Part shown: positions 1-64,000 of the stretch, piece by piece
Position numbering within the stretch: the stretch's first letter is position 1
Layout of the letters: every line of letters starts with the position of its first letter
Assembly (NCBI RefSeq): GCF_013201645.1
Contig: NZ_CP053842.1
Span: forward strand, 558,001 to 622,000
DNA from: Campylobacter corcagiensis
Lineage (GTDB): Bacteria > Campylobacterota > Campylobacteria > Campylobacterales > Campylobacteraceae
Length of the DNA stretch: 64,000 bases
Direction: 5' to 3'
Program-made: the position numbers and the translations under genes
The notes under the pieces: model-generated
Databases searched by the model: none
Told to the model about the DNA's origin: nothing
Seen by the model: only the letters and a program-made list of their open reading frames with translations

Positions 1-444
1 CCTATTTTTGCAGAGAAAGTTGAGGTTACAGCTGATAATTTTTTTGCTGATGAGGTAAAATTAATAAGTGTTTTAACAGGCAATGTTCATGTAAAAAAAG
101 GCTCATATGACACACTTGATAGCAATAAAATCACTATCTATTTTGATAAAAATAAGCAACCTATAAAGTATGAAGCCACTGATAATGCTAGGTTTAAAAT
201 CTTAATCAACGAAAGCCACTATAATGGCAAAGGAGATAAGCTTACATATATTCCAGCTGAGGATAAATACATCCTTACTGGAAATGCTTGGATAGAAGAA
301 GTTGAGACTAAAAGAGAGGTTTTTGGAGATATTATAACTATAAGCCAACTTGATGGAAAGTATGAAGTTGATAGCTTTAGAGATAGTAAAAACAAAGATA
401 AAAAACCAGCAAGACTAATATTTCATGTTGAGGAAAAAAAGTGA
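1..444 (+). CDS. lptA: LptA/OstA-family LPS transport protein, C-terminal part
   Basis: Open from the first base of the window in frame 1 to TGA at 442-444, so the N-terminus and signal peptide are missing. The visible 147 residues read as an alternating beta-strand repeat protein (GNVHVKKGSYDTLDSNKITIYF, shortened here to its start GNVHVKKG), as expected for the periplasmic LptA bridge that carries lipopolysaccharide to the outer membrane. The stop overlaps the GTG of engB by four bases, which suggests translational coupling. An lptA-engB neighbourhood is familiar in Campylobacter. The assignment rests on fold-type resemblance and context; an LptC fragment is less likely. Confidence 0.75.
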   Translation, partial: PIFAEKVEVTADNFFADEVKLISVLTGNVHVKKGSYDTLDSNKITIYFDKNKQPIKYEATDNARFKILINESHYNGKGDKLTYIPAEDKYILTGNAWIEEVETKREVFGDIITISQLDGKYEVDSFRDSKNKDKKPARLIFHVEEKK

Positions 445-1040
445 TAAAAACAGGGGCTGCTAACTTTATCACATCATCTCCAAATTTAAGCCTTAGTCCA
501 AATTTTGGACTAAGTGAGGTTGTGTTTATTGGGCGATCAAATGTTGGCAAAAGTAGCCTTATAAACTCACTTGCAAATCATAAAAATTTAGCAAAAAGTA
601 GCCAAACACCAGGAAAAACTAAGCTTATAAATTTCTTTGAGATAAATTTTATAGATGAAAGTGAGAGATATAAACTTGTTTTTGTTGATTTGCCAGGTTT
701 TGGCTATGCAAAGGTTGGCAAATCAACGCATGAAATTTGGTCAAAAGCACTAGATGAGTTTGTAAGAAATAGAAGCACTATTAGGCTTTTTATTCACTTA
801 AAAGATTCAAGACATTTTGATTTAGATATTGATTTAGAAGTGGGAAATTATCTAAAAGATATAAAAAAGCCAGATCAAACCATACTAAATTTTTATACAA
901 AAAGTGATAAACTAAATCAAAGTGAGCGTTTTAAAGTTCTTAAATTTGATCCATCAGCAGTTTTTGTATCATCGCTAAATCAAAAAGGAATTGATAAAGC
1001 CAGAGAGCTCATCATAAAAGGAACTTTTGGTGGAATTTAA
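441..1040 (+). CDS. engB: Ribosome biogenesis GTPase EngB (YihA/YsxC)
   Basis: A 199-residue TrmE-Era-EngA-EngB-Septin-like GTPase that assists large-subunit assembly. G motifs are visible in order: GRSNVGKS near residues 31-38, TPGKT near 56-60, DLPG near 83-86, TKSD near 152-155 and an SSL G5-like motif near 175. Length is normal for the family. It starts with GTG inside the end of lptA and runs 14 bases into the next gene, so it sits in a tightly coupled operon. Confidence 0.97.
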   Translation: MIKTGAANFITSSPNLSLSPNFGLSEVVFIGRSNVGKSSLINSLANHKNLAKSSQTPGKTKLINFFEINFIDESERYKLVFVDLPGFGYAKVGKSTHEIWSKALDEFVRNRSTIRLFIHLKDSRHFDLDIDLEVGNYLKDIKKPDQTILNFYTKSDKLNQSERFKVLKFDPSAVFVSSLNQKGIDKARELIIKGTFGGI

Positions 1041-1485
1041 AAAAGCAAAACTAAAAGATATATCTTTGATGCAAGAGATGATAAAACCTGAGATTGAAAG
1101 TGGAGTCATACTTCCTAGGTCAAATGACGAGATAGCAACTTCGATTCGCTCATACATTTTAGCTTATGAAAAAGATGAGCTTATCGGGTATGGAGCACTT
1201 AAAATTTATAGTCAAAAATTAGCTGAGATTAGAAGTCTTGTTATAAAAAGAGAATTTAGAGCAAAAGGAGTTGGCTCAGCTCTTGTAAAAGAGCTTTTAA
1301 AAGAGGCAAAAGAGTATGAGATAGAGGCTGTTTTTGCGCTAACTTACAGGGATAAATTTTTTATAAATTTAGGTTTTGAAGTTGTTGATAAAGATGAGTT
1401 GCCTAGTCAGAAAATTTGGGCTGATTGTATAAAGTGTAAGAACTTTCCTGTATGCAACGAAATAGCAGTTATTTACAAGTTTTAG
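1027..1485 (+). CDS. GNAT acetyltransferase, probable short-form N-acetylglutamate synthase
   Basis: A 152-residue GNAT enzyme. The acetyl-CoA loop RAKGVGSALV is clear near residue 80. The tail carries a CIKCKNFPVCNE-type cysteine cluster that I associate with short, single-domain N-acetylglutamate synthases, the first step of arginine synthesis. The start could be TTG at 1027 or GTG at 1030; both lie inside engB. The 3' end overlaps the next gene by more than 30 bases. The substrate assignment is an inference from the tail motif. Confidence 0.8.
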   Translation: MVEFKKAKLKDISLMQEMIKPEIESGVILPRSNDEIATSIRSYILAYEKDELIGYGALKIYSQKLAEIRSLVIKREFRAKGVGSALVKELLKEAKEYEIEAVFALTYRDKFFINLGFEVVDKDELPSQKIWADCIKCKNFPVCNEIAVIYKF

Positions 1486-1940
1486 AGTTTGTTTGCTTGC
1501 CAATAGCTTTGATCTTGTATCAGTTTTTAAGCTCGGTATTTAGCTCGTTGCCACCACTTCTTGGGCTATTTTTTACATATGCTATTGTTAAGCATTATGA
1601 AAAAGATGTAACTTATAAAGACTATAGTTCAGGGTGGTATATCGCTGTGGTTTATCTATTTGTGATTGAGCAAATTCATGGATTTAAGCCACTTTCGGTT
1701 GGAATTTTTTTTGGAATTTATTACTATTTTTTATTTGATTATATAGTTAGGAGTGTTAAATTTAGGGATTTAGCTCTTATGATAACGGCTGCTTTTGGCT
1801 ATATCGGGACATTTTTAACGAGTAATTTTTTATCATATTTAAATAACGATAGTTATCTTGTTTTTGGGTTTGAGTATGTTACATTTATATTTATAGAAGC
1901 AACTCTTAGTTTGCTTTTGTTTAAAGGACGAATTATTTGA
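1452..1940 (+). CDS. MreD-like multi-pass membrane protein
   Basis: A 162-residue protein with about five hydrophobic segments. No catalytic motif is visible. It lies immediately before mrdA/PBP2 with a TTGA stop-start overlap. In other bacteria mreD is next to PBP2, and the size and topology fit MreD, a membrane partner of the rod-shape elongasome. Sequence divergence makes this a context call. The start ATG lies within the preceding gene. Confidence 0.6.
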   Translation: MQRNSSYLQVLEFVCLPIALILYQFLSSVFSSLPPLLGLFFTYAIVKHYEKDVTYKDYSSGWYIAVVYLFVIEQIHGFKPLSVGIFFGIYYYFLFDYIVRSVKFRDLALMITAAFGYIGTFLTSNFLSYLNNDSYLVFGFEYVTFIFIEATLSLLLFKGRII

Positions 1941-3751
1941 GACTTAAAATAGCTGCTTTTTTTGTGATTTTTGTTTGGGTACTTATCCTTTCAAGATTAT
2001 ACTATTTAAGCATAGTATCAAATGAAGAGTATGCAAGTATCGCGAAAGAAAATGCTATTAAAACCAAAGATATTCCACCAACAAGAGGGCAAATTTTAGA
2101 CTCTAAAGGTAGACCTGTTGCTATAAATTTGCTAGGGTACTCTCTTTTTTTAGCACCCCATCTAAAAAACGAAGAACTAAATAAAGAGATTTCATATATA
2201 GTTGATGTTTTTAAAGATCAAAATTCAAGCAAAGATTTAAACGCAAGCCTAATAGAAAAAGAGTATAAAAAACAAAACTCACCGTACAATCAAGAATTTA
2301 TAAAAGTTGTTGATTTTTTAGATTATGATAGAGTTATACCGCACTTTGCTAGATTAAATTTACGCTCAAATTTAATGGTTGAACCAGCTTCACTTAGGCA
2401 CTATCCTTATGATAGCTTAGCCTCTCATGTAGTTGGCTATGTAGGAAGAGCTACAGCTAGAGATATAGAAAAAAACCCGCTCTCACGCCTTACAAACATA
2501 ATGGGAAGAAGTGGAGTTGAGGCTTATTATAATGATATTTTACAGGGTAAAAAAGGCGAACGCCAAACAAAAGTTACAGCACTAAATCACATTGTAGAAG
2601 AGATATCATATGTAAAACCACAAAGTTCTGATATATCGCTTCATATAGATATGGAAATTCAAGAATTTTTAAAAGATCTTTACAAAGATCACTCAGGTGC
2701 TGTTATCATAATGGATGTTGAAACTGGAGCGATAATAGGAGCGGGAAGTTTTCCTGAGTATAGCTTAAACCCTTTTGTTACTGGGATTAGCTCAGCTGAG
2801 TGGAATGAGCTAATAAACGACCTTGATCATCCATTTACAAATAAACTCGCAAATGGTCTTTATCCGCCAGGTTCTGTCATAAAAATGGCGATGTCACTAG
2901 CGTTTTTAAATAGCGGTAAGATTACTAAAGATACTAGCCATTTTTGTGGCGGTTACTTAGAGTATGGAAAAAATAAGCACAAATTTCGCTGCTGGAAGCG
3001 TTGGGGTCATGGCGATATGAATATGAATGATTCTATTAGGGAAAGCTGTGATGTTTATTACTATGAAAACAGCCTTATTGTAGGCATTGACTTTATAGCT
3101 GCAAATTTAGAGAAATTTGGATTTGGTAAAAAAAGCGGTGTTGATTTGCCAAATGAGTTTTTAGGAACTGTTCCAAGCAAAGCATGGAAAATGGAAAAGT
3201 ACAACCAGCCGTGGTATATAGGAGAGACAATCATTACTTCCATAGGGCAAGGAAGTATGCTAGTAACTCCTATACAAATGGCAAAACACACTGCTGAAAT
3301 TGCAAGTGGCAAGGGCTTAACACCTCACTTTTTAAAAAGTATAGATGGCAAAGAAGTTGAGTTTGATACATATGAGGTTTTTAGCTCTTTTGAAAAAGAT
3401 CAACTTCCTGCCATAAGACATGCTATGTATGAGGTTTCAAATCACCCAAAAGGAACGGCTTATAGATATACAAACGATAGTAGAGTAAAGATTGCCACTA
3501 AAACAGGAACTGCTCAAGTTGTAAGCATACCACAAAGTGAAAAGGTTCGCATGAAAGAAAAAGATATGGAGTACTATCAGAGATCTCATGCTTGGATAGT
3601 TGGTTTTGGTCCTTATGAAAAACCAAAATATGCTGTAACTGTCTTAGTAGAACATGGTGGTGGCGGAAGTAGTGTGGGTGGTCCTATCATAAAAAGAGTT
3701 TTTGAAAAGCTTTTAGATATGGGATATATCGACGAAAATGCTACGAAATAG
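1937..3751 (+). CDS. mrdA: Penicillin-binding protein 2 (elongasome transpeptidase)
   Basis: A 604-residue class B PBP that cross-links peptidoglycan during cell elongation. A single N-terminal membrane anchor (residues 5-25) is followed by the dimerisation domain with the PPTRGQILD motif. The transpeptidase domain shows the active-site GSVIK (Ser near 313), SCD as the SxN/D box near 370, and KTGTAQ near 521. All three motifs are intact. The TTG start overlaps the previous stop, giving an MreD-PBP2 pair. Confidence 0.97.
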   Translation: MRLKIAAFFVIFVWVLILSRLYYLSIVSNEEYASIAKENAIKTKDIPPTRGQILDSKGRPVAINLLGYSLFLAPHLKNEELNKEISYIVDVFKDQNSSKDLNASLIEKEYKKQNSPYNQEFIKVVDFLDYDRVIPHFARLNLRSNLMVEPASLRHYPYDSLASHVVGYVGRATARDIEKNPLSRLTNIMGRSGVEAYYNDILQGKKGERQTKVTALNHIVEEISYVKPQSSDISLHIDMEIQEFLKDLYKDHSGAVIIMDVETGAIIGAGSFPEYSLNPFVTGISSAEWNELINDLDHPFTNKLANGLYPPGSVIKMAMSLAFLNSGKITKDTSHFCGGYLEYGKNKHKFRCWKRWGHGDMNMNDSIRESCDVYYYENSLIVGIDFIAANLEKFGFGKKSGVDLPNEFLGTVPSKAWKMEKYNQPWYIGETIITSIGQGSMLVTPIQMAKHTAEIASGKGLTPHFLKSIDGKEVEFDTYEVFSSFEKDQLPAIRHAMYEVSNHPKGTAYRYTNDSRVKIATKTGTAQVVSIPQSEKVRMKEKDMEYYQRSHAWIVGFGPYEKPKYAVTVLVEHGGGGSSVGGPIIKRVFEKLLDMGYIDENATK

Positions 3752-3886
3752 CTCAATATATTTAGTATTTTGGCTATGAAATATAATAAACCCTAACAAA
3801 ATAACTAAAAAGATTTATAATTTTAAAAGTTATAAATTTGTGGAGTAAAAGACAAATAAAGAACTAAATTAAAAAAGGAAAAACTT

Positions 3887-5191
3887 TTGAAACTAAGCTT
3901 TATAAGCTCACTTAAATTTATAAACTTAATAATATTAACACTAATACTTTCATCTTGTGATGATAATAATAAATCACACTTCACAGTTACAGCTGATACT
4001 GTCATTAAACCAGGATCTGAAATTTCAAAGTATGTAACTCAAGATGAAATTAATAGCTTTGGATTTAGATACTGGGATATAGATAATAATTACACTGAAT
4101 TTGTTAATCCTATAGCCATTCCATTAAGAGATGCTTTAAAACAAAAAAACACAAATAAAGTATTAAGTTATTTAAAAGATAATAATCTAAGTGCAGATAT
4201 ACAAATAGAAGATGGAACAACACCTATAATGTATTCAAGCTTTTATAATGATATAAATACTACAAATGAACTAATAAAACTAGGTGCTGATGTCCATAAA
4301 AAAGATAAGTATGGTTTAAGCCCTATGGCTTATGCTATTTCTATGAATAGCATAGATGTAGTTAAAGCTTTAATTAATAGTGGTGTTAAATTTGAAGAAG
4401 TACCACTTACTCAAGGATATATTTTAACACCAAGCTATAGAAATATTGAAAAATTAGTAATAGATGGTGATAATATAGAAATCATCTATAAATACAATAA
4501 TGTTCAAAAAGATTACGATACGCCTAAGGGTTATGGATATATGTTTGATGATATTGTTTTTAAAAACTGGTTAGAACTAGCAAAAATAATCCTAGATAGT
4601 GGCTATAAACCATATCCATATTTTTTTAATGGAGATGAAGTTTTAGTTGGAAATAGTATATATGATATTTTTCCAAAAGAAGAAGTCAACAATGCTATGG
4701 ATATAGAGTTAGAAGAGTATAAAAACCAAGCTGGTGATAATTTTGATTTAAAGCTTTTTATAGATGACTTTTCATATGATTACTCTTTATATAAAGTTTT
4801 AGAAAATGTTCCCAATCACGAACCAATGCTAAATTTACTCCTAGAACACAATATCTCAGGACAACCATCAAAAGAGCTAATGAAAAAAGTGTATGATAGT
4901 GAATGTTATGATGACTATGTTTGGCATTCCAAAACAAAAGAAAATAAAGGTATAGATAAAAACTATGAAATATTTTTTACACTAAGATTAAAATTAGCAC
5001 AAAGTATGTGTTCTGATAAAAATGGAACTTTTAATAATATAAAAGATTATATTTATTATAAAAATAGGAGAAATTTAACAGACGGCATTGTAGGTATCAT
5101 AAATAGTGGTGATAAGGTGATTTTTAAAAATCCAACGGATACTATTTATAATGAAATAAATACAATAAATGGTAAAAATTTCATAGAATAA
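3887..5191 (+). CDS. Ankyrin-repeat lipoprotein
   Basis: 434 residues starting at TTG behind an AAAAAGGAAAAA ribosome-binding site. Residues 1-24 are a lipoprotein signal (basic start, hydrophobic core, LILSSC lipobox, Cys24). Ankyrin-type repeats appear around residues 108-165, for example DGTTPIMYSSFYND and KYGLSPMAYAI. The C-terminal half has no recognised motif. It probably faces the periplasm as a membrane-anchored interaction scaffold. Gene-specific function is unknown. The neighbours are not functionally related. Confidence 0.8.
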   Translation: MKLSFISSLKFINLIILTLILSSCDDNNKSHFTVTADTVIKPGSEISKYVTQDEINSFGFRYWDIDNNYTEFVNPIAIPLRDALKQKNTNKVLSYLKDNNLSADIQIEDGTTPIMYSSFYNDINTTNELIKLGADVHKKDKYGLSPMAYAISMNSIDVVKALINSGVKFEEVPLTQGYILTPSYRNIEKLVIDGDNIEIIYKYNNVQKDYDTPKGYGYMFDDIVFKNWLELAKIILDSGYKPYPYFFNGDEVLVGNSIYDIFPKEEVNNAMDIELEEYKNQAGDNFDLKLFIDDFSYDYSLYKVLENVPNHEPMLNLLLEHNISGQPSKELMKKVYDSECYDDYVWHSKTKENKGIDKNYEIFFTLRLKLAQSMCSDKNGTFNNIKDYIYYKNRRNLTDGIVGIINSGDKVIFKNPTDTIYNEINTINGKNFIE

Positions 5192-5432
5192 TATCTAAAA
5201 AAATACTAAAAAGTGATAAAATTATAAAATCTAAAAAATTAAAATACAAATAAATAATGTAAATTTAAATTAATTAATTTTAAATAGTAGCTTGATAATA
5301 TTAAAAGATTTTTATAGAAATGTTATGGTAATATAACAAAATATCAGAGAAAAACTAGGTAATTTTACACAATAGCACCTTTTAAAACAAATATCAGTAA
5401 AATTATAAAACACTAAATTTATAAGGAAAATT

Positions 5433-6198
5433 TTGAAAAACAACTCAAATAATCAAGTCTTTAAACAAAAAAGAGATTATGATAAAAATCCACTGATTAT
5501 AAAAGATTATAGTTATTTTTTTGGTGTTTCATTGAGATTTTTTTCAATTTTTGTTGCCGTGACTATCATATTTTATATTTATTGCATAATAAATCCAATG
5601 AAAGAAGAAATAGAAATTTGGATTTTATTTCTTCCTGTGGTAGTGCCTTTGGCACTTGTCCTTTATGATTATTATGTTTATGTTGTAAGAGATAATTATA
5701 CGCTTTATTTTGCCAATAATTCTATTGATTATATGCTGGGTGGTAAATTAAAACGCAAAATTTACATAAATGAAATTCCAAACTACTTATTAAAGCCTTT
5801 TTGGAAAGATAAACTTGACATTAGAGCCATTGTATTTTTTTAACAATTATTGTTTTTATAGTTGTTTGTTTGCTAATTAAATTAAATAAACCCATACCAA
5901 GTGAATTTTATTATATCATTGCCTTATTTTTTGCATTTCGAATGTTTGCAAATATAATATTAAAGCATCCTTATATTTATGGTTAAATAAAACTTTAAGT
6001 GGATTTAGGATTTTTCCTATTTTAATTATAGCTGAGCCTATAAATCCAAAGCAAGTAGCTGATATATGGTTTTTAGCTAAACAAAAATACTATTTTATAT
6101 ATTTTTATAACGAGCAAATTTATGATGAAGTTATAAAGTATTTTTTAGAAAATTTAGATATTGATATAAATAAAACTAAGAAATTAATTACACTTTAA
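5433..6198 (+). pseudogene. Membrane protein gene broken by two frameshifts (possible T7 slippage)
   Basis: The intact part (5433-5843, TTG start behind AAGGAAAA) encodes 136 residues with two or three membrane segments and stops just after seven Ts at 5835-5841. If one T is added, reading continues smoothly as FLTIIVFIVVCLLIK and onward to 5986. A second shift, again equal to one missing base and lying within about 5928-5975, restores a frame that runs to TAA at 6196-6198 with a soluble tail ending NKTKKLITL. The repaired protein would be about 255 residues with a membrane N-half. It may be a decaying gene, a phase-variable gene, or a consensus error in a homopolymer. I do not recognise the family. 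Confidence 0.75.
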
Positions 6199-6246
6199 TA
6201 AGATAAGGATCTAAATAGTGTTTTAAGTTTTAAAATGCAAATAATT

Positions 6247-7527
6247 CTAAATTTCATCAATTTTTTCTAAATTTGGTACCTCTTTAACGCTTAGCTTATC
6301 AAGCCCAACGAAACTAAAAACATTATATCCATTTTCATATCTGTGGCTAAATTTCATCCCATGTGCTTTTACTATGCTATCTACGATATATAGTCCAAGA
6401 CCAAAGCTTTGTTTGGCATTATCGCCTTTGGTAAACGGCTCTATATAGTACTCAAGTTTTCCGCTCATTTCATCGCCTAAAGTGTGAAATTCTAAAGAGT
6501 TGTTTTTAGTAAAAATCTTAACCTTTTTATCATCAGAGTACTTCATAGCGTTATCAATGATATTTTTTATGGCTATACTTAAAAGTTTAAAATCAGCCCT
6601 TATTTTCATATCGCTAGCTAAATTTTCAACTCTACTTTTATCAACCATGGCTATTTTTATAGCTTCATATATAAGTTCATTTAGCATGCATTCACCCATG
6701 TCTGAGATATCAATTATAGCGGTTGCTCTTTCAACTGCAGCAAATTCATTTATAAGCTCTTCAAGTTTTTCAAAAACAGAAATAAGGCGTTCTTGATATT
6801 TGTTTTTCTCTATCATTTCGACTGTTATTCGCCCTTTTGTTATCGGGGTTTTAAGTTCGTGCATAATGTTTCTAAGAAAAAGTGCTCTTGACTCATTTAG
6901 TCTTTTTATCTGCATAACTGAGTTGTAAAAAGCACTTGCTACATCGCTAATCTCATCTTTTCCCCTGCTTACATCTTTTATATTTAAATCCCCGCTTGCA
7001 AATTTATTTATCTCTCTTTTTAGTTTGCGAAGTGGTTTTATTTTTCGTATTATGAAGATATAAGTTACAAGAAGAATTAAAAAAACTAAACAAAAAATAA
7101 CTTTTATAATATCATATCTATATGGTTGGTAATCCAAATCTTGAAGTAAGATCTCTTTATCAGCGTGTTTGACCATAACAAAGTGATGTTTGTTGTAAAA
7201 AATAATAGCAGCGGTGCCGATTTTAGTAGTTATTTCTTGAAGTATAACCCCAGTTGTTTTAATCAGTTCAATCTGACTAGGGTCTGAAATTTCATACATA
7301 TTGAAATTTTCCATCTGGTTTTGATACTCGCTTTGATTCATTAGTCCTGCAAGTTTATAAAGCGTAGCGTTTGATGTGATGGAATAACGCGTGTTTAGTT
7401 CGTTAGTGTAGTTTTGCTTATCATAGTCCATCAGCCACAAAAAAGCAAGACCAATCCCGACAGTTCCAAGTATAAATATAAAAGTTATACTGTAAAAAAT
7501 CGAGCTTCTGCTAAGTCCTAACATCAC
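6247..7527 (-). CDS. cprS: Sensor histidine kinase CprS-like
   Basis: 426 residues. Transmembrane segments at about 10-31 and 140-161 bracket a periplasmic sensor domain. A HAMP-like linker follows, then the H-box MHELKTPIT with His223, an N-box NIIDNAMKYS and a G-box FGLGLYIV. It overlaps the response regulator by four bases and the set lies next to htrA-cbpA-hspR, the same order as the Campylobacter jejuni cprRS locus, where the system controls envelope and biofilm-related genes. The signal sensed is not known from sequence. Confidence 0.88.
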   Translation of the reverse strand: MMLGLSRSSIFYSITFIFILGTVGIGLAFLWLMDYDKQNYTNELNTRYSITSNATLYKLAGLMNQSEYQNQMENFNMYEISDPSQIELIKTTGVILQEITTKIGTAAIIFYNKHHFVMVKHADKEILLQDLDYQPYRYDIIKVIFCLVFLILLVTYIFIIRKIKPLRKLKREINKFASGDLNIKDVSRGKDEISDVASAFYNSVMQIKRLNESRALFLRNIMHELKTPITKGRITVEMIEKNKYQERLISVFEKLEELINEFAAVERATAIIDISDMGECMLNELIYEAIKIAMVDKSRVENLASDMKIRADFKLLSIAIKNIIDNAMKYSDDKKVKIFTKNNSLEFHTLGDEMSGKLEYYIEPFTKGDNAKQSFGLGLYIVDSIVKAHGMKFSHRYENGYNVFSFVGLDKLSVKEVPNLEKIDEI

Positions 7528-8201
7528 TGTGTGAGTTTGTAGCCAACACCTCTAATGGCGTGGATATATTTTGGGTTTTTAGGGTCTTCTCCGAGTTTTG
7601 AGCGAATTCTGCCAATTATTACATCTATGCTTTTGTTGGTTGACTCTTCACTTATGGCATCACAGTTATAGATAAGCTCTTCTCTTGATATAGCACCGCC
7701 TTCTTTTTTTATTAGATAGCTCAGGATATCAAATTCAGCCACTGTTAAGCTTAAGGCTTTTCCTTTTAGTGTTATAGTGTGTTCAAATTCATTTAAAACA
7801 AGATCTTTATTAGTTTCACTTTTTTCTACGCTTAAACTCCCTTCGCTTCTTCTAATGAGACTTTTGATACGAACAAGAAGCTCTTGAGGGTTGTATGGTT
7901 TTGGCATATAATCATCCGCACCAAAATCAAATGCATTTACTTTATCAGTTAAATCATGTCTTGCACTTGATACTATGATAGGAACAGAGCTTGTTTTTCT
8001 TATCTCTTTACAAACTTCTAGCCCATCAAGTCCTGGTAAAGTAAGATCAAGTATAACAAGGTCAAATTTATCTAAATTTAGCTTAGAAAGTCCGATATAT
8101 GGATCATCAGCTGTTGTAACACTCATATCGTATTGTTCTAAATACTCAGTTAAAATTTCAGCTAATTCAACATTATCTTCTATCATTAAAATTTTTGTCA
8201 T
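7524..8201 (-). CDS. cprR: OmpR-family response regulator CprR-like
   Basis: 225 residues: receiver domain (MIEDN acidic pocket, phosphoacceptor Asp52 in VILDLTLPG, conserved Lys in MPKPYNP) followed by a winged-helix DNA-binding domain ending IHAIRGVGYKL. It is the first gene of the regulator-kinase pair, with ATGA overlap into the kinase. In C. jejuni the orthologous regulator is essential for viability; that is family knowledge, not visible here. Confidence 0.9.
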   Translation of the reverse strand: MTKILMIEDNVELAEILTEYLEQYDMSVTTADDPYIGLSKLNLDKFDLVILDLTLPGLDGLEVCKEIRKTSSVPIIVSSARHDLTDKVNAFDFGADDYMPKPYNPQELLVRIKSLIRRSEGSLSVEKSETNKDLVLNEFEHTITLKGKALSLTVAEFDILSYLIKKEGGAISREELIYNCDAISEESTNKSIDVIIGRIRSKLGEDPKNPKYIHAIRGVGYKLTQ

Positions 8202-8261
8202 TTAACTTCCTTAAATTTAGGATGATTATATCAAAATATAGGAAATTTATCAAATACAATA

Positions 8262-8274
8262 GGGGCTTTGCCCC
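8262..8274 (-). terminator. Hairpin after htrA
   Basis: GGGGC-TTT-GCCCC just past the htrA stop and before cprR. The following T-run on the minus strand is weak (TATTGTATTTG), so termination may be partial and allow read-through into cprRS. Confidence 0.5.
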
Positions 8275-8278
8275 GATA

Positions 8279-9661
8279 TTACTCAATGACTAATCCATAA
8301 GGAATACCCCTTCTTATGATCCAAACAAGAGCCTTATCGCCTTTTAGTTTTTTAAAGGCTTCATTAAATTCACTTACACTTGTAACTTCTGTATTATTTA
8401 CTTGAGTGATAACATCTCTTACCATAAATCCTAACTCTTGGGCTTTTGAGCCATTTTTTACATCTGTGATAAGAACACCACTTATATCACTACTTAGTCT
8501 AAACTGTCTTGAAATTTCAGGTGTTATATCGCTTAATTCTAAACCATCAATCTTTGACACACTAACGCCTAAATCAGCATCTGCAAGCTCTATGGTTGTG
8601 CTTTTTATCTTGCCAGCTCTTTCATACTCAACTTCTGCTTTCGAACCAGGTTTTAAGGTTGCCACAAAATTTTTAAGCTCATTTGAATTTTTTATATCTT
8701 TATCTTCTATTTTTATTATAAGATCACCTCTTTTTATTCCTGCTTTTGCTGCTGGCATATCATCTTCTACCCCAAGAATAAGTGCTCCATCTTTGTTTTT
8801 ATAAAAACTTTGTTGCTCTTTTGTAAGATCTGATATCATTACGCCGATATAGCCTCTTTGTATTTTACCATCTTCTGCAAGTTGACCTGCGATATCTTTT
8901 ACCATATTTGATGGAATTGCAAATCCTACGCCATTATTTCCGCCACCTCTACTTAAAATAGCTGAGTTTATACCAACTAATGCCCCACGACTATCTATTA
9001 ACGCTCCGCCTGAATTTCCAGGATTTATAGATGCATCTGTTTGGATGAAATTTTCATAATGATTTAGCCCGACACTATTTTTATTTAGAGCTGATACGAT
9101 GCCTTGAGTTATCGTTCCACCAACTCCAAAAGGATTGCCTATAGCAAATACAACATCTCCTTCTAAAATTTTATCTGAATCAGCAAATTTAATAGCATTT
9201 AGATTATCAGCTTCTATTTTTATGACGGCTATATCGGTTTTTGGATCAGTTCCTATGACTTTTGCTGTGTACTCTTTGTTATCTTCTAGAAGAGTTACAA
9301 GTACTTCATCAGCACCATCTATCACATGGTTATTTGTAACAATATAGCCATCTTTGGAGATGATAACACCAGATCCAAGAGAGCCAACATCTCGTTGTTT
9401 TGGCATATCAAAACCAAATCCAAAAAATTGCTCGAAAAATGGATCATTAAAAAAATCATTTCCACGAGTAGATATTACTTTTTTTGTTGCTATATTTACG
9501 ACTGACTTTTTAGCTTTTGCAACTGATGAGTTGTAAGATAAAACTACTGAGTCATTAGGTTGTTCTCTTTTAAAATCTTGCTGTACATTTTGAAATTCTA
9601 TATTAGAAGCATATAACATTGATGCTGCTATAAATGAAACTAAAGTTAATTTTTTAAACAT
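8279..9661 (-). CDS. htrA: Periplasmic serine protease/chaperone HtrA (DegP)
   Basis: 460 residues with a signal peptide (cleavage likely after the ALA/ASN-like region near residue 19). The catalytic triad is visible: His112 in VTNNHVIDGAD, Asp143 in DPKTDIAVIK and Ser217 in NPGNSGGAL. Two PDZ domains follow. HtrA degrades or refolds misfolded periplasmic proteins and in Campylobacter is also secreted. Its location upstream of cprRS on the same strand suggests shared stress control. Confidence 0.97.
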   Translation of the reverse strand: MFKKLTLVSFIAASMLYASNIEFQNVQQDFKREQPNDSVVLSYNSSVAKAKKSVVNIATKKVISTRGNDFFNDPFFEQFFGFGFDMPKQRDVGSLGSGVIISKDGYIVTNNHVIDGADEVLVTLLEDNKEYTAKVIGTDPKTDIAVIKIEADNLNAIKFADSDKILEGDVVFAIGNPFGVGGTITQGIVSALNKNSVGLNHYENFIQTDASINPGNSGGALIDSRGALVGINSAILSRGGGNNGVGFAIPSNMVKDIAGQLAEDGKIQRGYIGVMISDLTKEQQSFYKNKDGALILGVEDDMPAAKAGIKRGDLIIKIEDKDIKNSNELKNFVATLKPGSKAEVEYERAGKIKSTTIELADADLGVSVSKIDGLELSDITPEISRQFRLSSDISGVLITDVKNGSKAQELGFMVRDVITQVNNTEVTSVSEFNEAFKKLKGDKALVWIIRRGIPYGLVIE

Positions 9662-9767
9662 TTTTACTCCTTATATTAAAAATTTTTGGTATTATAAATG
9701 CTAGATTTCAATGTATAATTAATATAAATTTTTACCAAAGTAAATAAAAATTTTTAAACAAAGTTGA

Positions 9768-9796
9768 TTGACATAGACTAAAGTTTTTGATATAAT
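9768..9796 (+). promoter_or_regulatory. Consensus sigma70 promoter of cbpA-hspR
   Basis: TTGACA at 9768-9773 and TATAAT at 9791-9796 with 17 bases between, the -10 preceded by TGA. This is unusually close to consensus for Campylobacter, whose promoters usually lack a -35 box. I see no full HAIR operator (CTTGAGT-N7-ACTCAAG) in the spacer. Confidence 0.75.
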
Positions 9797-9823
9797 ACGA
9801 CTAAAAAACATTAAGGAAAAAAT

Positions 9824-10675
9824 ATGAGTGATAGTTTATATGAGACTTTGGGAGTGGATAAATCAGCAAGTAGCGATGATATAAAAAAGGCTTATAGAAA
9901 ACTTGCTAGAAAGTACCATCCTGATATAAATAAAAGTCCAGATGCTGAAGAGAAATTTAAAGAGATAAATGCCGCTTATGAAATTTTAAGTGATGAAGAA
10001 AAAAGACGCCAGTATGATACTAGAGGGGACTCTATGTTTGGTGGTCAAAATTTTAGTGATTTTGCAAGAAATGCTGGCGATATGGGCGATTTAAATGAAA
10101 TTTTAAGGAATATTTTTGGTGGTAGTGGCTTTAATTTTTCAGGGGGCTTTAGTCAAGGATTTGGTGGATTTAGCGAGGATTTAGACATTAATGCTAACCT
10201 TACTATGGACTTTGAAGATGCTATTTTAGGTGGCGAAAAAGAGATAAGTTTAAATGGTAAGAGTATTAAGATTAGAATTCCAGCTGGAGTTGATGATGGT
10301 GATAAGCTAAGGGTTAGAGGAAAAGGCTCTGTTTCACAGCGTTCAAACCAAAGAGGTGATCTTATACTAAATTTAAGCGTTAGACCAAGTAGTGAGTATA
10401 CAAGAAAAGGTGATGATTTGTATAAAACAATTGATATTCCTCTAAAAACAGCTCTATTTGGTGGTAAAATGAGTGTAAAAACTCCAAAAAAAGATGTCAC
10501 TATAAAAATAGGCGAAAATAGTAAAAACGCTCAAAAAATACGCCTAAAAGGGTATGGTGTTCAAAATAGAAAAACCAAAATTTATGGTGATTTGTATCTA
10601 AATGTAAACATCATACTTCCTGATATAAGCTCACTTGATGATGAGACTATAAAGATACTTAAAGAAAAACTATAA
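9824..10675 (+). CDS. cbpA: DnaJ-like co-chaperone CbpA
   Basis: 283 residues: N-terminal J domain with HPD (KYHPDIN near residue 35), a Gly/Phe-rich linker (about 75-115) and a DnaJ C-terminal substrate-binding domain. The zinc-finger CxxCxGxG repeats of DnaJ are absent, which makes it CbpA-type. It stimulates DnaK. It is followed by hspR 10 bases later behind a shared strong promoter. Confidence 0.95.
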
Positions 10676-10685
10676 AGGAGAAAAA

Positions 10686-11066
10686 ATGGAAGGATATGAC
10701 GAGCCGGTATATTTGATAAGTATAGTTGCTAAGAATTTAGAAATTCACCCTCAAACACTAAGGCAGTATGAAAAAGAAGGGCTTATAGAACCAGATAGAA
10801 CTGCTGGTAGGATGAGACTTTACTCTCAAAGAGATGTTGATAGGATAAGGGCTATTTTAACTCTAACTAGAGATATGGGGGTAAATTTAGCTGGAGTTGA
10901 TGTGGTTTTTCAACTAAAGCAGAGAATTGAAGAGTATGAAAAAGAGATAGAAGATCTCCGTCTTGAGATAGAAAGATTGACAAAAAATTCAAATTCCAAA
11001 GGTTCTCTTGTAAAAAGAAAAACTAAATTTGACCTAATATTTTTAGGAAATAGTGATAAAAAATAA
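10686..11066 (+). CDS. hspR: MerR-family heat-shock repressor HspR
   Basis: 126 residues: a MerR winged helix (LISIVAKNLEIHPQTLRQYE, then EKEGLIEPDRTAGRMRLYS) and a C-terminal coiled coil (EKEIEDLRLEIERL). HspR represses chaperone operons through HAIR operators in epsilonproteobacteria. cbpA-hspR linkage is the standard arrangement and implies autoregulation. Confidence 0.95.
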   Translation: MEGYDEPVYLISIVAKNLEIHPQTLRQYEKEGLIEPDRTAGRMRLYSQRDVDRIRAILTLTRDMGVNLAGVDVVFQLKQRIEEYEKEIEDLRLEIERLTKNSNSKGSLVKRKTKFDLIFLGNSDKK

Positions 11067-11165
11067 CAAATTTTAAAAATTAGGCTAAATTTAAGTTAAT
11101 TTTTGATTAATAAAAGCTTTTTTATGGTAACATTGTCAAATGTATTTAATAAAAAGGCTTGAAAT

Positions 11166-12506
11166 TTGAATGATAAATTTAGTAAAATAGGCTTCATCTT
11201 AGCCGTTGCGGGTAGTGCTGTGGGTCTAGGAAATGCTTGGAAATTTCCAACCCTTGTTGGAACAAATGGTGGTTCGGCATTTATTATTCTTTATCTTTTG
11301 CTTACATTTTTAGTTAGTTTTGTTATATTTCTTGGCGAAATTTCTATTGGTAAACTAAGTGGTAAAGACCCAGTTAACGCCTACAAGATGCTTGCTCCAA
11401 AAAACGCTAAATTTTGGAGTTTAGCTGGATTTTGTATAGTTGGTTCTGTGCTTATATTTTCATTTTATAGCGTTATAATGGGCTGGATTTTAAAGTATTG
11501 TGTAAGTAGTGTTTACTACTTGCCAACCACAGTTGATGAGAGTGGGGCGGTATTTAGTGCACTTTTAACAAGTGATCTTGGAGTTATACTTTTTTATTAT
11601 ACAGTTTCTGTTTTGCTGACATTTTGGATAGTTTCAAAAGGCATTGTAGGTGGCATTGAAAGACTAAATGTCTGGATGATGCCAGCACTTTTTATATTTT
11701 TAGTGATAATGCTTCTGTTTTCTTTTTCTATGAGTGGTTTTAGCGAGTCTGCTAAATTTATGCTAAAACCTGACTTTTCAGCCCTTAATAAAGACTCAGT
11801 TTTAGCAGCTTTAGGTTTGGCATTTTTTACGCTATCGCTTGGCGTTGGTACGATTATAACATACGCTGCAAGCTTACCTGATAAAACTGACATTTTAAAA
11901 AGCTCTTTGTCTATTGTTTTTATAAATATTTTAATCGGCGTTATGATGGGTCTTATTGTTTTTACATTTATTTTTGAATTTGGAGCAGATCCTAAAGAGC
12001 AGGGCCCTGGTCTTGTTTTTATCTCGCTTGCTACACTTTTTTCAAAACTAGGCATAGTTGGAAATATATTTGCTGTTATGTTTTTTGTAAGCCTGTTCTT
12101 TGCTGCTTTAACAAGTGCTGTTTCTATGATAGAACCAAGTGCATTGTATCTTATCAACACCTTTAAAATGAGCCGAAAAAAAGCACTTAGCGTAATTTTA
12201 GCTTTTGTTTATATAATGGGGGTTTTATGTATATTTTCATATCAGGCAACAACTAGTGAGTATTTGACATTTTTTGGTAAGAGTTTCTTTGATTGTGTGG
12301 ATTATTTCACATCTAATATTTTAATGCCAATTAGTGGTATTTTGATTGCTATTTTTGTTGGATATATTATGAATAAATCTTCTTTAGAAGAGCTTTTTAT
12401 ACCTTATACAGGTGAAATCGGGTTTAAAATTTGGTATATACTTTTAAGAACTGTTGCGCCACTTGCGGTTGCAATTATCATGATAAATCAAATTTTCTTT
12501 TCATAA
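11166..12506 (+). CDS. Sodium:neurotransmitter symporter family transporter 1
   Basis: 446 residues, about 11-12 membrane segments. The signature SKIGFILAVAGSAVGLGNAW at the start contains the unwound TM1 sodium/substrate site of LeuT-fold NSS carriers. It imports an amino acid with sodium; the substrate is not readable. It begins with TTG. The second copy follows after nine bases, so the two are co-transcribed. Confidence 0.93.
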   Translation: MNDKFSKIGFILAVAGSAVGLGNAWKFPTLVGTNGGSAFIILYLLLTFLVSFVIFLGEISIGKLSGKDPVNAYKMLAPKNAKFWSLAGFCIVGSVLIFSFYSVIMGWILKYCVSSVYYLPTTVDESGAVFSALLTSDLGVILFYYTVSVLLTFWIVSKGIVGGIERLNVWMMPALFIFLVIMLLFSFSMSGFSESAKFMLKPDFSALNKDSVLAALGLAFFTLSLGVGTIITYAASLPDKTDILKSSLSIVFINILIGVMMGLIVFTFIFEFGADPKEQGPGLVFISLATLFSKLGIVGNIFAVMFFVSLFFAALTSAVSMIEPSALYLINTFKMSRKKALSVILAFVYIMGVLCIFSYQATTSEYLTFFGKSFFDCVDYFTSNILMPISGILIAIFVGYIMNKSSLEELFIPYTGEIGFKIWYILLRTVAPLAVAIIMINQIFFS

Positions 12507-12515
12507 GGATAAATT

Positions 12516-13859
12516 TTGAAAGATCATTTTTCTAAAATAGGGTTTGTTTTAAGTGTCGCAGGTGGGGCTGTAGGTTTAGGAAATGCTTGGAAATTTCCAA
12601 CTATGGTAGGAACAAATGGTGGCTTTGCCTTTGTTTTACTTTACTTGCTTATTACTTTAACTATCGGTTTTGCTATATTTTTGGCTGAAATTTTGATGGG
12701 AAAACTAAGCCGTAAAGATCCTGTCAATGCTTATCTTTCGCTCTCACCAACGCCAAAAAAAGGTAAAATTTGGAAAAATGCAGGCTTTTTTACCATAGGT
12801 GGAATTTTAGTTTTATCATTTTATCTTGTGATTTTAGGCTGGGTTATAAGATATATTTTTGTTAGTTTAACAGCTTTGCCAAAAGATATCAATAGTGCTA
12901 GGGCGATGTTTGAAGGATTTGTTAGTGGTGATATTTTAGGAAGTATATTTTTCTTTTTTATAGGTTTTGCTATTACACTTTTTGTGGTATCAAAAGGGGT
13001 TAAAAATGGCATAGAAAAGCTAAATGTCTGGATGATGCCGCTACTTTTTGTGATGCTTCTTGGGATGCTTATATTTTCTTCGACTATTGATGGCTTTAAA
13101 GATGCGGCTAAATTTCTTTTTTATATGGATTTTTCTAAGCTAAATTTTAGCGTTATGCTTGATGCTTTGGGATTATCATTTTTTACTCTTTGTGTTGGAA
13201 TTGGGTGTATTATGACTTATGCTGCTTCTATGAGTGATGAGACAAATCCGATAGCTAGCTCACTTTATATAGTGCTTATAAATATCTTAATAGCTTTTAT
13301 GATGGGGCTAATAGTCTTTACATTTATATTTGAATTTAACGGCGATCCGACAGAACAAGGAGTAGGGCTAGTGTTTTTTTCACTTCTTACGCTTTTTTCA
13401 AATTTTGGCATTGTTGGAAATTTACTAGCGTTTCTTTTCTTTGTAAGTCTGTTTTTTGCGGGTATTACTTCAGCCATTTCTATGATAGAACCATTTACTT
13501 TTTATCTTGTAAGCGAGTATAAAATTTCAAGAAAAAAGGCTTTGGTTTATATAGGTTTAGCAGTGTTTATACTTGGCTGTTTATCCATACTTTCAATAAG
13601 TGCTAAATTTAGTGGTTTACTTACTTTTTTTGGCAAGAGCTTTTTTGATTGTCTTGATTTTTTAACATCAAATGTTACTCTTCCGCTTGGGGCTTTATTA
13701 ACAGCAGTATTTGTTGGGTATGTTATGCGAAGTGAGCTTGTAAGGGGTTATTTTGAGCCATATATGGGTAAATGCGTTTTTAAAGTGTGGTTTTTTGTAC
13801 TTAAATTTGTAGCACCTTTTGCTATAGTTGCTATAGTTTTAAACCAAATTCTAGGCTAA
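12516..13859 (+). CDS. Sodium:neurotransmitter symporter family transporter 2
   Basis: 447 residues, same fold and TM1 signature as the gene before it (SKIGFVLSVAGGAVGLGNAW). The pair are clear tandem paralogs, with about half their residues shared by eye, with shared blocks such as LNVWMMPLLF and GKSFFDCLDF. It starts with TTG. They may form two transporters of different specificity or one hetero-unit. Confidence 0.93.
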   Translation: MKDHFSKIGFVLSVAGGAVGLGNAWKFPTMVGTNGGFAFVLLYLLITLTIGFAIFLAEILMGKLSRKDPVNAYLSLSPTPKKGKIWKNAGFFTIGGILVLSFYLVILGWVIRYIFVSLTALPKDINSARAMFEGFVSGDILGSIFFFFIGFAITLFVVSKGVKNGIEKLNVWMMPLLFVMLLGMLIFSSTIDGFKDAAKFLFYMDFSKLNFSVMLDALGLSFFTLCVGIGCIMTYAASMSDETNPIASSLYIVLINILIAFMMGLIVFTFIFEFNGDPTEQGVGLVFFSLLTLFSNFGIVGNLLAFLFFVSLFFAGITSAISMIEPFTFYLVSEYKISRKKALVYIGLAVFILGCLSILSISAKFSGLLTFFGKSFFDCLDFLTSNVTLPLGALLTAVFVGYVMRSELVRGYFEPYMGKCVFKVWFFVLKFVAPFAIVAIVLNQILG

Positions 13860-13880
13860 ATTTATGCTTTTAATTTAGCC
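13854..13880. terminator. Bidirectional terminator between NSS genes and cysK
   Basis: Nine-base perfect stem GGCTAAATT/AATTTAGCC with a nine-base loop, overlapping the stop of the second transporter. It lies between two convergent transcripts. A partial third copy, GGGCTAAATTT, follows. Confidence 0.65.
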
Positions 13881-13901
13881 CGATTAAGGGCTAAATTTCT
13901 A

Positions 13902-14789
13902 CTAAAAAAGAGAAAGATATCTCTCGCCTGTATCACAAAGTATAGTTACTATTGTTTTACCAGGATTTTCTTTGGCTATGACAGAAGCTGCATAAACATT
14001 TGCTCCACTTGAAATTCCAACGAGCAAACCCTCTTTTTTAGCTAATTGTTTAGCTGAGTTAAAAGCGTCTTCATTGCTTACTGTAAAGTACTCATCTACT
14101 ACGCTTTTATGTAAATTTTTAGGAATGAAATTTGCTCCAATTCCTTGAATTTTATGTGCTCCTGCTGCGCCACTACTAAGAAGTGGAGATGAGGCTGGTT
14201 CAACTCCAATTACTTTAATATTTGGATTTTTAGCTTTTAAAATTTCACCCACACCACTTATCGTTCCGCCACTTCCAAAACCAGCTATAAAGATATCAGG
14301 AGTTACTTCAGCTAAAATCTCTTTTGCGGTTGTCTCTTTATGTGCTTGGATATTTGCTGGATTGTCAAACTGACTTGGGATAAAGCCGTTTAGTTCATCA
14401 CGAAGTCTAATGCTCTCATCAACTGCTCCTTTCATGCCAAGTGCTGGGTCAGTTAGTACAATATTAGCACCATAAGCTTTAATGAGCTTTTGTCTTTCAA
14501 CACTCATCGAACTTGGCATTGTAAGGATTAGTTTAAGCCCATAAACTGCACAAACCATAGCTAGTCCTATACCTGTGTTGCCACTTGTTGGCTCTATTAT
14601 TACACTATTTTTTGTAATAACGCCTCTTTGAAAAGCATCTTTTATCATAAAGATTGAAGCTCTATCTTTAACTGAACCACTTGGGTTTAAAAATTCAGCC
14701 TTTGCTAGTATTGTTGCATCTTTTGAAAAGCTATTTATCTTAACAAGTGGTGTGTTTCCTATTAAATCTAATACATTTTCAGCTATCAT
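13902..14789 (-). CDS. cysK: O-acetylserine sulfhydrylase (cysteine synthase A)
   Basis: 295 residues of fold-type II PLP enzyme that makes cysteine from O-acetylserine and sulfide. The PLP lysine is Lys41 in PSGSVKDRAS; EPTSGNTGIG and GSGGTISG bind substrate and phosphate. It lies ten bases after an Rrf2 regulator and after metY, forming a three-gene sulfur operon. It is slightly shorter than the usual 305-320 residues. Confidence 0.95.
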   Translation of the reverse strand: MIAENVLDLIGNTPLVKINSFSKDATILAKAEFLNPSGSVKDRASIFMIKDAFQRGVITKNSVIIEPTSGNTGIGLAMVCAVYGLKLILTMPSSMSVERQKLIKAYGANIVLTDPALGMKGAVDESIRLRDELNGFIPSQFDNPANIQAHKETTAKEILAEVTPDIFIAGFGSGGTISGVGEILKAKNPNIKVIGVEPASSPLLSSGAAGAHKIQGIGANFIPKNLHKSVVDEYFTVSNEDAFNSAKQLAKKEGLLVGISSGANVYAASVIAKENPGKTIVTILCDTGERYLSLF

Positions 14790-14799
14790 TATGTATCCT

Positions 14800-15213
14800 T
14801 TATATTACGAAATTTAGGTATTTAGTACTTTCCTTTTCTACTTTTTCTATTTTACTTAGCGGAAGGTCTAATATATCTTTTATTTTTAAGTCAAATTTAG
14901 CAAGAAGCATATTTATACTTAAATTTTCAACTTGAGTATTTGCTATACTCACCTCTTTTTCAAGAGCAGTAAAAACTTCATAAAAAGTTATCTCATCAAG
15001 TGTTTTTTTTAGATAGTATCCACCACCTTTACCCTTAACGCTAGATATGATTTTAGCATTTTTGAGTAGATTTAGGATTTGTTCTAAATAACCTCTTGAA
15101 ATTTTAGTGTTGTCACTTATCTCTTTGATAGTAACTGGTGAAATTTCACTGGCCTTGGCTATCTCGTAAATAGCCGAAAGCCCATAAACACCTTTAGTTG
15201 TAAGAAGTGCCAT
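14800..15213 (-). CDS. Rrf2-family regulator without cysteines (CymR-like)
   Basis: 137 residues with the Rrf2 winged helix (TTKGVYGLSAIYEIAKA, ISRGYLEQILNLL, VKGKGGGYYL). There is no cysteine in the whole protein, so it cannot hold the Fe-S cluster of IscR or NsrR. CymR, the cluster-free Rrf2 regulator of cysteine metabolism in Gram-positives, works as a complex with CysK; here the gene is directly before cysK and its start overlaps metY's stop, which suggests the same role. This is inference. Confidence 0.85.
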   Translation of the reverse strand: MALLTTKGVYGLSAIYEIAKASEISPVTIKEISDNTKISRGYLEQILNLLKNAKIISSVKGKGGGYYLKKTLDEITFYEVFTALEKEVSIANTQVENLSINMLLAKFDLKIKDILDLPLSKIEKVEKESTKYLNFVI

Positions 15214-16484
15214 TAATCAAGTGCTTGTTTTAAGTCAGCTATAAGATCTTTAGCACTTTCAAGACCTACACTAAGACGAATTAGCCCACTACTGATTCCA
15301 GCTGTTTTTAGCTCACTTTGGCTAAGTTGTGAGTGAGTTGTACTTGCTGGATGAGTTATGATAGATTTGCTATCTCCGATATTTACCACAACTGAGAAAA
15401 TTTTAGTTTTATCTGAGATCTCTTTTGCTATATCGTAGTTTTCAACTTCAAAGCATAAAAGCCCACTAGATAAGCCATCTTTAAATTTCTCTTTTGCGAT
15501 TTTATTTCCTTTCGAGTTTTTAAGTCCTGGATAAGTTACGCTTTTTACTTTTGGATGATTTGCTAAAAATTCTGCTACTTCTAGAGCGTTTTTAGAGTGT
15601 TTTTCCATCCTTAAATCAAGCGTTTCAAGTCCTTGAATTAACTGAAATGAGTTAAAAGGTGAAATAGTCATACCAAAATCTCTTAAAACCCTAAAAACAA
15701 GTCTAAGTGAGAATATATCAAAGCTATCTGTAAAGTCTGAGTAAACTAAGCCATGATAAGTCTCATCTGGTTCATTATATAGTGGATATCTAGAGTTGTT
15801 TTTTAGTTTTTCATTTAGCTTTGGGCTAGATACAACCGCTCCAGCAATGCTTAATCCTTGACCGCTAATGTATTTGCTAGCACTATGAATAACCACATCA
15901 ACGCCATCTTTTATTGGATTATACAAAGCAGGGCTAAGGACGGTATTATCAGCTACTGTGACAATGTCGTATTTATTTGCGATGCTAACTATACTATCCA
16001 CATCAGCTATAGAAATTTGTGGGTTAGATAGAGTTTCAAACAAAATAGCCTTTGTAGTATCATCTATAAGACTTTCTAGTTCATTAGTGTTTTCAGCATC
16101 AAAGACTTTGGTTTTAACGCCAAAATTTGCAAGACTTGAAGTAAGAAGTGTTACTGTTCCACCATAAACTTTATCTGACATAAGTATTGTATCGCCTGAT
16201 TTTACAAGATTGGCCATGGTTGCAAAAACTGCTGCTTGACCACTTGAAGTTGCAACTGCTGCTGATCCGCCTTCTAAAGCCGCAAGCCTTTTTTGAAATA
16301 CATCAGTTGTAGGGTTTGATAGTCTTGAGTATATATACCCTAAATCCTTAAGTGTGAAGCGATCTGCTGCCATATCAGCAGTTCCAAAGTTATAAGCCGT
16401 GTTAAAGTAGATAGGAACTGCCATAGTGCCATATCCGCTCAAACTATCATATCCTGAATGAAGAGCTAAAGTTTGCTTTTCCAT
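15213..16484 (-). CDS. metY: O-acetylhomoserine sulfhydrylase
   Basis: 423 residues of Cys/Met-metabolism PLP enzyme; the PLP lysine is in HSASKYISGQG. The length and the N-terminus TLALHSGYD fit the MetY/Met17 group that makes homocysteine from O-acetylhomoserine and sulfide, or methionine with methanethiol. A cystathionine synthase would be shorter (about 380). First gene of metY-rrf2-cysK. Confidence 0.92.
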   Translation of the reverse strand: MEKQTLALHSGYDSLSGYGTMAVPIYFNTAYNFGTADMAADRFTLKDLGYIYSRLSNPTTDVFQKRLAALEGGSAAVATSSGQAAVFATMANLVKSGDTILMSDKVYGGTVTLLTSSLANFGVKTKVFDAENTNELESLIDDTTKAILFETLSNPQISIADVDSIVSIANKYDIVTVADNTVLSPALYNPIKDGVDVVIHSASKYISGQGLSIAGAVVSSPKLNEKLKNNSRYPLYNEPDETYHGLVYSDFTDSFDIFSLRLVFRVLRDFGMTISPFNSFQLIQGLETLDLRMEKHSKNALEVAEFLANHPKVKSVTYPGLKNSKGNKIAKEKFKDGLSSGLLCFEVENYDIAKEISDKTKIFSVVVNIGDSKSIITHPASTTHSQLSQSELKTAGISSGLIRLSVGLESAKDLIADLKQALD

Positions 16485-16664
16485 AAATATCCTTAAATTT
16501 AAAATATAAATTGAATTGTAGCTTAAGTTTTTAATAATGTCAAGTGTTTTAGTAAATTTATAAATTTATCTTTATAATGCTTATATTTAGTGATTTTAAA
16601 ATATAGTAAACTAATAAACTATATTTAAACTTAGTTTTGAAATCAAGGCAGTTTTGGAATTTGA

Positions 16665-16690
16665 TATAATTTGGTAAAAATTTGACGGAG
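16665..16690 (+). promoter_or_regulatory. -10 box and RBS for the following small gene
   Basis: TATAAT at 16665-16670 preceded by TTGA, then the Shine-Dalgarno GGAG at 16687-16690. The RBS spacing favours ATG at 16697 over the upstream TTG at 16682, which lies before the RBS. Confidence 0.55.
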
Positions 16691-16696
16691 CAGATG

Positions 16697-17029
16697 ATGA
16701 AAATAAGTGAAAAACAAGATAGAGTTAAGTATATAAGGGCACTTGAGCGTTTTGTAAAATCAGCAATTGCGATACTTAAAAGAGATGATTTCAAAGAAGA
16801 ACTATTTAGAGAAAGGATTAATAAGAATTTGACTGTGCTTAATAAAGTAAAGCCCGTTTTTTTAGATAGTTCGTACACCAAAGCTTTAGAAGCATTTGCT
16901 AAGTCGGTTATAGCTGGTGGCGATAAGGAAGTGCTTGTAAAAGAGGCAAATCAACTTGAAAAGCTTAAAAATGTTAAAACTTATAAAAAAGATAAGCATA
17001 AAAAAGATAAATTTGACTCTGAATTTTAG
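16697..17029 (+). CDS. Small conserved charged protein, function unknown
   Basis: 110 residues, mostly helical, with alternating charged helices (QDRVKYIRALERFVKSAIA, ALEAFAKSVIAGGDKEVL) and a lysine-rich tail KKDKHKKDK. No signal or membrane segment. I do not recognise the family. It lies alone between metY and tRNA-Lys. Confidence 0.7.
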   Translation: MKISEKQDRVKYIRALERFVKSAIAILKRDDFKEELFRERINKNLTVLNKVKPVFLDSSYTKALEAFAKSVIAGGDKEVLVKEANQLEKLKNVKTYKKDKHKKDKFDSEF

Positions 17030-17092
17030 AAATTTAGGCTATTTTCAGCTAAATTTAAACATTTAAGAGTAGAATTTCATTTCTTTAAATCT

Positions 17093-17168
17093 GTCTTGTT
17101 AGCTCAGTTGGTAGAGCATCTGACTCTTAATCAGAGGGCCGCAGGTTCGAACCCTGCACAGGACACCA
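17093..17168 (+). tRNA. tRNA-Lys (anticodon CUU)
   Basis: 76 bases including encoded CCA. Acceptor GTCTTGT pairs with ACAGGAC; anticodon stem TCTGA/TCAGA encloses the loop CTCTTAA, giving CUU; T-loop TTCGAAC is canonical. It reads AAG only, a supplement to the expected UUU species. Confidence 0.95.
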
Positions 17169-17218
17169 TGATAAAGATAAATGCTAAAAGTATCACAAAA
17201 GTATCACAAAGAGATAAA

Positions 17219-17650
17219 ATGAAAAAAATTATACCTGTTTTAGTTTTTTTATTAATAGCTGGAGAGTTTTTTTGGTTTATAAATAAGCCTTCAAAATTTA
17301 ACGCTAAAGAGCTTGGAGCTCATCTTAGTTGCCATATAAATATCGAGGATTGTAGTGTGAAATTTGGTCAAAAAGATGTGGAAATTTCACTAAATCCAAA
17401 GCCTTTAAAAGTGATGATACCTACCACTTTAAGGCTTAAAAATCTAGGTGAGTATGAAAATTTAAGTGTCATACTAAAAGGGGTCAATATGAACATGGGA
17501 AAGATAGAGTCTAGATTTGTCAAAAATGGTGGTATTTACGAAGCAAATGTTATATTTTCGGCTTGTGTTGGTGATATGCTATACGAAGGCGTTTTATATT
17601 CAAATGGTAAACCAATAGGATTTAAATTTGAGTTTTTACTTGAAAAGTGA
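17219..17650 (+). CDS. Predicted exported or membrane-anchored protein, unknown
   Basis: 143 residues from ATG at 17219, with a hydrophobic N-terminus MKKIIPVLVFLLIAGEFFWF acting as a signal or anchor and two cysteine motifs (LSCHINIEDCSV, later FSACVGDM) likely to form disulfides in the periplasm. A longer reading frame reaches back across the tRNA, but that part is tRNA sequence. Function unknown. Confidence 0.75.
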   Translation: MKKIIPVLVFLLIAGEFFWFINKPSKFNAKELGAHLSCHINIEDCSVKFGQKDVEISLNPKPLKVMIPTTLRLKNLGEYENLSVILKGVNMNMGKIESRFVKNGGIYEANVIFSACVGDMLYEGVLYSNGKPIGFKFEFLLEK

Positions 17651-17835
17651 TTTTATTTAATAACTTTCTTTGCTTTAAGGATTAGTCTAAATTTAGCTTT
17701 AATATAAATTAATAAAACAAAAACTAAAATTAGCAATCTGGTACTAGCTACTTGTTTTTTAATTCGGATTAGAAATATTTATATTTTAAGTTTTTATAAA
17801 GTAAATTTTGAGTAAAATTCAAGCTTCAGTTTAAC

Positions 17836-17910
17836 GGCCCCTTCGTCTAGTGGTTAGGACGCCGGCCTCTCACGCCGGCAACACGAGTTCGAGTCTCGTA
17901 GGGGTCACCA
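17836..17910 (+). tRNA. tRNA-Glu (anticodon CUC)
   Basis: 75 bases with encoded CCA. Acceptor GGCCCCT/AGGGGTC; anticodon stem CCGGC/GCCGG with loop CTCTCAC, so the anticodon is CUC. T-loop TTCGAGT. It reads GAG only. Like the nearby tRNA-Lys it carries C34. Confidence 0.95.
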
Positions 17911-18265
17911 TTTTACTAGCTCAAATTCCATAAAATTAATTATTTTAAAAATCACTCATACTTTTTGAGACTGTTACATAATATATCAATCAAATATCTA
18001 AATGATAGAGATTATAACGCTATTATTTTATTTTGAATTTTATAATTTAAAACTTTCCAACTTATTTGTAGTAATTATAAAACTTAGAATGTTTAGTATA
18101 TTTTTGTGAAAAATTGTGTAGGTTAGTGGAAAGTAAATATACAATTTTTTGATTACATTACAACGACTTATTTTTGTTATATGGCATTAAGTCTCCTTTA
18201 TTAAACTTTAAGCATAAATATTAAATTTGAATAAAAAATTGTCTATGATATAAAACACAAAAGTT
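17911..18265. other. AT-rich gene-free stretch
   Basis: No open reading frame with a plausible start and RBS on either strand. Only short AT-rich segments and tracts are visible. The stretch leads into the 16-base inverted repeat that follows. Confidence 0.6.
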
Positions 18266-18300
18266 GTTTTAACTTATATTAAGGTAATATAAGTTAAAAC
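18266..18300. promoter_or_regulatory. Perfect 16-bp inverted repeat in the 5' region of a small gene
   Basis: GTTTTAACTTATATTA at 18266-18281 and its exact complement at 18285-18300 with a three-base loop AGG. A TATAAA-like -10 lies just upstream (about 18249). It ends 41 bases before the ATG at 18342, so it could be an operator or an mRNA 5' hairpin. Confidence 0.7.
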
Positions 18301-18341
18301 AAGGTTGTAAAAATGAAACACACTATTAGAAAGGATTTAAA

Positions 18342-18613
18342 ATGGAAAAAATTACAGAATGGGATTACACTATGACTGGTGATGAGTTTGAACTTGTATC
18401 AGAGTGGGCTAGAAATGCATATGGCACTATGAGCTCTTTTTTTATGATAATTGGAGCGATGAAATAAATAATGATGAGCTTTTTGAAAAACTCCAAAATC
18501 TTGAAGATAGAATTTTTACAGATAAAACTAAAACAAAAGATGAGTGGGAAGAAGAGATAGACTCATTAGAAAAGTATATCATAAACAAATATAACCTAAA
18601 AGTTAAAAGGTAA
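18342..18613 (+). pseudogene. Small acidic protein gene with a T7 frameshift
   Basis: ATG behind AAAGGA. Reading frame MEKITEWDYTMTGDEFE continues to seven Ts at 18437-18443 and then stops at 18465-18467 after 41 residues. With eight Ts it continues FYDNWSDEINNDELFEKLQN to TAA at 18611-18613, about 90 residues in total with acidic, helical character. The single-base slip in a homopolymer could be phase variation, decay or a sequence error. No family recognised. Confidence 0.7.
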
Positions 18614-18755
18614 AAATAAAATTTATTTATACTGCACTTTTATATTCAGTTAGGTTTTAGATAAGCATTAGTAAAATTTAGGATAATTAAAAGCCTTAGG
18701 TGGATAACTATCCTAATATTAAAAATACAAAAATTATTTTATGTGGAGACTAGAT

Positions 18756-19268
18756 ATGAAACTATTTAAGAGTTTGTTGGTTGTTTTATTTTTATCTTTA
18801 TCGCTAAATGCTAAAGATACGCCAGAGAGTATTGCTATTAATTTTTTAATTGAATATGACAAACAAGGAGTCAATCAAGAATTAATCGATTATATAAGAG
18901 CTCAAAAAAACTTAACAAAATACTTCAAGCATGAACTTATAAGATATGAATACGCTTTTATTCTAGGCATATGCCTTGAATATGATTGTCCATACGAAGA
19001 AAAAGATTTCATCCCAGAAGAAGCTATGCTTGTTAGTAAATACTATAAAGGAGATCACCCTATAATATATGGAAATGGTGGCGGTCCTTCAAATTATAAA
19101 GTTGTATCAAATAAAAATGGCTATATCTTGCTTAGTGGGGTAGATTGGCTTGATTACCGTATATATGTCAAAGTTATAAATGTTGATGGTAAATTTATGA
19201 TAGATGGCGCTGGAATGGTAAACATACCAGAAGAGTTGTATAACTCAATACACTCTGAAAACTATTAG
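18756..19268 (+). CDS. Secreted protein of unknown function
   Basis: 170 residues from ATG 18756, chosen because GGAGA at 18745-18749 is a good RBS for it and not for the upstream ATG at 18741. Signal peptide MKLFKSLLVVLFLSLSLNAK, cleavage near residue 19. The mature part has CLEYDCPYEE, a possible disulfide pair, and a beta-rich C-terminus. Not recognised. Confidence 0.75.
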   Translation: MKLFKSLLVVLFLSLSLNAKDTPESIAINFLIEYDKQGVNQELIDYIRAQKNLTKYFKHELIRYEYAFILGICLEYDCPYEEKDFIPEEAMLVSKYYKGDHPIIYGNGGGPSNYKVVSNKNGYILLSGVDWLDYRIYVKVINVDGKFMIDGAGMVNIPEELYNSIHSENY

Positions 19269-19278
19269 AATATTATTG

Positions 19279-19400
19279 TCAGTTGAAGTAAGACGCCAAA
19301 CTAGAATTTAGATTCTATTTTGGTGGTAAATAAATTATCTAATGCATTTTTCTATATAAAACAAGATGAAACTAGTATATCTAAAAATGACTTCAACTGA
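19279..19400. repeat. Region bounded by 11-bp inverted repeats
   Basis: TCAGTTGAAGT (19279-19289) and ACTTCAACTGA (19390-19400) are exact inverted copies around 100 bases. Inside, about 19294-19324, is a second imperfect hairpin CCAAACTAGAAT/AGATTCTATTTTGG. No coding sequence inside. It may be a very small mobile-element remnant, a structured RNA, or a terminator. Confidence 0.4.
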
Positions 19401-19466
19401 TAAAGTAACTTATGTAAGAGAGAATAACTCACTCTTAAATCATATTTTAATCAATAAGGAGTTGTA

Positions 19467-20081
19467 TTGCCAAATTTAAAAGATCTAAAAGAGTTAATGA
19501 CAAAGGCTAATAGTGAATATAAAAATAGCAAAGAAAAAAATGAAAAACATTACGCATTTTATACAGTAATGAGTATCTATGCTATTGCTTCACTAAGTGT
19601 TTTTATAATGCCTAAAGATATTTTAGAAAGAGATGAAATTTTACTAAAATTTACAGAGTTTATGGCTGGATATTTTCCAAATATATCGGTTTTTAGTGAA
19701 GCAAGTTCTTTACCACAAGTAGTAGCTTTTTATACAGCTTTGATGTGGATAATGGGTATATTGTTATTTTTAATGTTTTTTATAGGCTTTTTTATTACTT
19801 TCTTAAAAAAATTGAAAGAAAATACCCCAGTTTTTAATAAAGAATTTGGTATTTTTTCTATGCTGTTTTTATGTTATTTAGGTTTTTCTGTATTTTATCA
19901 TTATTTTATAGGAGATATATCAACTTCTCGTTTTTCTATACATACAAATAATAGGTTTAAAATTTTTATTATGATAATTACTTTTCAAACTGGAGTTAGT
20001 TTTTTTCTCGCAGGCAGTTTATATGTGGTTGCATCTTGGGTGCGTCAAATAATCTATAAAATTAAAAATAAAAGGAGTTAA
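19467..20081 (+). CDS. Four-pass membrane protein, unknown
   Basis: 204 residues from TTG behind AAGGAG. Membrane segments at about 32-50, 88-115, 130-150 and 175-195; the first 30 residues are charged and cytosolic. It is followed two bases later by the EF-hand-like microprotein gene, so the two are probably co-translated. No family recognised. Confidence 0.7.
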   Translation: MPNLKDLKELMTKANSEYKNSKEKNEKHYAFYTVMSIYAIASLSVFIMPKDILERDEILLKFTEFMAGYFPNISVFSEASSLPQVVAFYTALMWIMGILLFLMFFIGFFITFLKKLKENTPVFNKEFGIFSMLFLCYLGFSVFYHYFIGDISTSRFSIHTNNRFKIFIMIITFQTGVSFFLAGSLYVVASWVRQIIYKIKNKRS

Positions 20082-20083
20082 TT

Positions 20084-20266
20084 ATGGGTGAAGTTGTAAA
20101 ATTAGAGCCTATCAAAAACATATCTATAAATCCACTTGATGCACTACTAAGTGCTTATGATAGAAATCATGATTTTAAGATAGATAATAAAGATATTATC
20201 TATAACTACATTTTTTTAATATTATATGTTTTTGTATTTTTTTATTTAAATTTATTATATATCTAA
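20084..20266 (+). CDS. Microprotein with an EF-hand-like loop and a C-terminal membrane anchor
   Basis: 60 residues from ATG behind AAAAGGAG. Residues 26-37, DRNHDFKIDNKD, match the EF-hand loop pattern (acidic or Asn at 1, 3, 5, 9 and 12, Ile at 8), lacking only the usual Gly at 6. A single hydrophobic C-terminal helix (about 41-60) would anchor it. Calcium binding is an inference. Partner of the membrane protein just upstream. Confidence 0.6.
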   Translation: MGEVVKLEPIKNISINPLDALLSAYDRNHDFKIDNKDIIYNYIFLILYVFVFFYLNLLYI

Positions 20267-20359
20267 TCAAATTAAATAAAAATCTTAGACATTAAAATTC
20301 CATCCGTGCTAAAATATTAAATTTTAGATATAATCAGGTTTATTTTTTAAGGAGATTTT

Positions 20360-20575
20360 ATGAAATTTAAAGCCATTATCGAAGAGAGTGATACGGGTTT
20401 TCACGCTTATATACCAGCACTTTATGGCTGCGTTTATCAAGGGCTTAGTTTTGAAGATTGTAAAAACGGTATAAAAAATAGTGCAAAAGCTTATCTTGAT
20501 AATCTTCCTAATGAAGAGATTGGGCGTATAAAAGGGATAAAATCGACTATTGTGGAGATAGACTTAAGTGAATAA
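20360..20575 (+). CDS. HicB-like protein, apparently without HicA
   Basis: 71 residues with the HicB partial RNase H-like pattern (KFKAIIEESDTGFHAYIPAL, GCVYQGLSFEDCKNGI). HicB normally neutralises the mRNA interferase HicA encoded beside it, but no small basic HicA-like gene is visible on either side. It overlaps rarD by eight bases and may act independently. Confidence 0.75.
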   Translation: MKFKAIIEESDTGFHAYIPALYGCVYQGLSFEDCKNGIKNSAKAYLDNLPNEEIGRIKGIKSTIVEIDLSE

Positions 20576-21422
20576 GGGACTATTTTATGGTATAGCTTCT
20601 TTTGTTATGTGGGGGCTTTTTCCTGTTTATTTTAAAGCCATACAAGGAAGTTCAAGCGAAGTTTTGGCTTATAGAGTTGTTTTTGCTAGTATTTTTGTGC
20701 TTATTTTTATAAAATTTAGTTCAAAAATGACAAGCCTTAAAAAGATTCTTCTAAACAAAGAGATTTTTAAAACTCTAAGTTTGGCTGGATTTTTTGTCAC
20801 TCTTAACTGGGGAATTTACATTTATGCTGTTACAAATGGTCAAATTTTAGCAGCTAGTATCGGTCAACTCATAAATCCTTTGTTTTTCATGCTTTTAGGG
20901 GCTATTTTTCTTAAAGAAAAGCTCTCAAAACCAACAAAATTTGCTATATTTTTAGTTTTTGTAGCCATTATGATACAAGTAGTTGCTAACCGCGCTCTTC
21001 CATTTGTCTCTCTTGCCTTGCCTGCAGCTTTTGCTATTTATGGACTTATAAAGAAAAAAGTCCACGCTCCAGCACTGGAAGGTCTTTTTGTAGAGACTTT
21101 AGCCATGGTGCCACTATTTTTAGCTTATATATTTTATATAGAATTTAAAGGAGTTGGAAATTTTAGTTTTGATTTAAATGGAATTTTGCTAATTGGTGCT
21201 GGACTTGCTACGCTTTTGCCACTCATTACTTTTAGTTTTGCTACAAATGAGTTAAATTTAACAACGATTGGTTTTTTACAGTATATAACACCAACGCTAA
21301 CGATAATTTTTGGGATATTTGTCTATGGTGAAGAGATAAATTTAGTTCGTTTGGTTTCCTTTGCTATTATCTGGATAGCTGTTATAATAACAACAATAGA
21401 TAGTATAAAAGGTAAAAAATGA
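20568..21422 (+). CDS. rarD: RarD-type EamA family transporter
   Basis: 284 residues, ten membrane segments arranged as two EamA repeats. The start, KGLFYGIASFVMWGLFPVYF, is characteristic of RarD. Start is GTG within the preceding gene; the end overlaps the HAD gene by four bases. Substrate unknown. Confidence 0.88.
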   Translation: MNKGLFYGIASFVMWGLFPVYFKAIQGSSSEVLAYRVVFASIFVLIFIKFSSKMTSLKKILLNKEIFKTLSLAGFFVTLNWGIYIYAVTNGQILAASIGQLINPLFFMLLGAIFLKEKLSKPTKFAIFLVFVAIMIQVVANRALPFVSLALPAAFAIYGLIKKKVHAPALEGLFVETLAMVPLFLAYIFYIEFKGVGNFSFDLNGILLIGAGLATLLPLITFSFATNELNLTTIGFLQYITPTLTIIFGIFVYGEEINLVRLVSFAIIWIAVIITTIDSIKGKK

Positions 21423-22087
21423 AACTTGTGATATTTGATATGGATGGAACGCTTATTGATAGCAAGGATGCGATTTCAAATACCATAAACACAATGCGTC
21501 AAATCGTAGGGCTTGACGCTGGGCTTGATAAAACTTATATAGTTGAGGTTATAAACACACCAGGAGTTAACTATATAGATGAGTTTTTTCCAAAGGTAAA
21601 AATAACTCCAGAACTTGCTAGTAAATTTGAAGAAATTTACATAAAAAACTATGAACTTGAAGCTGTGGTGTATGGTGGAGTTAAAAAGCTTTTAAACGAG
21701 CTTAAAAGTAGGGGGATTTATATAGCCTTAGCGACAAATGGACCTGTAGATAACGCTACTAAAACACTAGCAAAGTGTGAAATTTTAAACTATTTTGATT
21801 ACACAATCGGTGCAAATGAGAAAATTCCTAAAAAACCAGATCCAACTATGCTTTTAACAGCTACTGAGACGATTAAGGCTTTAAGTGGGCTAAATTTTGA
21901 TAAAGATAACAAAGATATGGTGCTTTTTGTGGGCGATAGTTTAAAGGACGAATTAGCAGCCATTAACGCTAAAATCGATTATGCTCAAGTAACTTGGGGC
22001 TTTGGAAATAAGAGTGAAAAATTCCCAAATTTTACTGCTCCAAAAGAGCTGTTTTCGCATATAATAAGTTCTTTTTATCAAATTTAA
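21419..22087 (+). CDS. HAD-family phosphatase, phosphoglycolate phosphatase-like
   Basis: 222 residues. Motif I FDMDGTLIDS with the nucleophilic Asp near residue 6, a cap domain, motif II near ALATNG, Lys in KKPDPTM and motif IV GDSLKDE. This set matches Gph-like hydrolases. The substrate cannot be fixed. Coupled to rarD by ATGA overlap. Confidence 0.87.
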   Translation: MKLVIFDMDGTLIDSKDAISNTINTMRQIVGLDAGLDKTYIVEVINTPGVNYIDEFFPKVKITPELASKFEEIYIKNYELEAVVYGGVKKLLNELKSRGIYIALATNGPVDNATKTLAKCEILNYFDYTIGANEKIPKKPDPTMLLTATETIKALSGLNFDKDNKDMVLFVGDSLKDELAAINAKIDYAQVTWGFGNKSEKFPNFTAPKELFSHIISSFYQI

Positions 22088-22136
22088 ACAATTTTTTAGA
22101 TATAATCTAAGGCAAAAATTTAAAAAGGCTGATATT

Positions 22137-22370
22137 GTGGAAATTTTTGATGGAACTCCAAGAGATAAATTTTATGATGTGCTTTTTAACGCAAACCGAA
22201 ATTTAGTAGAAGATGAGCTTGATAATTTATTAAATAGCTTCTCTTTGATGAGTGAGTTTTGCGAATTAAACGGATTTGATGTTTGGGCAAACTTAAATGT
22301 AACTGAAATTCGTGACTTAAGCGATTTGTATATAGAGCTTACTAGCAATATTTTGTCAAAAAATGAGTAG
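22137..22370 (+). CDS. DUF2018 family protein
   Basis: 77 residues from GTG. Recognisable as the small all-helical DUF2018 family of epsilonproteobacteria, whose Helicobacter member forms a knotted dimer. Role unknown. Placed just before the polyprenyl synthase as in other Campylobacter genomes. Confidence 0.8.
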   Translation: MEIFDGTPRDKFYDVLFNANRNLVEDELDNLLNSFSLMSEFCELNGFDVWANLNVTEIRDLSDLYIELTSNILSKNE

Positions 22371-22373
22371 TAT

Positions 22374-23270
22374 ATGTTAGAAAAAATAGATCAAATAATG
22401 AAAGAACTTATATTTAGCTTTGGTTATGATAAAGCTAGTGAAATGTTTCAAAGCATTAGTTCTGGTAAAAAACTTCGCTCAAAACTTATCTTAAAAATTG
22501 CTCCACTTAGCGATGAGAGTTTGAAACTTTGTGCTATTGTAGAGCTTATTCACTCTGCTAGTTTGCTTCATGATGATGTTATTGATGAGAGTAGTACAAG
22601 GCGTGGTAAAGCTTCTGTAAACGCAACTTATGGCTCTAAAAATGCCATCATGCTAGGCGATATTTTATACTCAAAAGGTTACTATGAGCTTACCAAATTT
22701 GATAGTTTTATCTGTAGGGAAATCTCAAAAGCAGTATCACTTCTAAGTATAGGTGAGCTTATGGATGTGGAGTTATCAAAAAGCTTTAATACTAATAAAG
22801 ATAAATATATAAATATGATTTATAACAAAACGGCTGTTTTGATAGAGGCATCTGCAAAGTGTGGAGCGTTTTTAGCTGGGCTTGATACAGACAAATTTGC
22901 ACAGTATGGTAAAAATTTAGGCTTAGCATTTCAAATAATTGATGATGTTCTTGATATAACACAAAGTTCTGATACTCTTGGCAAGCCATCTTTGAGTGAT
23001 TTTAAAGATGGCAAAACAACTCTTCCATATATATACCTTTATGAAAATTTAGATGAAAATGATAAGGAAATTTTAAAAAGTTACTTTGCTAAGGAGTTAG
23101 ATGATAGTCAAATTTCATGGATAAAGAGTAAATTTAACGAGCATAATATAGTGCAAAAAACCATAAACGAAGCAAAAAATTTAGCAAAAGAGGGAATTTT
23201 GGCAATAGATGAGTATAAAAACGATGGTCTTGTGGCGGTTATGAAAAATATGGTGGATAGGGAGTTTTAG
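22374..23270 (+). CDS. ispB: Polyprenyl diphosphate synthase
   Basis: 298 residues of trans-isoprenyl synthase. First aspartate-rich motif LLHDDVIDE near residue 67, second QIIDDVLD near 187. It would make the long side chain for menaquinone. Length fits octaprenyl-type enzymes or slightly less. Its stop overlaps the hemA GTG. Confidence 0.92.
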   Translation: MLEKIDQIMKELIFSFGYDKASEMFQSISSGKKLRSKLILKIAPLSDESLKLCAIVELIHSASLLHDDVIDESSTRRGKASVNATYGSKNAIMLGDILYSKGYYELTKFDSFICREISKAVSLLSIGELMDVELSKSFNTNKDKYINMIYNKTAVLIEASAKCGAFLAGLDTDKFAQYGKNLGLAFQIIDDVLDITQSSDTLGKPSLSDFKDGKTTLPYIYLYENLDENDKEILKSYFAKELDDSQISWIKSKFNEHNIVQKTINEAKNLAKEGILAIDEYKNDGLVAVMKNMVDREF

Positions 23271-24559
23271 TGCACTATCTAAATATAAGTTTTACACATA
23301 AAAATACAGATATTTCAGTTAGAGAGAGACTTGCTTTTGATGATGGCAAAAAAGAAGAAGCCTTAAGATTAATATGTTCTAACTTAAGCGTTAGTGAGTG
23401 TTTGCTTTTAACTACTTGTAATAGAGTTGAAGTTTTAGCTTTTGTTAATAACCTTGAAGTTGCTCAAAGCTATATTTTAAAAGTTATGTCTATTTTAAGT
23501 GGTGTAGCACTAAATGAGCTAGAGTATAGAGCTGATATATATCATTCAAATGGTGCTGTTCATCATCTTTTTTCTGTAGCTAGTTCTTTAGATAGTTTAG
23601 TTATCGGAGAAACTCAAATCACAGGTCAGTTAAAAGATGCTATGAGTTTTGCTTTGGATAGAAATTTTGCTGGTGATAATCTTAAAAGAGTAGTTGAGTG
23701 CTCTTTTAGGTGTGCTGCTGAGGTTAGAAACAAAACTGAAATTTCTAAAAATCCAGTGTCTGTTTCAAGCGTGGCAGTATCTAAAGCTAGAGAAATTTTA
23801 GAAGATTTAAATGGTGTGACTGCTGTTGTTGTAGGTGCTGGTCATATGAGTGAGTTAGCATGTAAGCATCTTTTATCTACTGGGGCAAATATCATCGTTG
23901 TGAATAGAAGTGAAAAATCAGCAAATGATATGATTTCAAATTTAGGCTCTTGCTATAAAGACAGTGTTAGATATGAGCCATTTAGTAAATTAAAAGAGAT
24001 GATAAATTCATACCCACTTATATTTTCAGCTACATCAGCACCTGGACCTGTTATAGTGGATTCTTTGATCAAAGAGCAAAATTTCCAAAGATATTTCTTT
24101 GATATAGCTGTTCCAAGAGACATAGAGATAAAAGAGAGTTTATCTGTAAAAGTTTATAGTGTTGATGATTTACAAGAGATTGTTAAGCTAAATTTAGCCC
24201 TAAGGGAAGAACAAGCTCAAATTGCTTACTCTGTTGTTGCTAGATATACGGCTGAATTTTTTAAATGGCTTAAGAGCCTTGCTACAACTCCTATTATCAA
24301 AGCCTTAAGACAAAGTGCTAAAGATGTATCTGAAGTAGAGATAAAAAAGGCCATAACAAGGGGCTATTTAAAGCATAGCGATATAGACGAAGCTAGAAAG
24401 CTTATACATCAAGTTTTTAAGGCATTTTTACACACTCCAACTGTAAATTTAAAAGAGATAGCAAATGGCGAGGACAGCGATGCTGCGTTTGGAGCGATTA
24501 TTGAAATTTTTGATATTGAGGATAAATTTATGGAGTATTCTAAAGGATTAGAAAAGTGA
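23270..24559 (+). CDS. hemA: Glutamyl-tRNA reductase
   Basis: 429 residues. Catalytic Cys50 in TTCNRVE, the SLVIGETQI loop, the NADPH Rossmann core [12 protein letters not shown] and a helical dimerisation tail. It commits glutamyl-tRNA to 5-aminolevulinate for heme. Genes hemA, proS, fxsA, hemC are in one run with overlapping ends. Confidence 0.97.
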
Positions 24560-26265
24560 GATTTAGTAAACTATTTGTACCAACAACAAAAGAGACACCA
24601 AAAGATGCGACTTTACCAAGCCATGCTTATCTTATAAGAGCTGGTTTTATAGAACAGTTGGGAAGTGGGCTTTATAACTTTATGCCACTTGGAAAAATGG
24701 TACTTGATAATATAAAATCAGTTGTAAAAGATGAGATGGATAAAGCTGGTGCACAAGAAGTTATATTTAACTTCATAACTCCATCTACTTTTTGGAAAGA
24801 AAGTGGCAGATATAGTGCTTATGGTAAAGAGCTTTTACGCTTTAAAGATAGAAAAGAAAATGAATTTATCCTAAGCCCTACAAATGAAGAGAGTGCTGTG
24901 GAGATGGTTAGAAATAAAATCACAAGCTACAAGCAACTTCCACTCCATCTTTATCACATAAATACCAAATTTAGAGATGAAGCAAGACCACGCTTTGGAT
25001 TACTTAGAGGGCGTGAGTTTTTGATGAAAGATGGCTATAGTTTCCACGAAGATGAAGAAGACTTAGCACGAGAGTTTGATTTGATGCATGAAACTTATAC
25101 TAAAATTTTTACCCGTCTTGGGCTAAATTTTAGAGCAGTGGACGCTGATAGTGGAGCGATTGGCGGAAGTGGAAGTAAAGAATTTATGGTTTTAGCTGAT
25201 AATGGCGAAGATGATATCATAGTTTGTGATAAATGCTCATATGCCGCAAATATCGAAGCTGCAAAACGCTCTAAAAAAACAAGCAAAGCTCAAAAACCTG
25301 AGTTTAATATGATGAGTAAATTTCACACTCCTAACATTAATACCATAGAAGCGGTGGCAAATTTCTTTAAAGTTGATAAATTTTACACTATTAAAGCTGT
25401 CATAAAAAAGGCTATTTATGAAGATAAAAGTGAGATAGTAGTCTTTTTTGTGCGTGGAAGTGATGAGCTTCAAGAGGTAAAAGCACTAAATGCGTGTGGG
25501 GCTTTAGAGCTTGAAGATGCTAGTATTGATGAGATAGAAAAAGCTGGAATTGTAGCTGGATATTGCGGTCCTGCTGGGCTTGGTGAAAATATAAATTTCT
25601 ATATAGATAGTGAGCTTAAAGGCGAAAGGGGCTTAATTTGTGGAGCAAATGAAAAAGATTATCACATTATCGGCTTTAATGTTTTAAGTTTTAAAGACTC
25701 AAGATTTAAGGATTTAGTAGCTGTTCAAAGTGGCGATGAGTGTTTGGTTTGTGGTGGAAAATTAAGCATTACAAAAGGAATCGAAGTAGGGCATATTTTC
25801 AAACTAGGACAAAAATACTCAGCTCCAATGAATGCAAATTTCTTAGATAGAAATGGTAAATCCGTACCATTTTTCATGGGTTGTTATGGTATAGGAGTTA
25901 GCAGGCTAGTTGCTGTTGCTGTTGAGAGTAAACACGATGAAAAAGGAATGATTTGGAATAAAGAATTAGCGCCATTTGAGCTTATAATTATAGTTTCAAG
26001 CATAAAAGATGAAGAGCAGATGAAATTTGGCGAAGAAATTTATGAATTTGCTAAAAATCTTGGCATAAAGGTTATATTAGATGATAGAAATGAGCGATTT
26101 GGTGTAAAGATGAGTAAGTTTGAACTTATAGGTTTTCCTTATGCTATCATAGTTGGTAAGGGACTAAAAGATAGTAAAGTTGAACTTATTACTAGAGATG
26201 GTTTAGAAAAAAAAGAAATTTCTATAAGCGAGATAAAAGAGTGCATCAAAGAACTATTAAGCTAA
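24556..26265 (+). CDS. proS: Prolyl-tRNA synthetase
   Basis: 569 residues, class II synthetase with the bacterial-type insertion domain. Motif 2 appears as [17 protein letters not shown] and motif 3 as [10 protein letters not shown]; a YbaK-like editing insert spans about 235-380. The start GTG overlaps hemA by four bases. Confidence 0.97.
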
Positions 26266-26666
26266 ATAATCTTTTTATTCCATATATGGTTATTGAGACC
26301 ATTTTTGTTATAGCTTTTGTTTGGAAATATGGCTTTTTTGCGCTCTTTGCTGAGATTGTTATAAGTCTTGTTGTGGGCTTTATTTTGATATCGAAATTTG
26401 GAGTTTTAGATTTTTTAAAAGAGGCTAGAAATATCACGCCTCAGACTGTATTTGGAAATTTTGGCACTGTTTTTGGTGGGTTTTTGATACTACTTCCTGG
26501 AATTTTTTCTGATACAGTTGGGATTATTATAATTATCGTATCGCTACTTATGAGATTTTTAGGTAGTGATTATGCAAATTTACAAAAAAAAGATGAATTT
26601 AAAGAGCCTTTTGCCCACACAAAGAAAAAAGAAGAAGAGATAATAGATGTTGAAGTGATTGAGTAA
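26241..26666 (+). CDS. fxsA: FxsA family membrane protein
   Basis: 141 residues with four hydrophobic segments and the FxsA pattern [10 protein letters not shown] and [12 protein letters not shown]-like region ([13 protein letters not shown]). E. coli FxsA affects phage exclusion of T7; here it is a housekeeping-context gene. The GTG start overlaps proS by 25 bases; a later start is possible. Confidence 0.8.
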
Positions 26667-26675
26667 GGAGAGAAT

Positions 26676-27596
26676 ATGAAAAATTTAGTTATAGCTACAA
26701 GGGGTTCTGCTCTAGCTATGTGGCAAAGTGAGTTTATTAAAAGTGAAATAGAAAAAAAGCACGGAATTAATGTAGAGTTAAAATCTATGAAAACAAAAGG
26801 TGACATTATCCTTGATACACCGCTTGCAAAGATAGGCGGAAAGGGGCTTTTTACTAAAGAGCTTGAAGAGAGTATGCTTAGAGGCGAAAGCCATATAGCA
26901 GTTCATAGTTTAAAAGATGTACCAATGGTTTTTCCTGACGGGCTAAAGCTTGCTGTTGTGACAAAAAGAGAAGATGAAAGAGATGCTTTTGTTAGTGAGA
27001 AATTTGCTAGTTTTGATGAGCTTCCAAAGGGTGCTATTATAGGAACTACTTCACTTCGCCGTAAAATGCAGCTTTTGATGCTTAGACCAGATCTTGAAAT
27101 CAAAAACCTTCGTGGAAATGTAAATACTCGCCTTAGAAAGCTAAAAGAAGGTGAATTTGATGCTATTATTTTAGCTACAGCAGGGCTTAAAAGGTTAAAT
27201 TTAGAAGCAAAATTTATAGTTCCTTTTGATAAAGATAAGATGATACCAGCAATGGGTCAAGGAATTTTGGGCATTGAAGCTGTTGATGAAGATAGTGTTT
27301 TAGAAAAAATTGAGTTTTTAATGGATGAAAAAGCCTTGATTGAAAGTACAATAGAGCGTGGTTTTGTAAGAGTTTTAGAAGGTGGTTGTCAAGTTCCAAT
27401 CGGAGTAAATGCTGAAGTTAGTGGCGAAACAGTAAAAATAAATGCAGTTGTTGGGCTACCTGATGGAAGTGAGTTTATAAAACAAAGCAAGGTTATAGAT
27501 AAAAAAGAGTATCAAAAAGCTGGTGAAGAACTTGCAAAAGAGTTTATATTAAAAGGTGCAAAAGAGCTTTTAAAAAGAGCTGAAGATATGGTTTAA
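26676..27596 (+). CDS. hemC: Porphobilinogen deaminase
   Basis: 306 residues. Clear HemC features: LVIATRGSALAMWQ, KDVPM, GTTSLRR, and Cys in EGGCQVPIG that carries the dipyrromethane cofactor. It builds hydroxymethylbilane in heme synthesis, together with hemA upstream and the PPO-type gene at 34 kb. Confidence 0.97.
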   Translation: MKNLVIATRGSALAMWQSEFIKSEIEKKHGINVELKSMKTKGDIILDTPLAKIGGKGLFTKELEESMLRGESHIAVHSLKDVPMVFPDGLKLAVVTKREDERDAFVSEKFASFDELPKGAIIGTTSLRRKMQLLMLRPDLEIKNLRGNVNTRLRKLKEGEFDAIILATAGLKRLNLEAKFIVPFDKDKMIPAMGQGILGIEAVDEDSVLEKIEFLMDEKALIESTIERGFVRVLEGGCQVPIGVNAEVSGETVKINAVVGLPDGSEFIKQSKVIDKKEYQKAGEELAKEFILKGAKELLKRAEDMV

Positions 27597-27607
27597 AAGG
27601 ATAAGTT

Positions 27608-29428
27608 ATGCGTGAGTGGATAGAGAAATTTAGAAGTGCTGGGCTTTTAAAAGTCATTGACGAGCCAGTTGATATTGACTTAGAAATAGGGCATATAAGC
27701 TATGTAGAAGTTAAAAAAGATGATAGCAAAGCCTTGCTTTTTACAAAGCCAACTGATAAAAATGGTAAAATTTATCCACCAGTTTTAACAAACACTTTTG
27801 GAAGTTTTAAGGCCTTAGAACTAGTCCTTGGTAGAAGCGTAGAGAGTGTGGCTGATGAAATTTCATCACTTCTAAAACCAAAAAAACCAGCAAATTTTAA
27901 AGAAAAAGTAGACTTTTTAAAGTATTTATTTAGCCTTAGGACAACTTTTACTAAAAAACTAAAAGGTCCTGGCGAGTGTCAAAAACATCAGTTTTTGGGT
28001 GATAGCGTGAATCTATTTGATATGCCACATCTTAAAACTTGGGAAAAAGACGGCGGGGCGTTTATAACAATGGGGCAAGTTTATACCAAAGATTTAAACG
28101 GTGATACTCAAAATTTAGGAATGTATAGACTTCAAATTTACTCTAAAAACGAACTTGGAATGCACTGGCAAATTCACAAAGATGGTGCAAATTTCTTTAA
28201 TGAGTATAAAAAAGCTGGTAAAAAAATGCCCGTTTCAGTAGCAATTGGCGGCGATCCACTTTATATTTGGTGTGGGCAAGCACCACTTCCACATGGAATT
28301 TTTGAGCTACTTTTATACGGCTTTATTAGAAAAACTCCTGCAAAACTTGTAAAAAGCTTAACAAATGATATTTATATTCCTCATGATAGTGATTTTGTAA
28401 TTGAGGGTTTTGTAGATCCTAACGAGTTAAAAGATGAAGGGCCATTTGGCGATCATACGGGCTTTTATACGCCGATTTTGCCATTTCCTGTGATGAGAGT
28501 TAGTGCTATTACTCATAAAGATGACCCGATTTATCACGCTACAGTTGTTGGTAAACCACCACTTGAAGATAAATATATGGGGCACGCAACTGAGAGGATT
28601 TTCTTGCCACTTTTTAAAGTAACAGCTCCAGATTTGATTGATTATAAAATGCCTGAAAATGGTGTTTTTCACAACCTTATCTTAGCTAAAATAAATGCTT
28701 GGTATCCAGCTCATGCTAGGCAGATGATGCATGCATTTTGGGGCGTTGGGCAGATGAGTTTTGTAAAACACGCCATTTTTGTAGATAAAGATGCAAAAGA
28801 TTTAAGCAATTATGATGCCATAGCAAGATATGCACTTAATCGCATAACTACAAAGAGCCTTATCGTAAGTGAAGGTGTTTGTGACCAGCTTGATCACGCT
28901 TCGCCAAATGCTTGTTTTGGTGGTAAATTAGCTGTTGATGCGACGGTTGATTTGGAGCCTTTAAAGCCTCAAATTTTAAGCGATAGTGAGCTTTTAGATA
29001 AATTTAGAAGTGTTGATAAAAACATTGTAAATTTAAAGCAGTATTATACAGATACAAAAAATCCTATCGTTTTTATATCGGTTGAAAAAAAGGGGTTAAT
29101 AAAAGAGCTTTTTGATAAGCTTTTAAAATTTAAAGCTCATTTTAAAATTTTATGCTTTTTTGATACTAAAAACGATGTAAATAACGCTTATATGAGCGTT
29201 TGGAGACTTACAAATAATACTGATGCTATTCGTGATTTATTTATTGATGGTGATCAAATTTGTGTAGATGCAACCCAAAAAAGCCAACTTGATGGTTACA
29301 CTCGTGGTTGGCCTGATGAGGTTGATTGCACAAAAAGCGTCATAGATAGCTTAAGAAAACGCGGCCTTATAAATGTAAGTGATGAGTTTATAGAGAAATT
29401 TGAGATAACTCCTAATTTAGCCCCTTAG
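27608..29428 (+). CDS. ubiD: UbiD-family prenyl-FMN decarboxylase
   Basis: 606 residues, full length for UbiD. Motifs include the cofactor and metal region GPFGDHTGFYTP and EDKYMGHATERIFLPL. Campylobacter makes menaquinone by the futalosine route, in which a UbiD-like enzyme removes the naphthoate carboxyl; ispB nearby supports a quinone role. Confidence 0.93.
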   Translation: MREWIEKFRSAGLLKVIDEPVDIDLEIGHISYVEVKKDDSKALLFTKPTDKNGKIYPPVLTNTFGSFKALELVLGRSVESVADEISSLLKPKKPANFKEKVDFLKYLFSLRTTFTKKLKGPGECQKHQFLGDSVNLFDMPHLKTWEKDGGAFITMGQVYTKDLNGDTQNLGMYRLQIYSKNELGMHWQIHKDGANFFNEYKKAGKKMPVSVAIGGDPLYIWCGQAPLPHGIFELLLYGFIRKTPAKLVKSLTNDIYIPHDSDFVIEGFVDPNELKDEGPFGDHTGFYTPILPFPVMRVSAITHKDDPIYHATVVGKPPLEDKYMGHATERIFLPLFKVTAPDLIDYKMPENGVFHNLILAKINAWYPAHARQMMHAFWGVGQMSFVKHAIFVDKDAKDLSNYDAIARYALNRITTKSLIVSEGVCDQLDHASPNACFGGKLAVDATVDLEPLKPQILSDSELLDKFRSVDKNIVNLKQYYTDTKNPIVFISVEKKGLIKELFDKLLKFKAHFKILCFFDTKNDVNNAYMSVWRLTNNTDAIRDLFIDGDQICVDATQKSQLDGYTRGWPDEVDCTKSVIDSLRKRGLINVSDEFIEKFEITPNLAP

Positions 29429-29434
29429 ATGAAT

Positions 29435-30157
29435 TTATTGAGCGGTATATCCGCCATCAACGACTAAATTTGCCCCTGTTATCCACTTTGCTTTATCACT
29501 TGCTAGGAAAAACGCAGCATTTGCCACATCTTCGGGGCTACCAACTCCACCAAGTGGGTGAGGTGCGTCAAAAATACGCCCAAACGCTTCGTTGCCCATA
29601 CTATCTTTTATGTCACTAACCGTTTGCGTCATCACAGTTCCAGGCGATATGGAATTTACTCTTATGCCGTATTTAGCGTAGTTTATGGCGTTTTGTTTAG
29701 TCATACCGATAATAGCAGCTTTTGAAGGCGCATAAGCACCAAAATTTTGACTTCCAACCATGCCAAGAGTTGATGAGATGTTGATTATAACACCAAAATT
29801 TTGCTCTTTCATAACTTTTAAACTGTATTTACTCATCAAAAAAGTCCCCATAACATTTAGTTTAAAAACTCTTTCAAACTCGCTTGTTTCAAGCTCATCA
29901 CAAGGTAAATTTTCGCCTGTTATACCGGCATTGTTTATTAAAATGTCGATTTTACCGTATCTATCTTTTATAGTTTTGATTAGTTCTTTTACAGAGTTTT
30001 CATCGCTTATATCGCACGGCATAAACTCGCCATAGCACTCATTAGGAGATTTTCTAGCTACTGCTATAACTTTTGCTTGATTTTCTTTAAAAAGCTTACA
30101 TATATAAGCCCCTATGCCACTTGTTCCACCAGTTACAATTACAACTTTTTCATTCAT
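29435..30157 (-). CDS. Short-chain dehydrogenase/reductase
   Basis: 240 residues. NAD(P) loop TGGTSGIG, NNAG motif, catalytic Ser in INISST and YxxxK in YAPSK, closing with VDGGYTAQ. This is a FabG-like fold. Standalone, convergent to ubiD; the substrate is not readable. Confidence 0.9.
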   Translation of the reverse strand: MNEKVVIVTGGTSGIGAYICKLFKENQAKVIAVARKSPNECYGEFMPCDISDENSVKELIKTIKDRYGKIDILINNAGITGENLPCDELETSEFERVFKLNVMGTFLMSKYSLKVMKEQNFGVIINISSTLGMVGSQNFGAYAPSKAAIIGMTKQNAINYAKYGIRVNSISPGTVMTQTVSDIKDSMGNEAFGRIFDAPHPLGGVGSPEDVANAAFFLASDKAKWITGANLVVDGGYTAQ

Positions 30158-30162
30158 ATTTC

Positions 30163-30260
30163 CACCTTTAAAGTGATTTTAAAAGCTAGGTTTTTAGCAA
30201 GTTTTACTAGCTTATTGGCTTAATATACAGTAGTTATATAAATATATATTCGCAAAGTTT
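30163..30260 (-). pseudogene. Decayed copy of the 3' end of the DUF5644-like gene
   Basis: This stretch aligns, with small gaps, to 31101-31206, the 3' end of the minus-strand gene at 31.1-32.1 kb. Shared blocks include AAAGCTAGGTTTTT, GCAAGTTTTACTAGCT and TAGTTATATAAATAT. The reading frame is broken. The relic now supplies the RBS region of the SDR (AAAGGTGG before its ATG). Confidence 0.75.
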
Positions 30261-30401
30261 GCATTCATTAATAAATTTAGATATACAAATTCCCTTGGTA
30301 GTAAGGACATTTAAATGCAGATTAAATTTAAGTTTGATGCTAAAAAGCTAAATATCAATATAAATTTTGTATAATATCTATAAATCAATAAAGGAAGCTT
30401 A

Positions 30402-31001
30402 ATGTTTGATAAAATTTTAGAATTTCTTGGATCTAAAGATAGCAAAAAAGATAAATCTATGAGTAGTTTAGATAAAAGTGAATTTAAAGTCAAAGAAGAT
30501 TTTGAAGATAGTTTAACAATAGAGCAAATTTATACCAAAGAGGAATTTGATAACGATCAAATTGAAGAAATAGAACGAGGCTTTAAAAATGGTTTAACAA
30601 TAGAACAAGTCCAAGTTTATGCAAAAAAAGAATTTTATTACGGTCAAATGAAACAAATCAGATTAGGTTTTGAAAATGGCTTAACCTTAGAACAAGTTCA
30701 AATTTATGCTAAAGAAGAATTTAGTAACTATGAAATGCGAGAAATCAGACTAGGTTTTCAAAATGGTTTAACTTTAGAGCAAGTTAAATTTTATGCCGAA
30801 AAAGAATTTAATAGTAATCAAATGAGACAAATAAGAGAAGATTTTGAGAGTGGTTTAGGATTAGATAAAATGCTATATTATGCGCAGTATCCAGATGTGC
30901 AAAAAGAACAAATAAAGTCTTGGTTTAAAAGTGGCTTAACTATCGAACAAATCACACCTTTAATCAAAGCCAATTTTGAAACAGGCAAATGGGAAAAGTG
31001 A
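30402..31001 (+). CDS. Protein of tandem 29-residue helical repeats
   Basis: 199 residues. After a charged 36-residue start come about five tandem units of 27-29 residues, pattern GLTxEQVxxYAxxEFxxxQM then a second helix ending IRxGFExG. The DNA period is about 87 bases. Similar 'GL...YA...F...QM..I' repeats occur in proteins of gut Firmicutes and phages; their role is not established. No signal peptide. ATG follows AAAGGAAGC. The repeat gene lies between the intact and relic copies of its neighbour's end, a sign of local rearrangement. Confidence 0.75.
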   Translation: MFDKILEFLGSKDSKKDKSMSSLDKSEFKVKEDFEDSLTIEQIYTKEEFDNDQIEEIERGFKNGLTIEQVQVYAKKEFYYGQMKQIRLGFENGLTLEQVQIYAKEEFSNYEMREIRLGFQNGLTLEQVKFYAEKEFNSNQMRQIREDFESGLGLDKMLYYAQYPDVQKEQIKSWFKSGLTIEQITPLIKANFETGKWEK

Positions 31002-31087
31002 TTTTGATTTTGCTGAAAAATTTCATAAATTTATAAGGATTTTTAATTTTTCAGCAAGAATTTAAAAAGCTAAAACTTACTGTTTAA

Positions 31088-32107
31088 CTATACTAATCCT
31101 ACCTTTAAAGTGTGATTTTCAAAGCTAGGTTTTTCATCATTGGCAAGTTTTACTAGCTCATCAGCACTTAAAATATAGTAGTTATATAAATATCTATTTG
31201 CAAATTTCTCTATCTCTTTGGCCTTGCCATCAAAAAGCAAAAACGCCTCTTTGTCATTTACCACTAAAAAATCCGAGCCTTCATCATAAGCGTTAAAAAC
31301 TATACCGCTAGCTAAAAATAGAGCCACATCTTTGTCAAATTCATAAATCCTAGCCCCGCTATAGTGGTCATTTAGATCAAATTTGACAACTTCAGCCCCG
31401 ATATTTTTAACCAAATTTACTAGTTCTTCATCGTTATAAACAGCTATCTTAAAGCCTTTAAATTTATCACTTTTTATCTTTTCAAAGCCCGATATAAATT
31501 TTTCGCTTTCTTTTATCTGACTTAAATTTAGCTCTTTTCTTAGGAAATTTACACATTCATTTGTATTAAAAGGATCGTTAAAAACAAATTTTGGCGTTAT
31601 GTAGTAATGAATTTCATCTTTTATAATCTCTAAAATTTCATCCTTTTTAGAAGGAAATTTATCTATTAAATGCTTAGCAAAAACAAAAGCGGAATTTCCT
31701 ATGAAATCCTCTTTAAATTTAAGAACTCTATTTGAGTAAAATAGTGGCTTTAAGCTTTTGTAAAACTCTTTTTCGCTTTTAAATTCACTAAATTTATCAA
31801 AAGCTTTTAAAAAATCGCTATCATCGATTATCAAGTCTTTTACCGACCTTTTTTTATAAAGTGGTGATATTTTGATTATGTCTCCTGTAAGGGCTAAAAT
31901 TTCATCCAGATTTTCTTCTAAATTTACTAAGTGATGATTAAGTTTTACCCACTCTACACCGTCAAATTTAAAGTAAGGATCGCCTTTTTTGATATCATCT
32001 AAAAGCTCTTTTAAATTCTTAAAATTCCACTTTTCATATAGATATGGTTTATAATAACTCGCATAATCAAGCCCAGCTTCAAACCTAAAAATTTCAACCT
32101 CTAACAT
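31088..32107 (-). CDS. Conserved epsilonproteobacterial protein (probably DUF5644)
   Basis: 339 residues. The N-terminal 80 residues look like a beta-grasp half (VEIFRFEAGLDYASYYKPY) and the C-terminal half an HdrB-like alpha/beta domain. I place it tentatively in DUF5644, a family found near redox genes. No Cys-rich CCG motif is present. A duplicate of its 3' end lies at 30.2 kb. Confidence 0.55.
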   Translation of the reverse strand: MLEVEIFRFEAGLDYASYYKPYLYEKWNFKNLKELLDDIKKGDPYFKFDGVEWVKLNHHLVNLEENLDEILALTGDIIKISPLYKKRSVKDLIIDDSDFLKAFDKFSEFKSEKEFYKSLKPLFYSNRVLKFKEDFIGNSAFVFAKHLIDKFPSKKDEILEIIKDEIHYYITPKFVFNDPFNTNECVNFLRKELNLSQIKESEKFISGFEKIKSDKFKGFKIAVYNDEELVNLVKNIGAEVVKFDLNDHYSGARIYEFDKDVALFLASGIVFNAYDEGSDFLVVNDKEAFLLFDGKAKEIEKFANRYLYNYYILSADELVKLANDEKPSFENHTLKVGLV

Positions 32108-32194
32108 ACCTAGCCCTTAAATTTAAAATAGACAATTTTAGCAAATTTCAGCTTATAAAGAGATTTTAACAAATTTAATTGTAAAATATTAAAA

Positions 32195-33004
32195 ATGGAT
32201 AAAGAAAAATATATTATTTCACAATTTAAAAGCAAATTTATAGGCGATGATGGTGCTGTTATAGGCGATCTTGTTTATAGTAAGGATATTTTTATAGAAG
32301 ATACTCACTTTAAAAAGGGCTGGCTTAGCCTTTTTGAGATAGGGCGCAAGGCAATTATCATAAATATAAGCGATGCTATCGTGATGAATGCTGTGCCAAA
32401 ATACGCCTTACTTGGGCTTTTGATACCAAAAAGCATGAGTTTAAATGATATAAAAGAGCTAAAAAACGGCATAAAATTTGCTTGTGAAAAATATGGCGTG
32501 GAAATTATCGGCGGCGATACTGTTAGTTCAAAGCTTCTTGGCGTGAGCGTGAGTATCATCTCTTACTCTAAAAATCCTATATTTAGAAATCCTAAAAAAG
32601 GTGAGCTTTTAGCCTTTACAGGGAGTTTGGGAGGGAGTTTAAAAGGGCTTAGAGCTTTACAAAGAGGAGCTAAAATAAGCAAAAATTCTCGCTTTAGAGA
32701 TGTAAAACTAAGAGATAAATTTTTTTATAAAACAGCTAAATTTATAAAATCAGCCATGGATATAAGCGATGGTTTAGCAAGTGATTTGCCTAAATTTGTT
32801 GGAAATAAAGATATAAAATTTCTTAAAAATTTAGACAAATTTGAGTTTTTAAGTGGCGAAGAGTATGAAATTTTATTTAGTTTTGATAAAAAAGATAAAT
32901 TTAGAGTTATAAATGAAGCAAACAAAGCAAGAGTAAAATTAACTATTTTTGGGGAAGTTGTAAATGGAAGATATAAAACAAAATCAAGAAGTTGGCATTT
33001 TTAA
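32195..33004 (+). CDS. thiL: Thiamine-monophosphate kinase
   Basis: 269 residues. PurM-like ATP fold with GDDGAVIGD, IEDTHF, DAIVMNA and the DISDGLASDL motif. It phosphorylates thiamine monophosphate to the diphosphate. Short for ThiL (usually about 310). Overlaps truD by 41 bases, an arrangement shared with C. jejuni. Confidence 0.92.
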   Translation: MDKEKYIISQFKSKFIGDDGAVIGDLVYSKDIFIEDTHFKKGWLSLFEIGRKAIIINISDAIVMNAVPKYALLGLLIPKSMSLNDIKELKNGIKFACEKYGVEIIGGDTVSSKLLGVSVSIISYSKNPIFRNPKKGELLAFTGSLGGSLKGLRALQRGAKISKNSRFRDVKLRDKFFYKTAKFIKSAMDISDGLASDLPKFVGNKDIKFLKNLDKFEFLSGEEYEILFSFDKKDKFRVINEANKARVKLTIFGEVVNGRYKTKSRSWHF

Positions 33005-34094
33005 GGGCGTTTTTTCGTTAGATCACTCGCCGATAAATGCTCATTTTAGTAAAAATAGCGATGATTTTGTCGTTAGGGAAGTGCCTCTTTATGAATTTAG
33101 TGGAAACGGTGAGCATCTTATAATAAACATTCAAAAAAAAGATCTTACGACATTTGATGCTATTAAGATTTTAAGTGGTGTAACGGGCGTAAAGATGCGT
33201 GATTTTGGTTATGCTGGGCTTAAAGATAGGCAAGGAATGACTACTCAATTTATCTCAATGCCAAAGAAATTTGAAAGTAGTTTAGAAAATTTTAGCCATG
33301 AAAAGATGAAAATTCTAAGCACTACAGTGCACAACAACAAACTAAGAATTGGTCATCTTAAGGGAAATAACTTTTTTATAAGGCTTAAAAAAGTTAGCAA
33401 AGTTGATGCTTTAAAACTCAGTGAAGTTTGTAAAAAGATAGATGAGATGGGCTTTGCAAATTACTTTGGGTATCAGCGTTTTGGCAAATACGCTGATAAC
33501 GCTAAACAAGGTCGTGAAATTTTAGAAGGAAATTTAAACATAAAAAACCCAAAAACAAAAGATCTTTTAATCTCAGCTTATCAAAGCGAAGTTTTTAACA
33601 TTTGGCTTAGTAAAAGAGTGGCTTTAAGCAAGGCTTTTAGGGATTTAAAAGCAGATAAAGTGTCTGAAATTTATCCGCTTTTTAAGGATATTAAAGTGGT
33701 AAAATCCATAAAAAATGAACCAAATTTCTTTAAAATTTTACCAGGTGATACGCTTAGTCACTATCCATTTGGTAAGGTTTTTTTATGTGAGGATTTAGAG
33801 AGTGAAACTAGGCGTTTTATAAACCGAAATATCACAGTAACTGGACTACTTTTTGGCTCAAAAGCTCTTAAAAGTGTAGGCTTAGCTGCTGAGTTTGCAA
33901 GTGGGATTTACTCTAGCACTCAAGACTATAAACAAAACGGGACAAACCGCTTTGCGTGGGAATATGCAAAGAATTTAGAGTATAAATATGATGAAGAAAA
34001 CGCTCACTTCACGCTTAGCTTTGGGCTTGATAAGGGTTGCTATGCCACAACCTTACTTGAAGAAATTCTACATACTAGAGAAATTTTGGTATAA
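32964..34094 (+). CDS. truD: tRNA pseudouridine(13) synthase TruD
   Basis: 376 residues. The catalytic Asp is in YAGLKDRQGMTTQ; NYFGYQRFG is the second conserved block. The start within thiL suggests translational coupling. Confidence 0.95.
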   Translation: MEDIKQNQEVGIFKGVFSLDHSPINAHFSKNSDDFVVREVPLYEFSGNGEHLIINIQKKDLTTFDAIKILSGVTGVKMRDFGYAGLKDRQGMTTQFISMPKKFESSLENFSHEKMKILSTTVHNNKLRIGHLKGNNFFIRLKKVSKVDALKLSEVCKKIDEMGFANYFGYQRFGKYADNAKQGREILEGNLNIKNPKTKDLLISAYQSEVFNIWLSKRVALSKAFRDLKADKVSEIYPLFKDIKVVKSIKNEPNFFKILPGDTLSHYPFGKVFLCEDLESETRRFINRNITVTGLLFGSKALKSVGLAAEFASGIYSSTQDYKQNGTNRFAWEYAKNLEYKYDEENAHFTLSFGLDKGCYATTLLEEILHTREILV

Positions 34095-34122
34095 TTGAAA
34101 CATTTTTAAACAAGGAAAATAT

Positions 34123-35463
34123 ATGGATATTGGAATAATCGGCGGTGGATTAAGCGGCTTAACTACTGCGTTTTATATAAATTTTTTTGGTGAAGGAAAG
34201 CATAAAGTCACTGTTTTGGAGCGTGAAAAAGTAGTTGGCGGCAAGATGAGAACACATAATGAAAATGGCTTTTTGGTAGAAGAAGCAAGTAATGGCTATC
34301 TTTCAAACCGCCCTGATACTACCGAACTTGTGCGTCTTGCTGGGCTTGATAATATGCTTTTAAAAAGCAACGACAACGCTAGAGTTAGATTTATTTATAA
34401 AGATAAGCTTTATAAGATGCCAGAAGGCGTTAAAGACTTTATGTTAAGTGGCATTATGAGTCCGCTTGGAAAGCTAAGAGTAGCTTGTGAGTATTTTATT
34501 CCACAAAAAAAAGATGATAAAGAAGAGACTTTAAAAGAATTTGGTTATCGCCGCGTGGGAAAAGAGCTAACAGATACTTTTCTAGATCCAATGGTAGCAG
34601 GTGTTTATGGCTCAACTCCTGATAAAATAGCCATAAGAGCGTCATTTGATAAGATAGTCATGATGGAGCAAAAATTTGGGGGTCTTATTAAGGCAATGAT
34701 TGCGATGAAAAGCAAAAGTGCTGCTCCAACTGGCGTACTTATGAGCTTTAAAGGCGGATGTGAAAGCTTTGTAAAGGCCTTAGCAGAAAAATCAAAAGCT
34801 GATATAAAACTAGGATATGAAGTAAAAAGCGTAGAAAAAAAGGGTGATAAATTTGTAGTAAATGGTGAATTTGAGTTTGATAAACTCATCGTTTCAACTC
34901 CTGCTTATGATGCAGCAAATTTATTAGGCGAAATTCTGCCTGATGCGGTTCGTAGGCTAAATGCTATAGAGTATACGCCAATATCAGTTGTAGGGCTTGG
35001 ATATGAAAACATCTCTCATGATTTAAGAGGCTTTGGTCTTTTAACGACTACTTCATCAAAACAGCCAATACTTGGCATAGTTTGGGATAGTTCGATATTT
35101 TATGATAGAGCCCCTGAAAATAGCGACATTTTAAGAGTTATGATAGGCGGACAAAGAGATAAAGATTTAGCTTTGAAAAGTGATGAAATCTTAACAGAAT
35201 TTGCAAAACTTGGCGTAAGAAACACAATGGGAGTAATAGATGAGCCAAAAAGTGTTTATGTAAAACGCCATGAAAAGGGCATTCCAAACTACGGTTTAGG
35301 GCATGTAGAAAATGTTCAAGAGATAATGAAAGAAGCAAAAAGAGTAAATGGACTATATCTAAACTCAAACGCTTATAAAGGCGTAGCGATGAATGACTGT
35401 ATAAAAAACTCAAGACTAACAGCAAGAGATGTTTTAGGGCTTGGAAACGAGTTGAAAGGCTAA
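34123..35463 (+). CDS. Protoporphyrinogen oxidase-like FAD amine oxidase (HemY type)
   Basis: 446 residues. FAD dinucleotide motif IGIIGGGLSGLTTA at the N-terminus, then VLEREKVVGGKMRT and a C-terminal GVAMNDCIKN block. The overall form matches oxygen-dependent PPO (HemG/HemY). In a microaerophile it could complete heme synthesis with hemA and hemC. Family firm, substrate inferred. Confidence 0.82.
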   Translation: MDIGIIGGGLSGLTTAFYINFFGEGKHKVTVLEREKVVGGKMRTHNENGFLVEEASNGYLSNRPDTTELVRLAGLDNMLLKSNDNARVRFIYKDKLYKMPEGVKDFMLSGIMSPLGKLRVACEYFIPQKKDDKEETLKEFGYRRVGKELTDTFLDPMVAGVYGSTPDKIAIRASFDKIVMMEQKFGGLIKAMIAMKSKSAAPTGVLMSFKGGCESFVKALAEKSKADIKLGYEVKSVEKKGDKFVVNGEFEFDKLIVSTPAYDAANLLGEILPDAVRRLNAIEYTPISVVGLGYENISHDLRGFGLLTTTSSKQPILGIVWDSSIFYDRAPENSDILRVMIGGQRDKDLALKSDEILTEFAKLGVRNTMGVIDEPKSVYVKRHEKGIPNYGLGHVENVQEIMKEAKRVNGLYLNSNAYKGVAMNDCIKNSRLTARDVLGLGNELKG

Positions 35464-35585
35464 ATTTAAGTTTGATATAAAGCTAAAATTTAGCTTTATA
35501 TCTTAAATTTTGATTGCTTTTATTTACTAAATTTTTGTAAAAATATTAAATTATAATCACTAAATTTCATAACAAAGAGCTAAAT

Positions 35586-36854
35586 TTGGACATTTTTATT
35601 TCACTTTTTATATTTATTCTTACTCTTTGGCTTATTATCTTTAAACCATACAATCTAAAAATCGGTACGAGCGCTGTTTTTGGGGCGGTTTTGGCACTTA
35701 GCTTTGGGGTGGTAAGTTTTCAAGATACGCTTGAGATAATAAGCATAGTTTGGGATGCAACGCTTTCATTTATCGGTATTATAATGGTATCTCTTATCTT
35801 AGAAAAAAACGGCTTTTTTGAGTGGTGTGCTATAAAAATGGCAAAATTCTCAAATGGTAGCGGTAGGCTAATGTTTATATACACTATACTTCTTGGATCT
35901 ATCGTTTCAGCATTTTTTGCAAATGACGGTGCTGCTTTGATACTAACGCCAATTATCCTATCCAAAATGAAAATTTTAAAGCTAAATTTACGCACAATGG
36001 TCGCGTTTTTGCTAGCAAGTGGCTTTATCGCTGATAGTGCTTCGCTTTTGTTTGTTTTTTCAAACCTTACAAACATAATGGCGGCTGGGTATTTTCAAAT
36101 AAGCTTTGGGAAGTACTTTCTTGATATGATTTTGCCATTTTTTGTTAGTGTTTTTATATCAACCTCTTTGCTTTTATTTATACTTTATAAAGATATTCCA
36201 AAAAGCATCGACACTTCACTTTTAAAACCATCTAGTCACGCTCTTAAAAGTAAGAAATTTTTTAAAATTTCATGGGTTTTTTTGATTTTTTTAATGTGCA
36301 GTTATTTTTTAAGTGATATTTTAAATTTACCACTATCTATTTTTGCTTTGAGTGGGGCTTTTATTTTTATGATTTTGGGGGCTAAATTTGAAGTTTTAAA
36401 ACCATCTCAAGTTATAAAAGAAGCACCGTGGCAGATAGTTTGGTTTAGTATTGGGCTTTTTGTGGTGGTTTATGGACTAAAAAATGCTGGTCTTATGGTG
36501 GGATTAGATAAAATTTTAGAGTATATCTCTTATAAGAGTGAACTTTTTCAAGTTCTTGGCGTTGGCTTTATAGCTGCGTTTATGAGTGCTTTTATGAATA
36601 ATCTTCCAACTATTTTAATGTTAAATATCTCTTTAGATCACATAGATGCGAGCAATCTTATGATATATGCAAACATAATCGGCTGTAATATCGGTACAAA
36701 ACTTACGCCATTTGGTTCTTTGGCTACTTTGCTGTGGCTTTTTGCGTTAGAAAAAGACGGCGTAAAGATAGGTGTAAAACAGTATATGAAATTTGGCTTT
36801 ATAATAACTCCGCCTGTTCTTTTTATGGTTCTTTTATCTCTACTTTTTATATAA
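35586..36854 (+). CDS. ArsB/NhaD-superfamily ion transporter
   Basis: 422 residues with about 11-12 membrane segments, including FFANDGAALILTPI and AFMNNLPTILML, the paired hairpin motifs of the ArsB-type ion transporter superfamily. It could export arsenite or exchange ions; no arsR or arsC is adjacent. TTG start. Confidence 0.8.
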   Translation: MDIFISLFIFILTLWLIIFKPYNLKIGTSAVFGAVLALSFGVVSFQDTLEIISIVWDATLSFIGIIMVSLILEKNGFFEWCAIKMAKFSNGSGRLMFIYTILLGSIVSAFFANDGAALILTPIILSKMKILKLNLRTMVAFLLASGFIADSASLLFVFSNLTNIMAAGYFQISFGKYFLDMILPFFVSVFISTSLLLFILYKDIPKSIDTSLLKPSSHALKSKKFFKISWVFLIFLMCSYFLSDILNLPLSIFALSGAFIFMILGAKFEVLKPSQVIKEAPWQIVWFSIGLFVVVYGLKNAGLMVGLDKILEYISYKSELFQVLGVGFIAAFMSAFMNNLPTILMLNISLDHIDASNLMIYANIIGCNIGTKLTPFGSLATLLWLFALEKDGVKIGVKQYMKFGFIITPPVLFMVLLSLLFI

Positions 36855-36885
36855 ATGTTAAGCTTAATATGATAAAATCGCTTTT

Positions 36886-37198
36886 CCAAGTATGGTGAGT
36901 GACTGCGTGAAAACGAGGAAAGTCCGAGCTACACTAAGACGGGGCTTCATCTAACGGATGACTAGGGCGACCTAAGGGAAAGTGCAACAGAAAGCAAACT
37001 ACCGCTAAGCGGAAAAGGTGAAAGGGTAGGGTAAGAGCCTACCAGCATTTATGGCAACATAAGTGGCTTGTAAACCCAGCCTGTAGCAAGAAGGGACGGT
37101 TTTGTCTTAGATTAAAACCCTTCGCTTGAGCTAATTTGTGAAATTTAGCCTAGATAAATAGTCACTTTTAACAGAACTCGGCTTATAGCTATACTTGG
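36886..37198 (+). ncRNA. rnpB: RNase P RNA
   Basis: The closing stem CCAAGTAT at 36886 pairs with ATACTTGG ending at 37198. Inside are the conserved GAGGAAAGTCCGAGC block, the AAAGTGCAACAGAAAG core, and the 3' ACAGAACTCGGCTTAT element. This is a bacterial type A RNase P ribozyme that trims tRNA 5' ends. End points could differ by a few bases. Confidence 0.95.
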
Positions 37199-37259
37199 GG
37201 TTTGATTAGAGATTTATTATTTTGTGTTAGTTTATAAAATATAAAAATAATACTTTAAG

Positions 37260-38075
37260 ATGAAAAATTTACTAAATTTAGCGTTTTTTATTAGTTTTTT
37301 ATTTTTAAATTTAAACGCAAATTCTTACAATGAGCTTTACGATGTGTATTTTAAAGATCTAAATTGTTCTAAATTTGAGTTTAAAAAAAGCGGTGAAAAA
37401 TTTAGCGTGGATGATTTAAATTTAGCAATCTTAAATAACGATGAGAGTTTAGTTTTAAAAATTTTAGGAAGTGATAAAAATCTGAGTTTTAAACAGAGTA
37501 GCAACTCAAAAACGCCGTTTTTTATAAATTTAAAAAACGGTAATAACATTTTAATTGAAGAGATGCTTTTATGTGCCGATAAAAGGGTGTTTGATTTTGA
37601 GATTTACGCACCCAGCATCGTTTTAAACAAAGAAATTAGCGAAAATGAAACTATAAAAATTTTAAACTCACTTTTTAGCCAAGGTTTAGATAAAAACGCC
37701 GTTTTTTATTACCAAGATTTAACCCTTTTAAGAGTTGCTTTTAATAGCGATAAATTTAAGGTATTTGAGTATTTATTAGATACTGGAAGTGTGGTAAATG
37801 AAAGCCTTGGAGATGATATTTGGTTTAGTTTTACTCAAATTTTTAGAGATGAAAATTTATCTTTAAATGTTAAAAATTCACCTTCAAAAGAAGTTATAAA
37901 TTTATTAAATTCACAAAAGTATAAAGCCCACAGAGAAAAAATCCTAAATTTAACCAAAAAAGCCACCCAAAAAGGTCTAAAAAACTTAAAATATCTTTAC
38001 CAGACATTTGATTATTTAGGCGATGAGGTTGGCAAAAATGAGCTTATAAATTTAGGCTTTACTCCTAACTTTTAG
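37260..38075 (+). CDS. Exported ankyrin-like protein
   Basis: 271 residues with a signal peptide (about 1-20, ending NLNANS). Helical pairs such as DDLNLAILNNDESLVLKIL and LLRVAFNSDKFKVFEYLLD resemble degenerate ankyrin repeats. A single early Cys pair may form a disulfide. The RBS is weak. Similar in type to the lipoprotein at 3.9 kb. Confidence 0.65.
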   Translation: MKNLLNLAFFISFLFLNLNANSYNELYDVYFKDLNCSKFEFKKSGEKFSVDDLNLAILNNDESLVLKILGSDKNLSFKQSSNSKTPFFINLKNGNNILIEEMLLCADKRVFDFEIYAPSIVLNKEISENETIKILNSLFSQGLDKNAVFYYQDLTLLRVAFNSDKFKVFEYLLDTGSVVNESLGDDIWFSFTQIFRDENLSLNVKNSPSKEVINLLNSQKYKAHREKILNLTKKATQKGLKNLKYLYQTFDYLGDEVGKNELINLGFTPNF

Positions 38076-38193
38076 GAAGTGAAAGGACTAAATTTGCACT
38101 CACATCAAAAACTAAAATCATCTCATTTATAAAAACTTGATAAGCTACGATTCATCCATATAAAGAAAATAATTTTTCACATTAAGCTAAATT

Positions 38194-39429
38194 TTACTCT
38201 CTTATTTGCCCATTTCCAATGATTTTATATTTATAAGTTGTAAGCCCTTCAAGTCCAAATGGTCCTCTAGCGTGCAAGCGATTTGTGCTTATACCAACCT
38301 CAGCGCCAAAACCAAACTCATATCCATCGCTAAATCTAGTAGAAGCATTTGCATACAAACAAGCCGAATCAAGTTCGTTTAAAAATCTCTCAATATTAGA
38401 AAAATCCTCGCTAATTATCGCTTCGCTATGATCTGAGCCAAAGTGCTTTATATGCTCTAAAGCTTCATCTAAATCTTTTACGATTTTGACATTTACCGCT
38501 AAATCAAGATACTCATTTTCATAGTTTTCGTTCGTAGCAATTTCACATTTTAAAATTTCAGCCACCTTTTGACACCCATAAATTTTAGCCCCTAAAGATT
38601 GAAATTTAGCCCCCAAATTTGGCACAAATTCATTAGCTATATCTGAGTGAACTAGTATCGTTTCTACTGCATTACATGCACTTGGTTTTTGAAATTTCGC
38701 ATTTTGGCAAATTTTAAGAGCATTTTCTTGCTTAGCACTTTTATCGACAAATATATGACACACGCCTTTATCGTGCTTTATAACAGGTATGGTTGAGTTT
38801 TCGCTTATAAATTTCACCAAATTTGAACCACCACGAGGGATTATTACATCTATAAATTTATCAAATTTTATAAGTTTAGCCGTATCTTCATGGCTAAAAT
38901 TTGCTAGATATGTAACCACGCTTTTATCGATTTCATACTTTTCTAAAACAGAGTGTATACAAGAAATCAGAGCTAAATTTGAATTTACACTCTCACTTCC
39001 ACCTTTTAGTACGCAAGAATTTGCACTTTTTAGACAAAGTCCAGCAACTTCAGTGGTTACATTTGGACGACTTTCGTATATTACGCAAACTACGCCTATT
39101 GGGATAGCAACTTTTTGAAATTTAAGCCCAGCGTGGTTTACCCAACCATCAATGACTCGTCCGACTGGATCTTTTAAAACAGCAGTTTGCCTAAGTGAAG
39201 AGATGATGCTACCCAGTTTTTTATCATCAAGCTTAAGGCGTTCTATCATAGCAAAGCTTAGATTTTTTGATTTTGCAAATTCTATATCTTTTAAATTTGC
39301 TTTTAAAATTTCAGTTTTTTTTAACTCTATTTCATCAGCTATATCTAAGATAAGACTCTCTTTTTTTTCTGGAGTTAAATTTAGCAGCTCTTTTTGTGAA
39401 TTTTTAGTTTTAAGCAGTAAATTTATCAT
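38194..39429 (-). CDS. proA: Gamma-glutamyl phosphate reductase
   Basis: 411 residues. The catalytic Cys lies in KPSACNAVET and the NADPH-binding region in CVIYESRPNVT. It makes glutamate semialdehyde for proline. No proB neighbour is in the window. Standalone gene. Confidence 0.96.
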   Translation of the reverse strand: MINLLLKTKNSQKELLNLTPEKKESLILDIADEIELKKTEILKANLKDIEFAKSKNLSFAMIERLKLDDKKLGSIISSLRQTAVLKDPVGRVIDGWVNHAGLKFQKVAIPIGVVCVIYESRPNVTTEVAGLCLKSANSCVLKGGSESVNSNLALISCIHSVLEKYEIDKSVVTYLANFSHEDTAKLIKFDKFIDVIIPRGGSNLVKFISENSTIPVIKHDKGVCHIFVDKSAKQENALKICQNAKFQKPSACNAVETILVHSDIANEFVPNLGAKFQSLGAKIYGCQKVAEILKCEIATNENYENEYLDLAVNVKIVKDLDEALEHIKHFGSDHSEAIISEDFSNIERFLNELDSACLYANASTRFSDGYEFGFGAEVGISTNRLHARGPFGLEGLTTYKYKIIGNGQIRE

Positions 39430-39508
39430 ATTTTTGCCCCTAAATATGTGATTATTTTAAAAAAACCATTATAATACACTATAAAAAATATTTCGTAAAG
39501 GTAGTTTG

Positions 39509-40468
39509 ATGAAAAATTTATACGATGTAGCTGTTATAGGTGGTGGACCTTGTGGTTTAGCAAGTGTTGTTGAGGCAAAAATAGCAGGGATTGATAAGGT
39601 TTTGCTTTTAGAAAAAGGGACAAACCACTCACAAACAATAAGGACTTTTTATAAAGATAACAAAAGAGTTGATAAAGAGTACAAGGGCCATGATAGTAAT
39701 ACTAGGGGTGCGGTTAAATTTGAGACTGCTTCAAAAGAAGATGTGCTAAACTACTTTGATACTTTGCTTGATACAAATGGCATCGAAGCTGTTTTTAATA
39801 TGGAAGTAGAAAAAGTTACAAAAGAGGGTGAAATTTTTCATATCCACACTTCAAAAGGTGAGTATCATGCTAAAAATGTCATCATCGCAATCGGTAGAAT
39901 GGGCAAACCAAATAAGCCACTTTATGAAATTCCTAGATCATTAAATCCTGTTGTAAATTTCAACCTTGATAAGTGTGGAAGTGGTGAGAAAATACTTGTA
40001 GTAGGTGGTGGAAACTCAGCTGTTGAGTATGCTTTAACGCTTTCAAGAAATAATACTGTAACACTATCTTATAGAAGGGATAAATTTTCAAGATTAAATG
40101 ACATAAACCTAAAAGATGTAAAAACTGCTGAAAAATATGGCAAAATAATTCTTAGAATGTCAACAGATGTTGAGAGCATTGAAAACGAAGAGGGTAAGCC
40201 GTTAGTTCACTTTAAAGATGGTAGAGAATTCGTATATGATAGGATAATTTATGCAATAGGCGGAACTACGCCTGTTGAGTTTTTAAAAGGTTCAAGAGTA
40301 GAAATGGGTGAAAAAAACATTCCACTAGTAGATGAAAACTGCCAGACTAATATAAAAGGGCTTTATATCGGCGGCGATCTTGCTACAAGAAGTGGTGCTT
40401 CGATAGTTTTTGCTCTTAATCACGCAAATACTATCATAAGTCACATTAATGATACTCTACCAGCTTAA
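39509..40468 (+). CDS. YpdA-like NAD(P)H flavoprotein disulfide reductase
   Basis: 319 residues. FAD loop VIGGGPCGLA and NAD(P) loop VVGGGNSAVEYA, as in the YpdA/bacillithiol-disulfide reductase group; the thioredoxin-reductase CxxC is absent. Campylobacter is not known to make bacillithiol, so the true substrate is open. ATG 39509 fits the RBS AAAGG better than the TTG three bases earlier. Confidence 0.8.
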   Translation: MKNLYDVAVIGGGPCGLASVVEAKIAGIDKVLLLEKGTNHSQTIRTFYKDNKRVDKEYKGHDSNTRGAVKFETASKEDVLNYFDTLLDTNGIEAVFNMEVEKVTKEGEIFHIHTSKGEYHAKNVIIAIGRMGKPNKPLYEIPRSLNPVVNFNLDKCGSGEKILVVGGGNSAVEYALTLSRNNTVTLSYRRDKFSRLNDINLKDVKTAEKYGKIILRMSTDVESIENEEGKPLVHFKDGREFVYDRIIYAIGGTTPVEFLKGSRVEMGEKNIPLVDENCQTNIKGLYIGGDLATRSGASIVFALNHANTIISHINDTLPA

Positions 40469-41147
40469 GGATGGCTATCGCTACAATAGCGATACTTTAA
40501 TGCTATATGATTTCGCTCTTAGTTTAAATTTGAAGGGCGAAATTTTAGAGATTGGCACTGGGTGTGGGGTTTTAGGACTTCTTTTAAAAAGAGATCTAAA
40601 AGATGCAAATTTAACGCTTATGGATATCCAAAAAGAAAATATAATGCTTTGTAAAGAAAATAGCCAGATGAATGGCATTGAGTGTGAAATTTTAGAAGGC
40701 GATTTTAACTCTTTTAAAAGCGATAAAAGGTTTGATACGATTATCTCAAACCCGCCTTATTATCACGATGGAGTTATAAAAAGTCAAAATTCTCATCTAA
40801 GCATAAGTAGATATTCAAAAAATTTAAGTTTAGAGAGTTTGATAATAAACTCAAACGCTCATCTTAAGCCAAATGGAAATTTAGTTCTTTGCTATGATGC
40901 AAAGCAACTTATGGATATAATCGTGCTTTTTCATATGTGTAAACTTCGCCTAACAAGGCTTAAATTTATACATCCAAAGGTTGGGAAAAGCGCTAAAGTT
41001 GCACTTATTGAAGCTAAAAAAAACTCTCGTTCGCTTTGTGAAATAGAACCAGCTTTTTATTTAAGCGATGAAAATGGCTATACAAAACAAGCAAGTGAAA
41101 TTTTTAAAAGTGCAAATTTACAAAGTATGGATTTTAAGGAAATTTAG
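40449..41147 (+). CDS. TrmN6-type N6-adenine methyltransferase
   Basis: 232 residues. SAM motif EIGTGCGVLGLLL and catalytic NPPY (ISNPPYYHDG). E. coli TrmN6 modifies A37 of tRNA1(Val). The specific RNA target is inferred. Its start overlaps the end of the flavoprotein gene by 20 bases. Confidence 0.85.
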   Translation: MILYQLKDGYRYNSDTLMLYDFALSLNLKGEILEIGTGCGVLGLLLKRDLKDANLTLMDIQKENIMLCKENSQMNGIECEILEGDFNSFKSDKRFDTIISNPPYYHDGVIKSQNSHLSISRYSKNLSLESLIINSNAHLKPNGNLVLCYDAKQLMDIIVLFHMCKLRLTRLKFIHPKVGKSAKVALIEAKKNSRSLCEIEPAFYLSDENGYTKQASEIFKSANLQSMDFKEI

Positions 41148-41152
41148 ATAAA

Positions 41153-41530
41153 ATGTGTGATTTGATAAAAAAGAGTGGATTTGATTATGGTTTTGATCCA
41201 AAAGCGTGTGAAAGATGTGCTGGAAAGTGCTGTATTGGCGATAGTGGTTATATCTGGATAGATGAGAGTGAAATAGTAAATTTATCTAAATTTCTTAAAA
41301 TTAGCCCAGATGCTTTTAAAGATAGATATTTAGATAAATTTGGCTTAAGATATAGCATAAAAGAGCTTAAATTTAAAGATGGATATGCGTGCTGTTTTTT
41401 TGATCAAAAAGCACTTAATTGCTCTATTTATGACTACCGTCCAAAGCAGTGTATGACATTTCCTTTTTGGGACTATTTTAAGCATAATTTTAAAGAATTG
41501 GAGAGAGAATGTATAGGTGTAAAACGCTAA
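41153..41530 (+). CDS. YkgJ-family cysteine-cluster protein
   Basis: 125 residues. CERCAGKCCIGDSG at the start, then ACCFFDQKALNCSIYDYRP and KQCMTFPFWD, the arrangement of the YkgJ/Fe-S or zinc cluster family. Function not established. Overlaps the TPR gene by 22 bases. Confidence 0.85.
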   Translation: MCDLIKKSGFDYGFDPKACERCAGKCCIGDSGYIWIDESEIVNLSKFLKISPDAFKDRYLDKFGLRYSIKELKFKDGYACCFFDQKALNCSIYDYRPKQCMTFPFWDYFKHNFKELERECIGVKR

Positions 41531-42762
41531 TTATAGCTTTAATAACATGCTTTTTAGCTCTTAATCTCAACGCCTTTGATAAAGATGAAGAGACTTTTGA
41601 GATTTTAAAAGCCCTTACGGTTTATAACACAAACCCAAATGCTTCTATAAAAAGCTACACTAGGCTATATGAAAATACAAAAAATAGTGAGTATTTAAAA
41701 GAAGCCATAAAAATAGCATATGTGTATAAAACAGAAAATTTAGGAAAACTCATAGATATGGCTAGCGATTTGCTTGATAATGATGCTGGGTTTTTAAAGA
41801 TAAAAAGTGCTTATCTTGTAGAAAACGGTAATAAAAACGAAGCTTTAATTAGTGCTAAAAAACTAGTCGAGCTTGAACCAGATAGCGCTATGAGCTACTC
41901 GGTTGCTGGGATGATAATGGATGATTTAGGAGAGTATAAAAAGGCACTAGATTATCATTTAAAAGCTTATGAGTTAGATGATAGTGATATAAATTTACTA
42001 AGAGTAGCAAATATTTTACTTGTTAGGTTTGATGATGTTAACTTAGCAACATCAAAGCTAGAAAAACACCGCCTTATGAAAGGATGTAGCACTGAGATAT
42101 GCTCAGTTCTTCTTGATATTTATAAACAAAATAGAAATTTTCCTATGATTTTAGCAATGGATGAAGAGCTTTATAAACTAACCAATGATAACAAATATAT
42201 GGATGAGGTTTTAGGCTTTTATATATATGAGAAAAACTATGAAAAAGTCATAGAACTTTTAGAAAAATACTCATACAACGATAAACTTTTAGTTGAACTT
42301 TATGCTTATATAAAAGAGTACGATAAGGCGATAAAAAAAGCTGATGAGAGCTATAATGCCTCAAATGATAAGGAGTTTTTATCTTTAAAGGCTATGATGA
42401 TTTATGAGAAAAATGTAGGTAGTATCAATAGTGAAATTTTAAAAGATGTAAATGAGTGTTTTAAAGCTTCAGTTGATGAAAATAGCAAAGGAATATATCA
42501 AAATTACTATGGATATCTTTTGATAGATCATGATATTGATGCTAAAAAGGGCGTTGAATTTGTAAAAAACGCCTTAAAAGATGAACCAAATTCGCCTTAT
42601 TATCTTGACTCTTTAGCTTGGGGATACTATAAGCTTGGCGAGTGTGAAAAAGCTAAAAAAACTATAGATGCCATAGATTTAGAATTTAGTGACTACTGGG
42701 ATAGCAATGAGTCAAAAGAACATATTAAAAAGATAGATGAGTGTTTAAAGGATATAAAATGA
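41509..42762 (+). CDS. Exported TPR-repeat protein
   Basis: 417 residues. Hydrophobic start [17 protein letters not shown] acts as a signal peptide. TPR motifs run through the body (for example [15 protein letters not shown] and [21 protein letters not shown]). A likely periplasmic scaffold. It overlaps trpC's start by four bases. Confidence 0.78.
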
Positions 42763-43547
42763 TACTTGATGAAATTATAGAAAAAACGAGATTTGACTTA
42801 GAAAAAAGAAAAAGTGATATTTCTTTTGATACTTTAGGAAGGAGTTTATCTGCAAATCCTTATGCTCCACGAGATGTTAAAAATGCCTTAAAAAGTACAC
42901 CTGATAATCCATATAAAATCATAGCTGAGGTTAAAAAAGCAAGTCCTAGTAGAGGTGTTATAAGAGAGGATTTTGAGCCAGTAAGTATCGCTGTAGAGTA
43001 TGAAAAAGGCGGAGCCGATGCATTTTCAGTTTTAACAGAACCGCACTATTTTAAAGGCGATCTTGAATTTATTCCGCAAATTCGCCGTTATACAAAAACG
43101 CCGATTTTAAGAAAAGATTTTATAGTTGATGAGTATCAGGTTTTAGAAGCTGCTGTTTATGGGGCTGATTTTATACTATTAATAGCAAAAGCTTTGGATA
43201 AAAAGCGTCTTAAAGAGCTTTTGGATTTTGCAAGAAGGCTTGGAATGGAGGCTTTGTTTGAAACTCATGATAAAGAAGATATCACAAAAGCTATCTTTGC
43301 TGGGGCTGATATAATAGGTATAAATCACAGAGATTTAAATGATTTTACTATGCATATGGATTTAAGTCAAAAGCTTATACCGCTTATACCAAATGGTAAA
43401 ATCATCGTAGCAGAAAGTGGCATCTATACTCACGATCAAGTTGTAGAACTAAACAAAATCGGCGTTGATGCGTTTTTAGTTGGTGAGAGTTTAATGCGTC
43501 AAGATGATGTTAAAAAAGCGGTTGAAAAGCTTAAATTTGGAGAGTAG
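42759..43547 (+). CDS. trpC: Indole-3-glycerol phosphate synthase
   Basis: 262 residues from ATG 42759, behind TTTAAAGGAT; a longer in-frame reading lies in the TPR gene. Barrel motifs [32 protein letters not shown], and VAESGI are intact. Fourth step of tryptophan synthesis; the rest of trp is elsewhere. Confidence 0.96.
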
Positions 43548-43549
43548 TT

Positions 43550-44044
43550 TTGGAAAAGTTAGATTATCTTTGTGCACCATGGCGAAGTGAGTATTTTGGT
43601 TCTAAAGAAGAGGGTTGTGTTTTTTGTAGAGCAGCAAAAAGCCCTGAAAATGACGATAAAAACGGAGTTTTATTCCGTGCTAAATTTTGCTTTGGGATAA
43701 TGAATTTATACCCGTATAGTCCAGGAGCATTTATGGTTATACCTTATGAGCATAGTGATAATATTGAGAATTTAAAGCCTGAAATTTGGCAAGAGATGAG
43801 TAAATTTGTGCGTATTGGAGTTAGTGTTTTAAAAAGCCAAATAGGTGCAAATGGAGTAAATATAGGTATGAATTTAGGAAGTGCAGCTGGAGCTGGGATT
43901 GCACAGCATGTGCATTATCACTTAGTTCCTAGATGGAGTGGGGATACAAATTTCATTACGACAATTGGGTGTGTTAGAGTTAATGGAGTTCCATTTAGTA
44001 ATCTATATGAAAAGATAAAAGCTGGATATAAAAGATATATTTAA
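43550..44044 (+). CDS. HIT-family hydrolase
   Basis: 164 residues. The catalytic triad motif QHVHYHLVPRW is intact and a zinc-type CVFC pair lies at the N-terminus, as in Ap4A phosphorylase-like HIT proteins. Probably acts on dinucleoside polyphosphates. Two bases after trpC, TTG start. Confidence 0.92.
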   Translation: MEKLDYLCAPWRSEYFGSKEEGCVFCRAAKSPENDDKNGVLFRAKFCFGIMNLYPYSPGAFMVIPYEHSDNIENLKPEIWQEMSKFVRIGVSVLKSQIGANGVNIGMNLGSAAGAGIAQHVHYHLVPRWSGDTNFITTIGCVRVNGVPFSNLYEKIKAGYKRYI

Positions 44045-44053
44045 AGGAAAGTT

Positions 44054-45073
44054 TTGGCAAATTTGGTAAGTATTGAAAAAGCTATTGATGATATTAAAAA
44101 TGGCAAGATGATAGTTGTAGTTGATGATGAGTCAAGAGAAAATGAAGGTGATTTAGTTTTTGCTGGAGCTTTTAGTAGTGTAGAAAAAGTAAATTTTGCT
44201 ATTACTCACGCAAAGGGTGTTTTATGTACTCCTGTCAGTAAGGAAATCGCTAAAAAACTTGGATTTGAACCGATGGTTAAAAATAACACTTCAAATCACG
44301 AAACCGCTTTTACTATAACTGTTGATGCAAAAGATGCAACAACAGGAGTTAGTGCAGTTGAGCGTGATATGACGATAAAATTAATTACAAATTTTTCTAC
44401 CACTACAAAAGATGATTTTGTTGCTCCTGGGCATATTTTTCCACTCATTGCAAAAGATGGCGGAGTTTTAGAGCGTATTGGTCACACAGAAGCAAGTATT
44501 GATCTGTGTAAATTAGCTGGGCTTGTGCCAGTTAGCGTGATTTGCGAGATAGTAAATGAAGATGGCACTATGGCAAGGCGTGATGATTTAGATAAATTTT
44601 GTGCTAAATTTAATTTAAATATGATAAGTGTTGCAGATCTTGTTAAATACCGCCTTAAAACTGAGACTTTAGTTGAATTTAGTGAGTTAAAAAGTGGAAT
44701 TTTAGCTCAAAAAGATGCTAAATTTTATGATATAAAAGATCACAATGGCAAATTCCATAAAGCTTATATCTTTGGTGATATTAAGAGTAAAACAAATGTT
44801 AAATTTCACAAAATTACAAGTGATTATGATTTTTTGAGTAGTCATAAATTTCAAGAGTTTAAAAGAGCTACTCAAATTTTAGAAAAAGATGGTGGAATTT
44901 TGATATTTTTTGATAGTGAAGTAAATGAAAGCGGGGCTATTAAAGACTACGGAATAGGGGCTCAAATTTTATCTAAATTTGGTATTAAAGATATATCTTT
45001 GATTACAGAAAATAAAGACCAGGAATTTGCTGGTCTTAGTGGTTTTGGGTTAAATGTTGTAAATTTCATATGA
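44054..45073 (+). CDS. ribB: Dihydroxybutanone-phosphate synthase with degenerate GTP cyclohydrolase II domain
   Basis: 339 residues. RibB domain to about residue 200 is intact (DDESRENEGDLVFAG, FTITVDAKDATTGVSA, RIGHTEASIDLC). The C-terminal part has the length of a RibA domain but contains no cysteine, so it lacks the zinc ligands of GTP cyclohydrolase II. It probably makes dihydroxybutanone phosphate only. Coupled to the polymerase gene by overlap. Confidence 0.93.
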   Translation: MANLVSIEKAIDDIKNGKMIVVVDDESRENEGDLVFAGAFSSVEKVNFAITHAKGVLCTPVSKEIAKKLGFEPMVKNNTSNHETAFTITVDAKDATTGVSAVERDMTIKLITNFSTTTKDDFVAPGHIFPLIAKDGGVLERIGHTEASIDLCKLAGLVPVSVICEIVNEDGTMARRDDLDKFCAKFNLNMISVADLVKYRLKTETLVEFSELKSGILAQKDAKFYDIKDHNGKFHKAYIFGDIKSKTNVKFHKITSDYDFLSSHKFQEFKRATQILEKDGGILIFFDSEVNESGAIKDYGIGAQILSKFGIKDISLITENKDQEFAGLSGFGLNVVNFI

Positions 45074-46218
45074 TTTTACACCTTGATCTTGACTGCTTTT
45101 TTGTTTCTGCTGCTAGGATAAAAGATCCTAGTTTAATTGGCAAAAATGTAGCTGTAGTTGGTGGTGGAGGGAGTGCTATTTTTGGTGATGAAGAGAGCCT
45201 TGGTGGGGTAGTTTTAAGCCCAAGTTATGAAGCTAGAAAATTTGGTGTAAAATCAGCTATGCCTTTAAAAAAGGCACAAAATTTATGTAAAGATTTAATT
45301 TTAGTAAAAGCAGACCATGGGTTTTATAAAGAGCTTTCACAAAAATTATATAAATTTTTATATAGTTTTACACCAGATATTGAAGCGTTTAGTATAGATG
45401 AGTTTTTTATGGATTTAAAAGGGATTGAGGCTAAAAATGACCCTCTAAATTTCGCTAAAAATTTACAATCTAAAATTTTAGAAAAACTAAATTTACCTTG
45501 TAGTATAGGTTTAAGTGAGGCAAAATTTATAGCTAAGCTTACAACTGATCTTGTAAAGCCATTTGGTGTTGGGATGATAAAAGTTAATGAGATTAAAGAC
45601 AAGCTTGGCGATGTTGATATAGCTAAATTTCCATTTGTTGGCAAATCAAGCCAAAACTACCTTAAAAAGCATGGAATTTTTACCATAAAAGATGCATTTG
45701 AGGCTAAATTTGTCTTTGAAAAAATGGGTAAAAACGGTCTTAAAATTTATGAAAATATAATTGGAGCCTCAAGAGAGCTTGAGCTAAATAAGGAGCGTAA
45801 AAGCATCTCATATGGTAGAACATTTGAAGCCATTATGGATAGAAATGAGATACAAAGGCGAATTTTTGTACTTTGTAGATATCTAAGTTTTAGTATCTAT
45901 AAATTTGGTAAAACCCCTACTAAATTTGAGTTTAGACTTCGATATATAGGGCGTGAAACACATACAAAAAGCTTTAGTCTTAAAGAGAGCTTTAGTGAAA
46001 ATTTACTTGATAGAGTTATGAGTGAGCTTTTTAGAGAAGCTGATATTAGAAAAACTCTAAGTATTACTCATATAAGCGTCGGCGTAGGGGGATTTTTAGA
46101 TACTAAAGTAAAAACGCTTTTTAGTGATGAAAGTGCTTTAAAGCTTAATAATACACTTCAATCCTTAAGACAAAAACACGGTATTGAAATTTTAAAAACA
46201 GCAAAGGAGTTAGGTTGA
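45070..46218 (+). CDS. dinB: Y-family DNA polymerase (DinB/Pol IV type)
   Basis: 382 residues. Palm motifs HLDLDCFFVSA and SIDEFFMDL hold the catalytic acidic residues; a thumb, finger and little-finger domain follow. A translesion, error-prone polymerase. No beta-clamp QLxLF motif is obvious at the C-terminus. Overlaps ribB's end. Confidence 0.93.
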   Translation: MILHLDLDCFFVSAARIKDPSLIGKNVAVVGGGGSAIFGDEESLGGVVLSPSYEARKFGVKSAMPLKKAQNLCKDLILVKADHGFYKELSQKLYKFLYSFTPDIEAFSIDEFFMDLKGIEAKNDPLNFAKNLQSKILEKLNLPCSIGLSEAKFIAKLTTDLVKPFGVGMIKVNEIKDKLGDVDIAKFPFVGKSSQNYLKKHGIFTIKDAFEAKFVFEKMGKNGLKIYENIIGASRELELNKERKSISYGRTFEAIMDRNEIQRRIFVLCRYLSFSIYKFGKTPTKFEFRLRYIGRETHTKSFSLKESFSENLLDRVMSELFREADIRKTLSITHISVGVGGFLDTKVKTLFSDESALKLNNTLQSLRQKHGIEILKTAKELG

Positions 46219-46751
46219 AAGTTAGAGATATTTACTCTATGATAGCACTTATTTTGAGTGCAAATTTTAAAGAAGTTACACCAAAAGAGAATTTTCAAAA
46301 GCTTCCACCAAAGTGGATTATAGTAAATGAAACAGATGAGAACAAAAAAGCTCATGAGTTTTGGGAGTTGGCAAAAAATGAGAGTTATGATGATGTTAAA
46401 GAGGATTTTGAAAATTTAAAGCAATATTTTGAGATGAGTTATTATAAGCTTATAAATGAAATAGATATCCAGCTTTTTTATGATAAAAGCCGCTATCAAA
46501 AGCCATTTTCTACACTAAATGCAAGCCATGCATCAAATATGCTAGCTCTGCTTGGGGCGATATTTAAAGTTCATGATGAGAAAAACCATATGTTTTTGGG
46601 AAGGTATTTAAGTGAGTATTTTATGGAAAGCTTTAGAGCGTTAGCTGAAATTTTAAAATCAAAAAGTAAAACTAACTATTATAAATCTTTAGGTTGGTTT
46701 TTAGATGATTATTTAAAGATGATAAAAGTAACTCTCGGACTTAAAATTTGA
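46215..46751 (+). CDS. Helical cytosolic protein, possibly TorD-like
   Basis: 178 residues, all-helical, with no membrane segment. A late pattern of LGAIFKVHDEKNHMFLGRYL recalls TorD/DmsD redox chaperones, but this is weak. TTG start overlapping the polymerase gene's stop. I cannot assign a function. Confidence 0.55.
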   Translation: MKVRDIYSMIALILSANFKEVTPKENFQKLPPKWIIVNETDENKKAHEFWELAKNESYDDVKEDFENLKQYFEMSYYKLINEIDIQLFYDKSRYQKPFSTLNASHASNMLALLGAIFKVHDEKNHMFLGRYLSEYFMESFRALAEILKSKSKTNYYKSLGWFLDDYLKMIKVTLGLKI

Positions 46752-46769
46752 TGAAATTTAGGAGCTAAA

Positions 46770-47594
46770 ATGAGCTGGTGGAACGAAATTTATACTCACT
46801 TTGACCCTGTTGCGTTTTCAGTTTTTGGGTTTAAAGTTCATTGGTATGGGATTATGTATATTTTAGCTCTACTGGTGGCTCTTTTTATGGCTAAGTGGTT
46901 TGTAAAGCGTGATAATCTTTTCTACTCAGATAGTTTTTTAGATAGCTATTTTATATGGGTTGAGATAGGCGTGATTTTAGGTGCAAGGCTTGGGTATTTG
47001 ATGATTTATACAAATGATCAAATTTATTATCTAACTCATCCATGGCAAATTTTTAACCCCTTTTATAATGGTGAGTTTGTTGGAATTTCGGGCATGAGTT
47101 ATCACGGGGCTGTTGTTGGTTTTGTTATTTCTACGATTTGGTTTTGTAAAAAGCATAGAGCAAATTTTTGGTCTTTACTTGATTTGGTGGCTTTAAGCGT
47201 TCCGCTTGGTTATGTTTTTGGAAGAGTAGGAAATTTTTTAAATCAAGAGCTTTTTGGAGAGCCAACGAGCGTTCCTTGGGGCATTTTAGTTGATGGTGTT
47301 TTAAGACATCCTAGCCAACTATATGAGGCATTTTTAGAAGGTATTGTTATTTTTATAATTTTGTTTTTTTATAGAAAACATAAGAAATTTGAGGGAGAAC
47401 TGATTGCTTTATATGCGATACTTTATGCTATTATGCGTTTTATAAGTGAAATATTTAGACAACCTGATGTGCATATGGGAGTTTATACACCTTTAAACTT
47501 AAGCATGGGACAGATTTTATCGCTTTTAATGCTGCTATCTGGAGTTGTTATATATTTAATTTATCACAAAAAGATAGCTATTAAAAAAAGCTGA
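46770..47594 (+). CDS. lgt: Prolipoprotein diacylglyceryl transferase
   Basis: 274 residues, seven membrane segments. Motifs [11 protein letters not shown] and [13 protein letters not shown] are the signature. It attaches diacylglycerol to lipobox Cys, as needed for the lipoprotein at 3.9 kb. Confidence 0.97.
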
Positions 47595-47675
47595 ATTTAA
47601 GTTATTAACAAGCAAAATTTATATATAATTAATAAATCTGCAATAGAAGTGCAAAATAACTTTTGAGGAGTTTTC

Positions 47676-48359
47676 ATGGAAGCAAGAATTGAAGGCTTTC
47701 TTGGCAAGTCAGTTGAGGGCAAAAAGAGTCGTTTACCAGCCTGTCAAGATAAAGCACAGAGTTTAACGGGACTGATTTTAGCCGCGTTTATGGTTTGTCA
47801 TATGCTTTTTACTGGATCGATTGTATTTGGAAAAAGAGCATTTGAGGGAGTCGTGAGTTTTGCTGAGCCGTTTGGCATGACTTGGATAACAAATTTTATA
47901 GCTTTTGTTATTTTGGTTATTTTTATGGTTCATGCTTTTTTAGGTATGAGAAAATTTCCTGCTAATTACAGAGCTTATCAAGCTTTTAAGGCTCATAAAA
48001 TCCGCTTTGGTCATCTTGATACTACTCTTTGGTGGTTTCAGTTCATAACAGGCTTTTTACTATTTTTCACAGCTAGTGCTCATATTATTACTATTATCTT
48101 TAGTGAGCCTATCACAGCTAATCTATCAATTGCAAGATTTGCAAATTTACACCTTTTTTACCTTTTACTTCTTATAGTTACCGTAACTCACGCAAGTATT
48201 GGTACTTATAGACTTATAATGAAATGGTATAGTATAGAAGGTAGTAAAAAAGATGAGATGATAGAAAAAAGAGCAAAGATTAAAAAAATTAACTTTATCA
48301 TCTGGGGAGCTTTGTTTGCATTCTCAGTTATTGCTGATATTGTTTGGTTAGCGAAGTAA
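47676..48359 (+). CDS. frdC: Fumarate reductase cytochrome b subunit
   Basis: 227 residues, five membrane segments with His for the two b-hemes ([36 protein letters not shown]). Epsilonproteobacterial menaquinol:fumarate reductase type. First gene of frdCAB. Confidence 0.96.
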
Positions 48360-48369
48360 AGGAGATTTA

Positions 48370-50376
48370 ATGAACATTATATATTCAGATGCACTAATTA
48401 TTGGTGGTGGTTTAGCTGGGCTTAGATCAGCTGTTGCAACTGCCGAAAAAGGTAATAAAACCATAGTTTTAAGCATGTGTCCAGTAAGAAGGTCTCACTC
48501 AGCTGCTGCTCAAGGTGGTATGCAAGCAAGTTTAGGTAATTCTAAAATGAGCGAAGGTGATAATGAAGATGTTCACTTTGCAGATACTGTAAAGGGAAGT
48601 GACTGGGGCTGTGATCAAGAAGTTGCTAGAATGTTTTGTCAAACAGCACCAAAAGCGATTCGTGAGTTAGCAAGTTGGGGTGTTCCTTGGACTAGAATTA
48701 CAAAAGGTGATAGAAGTGCTATTATAAATGCACAAAAAACCACCATAACAGAAAGCGAAGAGGTTCACGGACTTATCCACTCAAGAGACTTTGGTGGTAC
48801 TAAAAAATGGCGAACTTGCTATACAGCTGATGCTACAGGGCATACTATGCTTTTTGGTGTGGCAAACAGATGTGCACAGCTTGGTGTTGATATTAGAGAT
48901 AGAAAAGAAGCAATTGCTTTAATTCATAAAGATGGCAGATGTTATGGTGCTATAGTTAGAGACCTGATTACAGGTGAACTTGATGCTTTTGTGGCAAGGG
49001 CTACAATGATAGCAACTGGTGGGTATGGAAGAATCTATAAGCATACTACAAATGCTGTGATCTGCGAAGGTATTGGGGCTGCGATTGCACTTGAAACAGG
49101 TGTTGCACAGCTTGGAAATATGGAAGCAGTTCAGTTTCACCCAACTCCAATTGTTCCTAGTGGTATACTTCTAACTGAAGGTTGTAGGGGTGATGGTGGA
49201 ATTTTAAGAGATGTGGATGGACATCGCTTTATGCCTGATTATGAACCTGAGAAAAAAGAGCTTGCAAGTAGAGACGTTGTTTCAAGAAGAATAATGGAGC
49301 ACATTAGAAAGGGAAAAGGTGTAAAAAGCCCATATGGTGAGCATGTTTGGCTTGATATTTCTATATTAGGTCGTGAACATATAGAGAAAAATTTAAGAGA
49401 TGTCCAAGAAATTTGTCAGATATTTAATGGTATAGATCCAGCCGATACAGAACTTGATGAAAACGGTATAGGTAAGGGTTGGGCACCAATTCTTCCAATG
49501 CAGCACTACTCAATGGGTGGAATCAAAACAAAACCAACTGGCGAGAGTCCTACTCTAAAGGGTCTATTTAGTTCAGGCGAAGCAGCTTGTTGGGATATGC
49601 ATGGCTTTAATAGACTTGGTGGAAACTCAGTTGCAGAAACTGTTGTAGCTGGTATGATAGTGGGCGATTATATGGCGGATTTCTGCCTTGAAAATGAGAT
49701 CGATATAGATACAAAATTTATTCAAAGTTTTGTTGATAAAGAAAATGACTATATAACCAAGCTTATAAATTCAGATGGTAAATATAATATCTTTGAGATT
49801 AAAAATAAAATGAAGGATATTATGTGGGAACATGTTGCGATATTTAGAACAGGCGAAGGGCTAGAAAAAGCTGTAAAAGAGCTAGAAGAGCTTTATAAGG
49901 AGTCTTTAAATATCAAAATTTCAAACAAGGAAAGATTTGGTAATCCAGAGCTTGAAGAGGCTTATCGTGTACCAAAAATGCTAAAACTTGCACTTTGTGT
50001 AGCAAAAGGTGCCCTTGATAGAACAGAGAGTAGAGGAGCTCATTACAGAGAGGATTATCCAAAAAGAGATGATGCAAACTGGTTAAAAAGAACTCTAGCT
50101 AGTTGGAAAGATGGTGATACTATGCCAACGCTAACTTATGAGCCACTTGATATTATGAAAATGGAGATGCCACCAGCGTTTAGAGGATATGGAGCAAAGG
50201 GGAATATTATAGAACATGCTGATAGTGCGAAACGCCAAAAAGAAGTTGATGAGACAAAAGAGCGTTTGAAGGCTGAAGGTAAAGGCAGATATGAGATTCA
50301 AGATGCGTTGATGCATTATGAACTTCAACCAAAATTTAAAGCACCAAACCAAAGAGTAGGAGTTGGAAATGAGTAG
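48370..50376 (+). CDS. frdA: Fumarate reductase flavoprotein subunit
   Basis: 668 residues. FAD loop [12 protein letters not shown], covalent-FAD His in [13 protein letters not shown], and active-site blocks including [18 protein letters not shown]. Its stop overlaps frdB by eight bases. Anaerobic fumarate respiration. Confidence 0.98.
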
Positions 50377-51088
50377 AAAAATAACAATAAAAGCGTTTAA
50401 ATATAATCCGCTAAGTAAAATTTCAAAGCCACATTTTAACACTTATGAGCTAGAAGAGACTTCTGGTATGACTTTGTTTGTGGCATTAAATCAAATCAGG
50501 GAAAATTTTGACCCTGATTTGAGTTTTGATTTTGTGTGTAGAGCGGGAATTTGTGGAAGTTGTGCTATGTTAGTAAATGGTAAACCTCAGCTTGCTTGTA
50601 GAACTCTTACTAAAGATTACGAAGATGGCGTTATAGAGCTAATGCCACTTCCTGTTTTTAAGCTTATAAAGGATCTAAGTGTAAATACGGGCGAGTGGAT
50701 GGCAGCTATGAATAGTAGAGTTGAGAGCTGGATACACACTACAAAAGTTACCGATATATCAAAGCAAGAAGAAAAGGTTGATCCTGAACTTGCTCAAAAA
50801 ACATTTGAACTTGATAGATGTATAGAGTGTGGTATCTGCGTTGCAGCATGTGGAACGGCTATTATGAGAAATGATTTTATAGGTGCTGTTGGACTAAATA
50901 GAATAGCAAGATTTAGGGTGGATCCACTTGATGAAAGAACTGATGAGGACTTTTATGAGTTAGTAGGTGATGATAGTGGTATTTTTGGTTGTATGAGTCT
51001 TCTTGGATGTGAAGATCAATGTCCTAAACATCTACCACTTCAAAACCAAATAGCGTTTATAAGACGCAAAATGGCAAGTGTAAAATAA
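50369..51088 (+). CDS. frdB: Fumarate reductase iron-sulfur subunit
   Basis: 239 residues. [2Fe-2S] [11 protein letters not shown], [4Fe-4S] [11 protein letters not shown] and a third Cys set near [14 protein letters not shown]. The start is ATG 50369, with GGAG ten bases upstream. Passes electrons from FrdC to FrdA. Confidence 0.97.
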
Positions 51089-51255
51089 GCCAAATTTAGC
51101 GGGCTTCCCCGCTAAATTTTTACTTTTGTATTGCAATATAAAAGTAAATTTAAAGTTTAAATGATAATCTAGCTTTTAAAAATCAAAATTTTCTTTTTGA
51201 GTAACTAGAAGTCATAAAAAATTTTATAGCTTTTAAGTCATCTTGATTGCAATTA

Positions 51256-52353
51256 TTATTTAATATCAGCCTCTGTATCATCAAGTATTATATCTTTATT
51301 TTTACGCTCTAAAAGATCATCTTTTTCTATTATTCTGTAAGCATTTAGGCAAGCAACAAATAGCGTAACTATTGCTGGACCTAGTATCAAGCCCCAAAAG
51401 CCAAAGGTAGAAAGTCCTGCCATCATTGCAAAAAATATAAGAAGTTCATTTATATTTGCAGGGTGTTTAACAAGCTTTGAATTTATAAATTTAATTATAA
51501 ATGGTTTTACAAAGTTATCAGCTACAGTTGAAATCATCACAACAGAGTAAATAAAAATAAAAATTCCAGCAAATTTATTACCCATTGCAAATTCATAAAT
51601 AGCTATTGGCATATAAACAAGTGTCCCGCCAACAATTGGTATCATCGAAGCAAAAGCATAAACTATACCAAATAGTAAACCATCGTAGCCAAAAAAAGCT
51701 ATCATTATACCAAATAAAAGTCCTTGAAGTACTGAAGTTGCGATAGTTGAGTAAAGCACAACTGCCATTGTATTACTTACTTCGCCTGAAATTTTATCTA
51801 TATACTCAGTTTCAACTGGAGTTGTCTCTTTTATAAAGGTAATTAGCGACCTGCCATAGATATTTGCAAAGAAGTAAAAAACAATTATTAAAACCAGCTC
51901 TATCATAAAATTTGCACTTGATTTGCCGATGTTTGATAGATAAGTAGCCCCTTCTTTGAAGATTGGAGTTAAGTTAATAGAAGAGATAAAATCCTTAATC
52001 CTAGACTCCCAAGATGAAAAAGCTCCAGGCAAAGATATGTCAAAATTTCTAACATATTCAACAACTTTACCGATATAAGCAGTATCGAAATTTGCACCAT
52101 ATATAACTAGTTTTGTTGCAGCGTATAAAAATGGTGCTAAAAATAGTATTATTAAAGCTACTGTTGTAAGAGTTGCTGAAAGGATATTTTTATTTCCAGT
52201 TAGTTCTCTAAAGGTGTGATTAAGGCTTGAAGTTGATACTGCAAGTAAAATTCCAACACTCATTGGTATCCAAAATGGGGTAAATAGATAAATAACTGCA
52301 CAAAAAACTAAAAGTATAAAGCCAATAAAAAAGTATTTACTAGTTTTTTTCAT
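51256..52353 (-). CDS. AI-2E family transporter (PerM/TqsA type)
   Basis: 365 residues, start at MKKTSKYFF with AAAGGA upstream; a longer frame is inside ruvB. About eight membrane segments; [11 protein letters not shown] and the [12 protein letters not shown] block are family marks. Substrate unclear; not proof of autoinducer transport. Confidence 0.88.
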
Positions 52354-53353
52354 CGAATAGTCCTTTTTGAAATGGAATTTTAAGAGCTTCGTGAGCTTTA
52401 TAGCTAGCAATCCTTCCTTTTGAAGTTCGTTCTATATAGCCATTTGCTAGTAGATATGGCTCGATAACATCTTCTATAGTTCCTTCATCTTCACTTAAAG
52501 CTGCTGCTATTGTAGAAAGCCCTAATGGGCGACCTTTTGCGTCAAATAAGATATCAAGATAACCAATATCCATCTCATCAAAACCAAGTTCATTTACACC
52601 TAGCTCATTTAGTGATGATTTGGCACGATTTTGACTTATTTCAGACTCATTATATACATCTGCAAAGTCGCGAATTCTCTTTAATAATCTAAGTGCTATC
52701 CTAGGAGTTCCACGACTTCTTTTTGCTATTTCTAAACTAGCGTTTTTTTGGATAGTTTTTTCTAGTTTTACACTGGCTTTTTGGATGATTTGAGAAAGCT
52801 CTTCATCTGAATAAAACTGAAGCCTAAATGATATACCAAAGCGATCTCTTAAAGGAGCTGATATCATACCAGCTCTTGTTGTAGCACCTATTAAAGTAAA
52901 TTTTGGAATATCTATTTTTATAGTTTGTGCAGCAGGACCAGAGCCAATGATAATATCAAGTCTAAAATCCTCCATCGCAGGATATAAAATCTCCTCTATC
53001 GCAGAGCTAAGACGGTGAATTTCATCTATAAATAAAACATCGCCTTCATCTAAATTTGTTAAAATAGCTGCTAAATCCCCAGCTTTTTCTATCATCGGAG
53101 CAGCAGTTATTTTAATGTTTGTGTTCATTTCATTTGCAATAATGTGAGCAAGAGTAGTTTTTCCAAGACCTGGAGGACCATAAAAAAGAGTATGATCTAA
53201 GCACTCGCCCCTTTTTTTGGCAGCTTTGATAAAAATTTTAAGATTTTGCTTAGTTTTACTTTGCCCTACATAGTCTTCAAAACTTGTAGGTCTAAGATTT
53301 ATCTCATACTCATTTTCAAAGTTAACACTTTGTATCTCTACTACTCTATCCAT
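52340..53353 (-). CDS. ruvB: Holliday-junction branch migration ATPase RuvB
   Basis: 337 residues from MDRVVEI, which fits related proteins; a start seven codons earlier lies inside the previous gene. Walker [12 protein letters not shown], Walker [10 protein letters not shown], arginine-finger region [18 protein letters not shown] and a winged-helix end. Confidence 0.97.
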
Positions 53354-53357
53354 TTTA

Positions 53358-54146
53358 TTATTGAATTTCTCCATCTAATCTTGCTTCTCTAAGTCTTGTA
53401 TCAAACTCGCAACCTTCCTTGTATCCAAATTCACACGCCTTAATAAAAAGTTCAGCTGCTTTGTCAAAATCAGGAAGGATATTTGTACCATTTACATAAA
53501 AAGTACCTAAATTTGAACACCCCATACCATCTTCAAGTTCGCATGCTTTTTCGTAGAATTTCATCGACTCTTCGATATTTTTTTGTACCCCATCGCCATA
53601 CTCATACATATAGCCTAAATTTGTGCAAGAAAAGCCATGGTCAAGCTCACATCCTTTTGTAAACCACTCAAAAGATTTAGTCATATTAACCTCTACACCG
53701 TCCCCTCTATAGTATGAAATTCCTAAATTTGAACATCCTTGAGGATCTTTTAGTTCACACCCTTTTGTATATAGTTCTACAGCTTTTGATTTATTTTGGG
53801 CTATTCCTAAGCCATTATCATATACAAAACCTAAGTATGAGCAGCTCTTAGCATCTTTTAGTTCGCATGCTTTTTCATATAGTTTTATAGAATTTTCCTT
53901 GTTTGCTTTGGTGCCAAGACCATTATCGTAAAGATAAGCTAAGCTTGCACAGCTTTTAGCATCATTGTCATTGCATTTTTGAGTGTATGTATCTAATGCT
54001 TTTTTGTAGTCCTCTTCTGACATTTGCATATCTTTTTTCTCATCATTATTTCCAAAGTAGTTTCTTTCAGAAGATGATGTTAAATCATCTGTGTTTGCAT
54101 ATAGATTGTAAGCCAAAAATAGTGACAAAATAAGAGTTTTTTTCAT
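53358..54146 (-). CDS. Periplasmic Sel1-repeat, cysteine-rich protein (Hcp-like)
   Basis: 262 residues from ATG 54146 behind AAAGGAAAAG. Signal peptide [17 protein letters not shown]. Then about five to six 36-residue Sel1 repeats, each with two Cys ([14 protein letters not shown] and so on), the disulfide-stapled pattern of Helicobacter Hcp proteins. Role unclear. Confidence 0.88.
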
Positions 54147-54245
54147 GCTTTTCCTTTGTTTATATAAATAGGATGGTATTTTACCATAAGAATCTAAAAT
54201 TTGACAAAAATTGCTAAATTTAGTATAATTCGCCACTTTTATCAT

Positions 54246-54606
54246 GGGGGTGACTTGGCTTCGACAGGAGTAGAGTGGTCACGGTGGCATGTCGCTTTGA
54301 GCAAAGCGTTAAAAGCTCAAATTAAAATTAAACGCAAATAACGTTAAATTCGCTCCTGCTTACGCAAAAGTAGCGTAAGTTCAGTTGAGCCCACTAACTT
54401 TTGATACTATCTAGAAAGTTTTAGTGGTCATTTTGATAGTGTAGTTTAGATGTTTGACGAACATTTAAGTGAAATTTTAGTCTTAGTCTAAGATTTTGGT
54501 TTTTGAAAAGTGAGCCTTTTTAGATGAAATTTTCACTTTTGCTAAGCATGTAGAGGCTTTGGTCTTTTGCTTTTGGACTGCGGTTCGACCCCGCACACCT
54601 CCACCA
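54246..54606 (+). ncRNA. ssrA: Transfer-messenger RNA
   Basis: Starts GGGGGTGACTTGGCTTCGAC and ends with GACCCCGCACACCTCCACCA; the ends pair as an alanine-like acceptor arm. The tag reading frame at about 54334-54378 reads ANNVKFAPAYAKVA then TAA, differing from the C. jejuni tag I recall at the penultimate residue. It rescues stalled ribosomes. An integrase lies next to its 3' end, the usual island target. Confidence 0.97.
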
Positions 54607-54741
54607 ATTTTATATAACTTAAATATCCATAAACATATTTTAACTAACTTAAACACTCATATTTTAGGCAATTTCAAGCTATTTTTAGCCAACTTAAGTT
54701 ATCATTGTAAAACTTTAAAAATATTAAGTAGTTAATATTTT

Positions 54742-54792
54742 TTTGGTGCAAGATTTGGTACAAGGCTAAATTTATATATTTTTTGTACCAAA
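54742..54792. repeat. Repeated TTTGGTRCAA motifs before the integrase
   Basis: TTTGGTGCAAG (54742) and TTTGGTACAAG (54754) are direct repeats; TTGTACCAAA (54783-54792) is the inverted copy of the second. They lie between the tmRNA end and the integrase start, where arm-type binding sites or an integrase operator would be expected. Confidence 0.55.
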
Positions 54793-54815
54793 ATTTAACT
54801 CTAAAAGGCTAAATA

Positions 54816-56000
54816 ATGGCATTAACTGATACAAAGATAAAAGGCTTAAAGCCAAAGGAAAAAAGACAGCGTTACACAGATGCTAATAACCTAGCTCTTA
54901 TGGTAGAACCACATGGGCGTAAGTATTTTATAGTTCGCTTTAAAAGCCCTATCACACATAAATACCGCACCTTTAATATCGGAAATTACCCAAACATAAG
55001 CTTATTAGAAGCTAGAAAAAAAGCCTTAGATATAAAACAAGCAGTAGAAAAAGGCATAGATCCAATGGAAAAGCCAAAAATAGTGACATTAAAAGAGATA
55101 GCCACAGAGTGTCTTAATCTAAAAGAGGGTAGGGTTACTCAAAAGCACTTCAAGCGTTGCCACTCTCATATGGAGCTTTATGTTTACAAGGAACTAGGAG
55201 ACAAAGATATAAAAAGCATAACGGCTGATGAGGTTATCAAAACACTTAAGCCGCTTGAAATAAATGCTAAATTTGATACCCTGCAAAGAACACTCACCAT
55301 TTTAAAAGAGGTCTTTAGATACGCTCATATGAGAGGTCTTATCATAACAAATCAGATACAAAGTATCAAAAGTGATATGGTTTTTAAAACTCACAAAACA
55401 AAAAACTATCCAGCCCTTACAAGCATAGATGAAGTTAGGGACTTAGTAGAAGCTATCAAAGCATATAAAGGCGATATCCGCACAAAAATAGCCCTAAAGC
55501 TTAGCTTACTAACAGCAAATCGTCCATTTAATATAAGAACAGCTAAATGGAGTGAGATAGACCTAGAAGCTAAAATTTGGACTATACCAGCTGATAAAAT
55601 GAAAGCTAGAAGTGAACATATAATCCCACTTGCTAACCAAACAGTAGAGATTTTAAAAGAGTTTAAAAAGATAGATTTTAAAAGCCAGTATCTTTTTCCT
55701 AGCCAACTCTCAAAAACTCGCCCAATGAGTGATGGCACAGTAAATACAGCACTTCGCCGTATGGGATACTCAAAAGATGAGATGGTAGCTCATGGTTTTA
55801 GATCTATATTTTCTACACTTTGCTATGAGTATCAGCACAAGCACAAAGCCACAAGCGAAGTTATAGAACAATGCCTAGCTCATAAAACAGCAAATGAAGT
55901 AAAATCAGCTTATGATAGAAGCTTAAGACTAGAACAAAAGCGAAATTTGATGCAGTGGTGGGCGGATTTTTTAGTAAATTATAATAATTGTAAGATATAA
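54816..56000 (+). CDS. int: P4-type tyrosine integrase
   Basis: 394 residues. N-terminal DUF4102 arm-binding start MALTDTKIKGLKP, then a core-binding and catalytic domain with Arg236, His326-xx-Arg329 (MVAHGFRS), His356 and Tyr366. It catalyses integration at a tRNA or tmRNA gene. Adjacent ssrA is the likely site. No matching attR is visible in this window. Confidence 0.95.
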   Translation: MALTDTKIKGLKPKEKRQRYTDANNLALMVEPHGRKYFIVRFKSPITHKYRTFNIGNYPNISLLEARKKALDIKQAVEKGIDPMEKPKIVTLKEIATECLNLKEGRVTQKHFKRCHSHMELYVYKELGDKDIKSITADEVIKTLKPLEINAKFDTLQRTLTILKEVFRYAHMRGLIITNQIQSIKSDMVFKTHKTKNYPALTSIDEVRDLVEAIKAYKGDIRTKIALKLSLLTANRPFNIRTAKWSEIDLEAKIWTIPADKMKARSEHIIPLANQTVEILKEFKKIDFKSQYLFPSQLSKTRPMSDGTVNTALRRMGYSKDEMVAHGFRSIFSTLCYEYQHKHKATSEVIEQCLAHKTANEVKSAYDRSLRLEQKRNLMQWWADFLVNYNNCKI

Positions 56001-56021
56001 TTATCCAAAAAAAGAGGTAAA

Positions 56022-56726
56022 ATGGCAGTAAATAATAAGCCAAAACTTAGCATCCAAAGGCAGATAAATAAACTTAAGACTAAGGGTATAAAATTTGTTA
56101 TATTTTCACAGAGTGAAGCTTATAAATTTTTGCAAAATCATAGTTATTTGTTTAAAGTTAAGGCATACTGCAATACATTTAAAGAAAAAGACACCAATAA
56201 CAAGACTTTACCATACTGTAATCTAGATTTTGCTCATTTGGTTGATTTGTCTACAATAGATATGCATTTTAGAAGATTCGTAATAAGGCTAACTCTTGAT
56301 ATAGAGCATGCATTAAAGACAAAATTAATGAGAGACTTTAATTTAAGTAATAATGATGGATATGATATTGTATCTAATTTTCTAACATCAAATAGCTATA
56401 CTTACAACTTTATATGTAGAGAAATAAACAAAACAAATAACAATATTAATAGTGGTAGAGACTTAATATCTACAAATCAATTTATTTTAAGTAAATATGG
56501 TATGGATTTGGCAATATGGAATTTTATAGAAGTTATTCAATTTGGTCACTTAATAGAATTTATGAAGTTTTTTTATAGTAGATATCCCAATAGAAATTTT
56601 AGAAAAATTGAAAATAGCTTATTTAATGTCAGATGTTTAAGAAATGGGTCTGCACATAATAACTCTTTACTATCCAATTTAAAGGATAATATACAAAATC
56701 CACAAAATGAAAAATATAACAATTAA
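56022..56726 (+). CDS. Abi_2/HEPN abortive-infection protein, N-terminal part
   Basis: 234 residues. N-terminal Abi_2 pattern (INKLKTKGIKF, YSYLFKVKAY-like, DIEHALKTKLM) and the HEPN RNase-type motif R207-x4-H212 in LRNGSAHNN. Complete AbiD/AbiF-type proteins are about 300 residues, so this lacks its C-terminal part, which is read in the next overlapping frame. It sits one gene after the integrase, a typical cargo position. Confidence 0.8.
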   Translation: MAVNNKPKLSIQRQINKLKTKGIKFVIFSQSEAYKFLQNHSYLFKVKAYCNTFKEKDTNNKTLPYCNLDFAHLVDLSTIDMHFRRFVIRLTLDIEHALKTKLMRDFNLSNNDGYDIVSNFLTSNSYTYNFICREINKTNNNINSGRDLISTNQFILSKYGMDLAIWNFIEVIQFGHLIEFMKFFYSRYPNRNFRKIENSLFNVRCLRNGSAHNNSLLSNLKDNIQNPQNEKYNN

Positions 56727-56946
56727 TGACTTTATAGCTTCGCTTTTTGTATATAATAAAATTTGTGAGAGCCAAAAGATGAAATTTCATTGTTACAATG
56801 ATCTAAAGAGGCTTTTTGATGAAAGATTTGTCAAAAAATCAGAACTTTACAAAGATAAAATTATACTAATAAAAAGATATATGTTTTCTTATAGGATAAT
56901 AAATTATCTCTTAAAAAAGCAAAATTTAAGTAATGAAAATGTATAA
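56707..56946 (+). CDS. Abi_2 C-terminal part in a shifted frame, or small partner
   Basis: 79 residues, starting 20 bases before the stop of the previous gene in the next frame. Composition (KRLFDERF, IILIKRYMF) fits the missing C-terminal helices of the Abi_2 protein; joined they would make about 310 residues. No RBS is clear, so a frameshift is more likely than a separate gene. Confidence 0.5.
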   Translation: MKNITINDFIASLFVYNKICESQKMKFHCYNDLKRLFDERFVKKSELYKDKIILIKRYMFSYRIINYLLKKQNLSNENV

Positions 56947-56971
56947 TTCCAACATCGTTCCGAATGTAGAT

Positions 56972-56994
56972 AAGTAAGTAATTTTACTTACTTT
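56972..56994. terminator. AT-rich hairpin after the abi genes
   Basis: AGTAAGTAA-TT-TTACTTACT perfect stem followed by TTATTG. A GC-rich hairpin AGCAGGG-GTTT-CCCTGCT follows at 57011-57028 and ends in GGATTTTAT. Between them they may stop transcripts from both strands. Confidence 0.5.
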
Positions 56995-57061
56995 ATTGAA
57001 GTTCGCTAAGAGCAGGGGTTTCCCTGCTTGGATTTTATCTCAAGTTTTTATATAGCTCATT

Positions 57062-57142
57062 TTAGCCCCTTGTAACTTTTAAAGCGATATAAACTAATAA
57101 AACCACTTCTATAACTTCTAAAATTTCTAAAACTTCACTCAT
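57062..57142 (-). CDS. 26-residue hydrophobic peptide A2
   Basis: ATG behind AAAGGAGTT. The sequence begins MSEVLEILEVIEVVLLVYIA and ends LKVTRG: an acidic amphipathic start, one membrane-length helix and a basic end. Same length as peptide B2 at 59.06 kb in the same position relative to its locus. Too short for ordinary gene callers. Confidence 0.65.
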   Translation of the reverse strand: MSEVLEILEVIEVVLLVYIALKVTRG

Positions 57143-57155
57143 TTTAACTCCTTTA

Positions 57156-57164
57156 TGCTATAAT
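57156..57164 (+). promoter_or_regulatory. Antisense extended -10 promoter (locus A)
   Basis: TGCTATAAT on the plus strand, pointing against peptide A1. Start would fall near 57171, at the anti-RBS element. The antisense RNA would cover the A1 gene and could end at the T-run 57298-57305. Confidence 0.55.
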
Positions 57165-57186
57165 TTTACAAGGTCAAGACAAAACA

Positions 57187-57206
57187 CTAAGGGCTTTTGC
57201 CCCTAG
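57187..57206 (-). repeat. Internal hairpin of locus A
   Basis: CTAAGGGC-TTTT-GCCCCTAG, eight pairs with one G-U, just after the A1 stop and before the anti-RBS. Not followed by a U-run on the minus strand, so not a simple terminator. Confidence 0.6.
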
Positions 57207-57208
57207 CT

Positions 57209-57286
57209 CTAAATCCAAACTTTAAGGATTTTAGAGATTAGATAAACCAAAACTGCGATTTTGATTAAAATATCTAAAGTTTTCAT
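57209..57286 (-). CDS. 25-residue hydrophobic peptide A1, type I toxin-like
   Basis: ATG behind AAAGGGTCAAG, 26 codons with stop. It begins MKTLDILIKIAVLVYLISKI and ends LKVWI: one amphipathic, membrane-length helix with five charged residues, typical of type I toxins. Its RBS can be masked by downstream pairing and an antisense promoter lies opposite. Not seen by standard gene finding because of size. Confidence 0.68.
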   Translation of the reverse strand: MKTLDILIKIAVLVYLISKILKVWI

Positions 57287-57308
57287 CTTGACCCTTTCTT
57301 TTTTTATT

Positions 57309-57333
57309 TCAAAACGTATTATTTCCGTTTTGA
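57309..57333 (-). promoter_or_regulatory. 5' hairpin of locus A
   Basis: TCAAAACG-N9-CGTTTTGA, eight-base stem lying at the predicted start of the minus-strand RNA. The locus B copy has TCAAAAGT...ACTTTTGA: both sides of the stem changed together at two positions. Confidence 0.65.
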
Positions 57334-57340
57334 TAAGAGT

Positions 57341-57370
57341 ATTATACCAAAATTATACGATAAATGTCAA
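57341..57370 (-). promoter_or_regulatory. Consensus promoter of locus A
   Basis: TTGACA (57370-57365) and TATAAT (57346-57341), 18 bases apart, with TGG just before the -10 (TGGTATAAT). A near-perfect sigma70 promoter, rare for Campylobacter. Transcription would begin near 57334. Confidence 0.75.
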
Positions 57371-57424
57371 GTTATTTAAGTAAATTATTTGTTTTTTGTA
57401 TCAAAATAAGCGTAAAATATACGC

Positions 57425-58129
57425 CTATTTTGAAAGTTCTTTTATAATATCTGATAAAGTATCAAGTGTTTTTAATCTATCTTTTAATTTTAAATTTTCT
57501 AAATAAAGCTCTAAAGCCTTAGACATAGCCGTTGATATATTACCAGTTCTTGAAGCTTTACTAATTGCTTCATCGCCATACCCTATCATCTCGCCAAGTT
57601 GTTTATAAGTTAAATTTAGCTCTTTGCATACTTTTTTTATCAAATTCTCATCTTTTTCATAATTTGGATCAAAATGCCACTCTATGACATATAGGTCTTT
57701 TCCTATTTTGTCTTGAAACACTATATGACTACCCCCCTCATGATAAAATACATCATACCCCACTATGCCTTTAATAATTGAACTTATTTCTTTGATTAGT
57801 TCTTTTTCATTACCTCTTTTTATCTCTGTTTTTGGGTTTATCTTGTCTTTCAGTATCCCCGATACTAAGATTTTAAAGCCATCTATTGGGTCGTGACCTA
57901 TAAAATTTACTTTTGGGTTATTTGTAGTAATATCTTTGTCGTATTTATTACTTATAAGCCAGTCATAAACACTACTTTCATCATCTTCATTTCTTAACTC
58001 TTCTTGGCAAAATTTTTTAAATTTACTATAGAGTGGATATATAGCTTTTTTATTGTCTGAATGAAGTGTAATACTCTCATCTTTTGCATATTTTTCACAA
58101 AGCTTTATAAATCTATCATTTGTCATCAT
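57425..58129 (-). CDS. Island protein with C-terminal HTH module
   Basis: 234 residues (ATG at 58129 or, better spaced from AAAGGAG, 58126). Residues 1-160 are not recognised. The last 75 or so (ELNLTYKQLGEMIGYGDEAI then NISTAMSKALELYLENLKLK) align with the whole 77-residue HTH protein at 59.5 kb, so this is a fusion of an unknown domain with an XRE-like module. A micro-peptide locus follows 55 bases after its stop. Confidence 0.7.
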   Translation of the reverse strand: MMTNDRFIKLCEKYAKDESITLHSDNKKAIYPLYSKFKKFCQEELRNEDDESSVYDWLISNKYDKDITTNNPKVNFIGHDPIDGFKILVSGILKDKINPKTEIKRGNEKELIKEISSIIKGIVGYDVFYHEGGSHIVFQDKIGKDLYVIEWHFDPNYEKDENLIKKVCKELNLTYKQLGEMIGYGDEAISKASRTGNISTAMSKALELYLENLKLKDRLKTLDTLSDIIKELSK

Positions 58130-58133
58130 CTCT

Positions 58134-58163
58134 CCTTTAAAACACTGATTTTATCAAAATTTA
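58134..58163. repeat. 30-bp upstream repeat, copy 1
   Basis: Matches 60785-60814 at 29 of 30 positions. Each copy lies directly in front of an island gene (the HTH fusion here) and contains its RBS (AAAGG) and a probable -10 region, so the two genes probably share regulation. Confidence 0.75.
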
Positions 58164-58177
58164 CTAAATTTAATCTA

Positions 58178-58363
58178 CTAGCTTAAAAGCTCTTCATATT
58201 TTAAGACTTTGCTACTTTGTAGTTTGGACACTAAATCATAAAGGCGGTAGTAAATTCCTAGTAAAATTTGCTTTCGCTCACCTTTTGTATGCTTTGCTAC
58301 AAAATACAAAGTCTCTAGTTCTCTGCTGAGACGAACTAAATCTATAAGTTTAAGCTCTTTCAT
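58178..58363 (-). CDS. Small island protein, unknown
   Basis: 61 residues, helical and basic (LETLYFVAKHTKGERKQILL). It starts within the stop of the Rha gene (four-base overlap), so it is translated with it. No family recognised. Confidence 0.6.
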   Translation of the reverse strand: MKELKLIDLVRLSRELETLYFVAKHTKGERKQILLGIYYRLYDLVSKLQSSKVLKYEELLS

Positions 58364-59061
58364 ACTATACTCCTAAACACTTCACTTAAGATCTCTACAT
58401 TATAAGTTTTAATACTGTCAAATCTTGGGTCTATAACTGCTCCCATAGCTAAATTTAGCTTTTTGCTGAGGTTGGTAGCTTTTCTGCCTAGAGCTGAGGC
58501 GTTATACTTTTTAGCTGGTATGCCTTTTAAGTTAGCATAAGCTATCACAGTCATATAATTATCATTGTTTAAAAGGCGGTTAATATTGTGCTTAGTTTTT
58601 AACTGTTCTTTTTCTAAACCATCGGTTTTAACTTCAAGGCTTTTTAATTTTTGTTGGTTTTCTTTTAAAATTTTAGCTTGATGAATAAGTAGGTCAATCT
58701 CGCTTAAAGGCTCACTTTTTTCTCTTAGCATAGCTTCCATTTTGTTAAAGGCATTTATGTAAGCAACTTTAAATTTATATGCCTTTTCCCCAGTAAAACC
58801 CATAACAAGCAAAGAAAAACCATCTTTTGTTAGGTTGTAATACGGTTCACTTCTAACAACTGCCCCAAATTTAGCTGTTCGCTCCGTAAACGCAAAATTG
58901 CGTCGTCGGAAATCGTCGTCTGGTAAGTTCTCAATTGCCCTTATGGTATCAGCGTGTCTCTTTTCAAAAACTTCGGCAACTTGTAAAGATGTGATGAAAA
59001 TTTCATCACCACTATTTATAAACTCAACTTCTATATTATTTATAGTAACTAAAGCACTCAT
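58360..59061 (-). CDS. Rha-family phage regulatory protein
   Basis: 233 residues. N-terminal Rha domain (ITSLQVAEVFEKRHADTIRA, YYNLTKDGFSLLVMGFTG, KVAYINAFNKMEAML) and a coiled-coil linker with a C-terminal domain. Rha proteins are lambdoid and satellite regulators. Its ATG overlaps the stop of peptide B2, linking it to locus B. Confidence 0.88.
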   Translation of the reverse strand: MSALVTINNIEVEFINSGDEIFITSLQVAEVFEKRHADTIRAIENLPDDDFRRRNFAFTERTAKFGAVVRSEPYYNLTKDGFSLLVMGFTGEKAYKFKVAYINAFNKMEAMLREKSEPLSEIDLLIHQAKILKENQQKLKSLEVKTDGLEKEQLKTKHNINRLLNNDNYMTVIAYANLKGIPAKKYNASALGRKATNLSKKLNLAMGAVIDPRFDSIKTYNVEILSEVFRSIV

Positions 59062-59138
59062 TTTATACCCTTTTTACTTTTATAAATCCAAACGCAAGTA
59101 ACTATAAACACTACACTCATCAAAACATCTAACCACAT
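59058..59138 (-). CDS. 26-residue hydrophobic peptide B2
   Basis: ATG behind AAGGAGAG. Begins MWLDVLMSVVFIVTCVWIYK and ends SKKGIK, one membrane-length helix with a basic tail. The stop TGA overlaps the ATG of rha (ATGA), so it may also couple translation of rha. Confidence 0.65.
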   Translation of the reverse strand: MWLDVLMSVVFIVTCVWIYKSKKGIK

Positions 59139-59152
59139 TTTTACTCTCCTTA

Positions 59153-59161
59153 TGATATAAT
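59153..59161 (+). promoter_or_regulatory. Antisense extended -10 promoter (locus B)
   Basis: TGATATAAT on the plus strand, opposite to peptide B1. Expected start near 59168 within the anti-RBS element. Position and form match locus A. Confidence 0.55.
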
Positions 59162-59189
59162 TATCAAGGGTATCAGATAAGATTTTTTA

Positions 59190-59207
59190 GCCCCTTTTTA
59201 AAGGGGC
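59190..59207 (-). repeat. Internal hairpin of locus B
   Basis: GCCCCTTT-TT-AAAGGGGC, perfect eight-base stem just after the B1 stop, same place as the hairpin of locus A although the sequence differs. No U-run follows on the minus strand. Confidence 0.65.
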
Positions 59208-59212
59208 GGATT

Positions 59213-59290
59213 TTAAATAAATCCGAAAAGTCTTAAAATCCAGTAAAGGATTTGTAAAACTAATGCTAAAAGTTGCAACAATCTTAACAT
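59213..59290 (-). CDS. 25-residue hydrophobic peptide B1, type I toxin-like
   Basis: ATG behind AAGGAG, 26 codons with stop, exactly the length of A1. It begins MLRLLQLLALVLQILYWILR and ends LFGFI: almost entirely hydrophobic with two Arg, a typical membrane-active toxin pattern. RBS masking and an antisense promoter are predicted as in locus A. Confidence 0.68.
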   Translation of the reverse strand: MLRLLQLLALVLQILYWILRLFGFI

Positions 59291-59311
59291 CTGATACTCC
59301 TTGATTTTATT

Positions 59312-59337
59312 TCAAAAGTTGTTATTTTTACTTTTGA
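59312..59337 (-). promoter_or_regulatory. 5' hairpin of locus B
   Basis: TCAAAAGT-N10-ACTTTTGA, eight-base stem at the start of the predicted RNA. Compared with locus A two stem positions changed on both sides, keeping pairing. Confidence 0.65.
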
Positions 59338-59344
59338 TAAGAGT

Positions 59345-59373
59345 ATTATATACTAATTTTTACTTAATGTCAA
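59345..59373 (-). promoter_or_regulatory. Consensus promoter of locus B
   Basis: TTGACA (59373-59368), 17-base spacer, TATAAT (59350-59345). The block TATAATACTCTTATCAAAA is shared with locus A. Confidence 0.75.
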
Positions 59374-59423
59374 TAGTTTTGGTTGTATTTTTTATTAAAT
59401 GTGTAAAATAAGGTTGTATTTTT

Positions 59424-59449
59424 AACCAAGTCAAAATTAACTTGGTTAA
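59424..59449. repeat. Inverted repeat after the small HTH gene
   Basis: TTAACCAAGT and ACTTGGTTAA flank about eight bases (CAAAATTA). It lies between the HTH stop and locus B. It could end the HTH transcript, though no U-run follows, or serve as an operator. Confidence 0.5.
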
Positions 59450-59452
59450 ATT

Positions 59453-59686
59453 TTAGCTTTTTAGCCAAGACTTTAAGATATCTTTTGCTTTTTTTGCTTC
59501 GTCTAGCTCGTTTTTAAGTTTTAAAATTTCAACATACATATTTATAGCGTGTTCCATCGGCTTGCTAATATTGTTCGTGCTTACTGCCGATTTGATAGCA
59601 CCTTCGCCATATCCTATCAATTCCGCTAACTCCTTATATGTTAGCCCCATTTCCTTACAAAATGCCTTTAACTCATCAGCTGTCAT
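59453..59686 (-). CDS. Small HTH (XRE-like) regulator
   Basis: 77 residues from ATG behind AAAAGGAT. Reads MTADELKAFCKEMGLTYKEL, GYGEGAIKSAVSTNNIS and a helical tail. It matches the C-terminal module of the 57.4 kb gene. Followed by locus B. Probably controls the island or the peptide locus. Confidence 0.75.
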   Translation of the reverse strand: MTADELKAFCKEMGLTYKELAELIGYGEGAIKSAVSTNNISKPMEHAINMYVEILKLKNELDEAKKAKDILKSWLKS

Positions 59687-59726
59687 TTTTATCCTTTTAT
59701 ATAAATTTAATAAATTTAAGCTATAA

Positions 59727-60323
59727 TTACTTTGAAATTAAAGGGGCTCCTTGTGCCCCATTTTTTAAATACCTGCTCAATCCACTTTCAAAACATTCTA
59801 AAACATCATCACAAAAGCTTTCTAATTTATCAGGGTCAACTCCTATAACAATGTCATTTAATATCGTTGTAATTCGTGGTTTAGCACCTTTTGTTTTTAG
59901 TAAATTTTCAAAGTGAAAAGCTCTGTTTCGAATAGTAACCAAAAGCGAATAAACAACTTTTACCTTTTGATAGTTTCTAAACTCGTATTTTTTATTAAAT
60001 TTAGAATATTTTCTAAAATCAATCTTTGCTAAATCAACTATAAAATTATGAATTTTTTTATCATTTATGACCTTAGCCCAATACCCAAAAGTCTGTTTTG
60101 ATATAAATTTACTATCATTTAAGCTTAAAATTAAAGCTATTTTATTTCTTGTAACTATCTCTAAAATGCCGAGTTTTGGAGCCAAAATCTGCATAAGTAA
60201 AAAGTTATTGATATGAGATTGATTGCTTTTATACTCATTTAATCTATCTTTTGAAAAAAGCATAAGCAAATTTTTGCTTATTTCAAACTCTTTACAAAAG
60301 CTTTTTAACTCTTCGCTTGTCAT
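59727..60323 (-). CDS. Abi-like protein with HEPN motif and HTH-like start
   Basis: 198 residues from ATG 60323 (RBS AAAAGGG). The first 13 residues, MTSEELKSFCKEF, copy the start of the HTH protein next door. The rest fits the phage Abi family pattern (FSKDRLNEYKS, LGILEIVTRNKIALIL) and ends with RNRAFH at 132-137, an R-x4-H HEPN ribonuclease motif. Potential anti-phage effector. Confidence 0.7.
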   Translation of the reverse strand: MTSEELKSFCKEFEISKNLLMLFSKDRLNEYKSNQSHINNFLLMQILAPKLGILEIVTRNKIALILSLNDSKFISKQTFGYWAKVINDKKIHNFIVDLAKIDFRKYSKFNKKYEFRNYQKVKVVYSLLVTIRNRAFHFENLLKTKGAKPRITTILNDIVIGVDPDKLESFCDDVLECFESGLSRYLKNGAQGAPLISK

Positions 60324-60353
60324 ATTTACCCTTTTAATTGTATTTTTTAATGC

Positions 60354-60367
60354 CCACAATTTTGTGG
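60354..60367. repeat. Short hairpin between Abi-like gene and its upstream gene
   Basis: CCACAA-TT-TTGTGG directly before the Abi-like gene. Small; may be a terminator of the upstream gene. Confidence 0.35.
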
Positions 60368-60397
60368 AGATTAAGATTTAGCGTTTTAAAATTTCTT

Positions 60398-60778
60398 TTA
60401 TCCAAGTTTTGAAAAAAATATATAGCTATAACTTAAAATGTCATTACTTATCTTAGAAATTGCACTATCAAGCCCTTTATTTGCTAAAACTTTTAAACTC
60501 TCGCCTAAGCTTTTTTGAAAAGTTTTTGGTTTTTGCTTTAAAAGCTCAAGCCCTTTTAAGCTTAAAATCGCACCTGTTACTAAATCAGAATTTGGCATAA
60601 TAGCATCGTATTTTATAAACTCGCTATCTTTTAGCCATATCAAAGTACCTCGCATTATATTCTCATCCACTTCTAAAAAGTCGCTTTTATAGTAAATTTC
60701 ACACTTTATAGGAAAACTTTCATAAAGCTTTGTAAGAACTTTGCCAACATATAAATCAAACAACTCAATATTTTGCAT
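60398..60778 (-). CDS. Winged-helix-like island protein
   Basis: 126 residues. A middle section with MRGTLIWLKDSEFIKYD and GAILSLKGLELLKQKP looks like a winged helix with the usual 'A.L..KG...L' end; an amphipathic helix follows. Function unknown. Its upstream repeat is shared with the HTH fusion gene. Confidence 0.55.
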   Translation of the reverse strand: MQNIELFDLYVGKVLTKLYESFPIKCEIYYKSDFLEVDENIMRGTLIWLKDSEFIKYDAIMPNSDLVTGAILSLKGLELLKQKPKTFQKSLGESLKVLANKGLDSAISKISNDILSYSYIFFSKLG

Positions 60779-60784
60779 CTTTTT

Positions 60785-60814
60785 CCTTTAAAACAGTGAT
60801 TTTATCAAAATTTA
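60785..60814. repeat. 30-bp upstream repeat, copy 2
   Basis: The second copy of the 30-base sequence at 58134-58163, one mismatch. Lies immediately upstream of the winged-helix-like gene, carrying its RBS. Confidence 0.75.
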
Positions 60815-60834
60815 GCTTAGCCTAGCTTTTAAAA

Positions 60835-61005
60835 CTACACTTTACTTTTTTCTAAAAAATTCTTAATAGCTCTTTCTTCTATCATCCACACACGCCCACC
60901 AGGATACTTAAAAGCCTCTAAAGCACCACTTTTTATATACCGTCTTACACTTTCTATACTTACTCTTAATATATCTGCTACTTCATTTACTGTATAAATT
61001 CTCAT
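60835..61005 (-). CDS. AlpA/excisionase-type HTH protein
   Basis: 56 residues, too short for the usual ORF cut-off. Reads MRIYTVNEVADILRVSIESV, then a recognition helix and IKSGALEAFKYPGGRVW, the MerR-like HTH_17 pattern of excisionase-type proteins. It overlaps the stop of the Rep-like gene (ATGA). Probably a directionality factor or operon regulator. Confidence 0.8.
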   Translation of the reverse strand: MRIYTVNEVADILRVSIESVRRYIKSGALEAFKYPGGRVWMIEERAIKNFLEKSKV

Positions 61006-61958
61006 GCTACCCACTCCTTAAGTTTTACTCCACTGCTAAATATCCGCCTACCATCAGCAAAATAAGCCATCTGCTTATCAAGTGTATGAGTTGGTGTGCC
61101 CCAAAGCACTCGCCAACTATACCTTAGTGCTATATCATCAAGTAAAGTGTTATAGTAGTCTATCTCACCCTTGCTTACCTTGCTAAAACGCTTTTTTAAA
61201 TTTACTCGCATCTCTATACGCCTCCACTTTTTAAGAGGTGCTAAAAGTGCTTGTTTATGATAAATACTCTCTTTGCTAAATTTATCATAAATAAGAACTT
61301 TTTTTATATCTCCTATGCAGTTATTTGCATATAAAGTTATGCCATTTTTACTATCTCCACACTGGATGATGGTATCATCTTTGCTTATGTTTTTAAGCAC
61401 ATCTTTAAATTTCTCTTTTTTAAGGCTCTCATCATCAGCCTTTATATCCTTAGCTATATCAACCCACCAAGTATTAAAGCGTTTAAGAAAAGCTCTAAGC
61501 GTTCTAAGCGTAGCTGGAAGTAGCTCACGACTAGGCTGATAAAGCCCAGCAAAAACTATCATCACATATGATCCATACGCTTTTTTGCGTTTTCTGCACA
61601 GCTCATTTAGTTCAGGGCTGTTTTCTATCATGATAAGAGTATTTGTTAAGCTCTTACCATAACGCTTAAAATTTATATAGCGTTTGCGGTAAGGGTGCTT
61701 TATACTTCCAGTGAGATTTTCTATACCTTTAAGCCCAAATTTTTTATCAGTGTACTCACATATGCTTTTGTTGCGATTTGTTAGGCGTAGCTTAGTGCTA
61801 AGCTCAAGGCGTTTAAGAAAATTTAACGCTCTAGGCTTTTCTATCACAAAACAAAACGCATCAAAGCCTGTATCATAAAGCTTATCTACTAGCAAATCAT
61901 CACTGCTGTTTTTTAGCTCATCAATACTAGCTAAAATCTCGCTACTTAACTCTTCCAT
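61002..61958 (-). CDS. Possible replication initiator of the island
   Basis: 318 residues. The C-terminal part has KKVLIYDKFSKESIYHKQAL and KWRRIEMRVNLKKRF, resembling the 'YDK...RIE.R' block of rolling-circle/phage replication initiators. No other motif is clear. If right, the island replicates on its own after excision. Unproven. Confidence 0.45.
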   Translation of the reverse strand: MEELSSEILASIDELKNSSDDLLVDKLYDTGFDAFCFVIEKPRALNFLKRLELSTKLRLTNRNKSICEYTDKKFGLKGIENLTGSIKHPYRKRYINFKRYGKSLTNTLIMIENSPELNELCRKRKKAYGSYVMIVFAGLYQPSRELLPATLRTLRAFLKRFNTWWVDIAKDIKADDESLKKEKFKDVLKNISKDDTIIQCGDSKNGITLYANNCIGDIKKVLIYDKFSKESIYHKQALLAPLKKWRRIEMRVNLKKRFSKVSKGEIDYYNTLLDDIALRYSWRVLWGTPTHTLDKQMAYFADGRRIFSSGVKLKEWVA

Positions 61959-62145
61959 CTCTTATCTTTACTAAATGCTCTAAAACTTCATAACTCTCAC
62001 ACTCTAAACACCTATCTATAGCTAGATCTAAAAGCTTAAGTATCTCTTTGTGTTCGATATTTTTGGTTTTTATCTGCTTTTTAACTCTTGCTTGTTTGAT
62101 TAAAGCTATGTTTTGCTCTAAGCTTTTAGCTCTATCAAAGCTCAT
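61942..62145 (-). CDS. Small helical island protein, unknown
   Basis: 67 residues, charged helices (AKSLEQNIALIKQARVKKQI). Overlaps the genes on both sides, as typical of a compact phage-type operon. Not recognised. Confidence 0.6.
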   Translation of the reverse strand: MSFDRAKSLEQNIALIKQARVKKQIKTKNIEHKEILKLLDLAIDRCLECESYEVLEHLVKIRDGRVK

Positions 62146-62509
62146 CGCACACTAGCTTACTTTCAAAAAGTGATGCTACTTTGGCACTTTCAAAAAGTAT
62201 CATTTTCCCATTTGCTTTAGCTCTTACCCACTCATCATATATCCCCTTGCTATCAGTAGTGTGTAAAAGCGTAGGTATAAAGAGTAAATCGCAACTATCA
62301 AGAGCCTTAAAGCAAAGCTTCATCACTTCAACTCTAGGCATATCTTTATGCCTACTTCCCCACTCAAGCACAGGGCTAAAAAGCTCACAACTAGAACTAA
62401 ACAAAGCCCTAGCTCTACTAATGCCTAAAGTAGCTTCACTCTTAACTCTAAGCGTAGTGTAGCCATTTCTTAAAATCGCCTCATACGGCGTTGCTATATA
62501 AATTCTCAT
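62135..62509 (-). CDS. DUF4406 / nucleoside deoxyribosyltransferase-like protein
   Basis: 124 residues. Pattern RIYIATPYEAI, ISRARALFSSSCELFSPV, DLLFIPTLL and SKGIYDEW matches the nucleoside 2-deoxyribosyltransferase-like fold and phage DUF4406 proteins. The role may be nucleotide handling. Starts at ATG overlapping the stop of the small ORF upstream. Confidence 0.7.
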   Translation of the reverse strand: MRIYIATPYEAILRNGYTTLRVKSEATLGISRARALFSSSCELFSPVLEWGSRHKDMPRVEVMKLCFKALDSCDLLFIPTLLHTTDSKGIYDEWVRAKANGKMILFESAKVASLFESKLVCDEL

Positions 62510-62604
62510 GCTCTCTCCTTTTTTAACTTACTAACTCTCATCTTTAGTTTTTCACTTAAAAGTGCCATATCTTTTATGGCTAAAGACAACCTAAGCTCTA
62601 GCAA
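62506..62604 (-). CDS. Possible 32-residue ORF at the head of the island operon
   Basis: TTG start without a clear RBS, helical and basic (SLAIKDMALLSEKLKMRV). Its stop overlaps the DUF4406 start (ATGA), suggesting it is or was coding, perhaps the end of a truncated gene. Confidence 0.35.
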   Translation of the reverse strand: MLELRLSLAIKDMALLSEKLKMRVSKLKKERA

Positions 62605-63220
62605 GGGGGATTTAAAGTATGGTTACAAGGATGAAAAACAGGTATATTATCCGTTTTTGAATTTCAAAGGCTTACTTTAAAGAAATTTTAAACTGTTTTT
62701 GCTTTGCAAAAAACGCTTTGCTAATTTTGTTAAGATCAAAGAGACTTCAAACATAGCATTAATAACTAAAATTTCTAGTATAAATAAATTTCTAAAACAA
62801 ATTAGAAATTTAATGATGAAAGAGTGTAAAGAGATAAATAAATTTAGTGTAAATAGATGAAAGCTACTTTTTGCTTATTTAAAGCTTGTTAACTGCAAGT
62901 AGACGGGGCAAAAGTAATCTTATATTAAGTAAATTTTAGTTTTAAAAGAGATAGTTTTCTACCACATTTCCTAGTAGTGTAGTCTCTTAATGAGCGAAGT
63001 AGAAAAGAGTGTAAATTTAGATATAACATCAAATATATGGCAAAGATTTATATCAAGTTTTACTAAAATTCTTGAAAGAAAATCAGCTTAAGTTGTCTTG
63101 AACCATTTAATTTTTTAAGGAAATTTATTAGGGTAAAACAAAGACTTACTAAAGTATCAGAATTTAGAAAGTATCAAGTTAAAATCCAACACTTTGCACC
63201 AAGCTACAGCCCTAGACACG

Positions 63221-63252
63221 AACTATTAATATTTTAAAAAATATTAATAGTT
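63221..63252. repeat. Perfect 15-bp palindrome
   Basis: AACTATTAATATTTT, two bases, then its exact complement. It lies 17 bases before the relic integrase start. Possible operator, recombination site remnant or cruciform. Confidence 0.7.
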
Positions 63253-63268
63253 TTAGGGGTAAAAAGCA

Positions 63269-63447
63269 ATGGCAAATGCACCAAAAGGATACTTAACAGA
63301 TAAAGATTAAAGAGTTAAAACCACGCACGATTTGAGCAGTATAAGAAAGCCATAGGAAGCCTTAGAGAGCTTTATATTAACCGCATCAAACACTCTTTTA
63401 GCCTTTATCATAAATTCTACTCATACTTACCTAATATTTCATCTTAA
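63269..63447 (+). pseudogene. Relic of an integrase-like gene start
   Basis: ATG then MANAPKGYLTDKD, stop. With one base added, DKDIKELKPRT follows, which resembles the DUF4102 start of the intact integrase (LTDTKIKGLKP). A third frame, beginning FEQYKKAIGSLRELY and ending at TAA near 63446, may be unrelated debris. No catalytic domain remains. Confidence 0.55.
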
Positions 63448-63592
63448 ATTATAGTAAGTTTGAGTAGATTCTAGTTTCTAATTTTACTATTTTTCCATTA
63501 AATTAATAAGTTAAATTTGAAAAATAATATAGAAATTTAGTAAAATCAAATTTAAAGCAAATAAAAGGATTTATACTTTTTTAACTATAAAA

Positions 63593-64000
63593 CTACCACC
63601 TAAGTCCAGCTTCAAGCCAGATATTTCGTCCTGGATCGAAAACATCATAAATTTCACTACCAAACACATTTTTATTTACTGCGTATTTTTTATTTAAGAT
63701 ATTATTTATATCTAAATTTGCAAAGAAATTTACATTTTTATTTAAATTTTTAGAATAATTTATCCTCATATCCCATGTCCAAAAAGATGAAATATCAACT
63801 TTTTCATATGATATCATTTTTTTATCTCTATTAAATCCTCTGATTAAAGCGCTACTTTTGTCATTATAAGTGATGAAATTTGAGATAGTAAAGTCTGAAA
63901 TTTTAGTGTTATGACTAAATTTAAGCGAGTTTGGAAAGTAATAATCCACCACAGGCAAATCGCCACTTTTTATAACATCGCCATTATAAAGCACATTTTT
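63593..64000 (-). CDS. TonB-dependent outer-membrane receptor, C-terminal part
   Basis: Continues beyond the right edge. The visible 136 residues are beta-barrel strands with the family ending: NLDINNILNKKYAV, then YDVFDPGRNIWLEAGLRW with the terminal aromatic residue used for barrel assembly. Probably an iron or siderophore receptor. It likely marks chromosomal DNA beyond the island. Confidence 0.88.
   Translation of the reverse strand, partial: KNVLYNGDVIKSGDLPVVDYYFPNSLKFSHNTKISDFTISNFITYNDKSSALIRGFNRDKKMISYEKVDISSFWTWDMRINYSKNLNKNVNFFANLDINNILNKKYAVNKNVFGSEIYDVFDPGRNIWLEAGLRW

What the first reader, a model, noticed from the sequence alone, without database searches (positions are those of the whole stretch)
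57062..57370. Locus A: dual micro-peptide locus with type I toxin-antitoxin logic
In a region that ordinary gene calling leaves empty, the minus strand shows a consensus promoter, 5' hairpin, RBS plus 25-residue hydrophobic peptide, internal hairpin, a segment complementary to that RBS, and a second RBS plus 26-residue hydrophobic peptide. On the opposite strand TGCTATAAT would start an antisense RNA at the anti-RBS. AapA/IsoA systems of Helicobacter pylori are known to combine a small toxic peptide, a self-masked mRNA and an antisense RNA; the second peptide is not part of that scheme as I know it.
Basis: partly seen in the sequence, partly recalled or inferred. Interest (0 to 1): 0.92.

Follow-up and report, generated by a model that had tools for sequence, protein, structure and literature searches.

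The report
Prophage two-peptide masked toxin-like module
A short unannotated stretch in a Campylobacter-type phage island encodes two tiny membrane peptides on one RNA that appears to hide the first from the ribosome and to be opposed by an antisense RNA, and at least 38 loci with interchangeable peptides share this design in phages of related bacteria, often wired to a phage-switch gene.

Summary
The anatomy is real and conserved. On the minus strand at 57.37-57.06 kb there is a 12/12 sigma-70 promoter, a 5' hairpin, a 25-aa peptide (P1), a GC hairpin, a segment complementary to the P1 RBS and start codon, and a 26-aa peptide (P2). An extended -10 (TGCTATAAT) faces the other way. A second complete module with unrelated peptides lies at 59.37-59.06 kb in the same island, just before an antirepressor gene (Rha). 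I found 38 distinct modules with at least five peptide types in Campylobacteraceae and Helicobacter-type genomes and prophages. RBS and anti-RBS change together (0 of 100,000 permutations), the antisense -10 sits at a fixed place (32 of 38 versus 1.4% in shuffles), and both type-A peptides are under purifying selection (dN/dS 0.11 and 0.20). P1's RBS is masked; P2's is not. P2's stop overlaps the next start codon (ATGA) in 27 of 38. Best reading: a type I toxin-antitoxin-like P1 unit built as the leader of a phage operon, with P2 as an unmasked cistron coupled to downstream regulators. It works like AapA/IsoA but shows no detectable homology to it. Transcripts, toxicity and antitoxin action are inferred, not shown.

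The parts
57341..57370 (-). Module A sense promoter TTGACA-18-TATAAT with TG before the -10; predicted start near 57334
   Evidence: 12/12 consensus; 11-12/12 promoters at the same place in most relatives
57309..57333 (-). 5' hairpin at the very start of the mRNA
   Evidence: Folds as an 8-bp stem; z -6.0; equivalent hairpins with different sequence in most relatives with a long 5' UTR
57284..57297 (-). P1 ribosome-binding site (AAAGGG) and start codon, the masked element
   Evidence: Mean unpaired probability 0.29 here, 0.17 mean over modules
57209..57286 (-). P1_A, 25-aa hydrophobic cationic peptide MKTLDILIKIAVLVYLISKILKVWI, putative toxin
   Evidence: Homologues in 14 of 153 family genomes, dN/dS 0.11
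57186..57207 (-). GC-rich tetraloop hairpin directly after the P1 stop; proposed 3' exonuclease barrier
   Evidence: equivalent hairpin in all modules folded
57170..57185 (-). Anti-RBS segment pairing with the P1 RBS and start
   Evidence: -19.9 kcal/mol; covaries with RBS across modules
57062..57142 (-). P2_A, 26-aa peptide MSEVLEILEVIEVVLLVYIALKVTRG with its own RBS AAAGGAG
   Evidence: dN/dS 0.20
57156..57164 (+). Antisense extended -10 TGCTATAAT; predicted start near 57171
   Evidence: Fixed position in 32 of 38 modules vs 1.4% null
57171..57309 (+). Predicted antisense RNA covering anti-RBS, hairpin, P1 and P1 RBS, ending in the T-rich tract 57294-57309
   Evidence: Inference from promoter and T tract; fold z -4.1
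57425..58129 (-). Upstream gene with a C-terminal XRE-type HTH, putative regulator
   Evidence: phrog_4779 transcriptional regulator E 2.5e-13
59345..59373 (-). Module B sense promoter TTGACA-17-TATAAT
59213..59290 (-). P1_B, MLRLLQLLALVLQILYWILRLFGFI
   Evidence: homologues in 13 of 153 family genomes
59190..59207 (-). Module B post-P1 GC hairpin
59163..59180 (-). Module B anti-RBS, -23.7 kcal/mol
59153..59161 (+). Module B antisense extended -10 TGATATAAT
   Evidence: 8/8
59058..59138 (-). P2_B, MWLDVLMSVVFIVTCVWIYKSKKGIK, stop overlaps Rha start as ATGA
58360..59061 (-). Rha-type antirepressor, coupled to P2_B
   Evidence: PF09669 E 4e-26; phrog_518 E 9.6e-39
59453..59686 (-). Small XRE-type HTH gene upstream of module B

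Best explanation
A prophage-type two-peptide module. A strong promoter makes an mRNA in which the P1 RBS and start codon pair with an anti-RBS placed just beyond the P1 stop codon, so P1 is not translated from full-length RNA, while the P2 RBS stays open. An antisense RNA started right at the anti-RBS covers the anti-RBS, P1 and the P1 RBS and keeps P1 off. P1, a small membrane peptide, would be released when the 3' part of the mRNA is trimmed back to the GC hairpin that separates P1 from the anti-RBS, as 3' trimming activates aapA mRNA. P2 is the first freely translated cistron of the downstream phage operon and is usually coupled to it by an ATGA overlap, often to an antirepressor. Shown here: anatomy, conservation, RBS/anti-RBS covariation, coding selection, conserved antisense -10, ATGA overlap. 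Inferred: transcription, masking in vivo, P1 toxicity, antisense repression, activation by trimming, translational coupling, P2 function.
For: Own RBS/anti-RBS pairs beat swapped pairs in 0 of 100,000 permutations. 38 distinct modules with at least five peptide types keep the same order. Antisense TGNTATAAT lies 11-18 nt from the P2 start in 32 of 38 at 7/8 or better (null 1.4%) and is perfect in 23 of 38 (null 0.05%). Sense promoters are 11-12/12 in most. dN/dS is 0.11 for P1 and 0.20 for P2. RBS unpaired probability is 0.17 for P1 and 0.51 for P2. ATGA at the P2 stop in 27 of 38, at the P1 stop in 0 of 38. P1 broken with promoter, mask, antisense -10 and P2 kept in L085 and L192, as expected of a costly peptide. 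Loci recruited later by P1_B or P1_D alone showed the same architecture. Finder specificity.
Against: No transcript, translation or toxicity data. The inverted repeat is almost as complementary on the antisense strand (energies do not differ, p = 0.18; G-U pairs favour the sense strand 44 to 26, p = 0.04, rows not independent), so it may also serve the antisense RNA. Six of 38 modules have a weaker antisense -10, and a few lack a recognisable sense promoter. In module A itself the P2 RBS is predicted no more open than the P1 RBS (0.28 and 0.29); the contrast is a family average. The link to antirepressors and HTH genes fits a lysogeny-control role without toxicity. dS is near saturation, so the dN/dS ratios are approximate.
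Confidence: 0.62

Rival explanations
1. Lysogeny-control leader, not a toxin module. The masked P1 and the antisense RNA tune expression of the P2-antirepressor operon, in the manner of P22 sar/ant, P1 c4-icd-ant or Gifsy-1 IsrK-orf45-anrP; P1 would be a leader peptide.
For: Modules sit between an XRE-type HTH gene and often a Rha or BRO antirepressor. The P2 stop overlaps the next start as ATGA in 27 of 38, exactly as orf45 overlaps anrP (PMC4825925). Antisense control of antirepressors is known (PMC12197685).
Against: The antisense RNA and the mask cover P1, not P2 or the antirepressor, and P2 accessibility changes little between modelled states (0.51, 0.42, 0.49). P1 is conserved as a protein, and several modules are not followed by an antirepressor (L016/L030, L017/L029, L083, L090).
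Confidence: 0.22
2. Two-peptide effector: P1 and P2 act together as a two-component membrane-active or superinfection-exclusion pair, with P1 limiting.
For: P2 accompanies P1 in all convincing modules even when P2 is not required by the search; both are short, hydrophobic and under purifying selection.
Against: Type A P1 pairs with an unrelated P2 in L083; P2 persists where P1 is broken or lost (L085, L192, L021).
Confidence: 0.1
3. Antisense -10 and inverted repeat are by-products of AT-rich sequence and P2 translation signals; no antisense RNA is made.
For: The region is AT-rich; no RNA-seq was available.
Against: Perfect TGNTATAAT at a fixed distance in 23 of 38 modules against 0.05% expected, including modules with unrelated peptides.
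Confidence: 0.06

Closest known systems
AapA/IsoA type I toxin-antitoxin systems of Helicobacter pylori
   Same: Small hydrophobic peptide, long-distance pairing between RBS and a downstream anti-SD, cis antisense RNA, 3' trimming as activation step (PMC6733600).
   Different: No detectable peptide homology. Antisense promoter lies beyond the anti-RBS, not inside the ORF. Anti-RBS is internal, followed by a second conserved ORF that overlaps phage genes. Found in prophages and phage islands.
yonT/SR6/yoyJ of Bacillus subtilis prophage SPbeta
   Same: Prophage type I system with a second small toxin gene downstream on a polycistronic mRNA and one antisense RNA with an extended -10 (PMC5848175).
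   Different: SR6 overlaps the yonT 3' end and the yoyJ RBS; here the antisense RNA points away from P2 and covers all of P1. yoyJ is intact only in B. subtilis; P2 is conserved.
Gifsy-1 isrK-orf45-anrP
   Same: Translationally inactive phage mRNA; small ORF whose stop overlaps the antirepressor start as AUGA; RNA-controlled (PMC4825925).
   Different: There the small ORF before the antirepressor is the controlled one and the RNA is from the same strand; here the masked ORF is the earlier P1 and the antisense is from the opposite strand. orf45 amino-acid sequence varies; P2 is conserved.
P1 c4-icd-ant and P22 sar-ant
   Same: Antisense RNA at an antirepressor operon of a temperate phage (PMC12197685, PMC8546580).
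   Different: c4 is processed from the same strand (own knowledge) and sar targets ant itself; here the target is P1.
TisB of Escherichia coli
   Same: About the same size, amphipathic helix with Asp5 and spaced lysines (PMC8309996); a lead only.
   Different: No homology shown; different regulation.

Membership tests
AapA/IsoA | Toxin peptide homologous to AapA | tested here: not met
   Profile of 13 P1 sequences against all PDB chains finds no natural protein at E<=10; no Pfam or NCBIfam match. AapA was not aligned directly.
AapA/IsoA | Long-distance RBS/anti-SD pairing | tested here: met
   Covariation 0 of 1e5
AapA/IsoA | Antisense promoter inside the toxin ORF giving an RNA of about 80 nt | tested here: not met
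   -10 lies 11-18 nt before the P2 start, beyond the anti-RBS; aapA3 layout from PMC6733600
AapA/IsoA | Short mRNA ending at the anti-SD | tested here: inconclusive
   Anti-RBS is internal and P2 and often further genes follow, but transcript ends are unknown
Type I toxin-antitoxin system (general) | Small hydrophobic peptide gene with masked RBS | tested here: met
   By sequence and fold:
Type I toxin-antitoxin system (general) | Antisense RNA antitoxin | tested here: inconclusive
   Conserved antisense extended -10; RNA not shown
Type I toxin-antitoxin system (general) | Peptide inhibits growth and RNA prevents it | not testable with these tools
   Needs expression experiments
yonT/SR6 two-toxin system | Antisense RNA overlaps the RBS of the second ORF | tested here: not met
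   Predicted antisense start is 29 nt upstream of the P2 start codon and runs away from P2
Antirepressor operon with translationally coupled leader ORF (IsrK/orf45/anrP kind) | Small ORF stop overlaps antirepressor start | tested here: met
   ATGA in module B with Rha and in 27 of 38 modules overall, the downstream gene often being an antirepressor; module A itself lacks an intact downstream gene

The most novel reading that the evidence does not exclude
A toxin-antitoxin module fused into the lysogeny switch: one promoter drives a masked toxin (P1) and an unmasked, antirepressor-coupled peptide (P2), so that loss of repression gives antirepressor output first and, once the mRNA is trimmed, a membrane toxin; the peptide pairs are exchangeable cassettes in a fixed RNA chassis across Campylobacterota phages.
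Probability: 0.33. Interest if true: 0.85.

Novelty: new variant of a known kind. Interest (0 to 1): 0.72.

Why it matters
It would give Campylobacterota phages a widespread, so far unannotated class of RNA-regulated peptide modules, in which the RNA chassis is conserved while the peptides are exchanged. It ties together two things usually studied apart, type I toxin control and phage antirepressor control, and gives a ready test set for how an anti-RBS and an antisense RNA co-evolve. In the one annotated record found (Helicobacter prophage BK070158) nothing is annotated at the locus.

Tried and rejected
Rfam scan: only RNase P, tmRNA and tRNAs. Plasmid records: no DNA match and no P1 or P2 match. 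Pfam, PHROGs and NCBIfam with the peptides: only sub-threshold chance-like hits. Post-P1 hairpin as a terminator: rejected as a general explanation, because most copies lack a U tract and P2 follows. Mutual exclusion of P1 and P2 RBS for the anti-RBS: tested by constrained folding, only a small change (0.51 to 0.42), not adopted. Anti-RBS repeat as an antisense-strand terminator stem only: not excluded, G-U asymmetry leans to the sense strand. Structure prediction not run: the peptides are under the 30-aa minimum. Second att site of the island: none found. Arnion et al. 2017 (NAR), which as I recall surveyed this type of system in related bacteria, is not held, so I cannot exclude that some copies are listed there or in T1TAdb.

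Full report
What was checked. The promoter is a perfect TTGACA/TATAAT pair with an 18-nt spacer and a TG before the -10. The mRNA predicted from 57334 folds at -94 kcal/mol against -64 +/- 5 for shuffles (z -6.2). The P1 RBS and start codon (AAGGGTCAAGATGAAAAC) pair with GTTTTGTCTTGACCTT just beyond the P1 stop.

It is a family. P1 occurs in 14 and P2 in 15 of 153 genomes of the same family (E cut-offs 0.1 and 1), paired in most with start codons 140-158 nt apart. Profile searches over 399 genomes of the order found the pair also in a second family, f13 (G402, G457). Named records: Campylobacter portucalensis and Helicobacter sp. MIT 05-5294, and a Helicobacter prophage, BK070158, where nothing is annotated at the match. 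Twelve IMG/VR contigs match the P2 pattern and one of these also the P1 pattern.

The RNA chassis is more conserved than the peptides. An architecture finder that uses no peptide similarity, only a hydrophobic ORF with an RBS, RBS/downstream complementarity and a second small ORF, revealed further modules beside the known ones, with unrelated peptides. Type B: MLRLLQLLALVLQILYWILRLFGFI with MWLDVLMSVVFIVTCVWIYKSKKGIK, in this very window. Type C: MELLISLTNLAAAIIALLTAITEYRKRKR. Type D: MNASDVLELITALICLITAIINARKH. Type E: MKWLDLIIKLSRLVAIILWIIKILSG. Searching the family with types B and D brought in new loci that show the same architecture, apart from chance or decayed hits. In the chromosome contig of the own genome the finder reports only modules A and B and one borderline false positive; in 32.8 Mb of shuffled genome it reports none at -19 kcal/mol or better.

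Evidence for the mask. Over 15 modules, each RBS pairs with its own anti-RBS better than with most others; the summed energy is -304.5 against a permutation mean of -183, with 0 of 100,000 permutations as good. The sequences differ completely between branches (for example GGAGTTAGCGAAATGGCA / TGCCATTTCGTTAAG in L014, GGAGTAGCACAATG / CATTGCGCTACTC in L009), so this is compensatory change. In ensemble folds the P1 RBS is unpaired at 0.17 on average and the P2 RBS at 0.51: across the family P1 is masked and P2 is not, although in module A itself both are about 0.29. Both strands of the repeat pair about equally well, with a mild G-U bias towards the sense strand, so a second role in the antisense RNA remains possible.

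Evidence for the antisense RNA. TGNTATAAT on the opposite strand sits 11-18 nt from the P2 start in 32 of 38 modules at 7/8 or better and perfectly in 23 of 38; shuffles give 1.4% and 0.05%. It is kept in modules with unrelated peptides, so it is not a by-product of peptide coding. The antisense RNA would start at the anti-RBS, so its 5' end copies the P1 RBS sequence, and would run through P1 into the T-rich complement of the A-rich 5' UTR. Its existence is inferred.

Evidence for the peptides. Pooled dN/dS is 0.11 for P1 (20 sequences) and 0.20 for P2 (18 sequences), with third codon positions changing most and second least. Synonymous sites are near saturation, so the ratios are approximate. 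P1 is broken in L085 (internal deletion) and L192 (nonsense codon) while promoter, mask, antisense -10 and P2 are kept; in L021 P1 is gone and P2 stays. That is what a costly P1 and a separately useful P2 would give.

Setting. The island starts with an integrase next to ssrA and carries an Abi_2 gene, two HTH genes and a Rha antirepressor. Across modules a small XRE-type HTH gene lies just upstream, on the same strand or divergent, and a Rha or BRO antirepressor often follows. The P2 stop overlaps the next start as ATGA in 27 of 38 modules; P1 never does. In module B the next gene is Rha. In module A the downstream frame is a six-codon remnant.

How it most likely works. Repressed in lysogeny, the strong promoter is opened by loss of an HTH repressor (inferred from position). 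Full-length mRNA gives P2 and the coupled downstream protein but not P1. The antisense RNA disposes of stray P1-competent RNA. Trimming from the 3' end to the GC hairpin would remove the anti-RBS and free P1, in analogy to aapA activation (PMC6733600). P1 then acts at the membrane. All steps after the anatomy are inferred.

Comparison. In logic it is closest to AapA/IsoA; in having a second peptide, to yonT/SR6/yoyJ (PMC5848175); in phage wiring, to IsrK-orf45-anrP, where the small ORF also overlaps the antirepressor start as AUGA (PMC4825925). It fails the AapA membership features on peptide homology and antisense promoter position, and its mRNA layout differs, so I file it as a new variant of the type I kind, not as an AapA/IsoA member. 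Arnion et al. 2017 could not be read, which limits the novelty claim.

Noticed in passing
window 59373-59058 (-): A second complete module (type B) with a 12/12 promoter and an ATGA overlap with the Rha antirepressor gene.
   Followed up: yes
window 54246-56726: Integrase gene directly downstream of ssrA (tmRNA), followed by an Abi_2 abortive-infection-type gene; apparently a small phage-derived island rather than a whole prophage. No second att copy was found.
   Followed up: partly
L003 1268-1900 (G005:C3): Tandem array of small peptides; the first P1-like frame has ATA where ATG is expected yet keeps an anti-RBS complementary to its RBS.
   Followed up: partly
L083 (Helicobacter sp. MIT 05-5294): Three modules within about 1.8 kb; two type A P1 peptides are paired with an unrelated P2 (MSEIIGYVAEIAEVLVIVGLVFYVDALRKRIEKLESKED).
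   Followed up: partly
L018 and L019, position 1501: P1-like 43-aa peptide (MKALDVLIKVSSLVLIISKIIHI...) without a recognised P2 or anti-RBS; could be a solo derivative.
   Followed up: no
L015 and L196 (G127): Decayed type A and type B modules about 1.4 kb apart without recognisable sense promoters.
   Followed up: no
window 57425-58129 (-): The HTH domain that is a 75-80 aa protein elsewhere is here fused to an N-terminal domain of unknown function.
   Followed up: no
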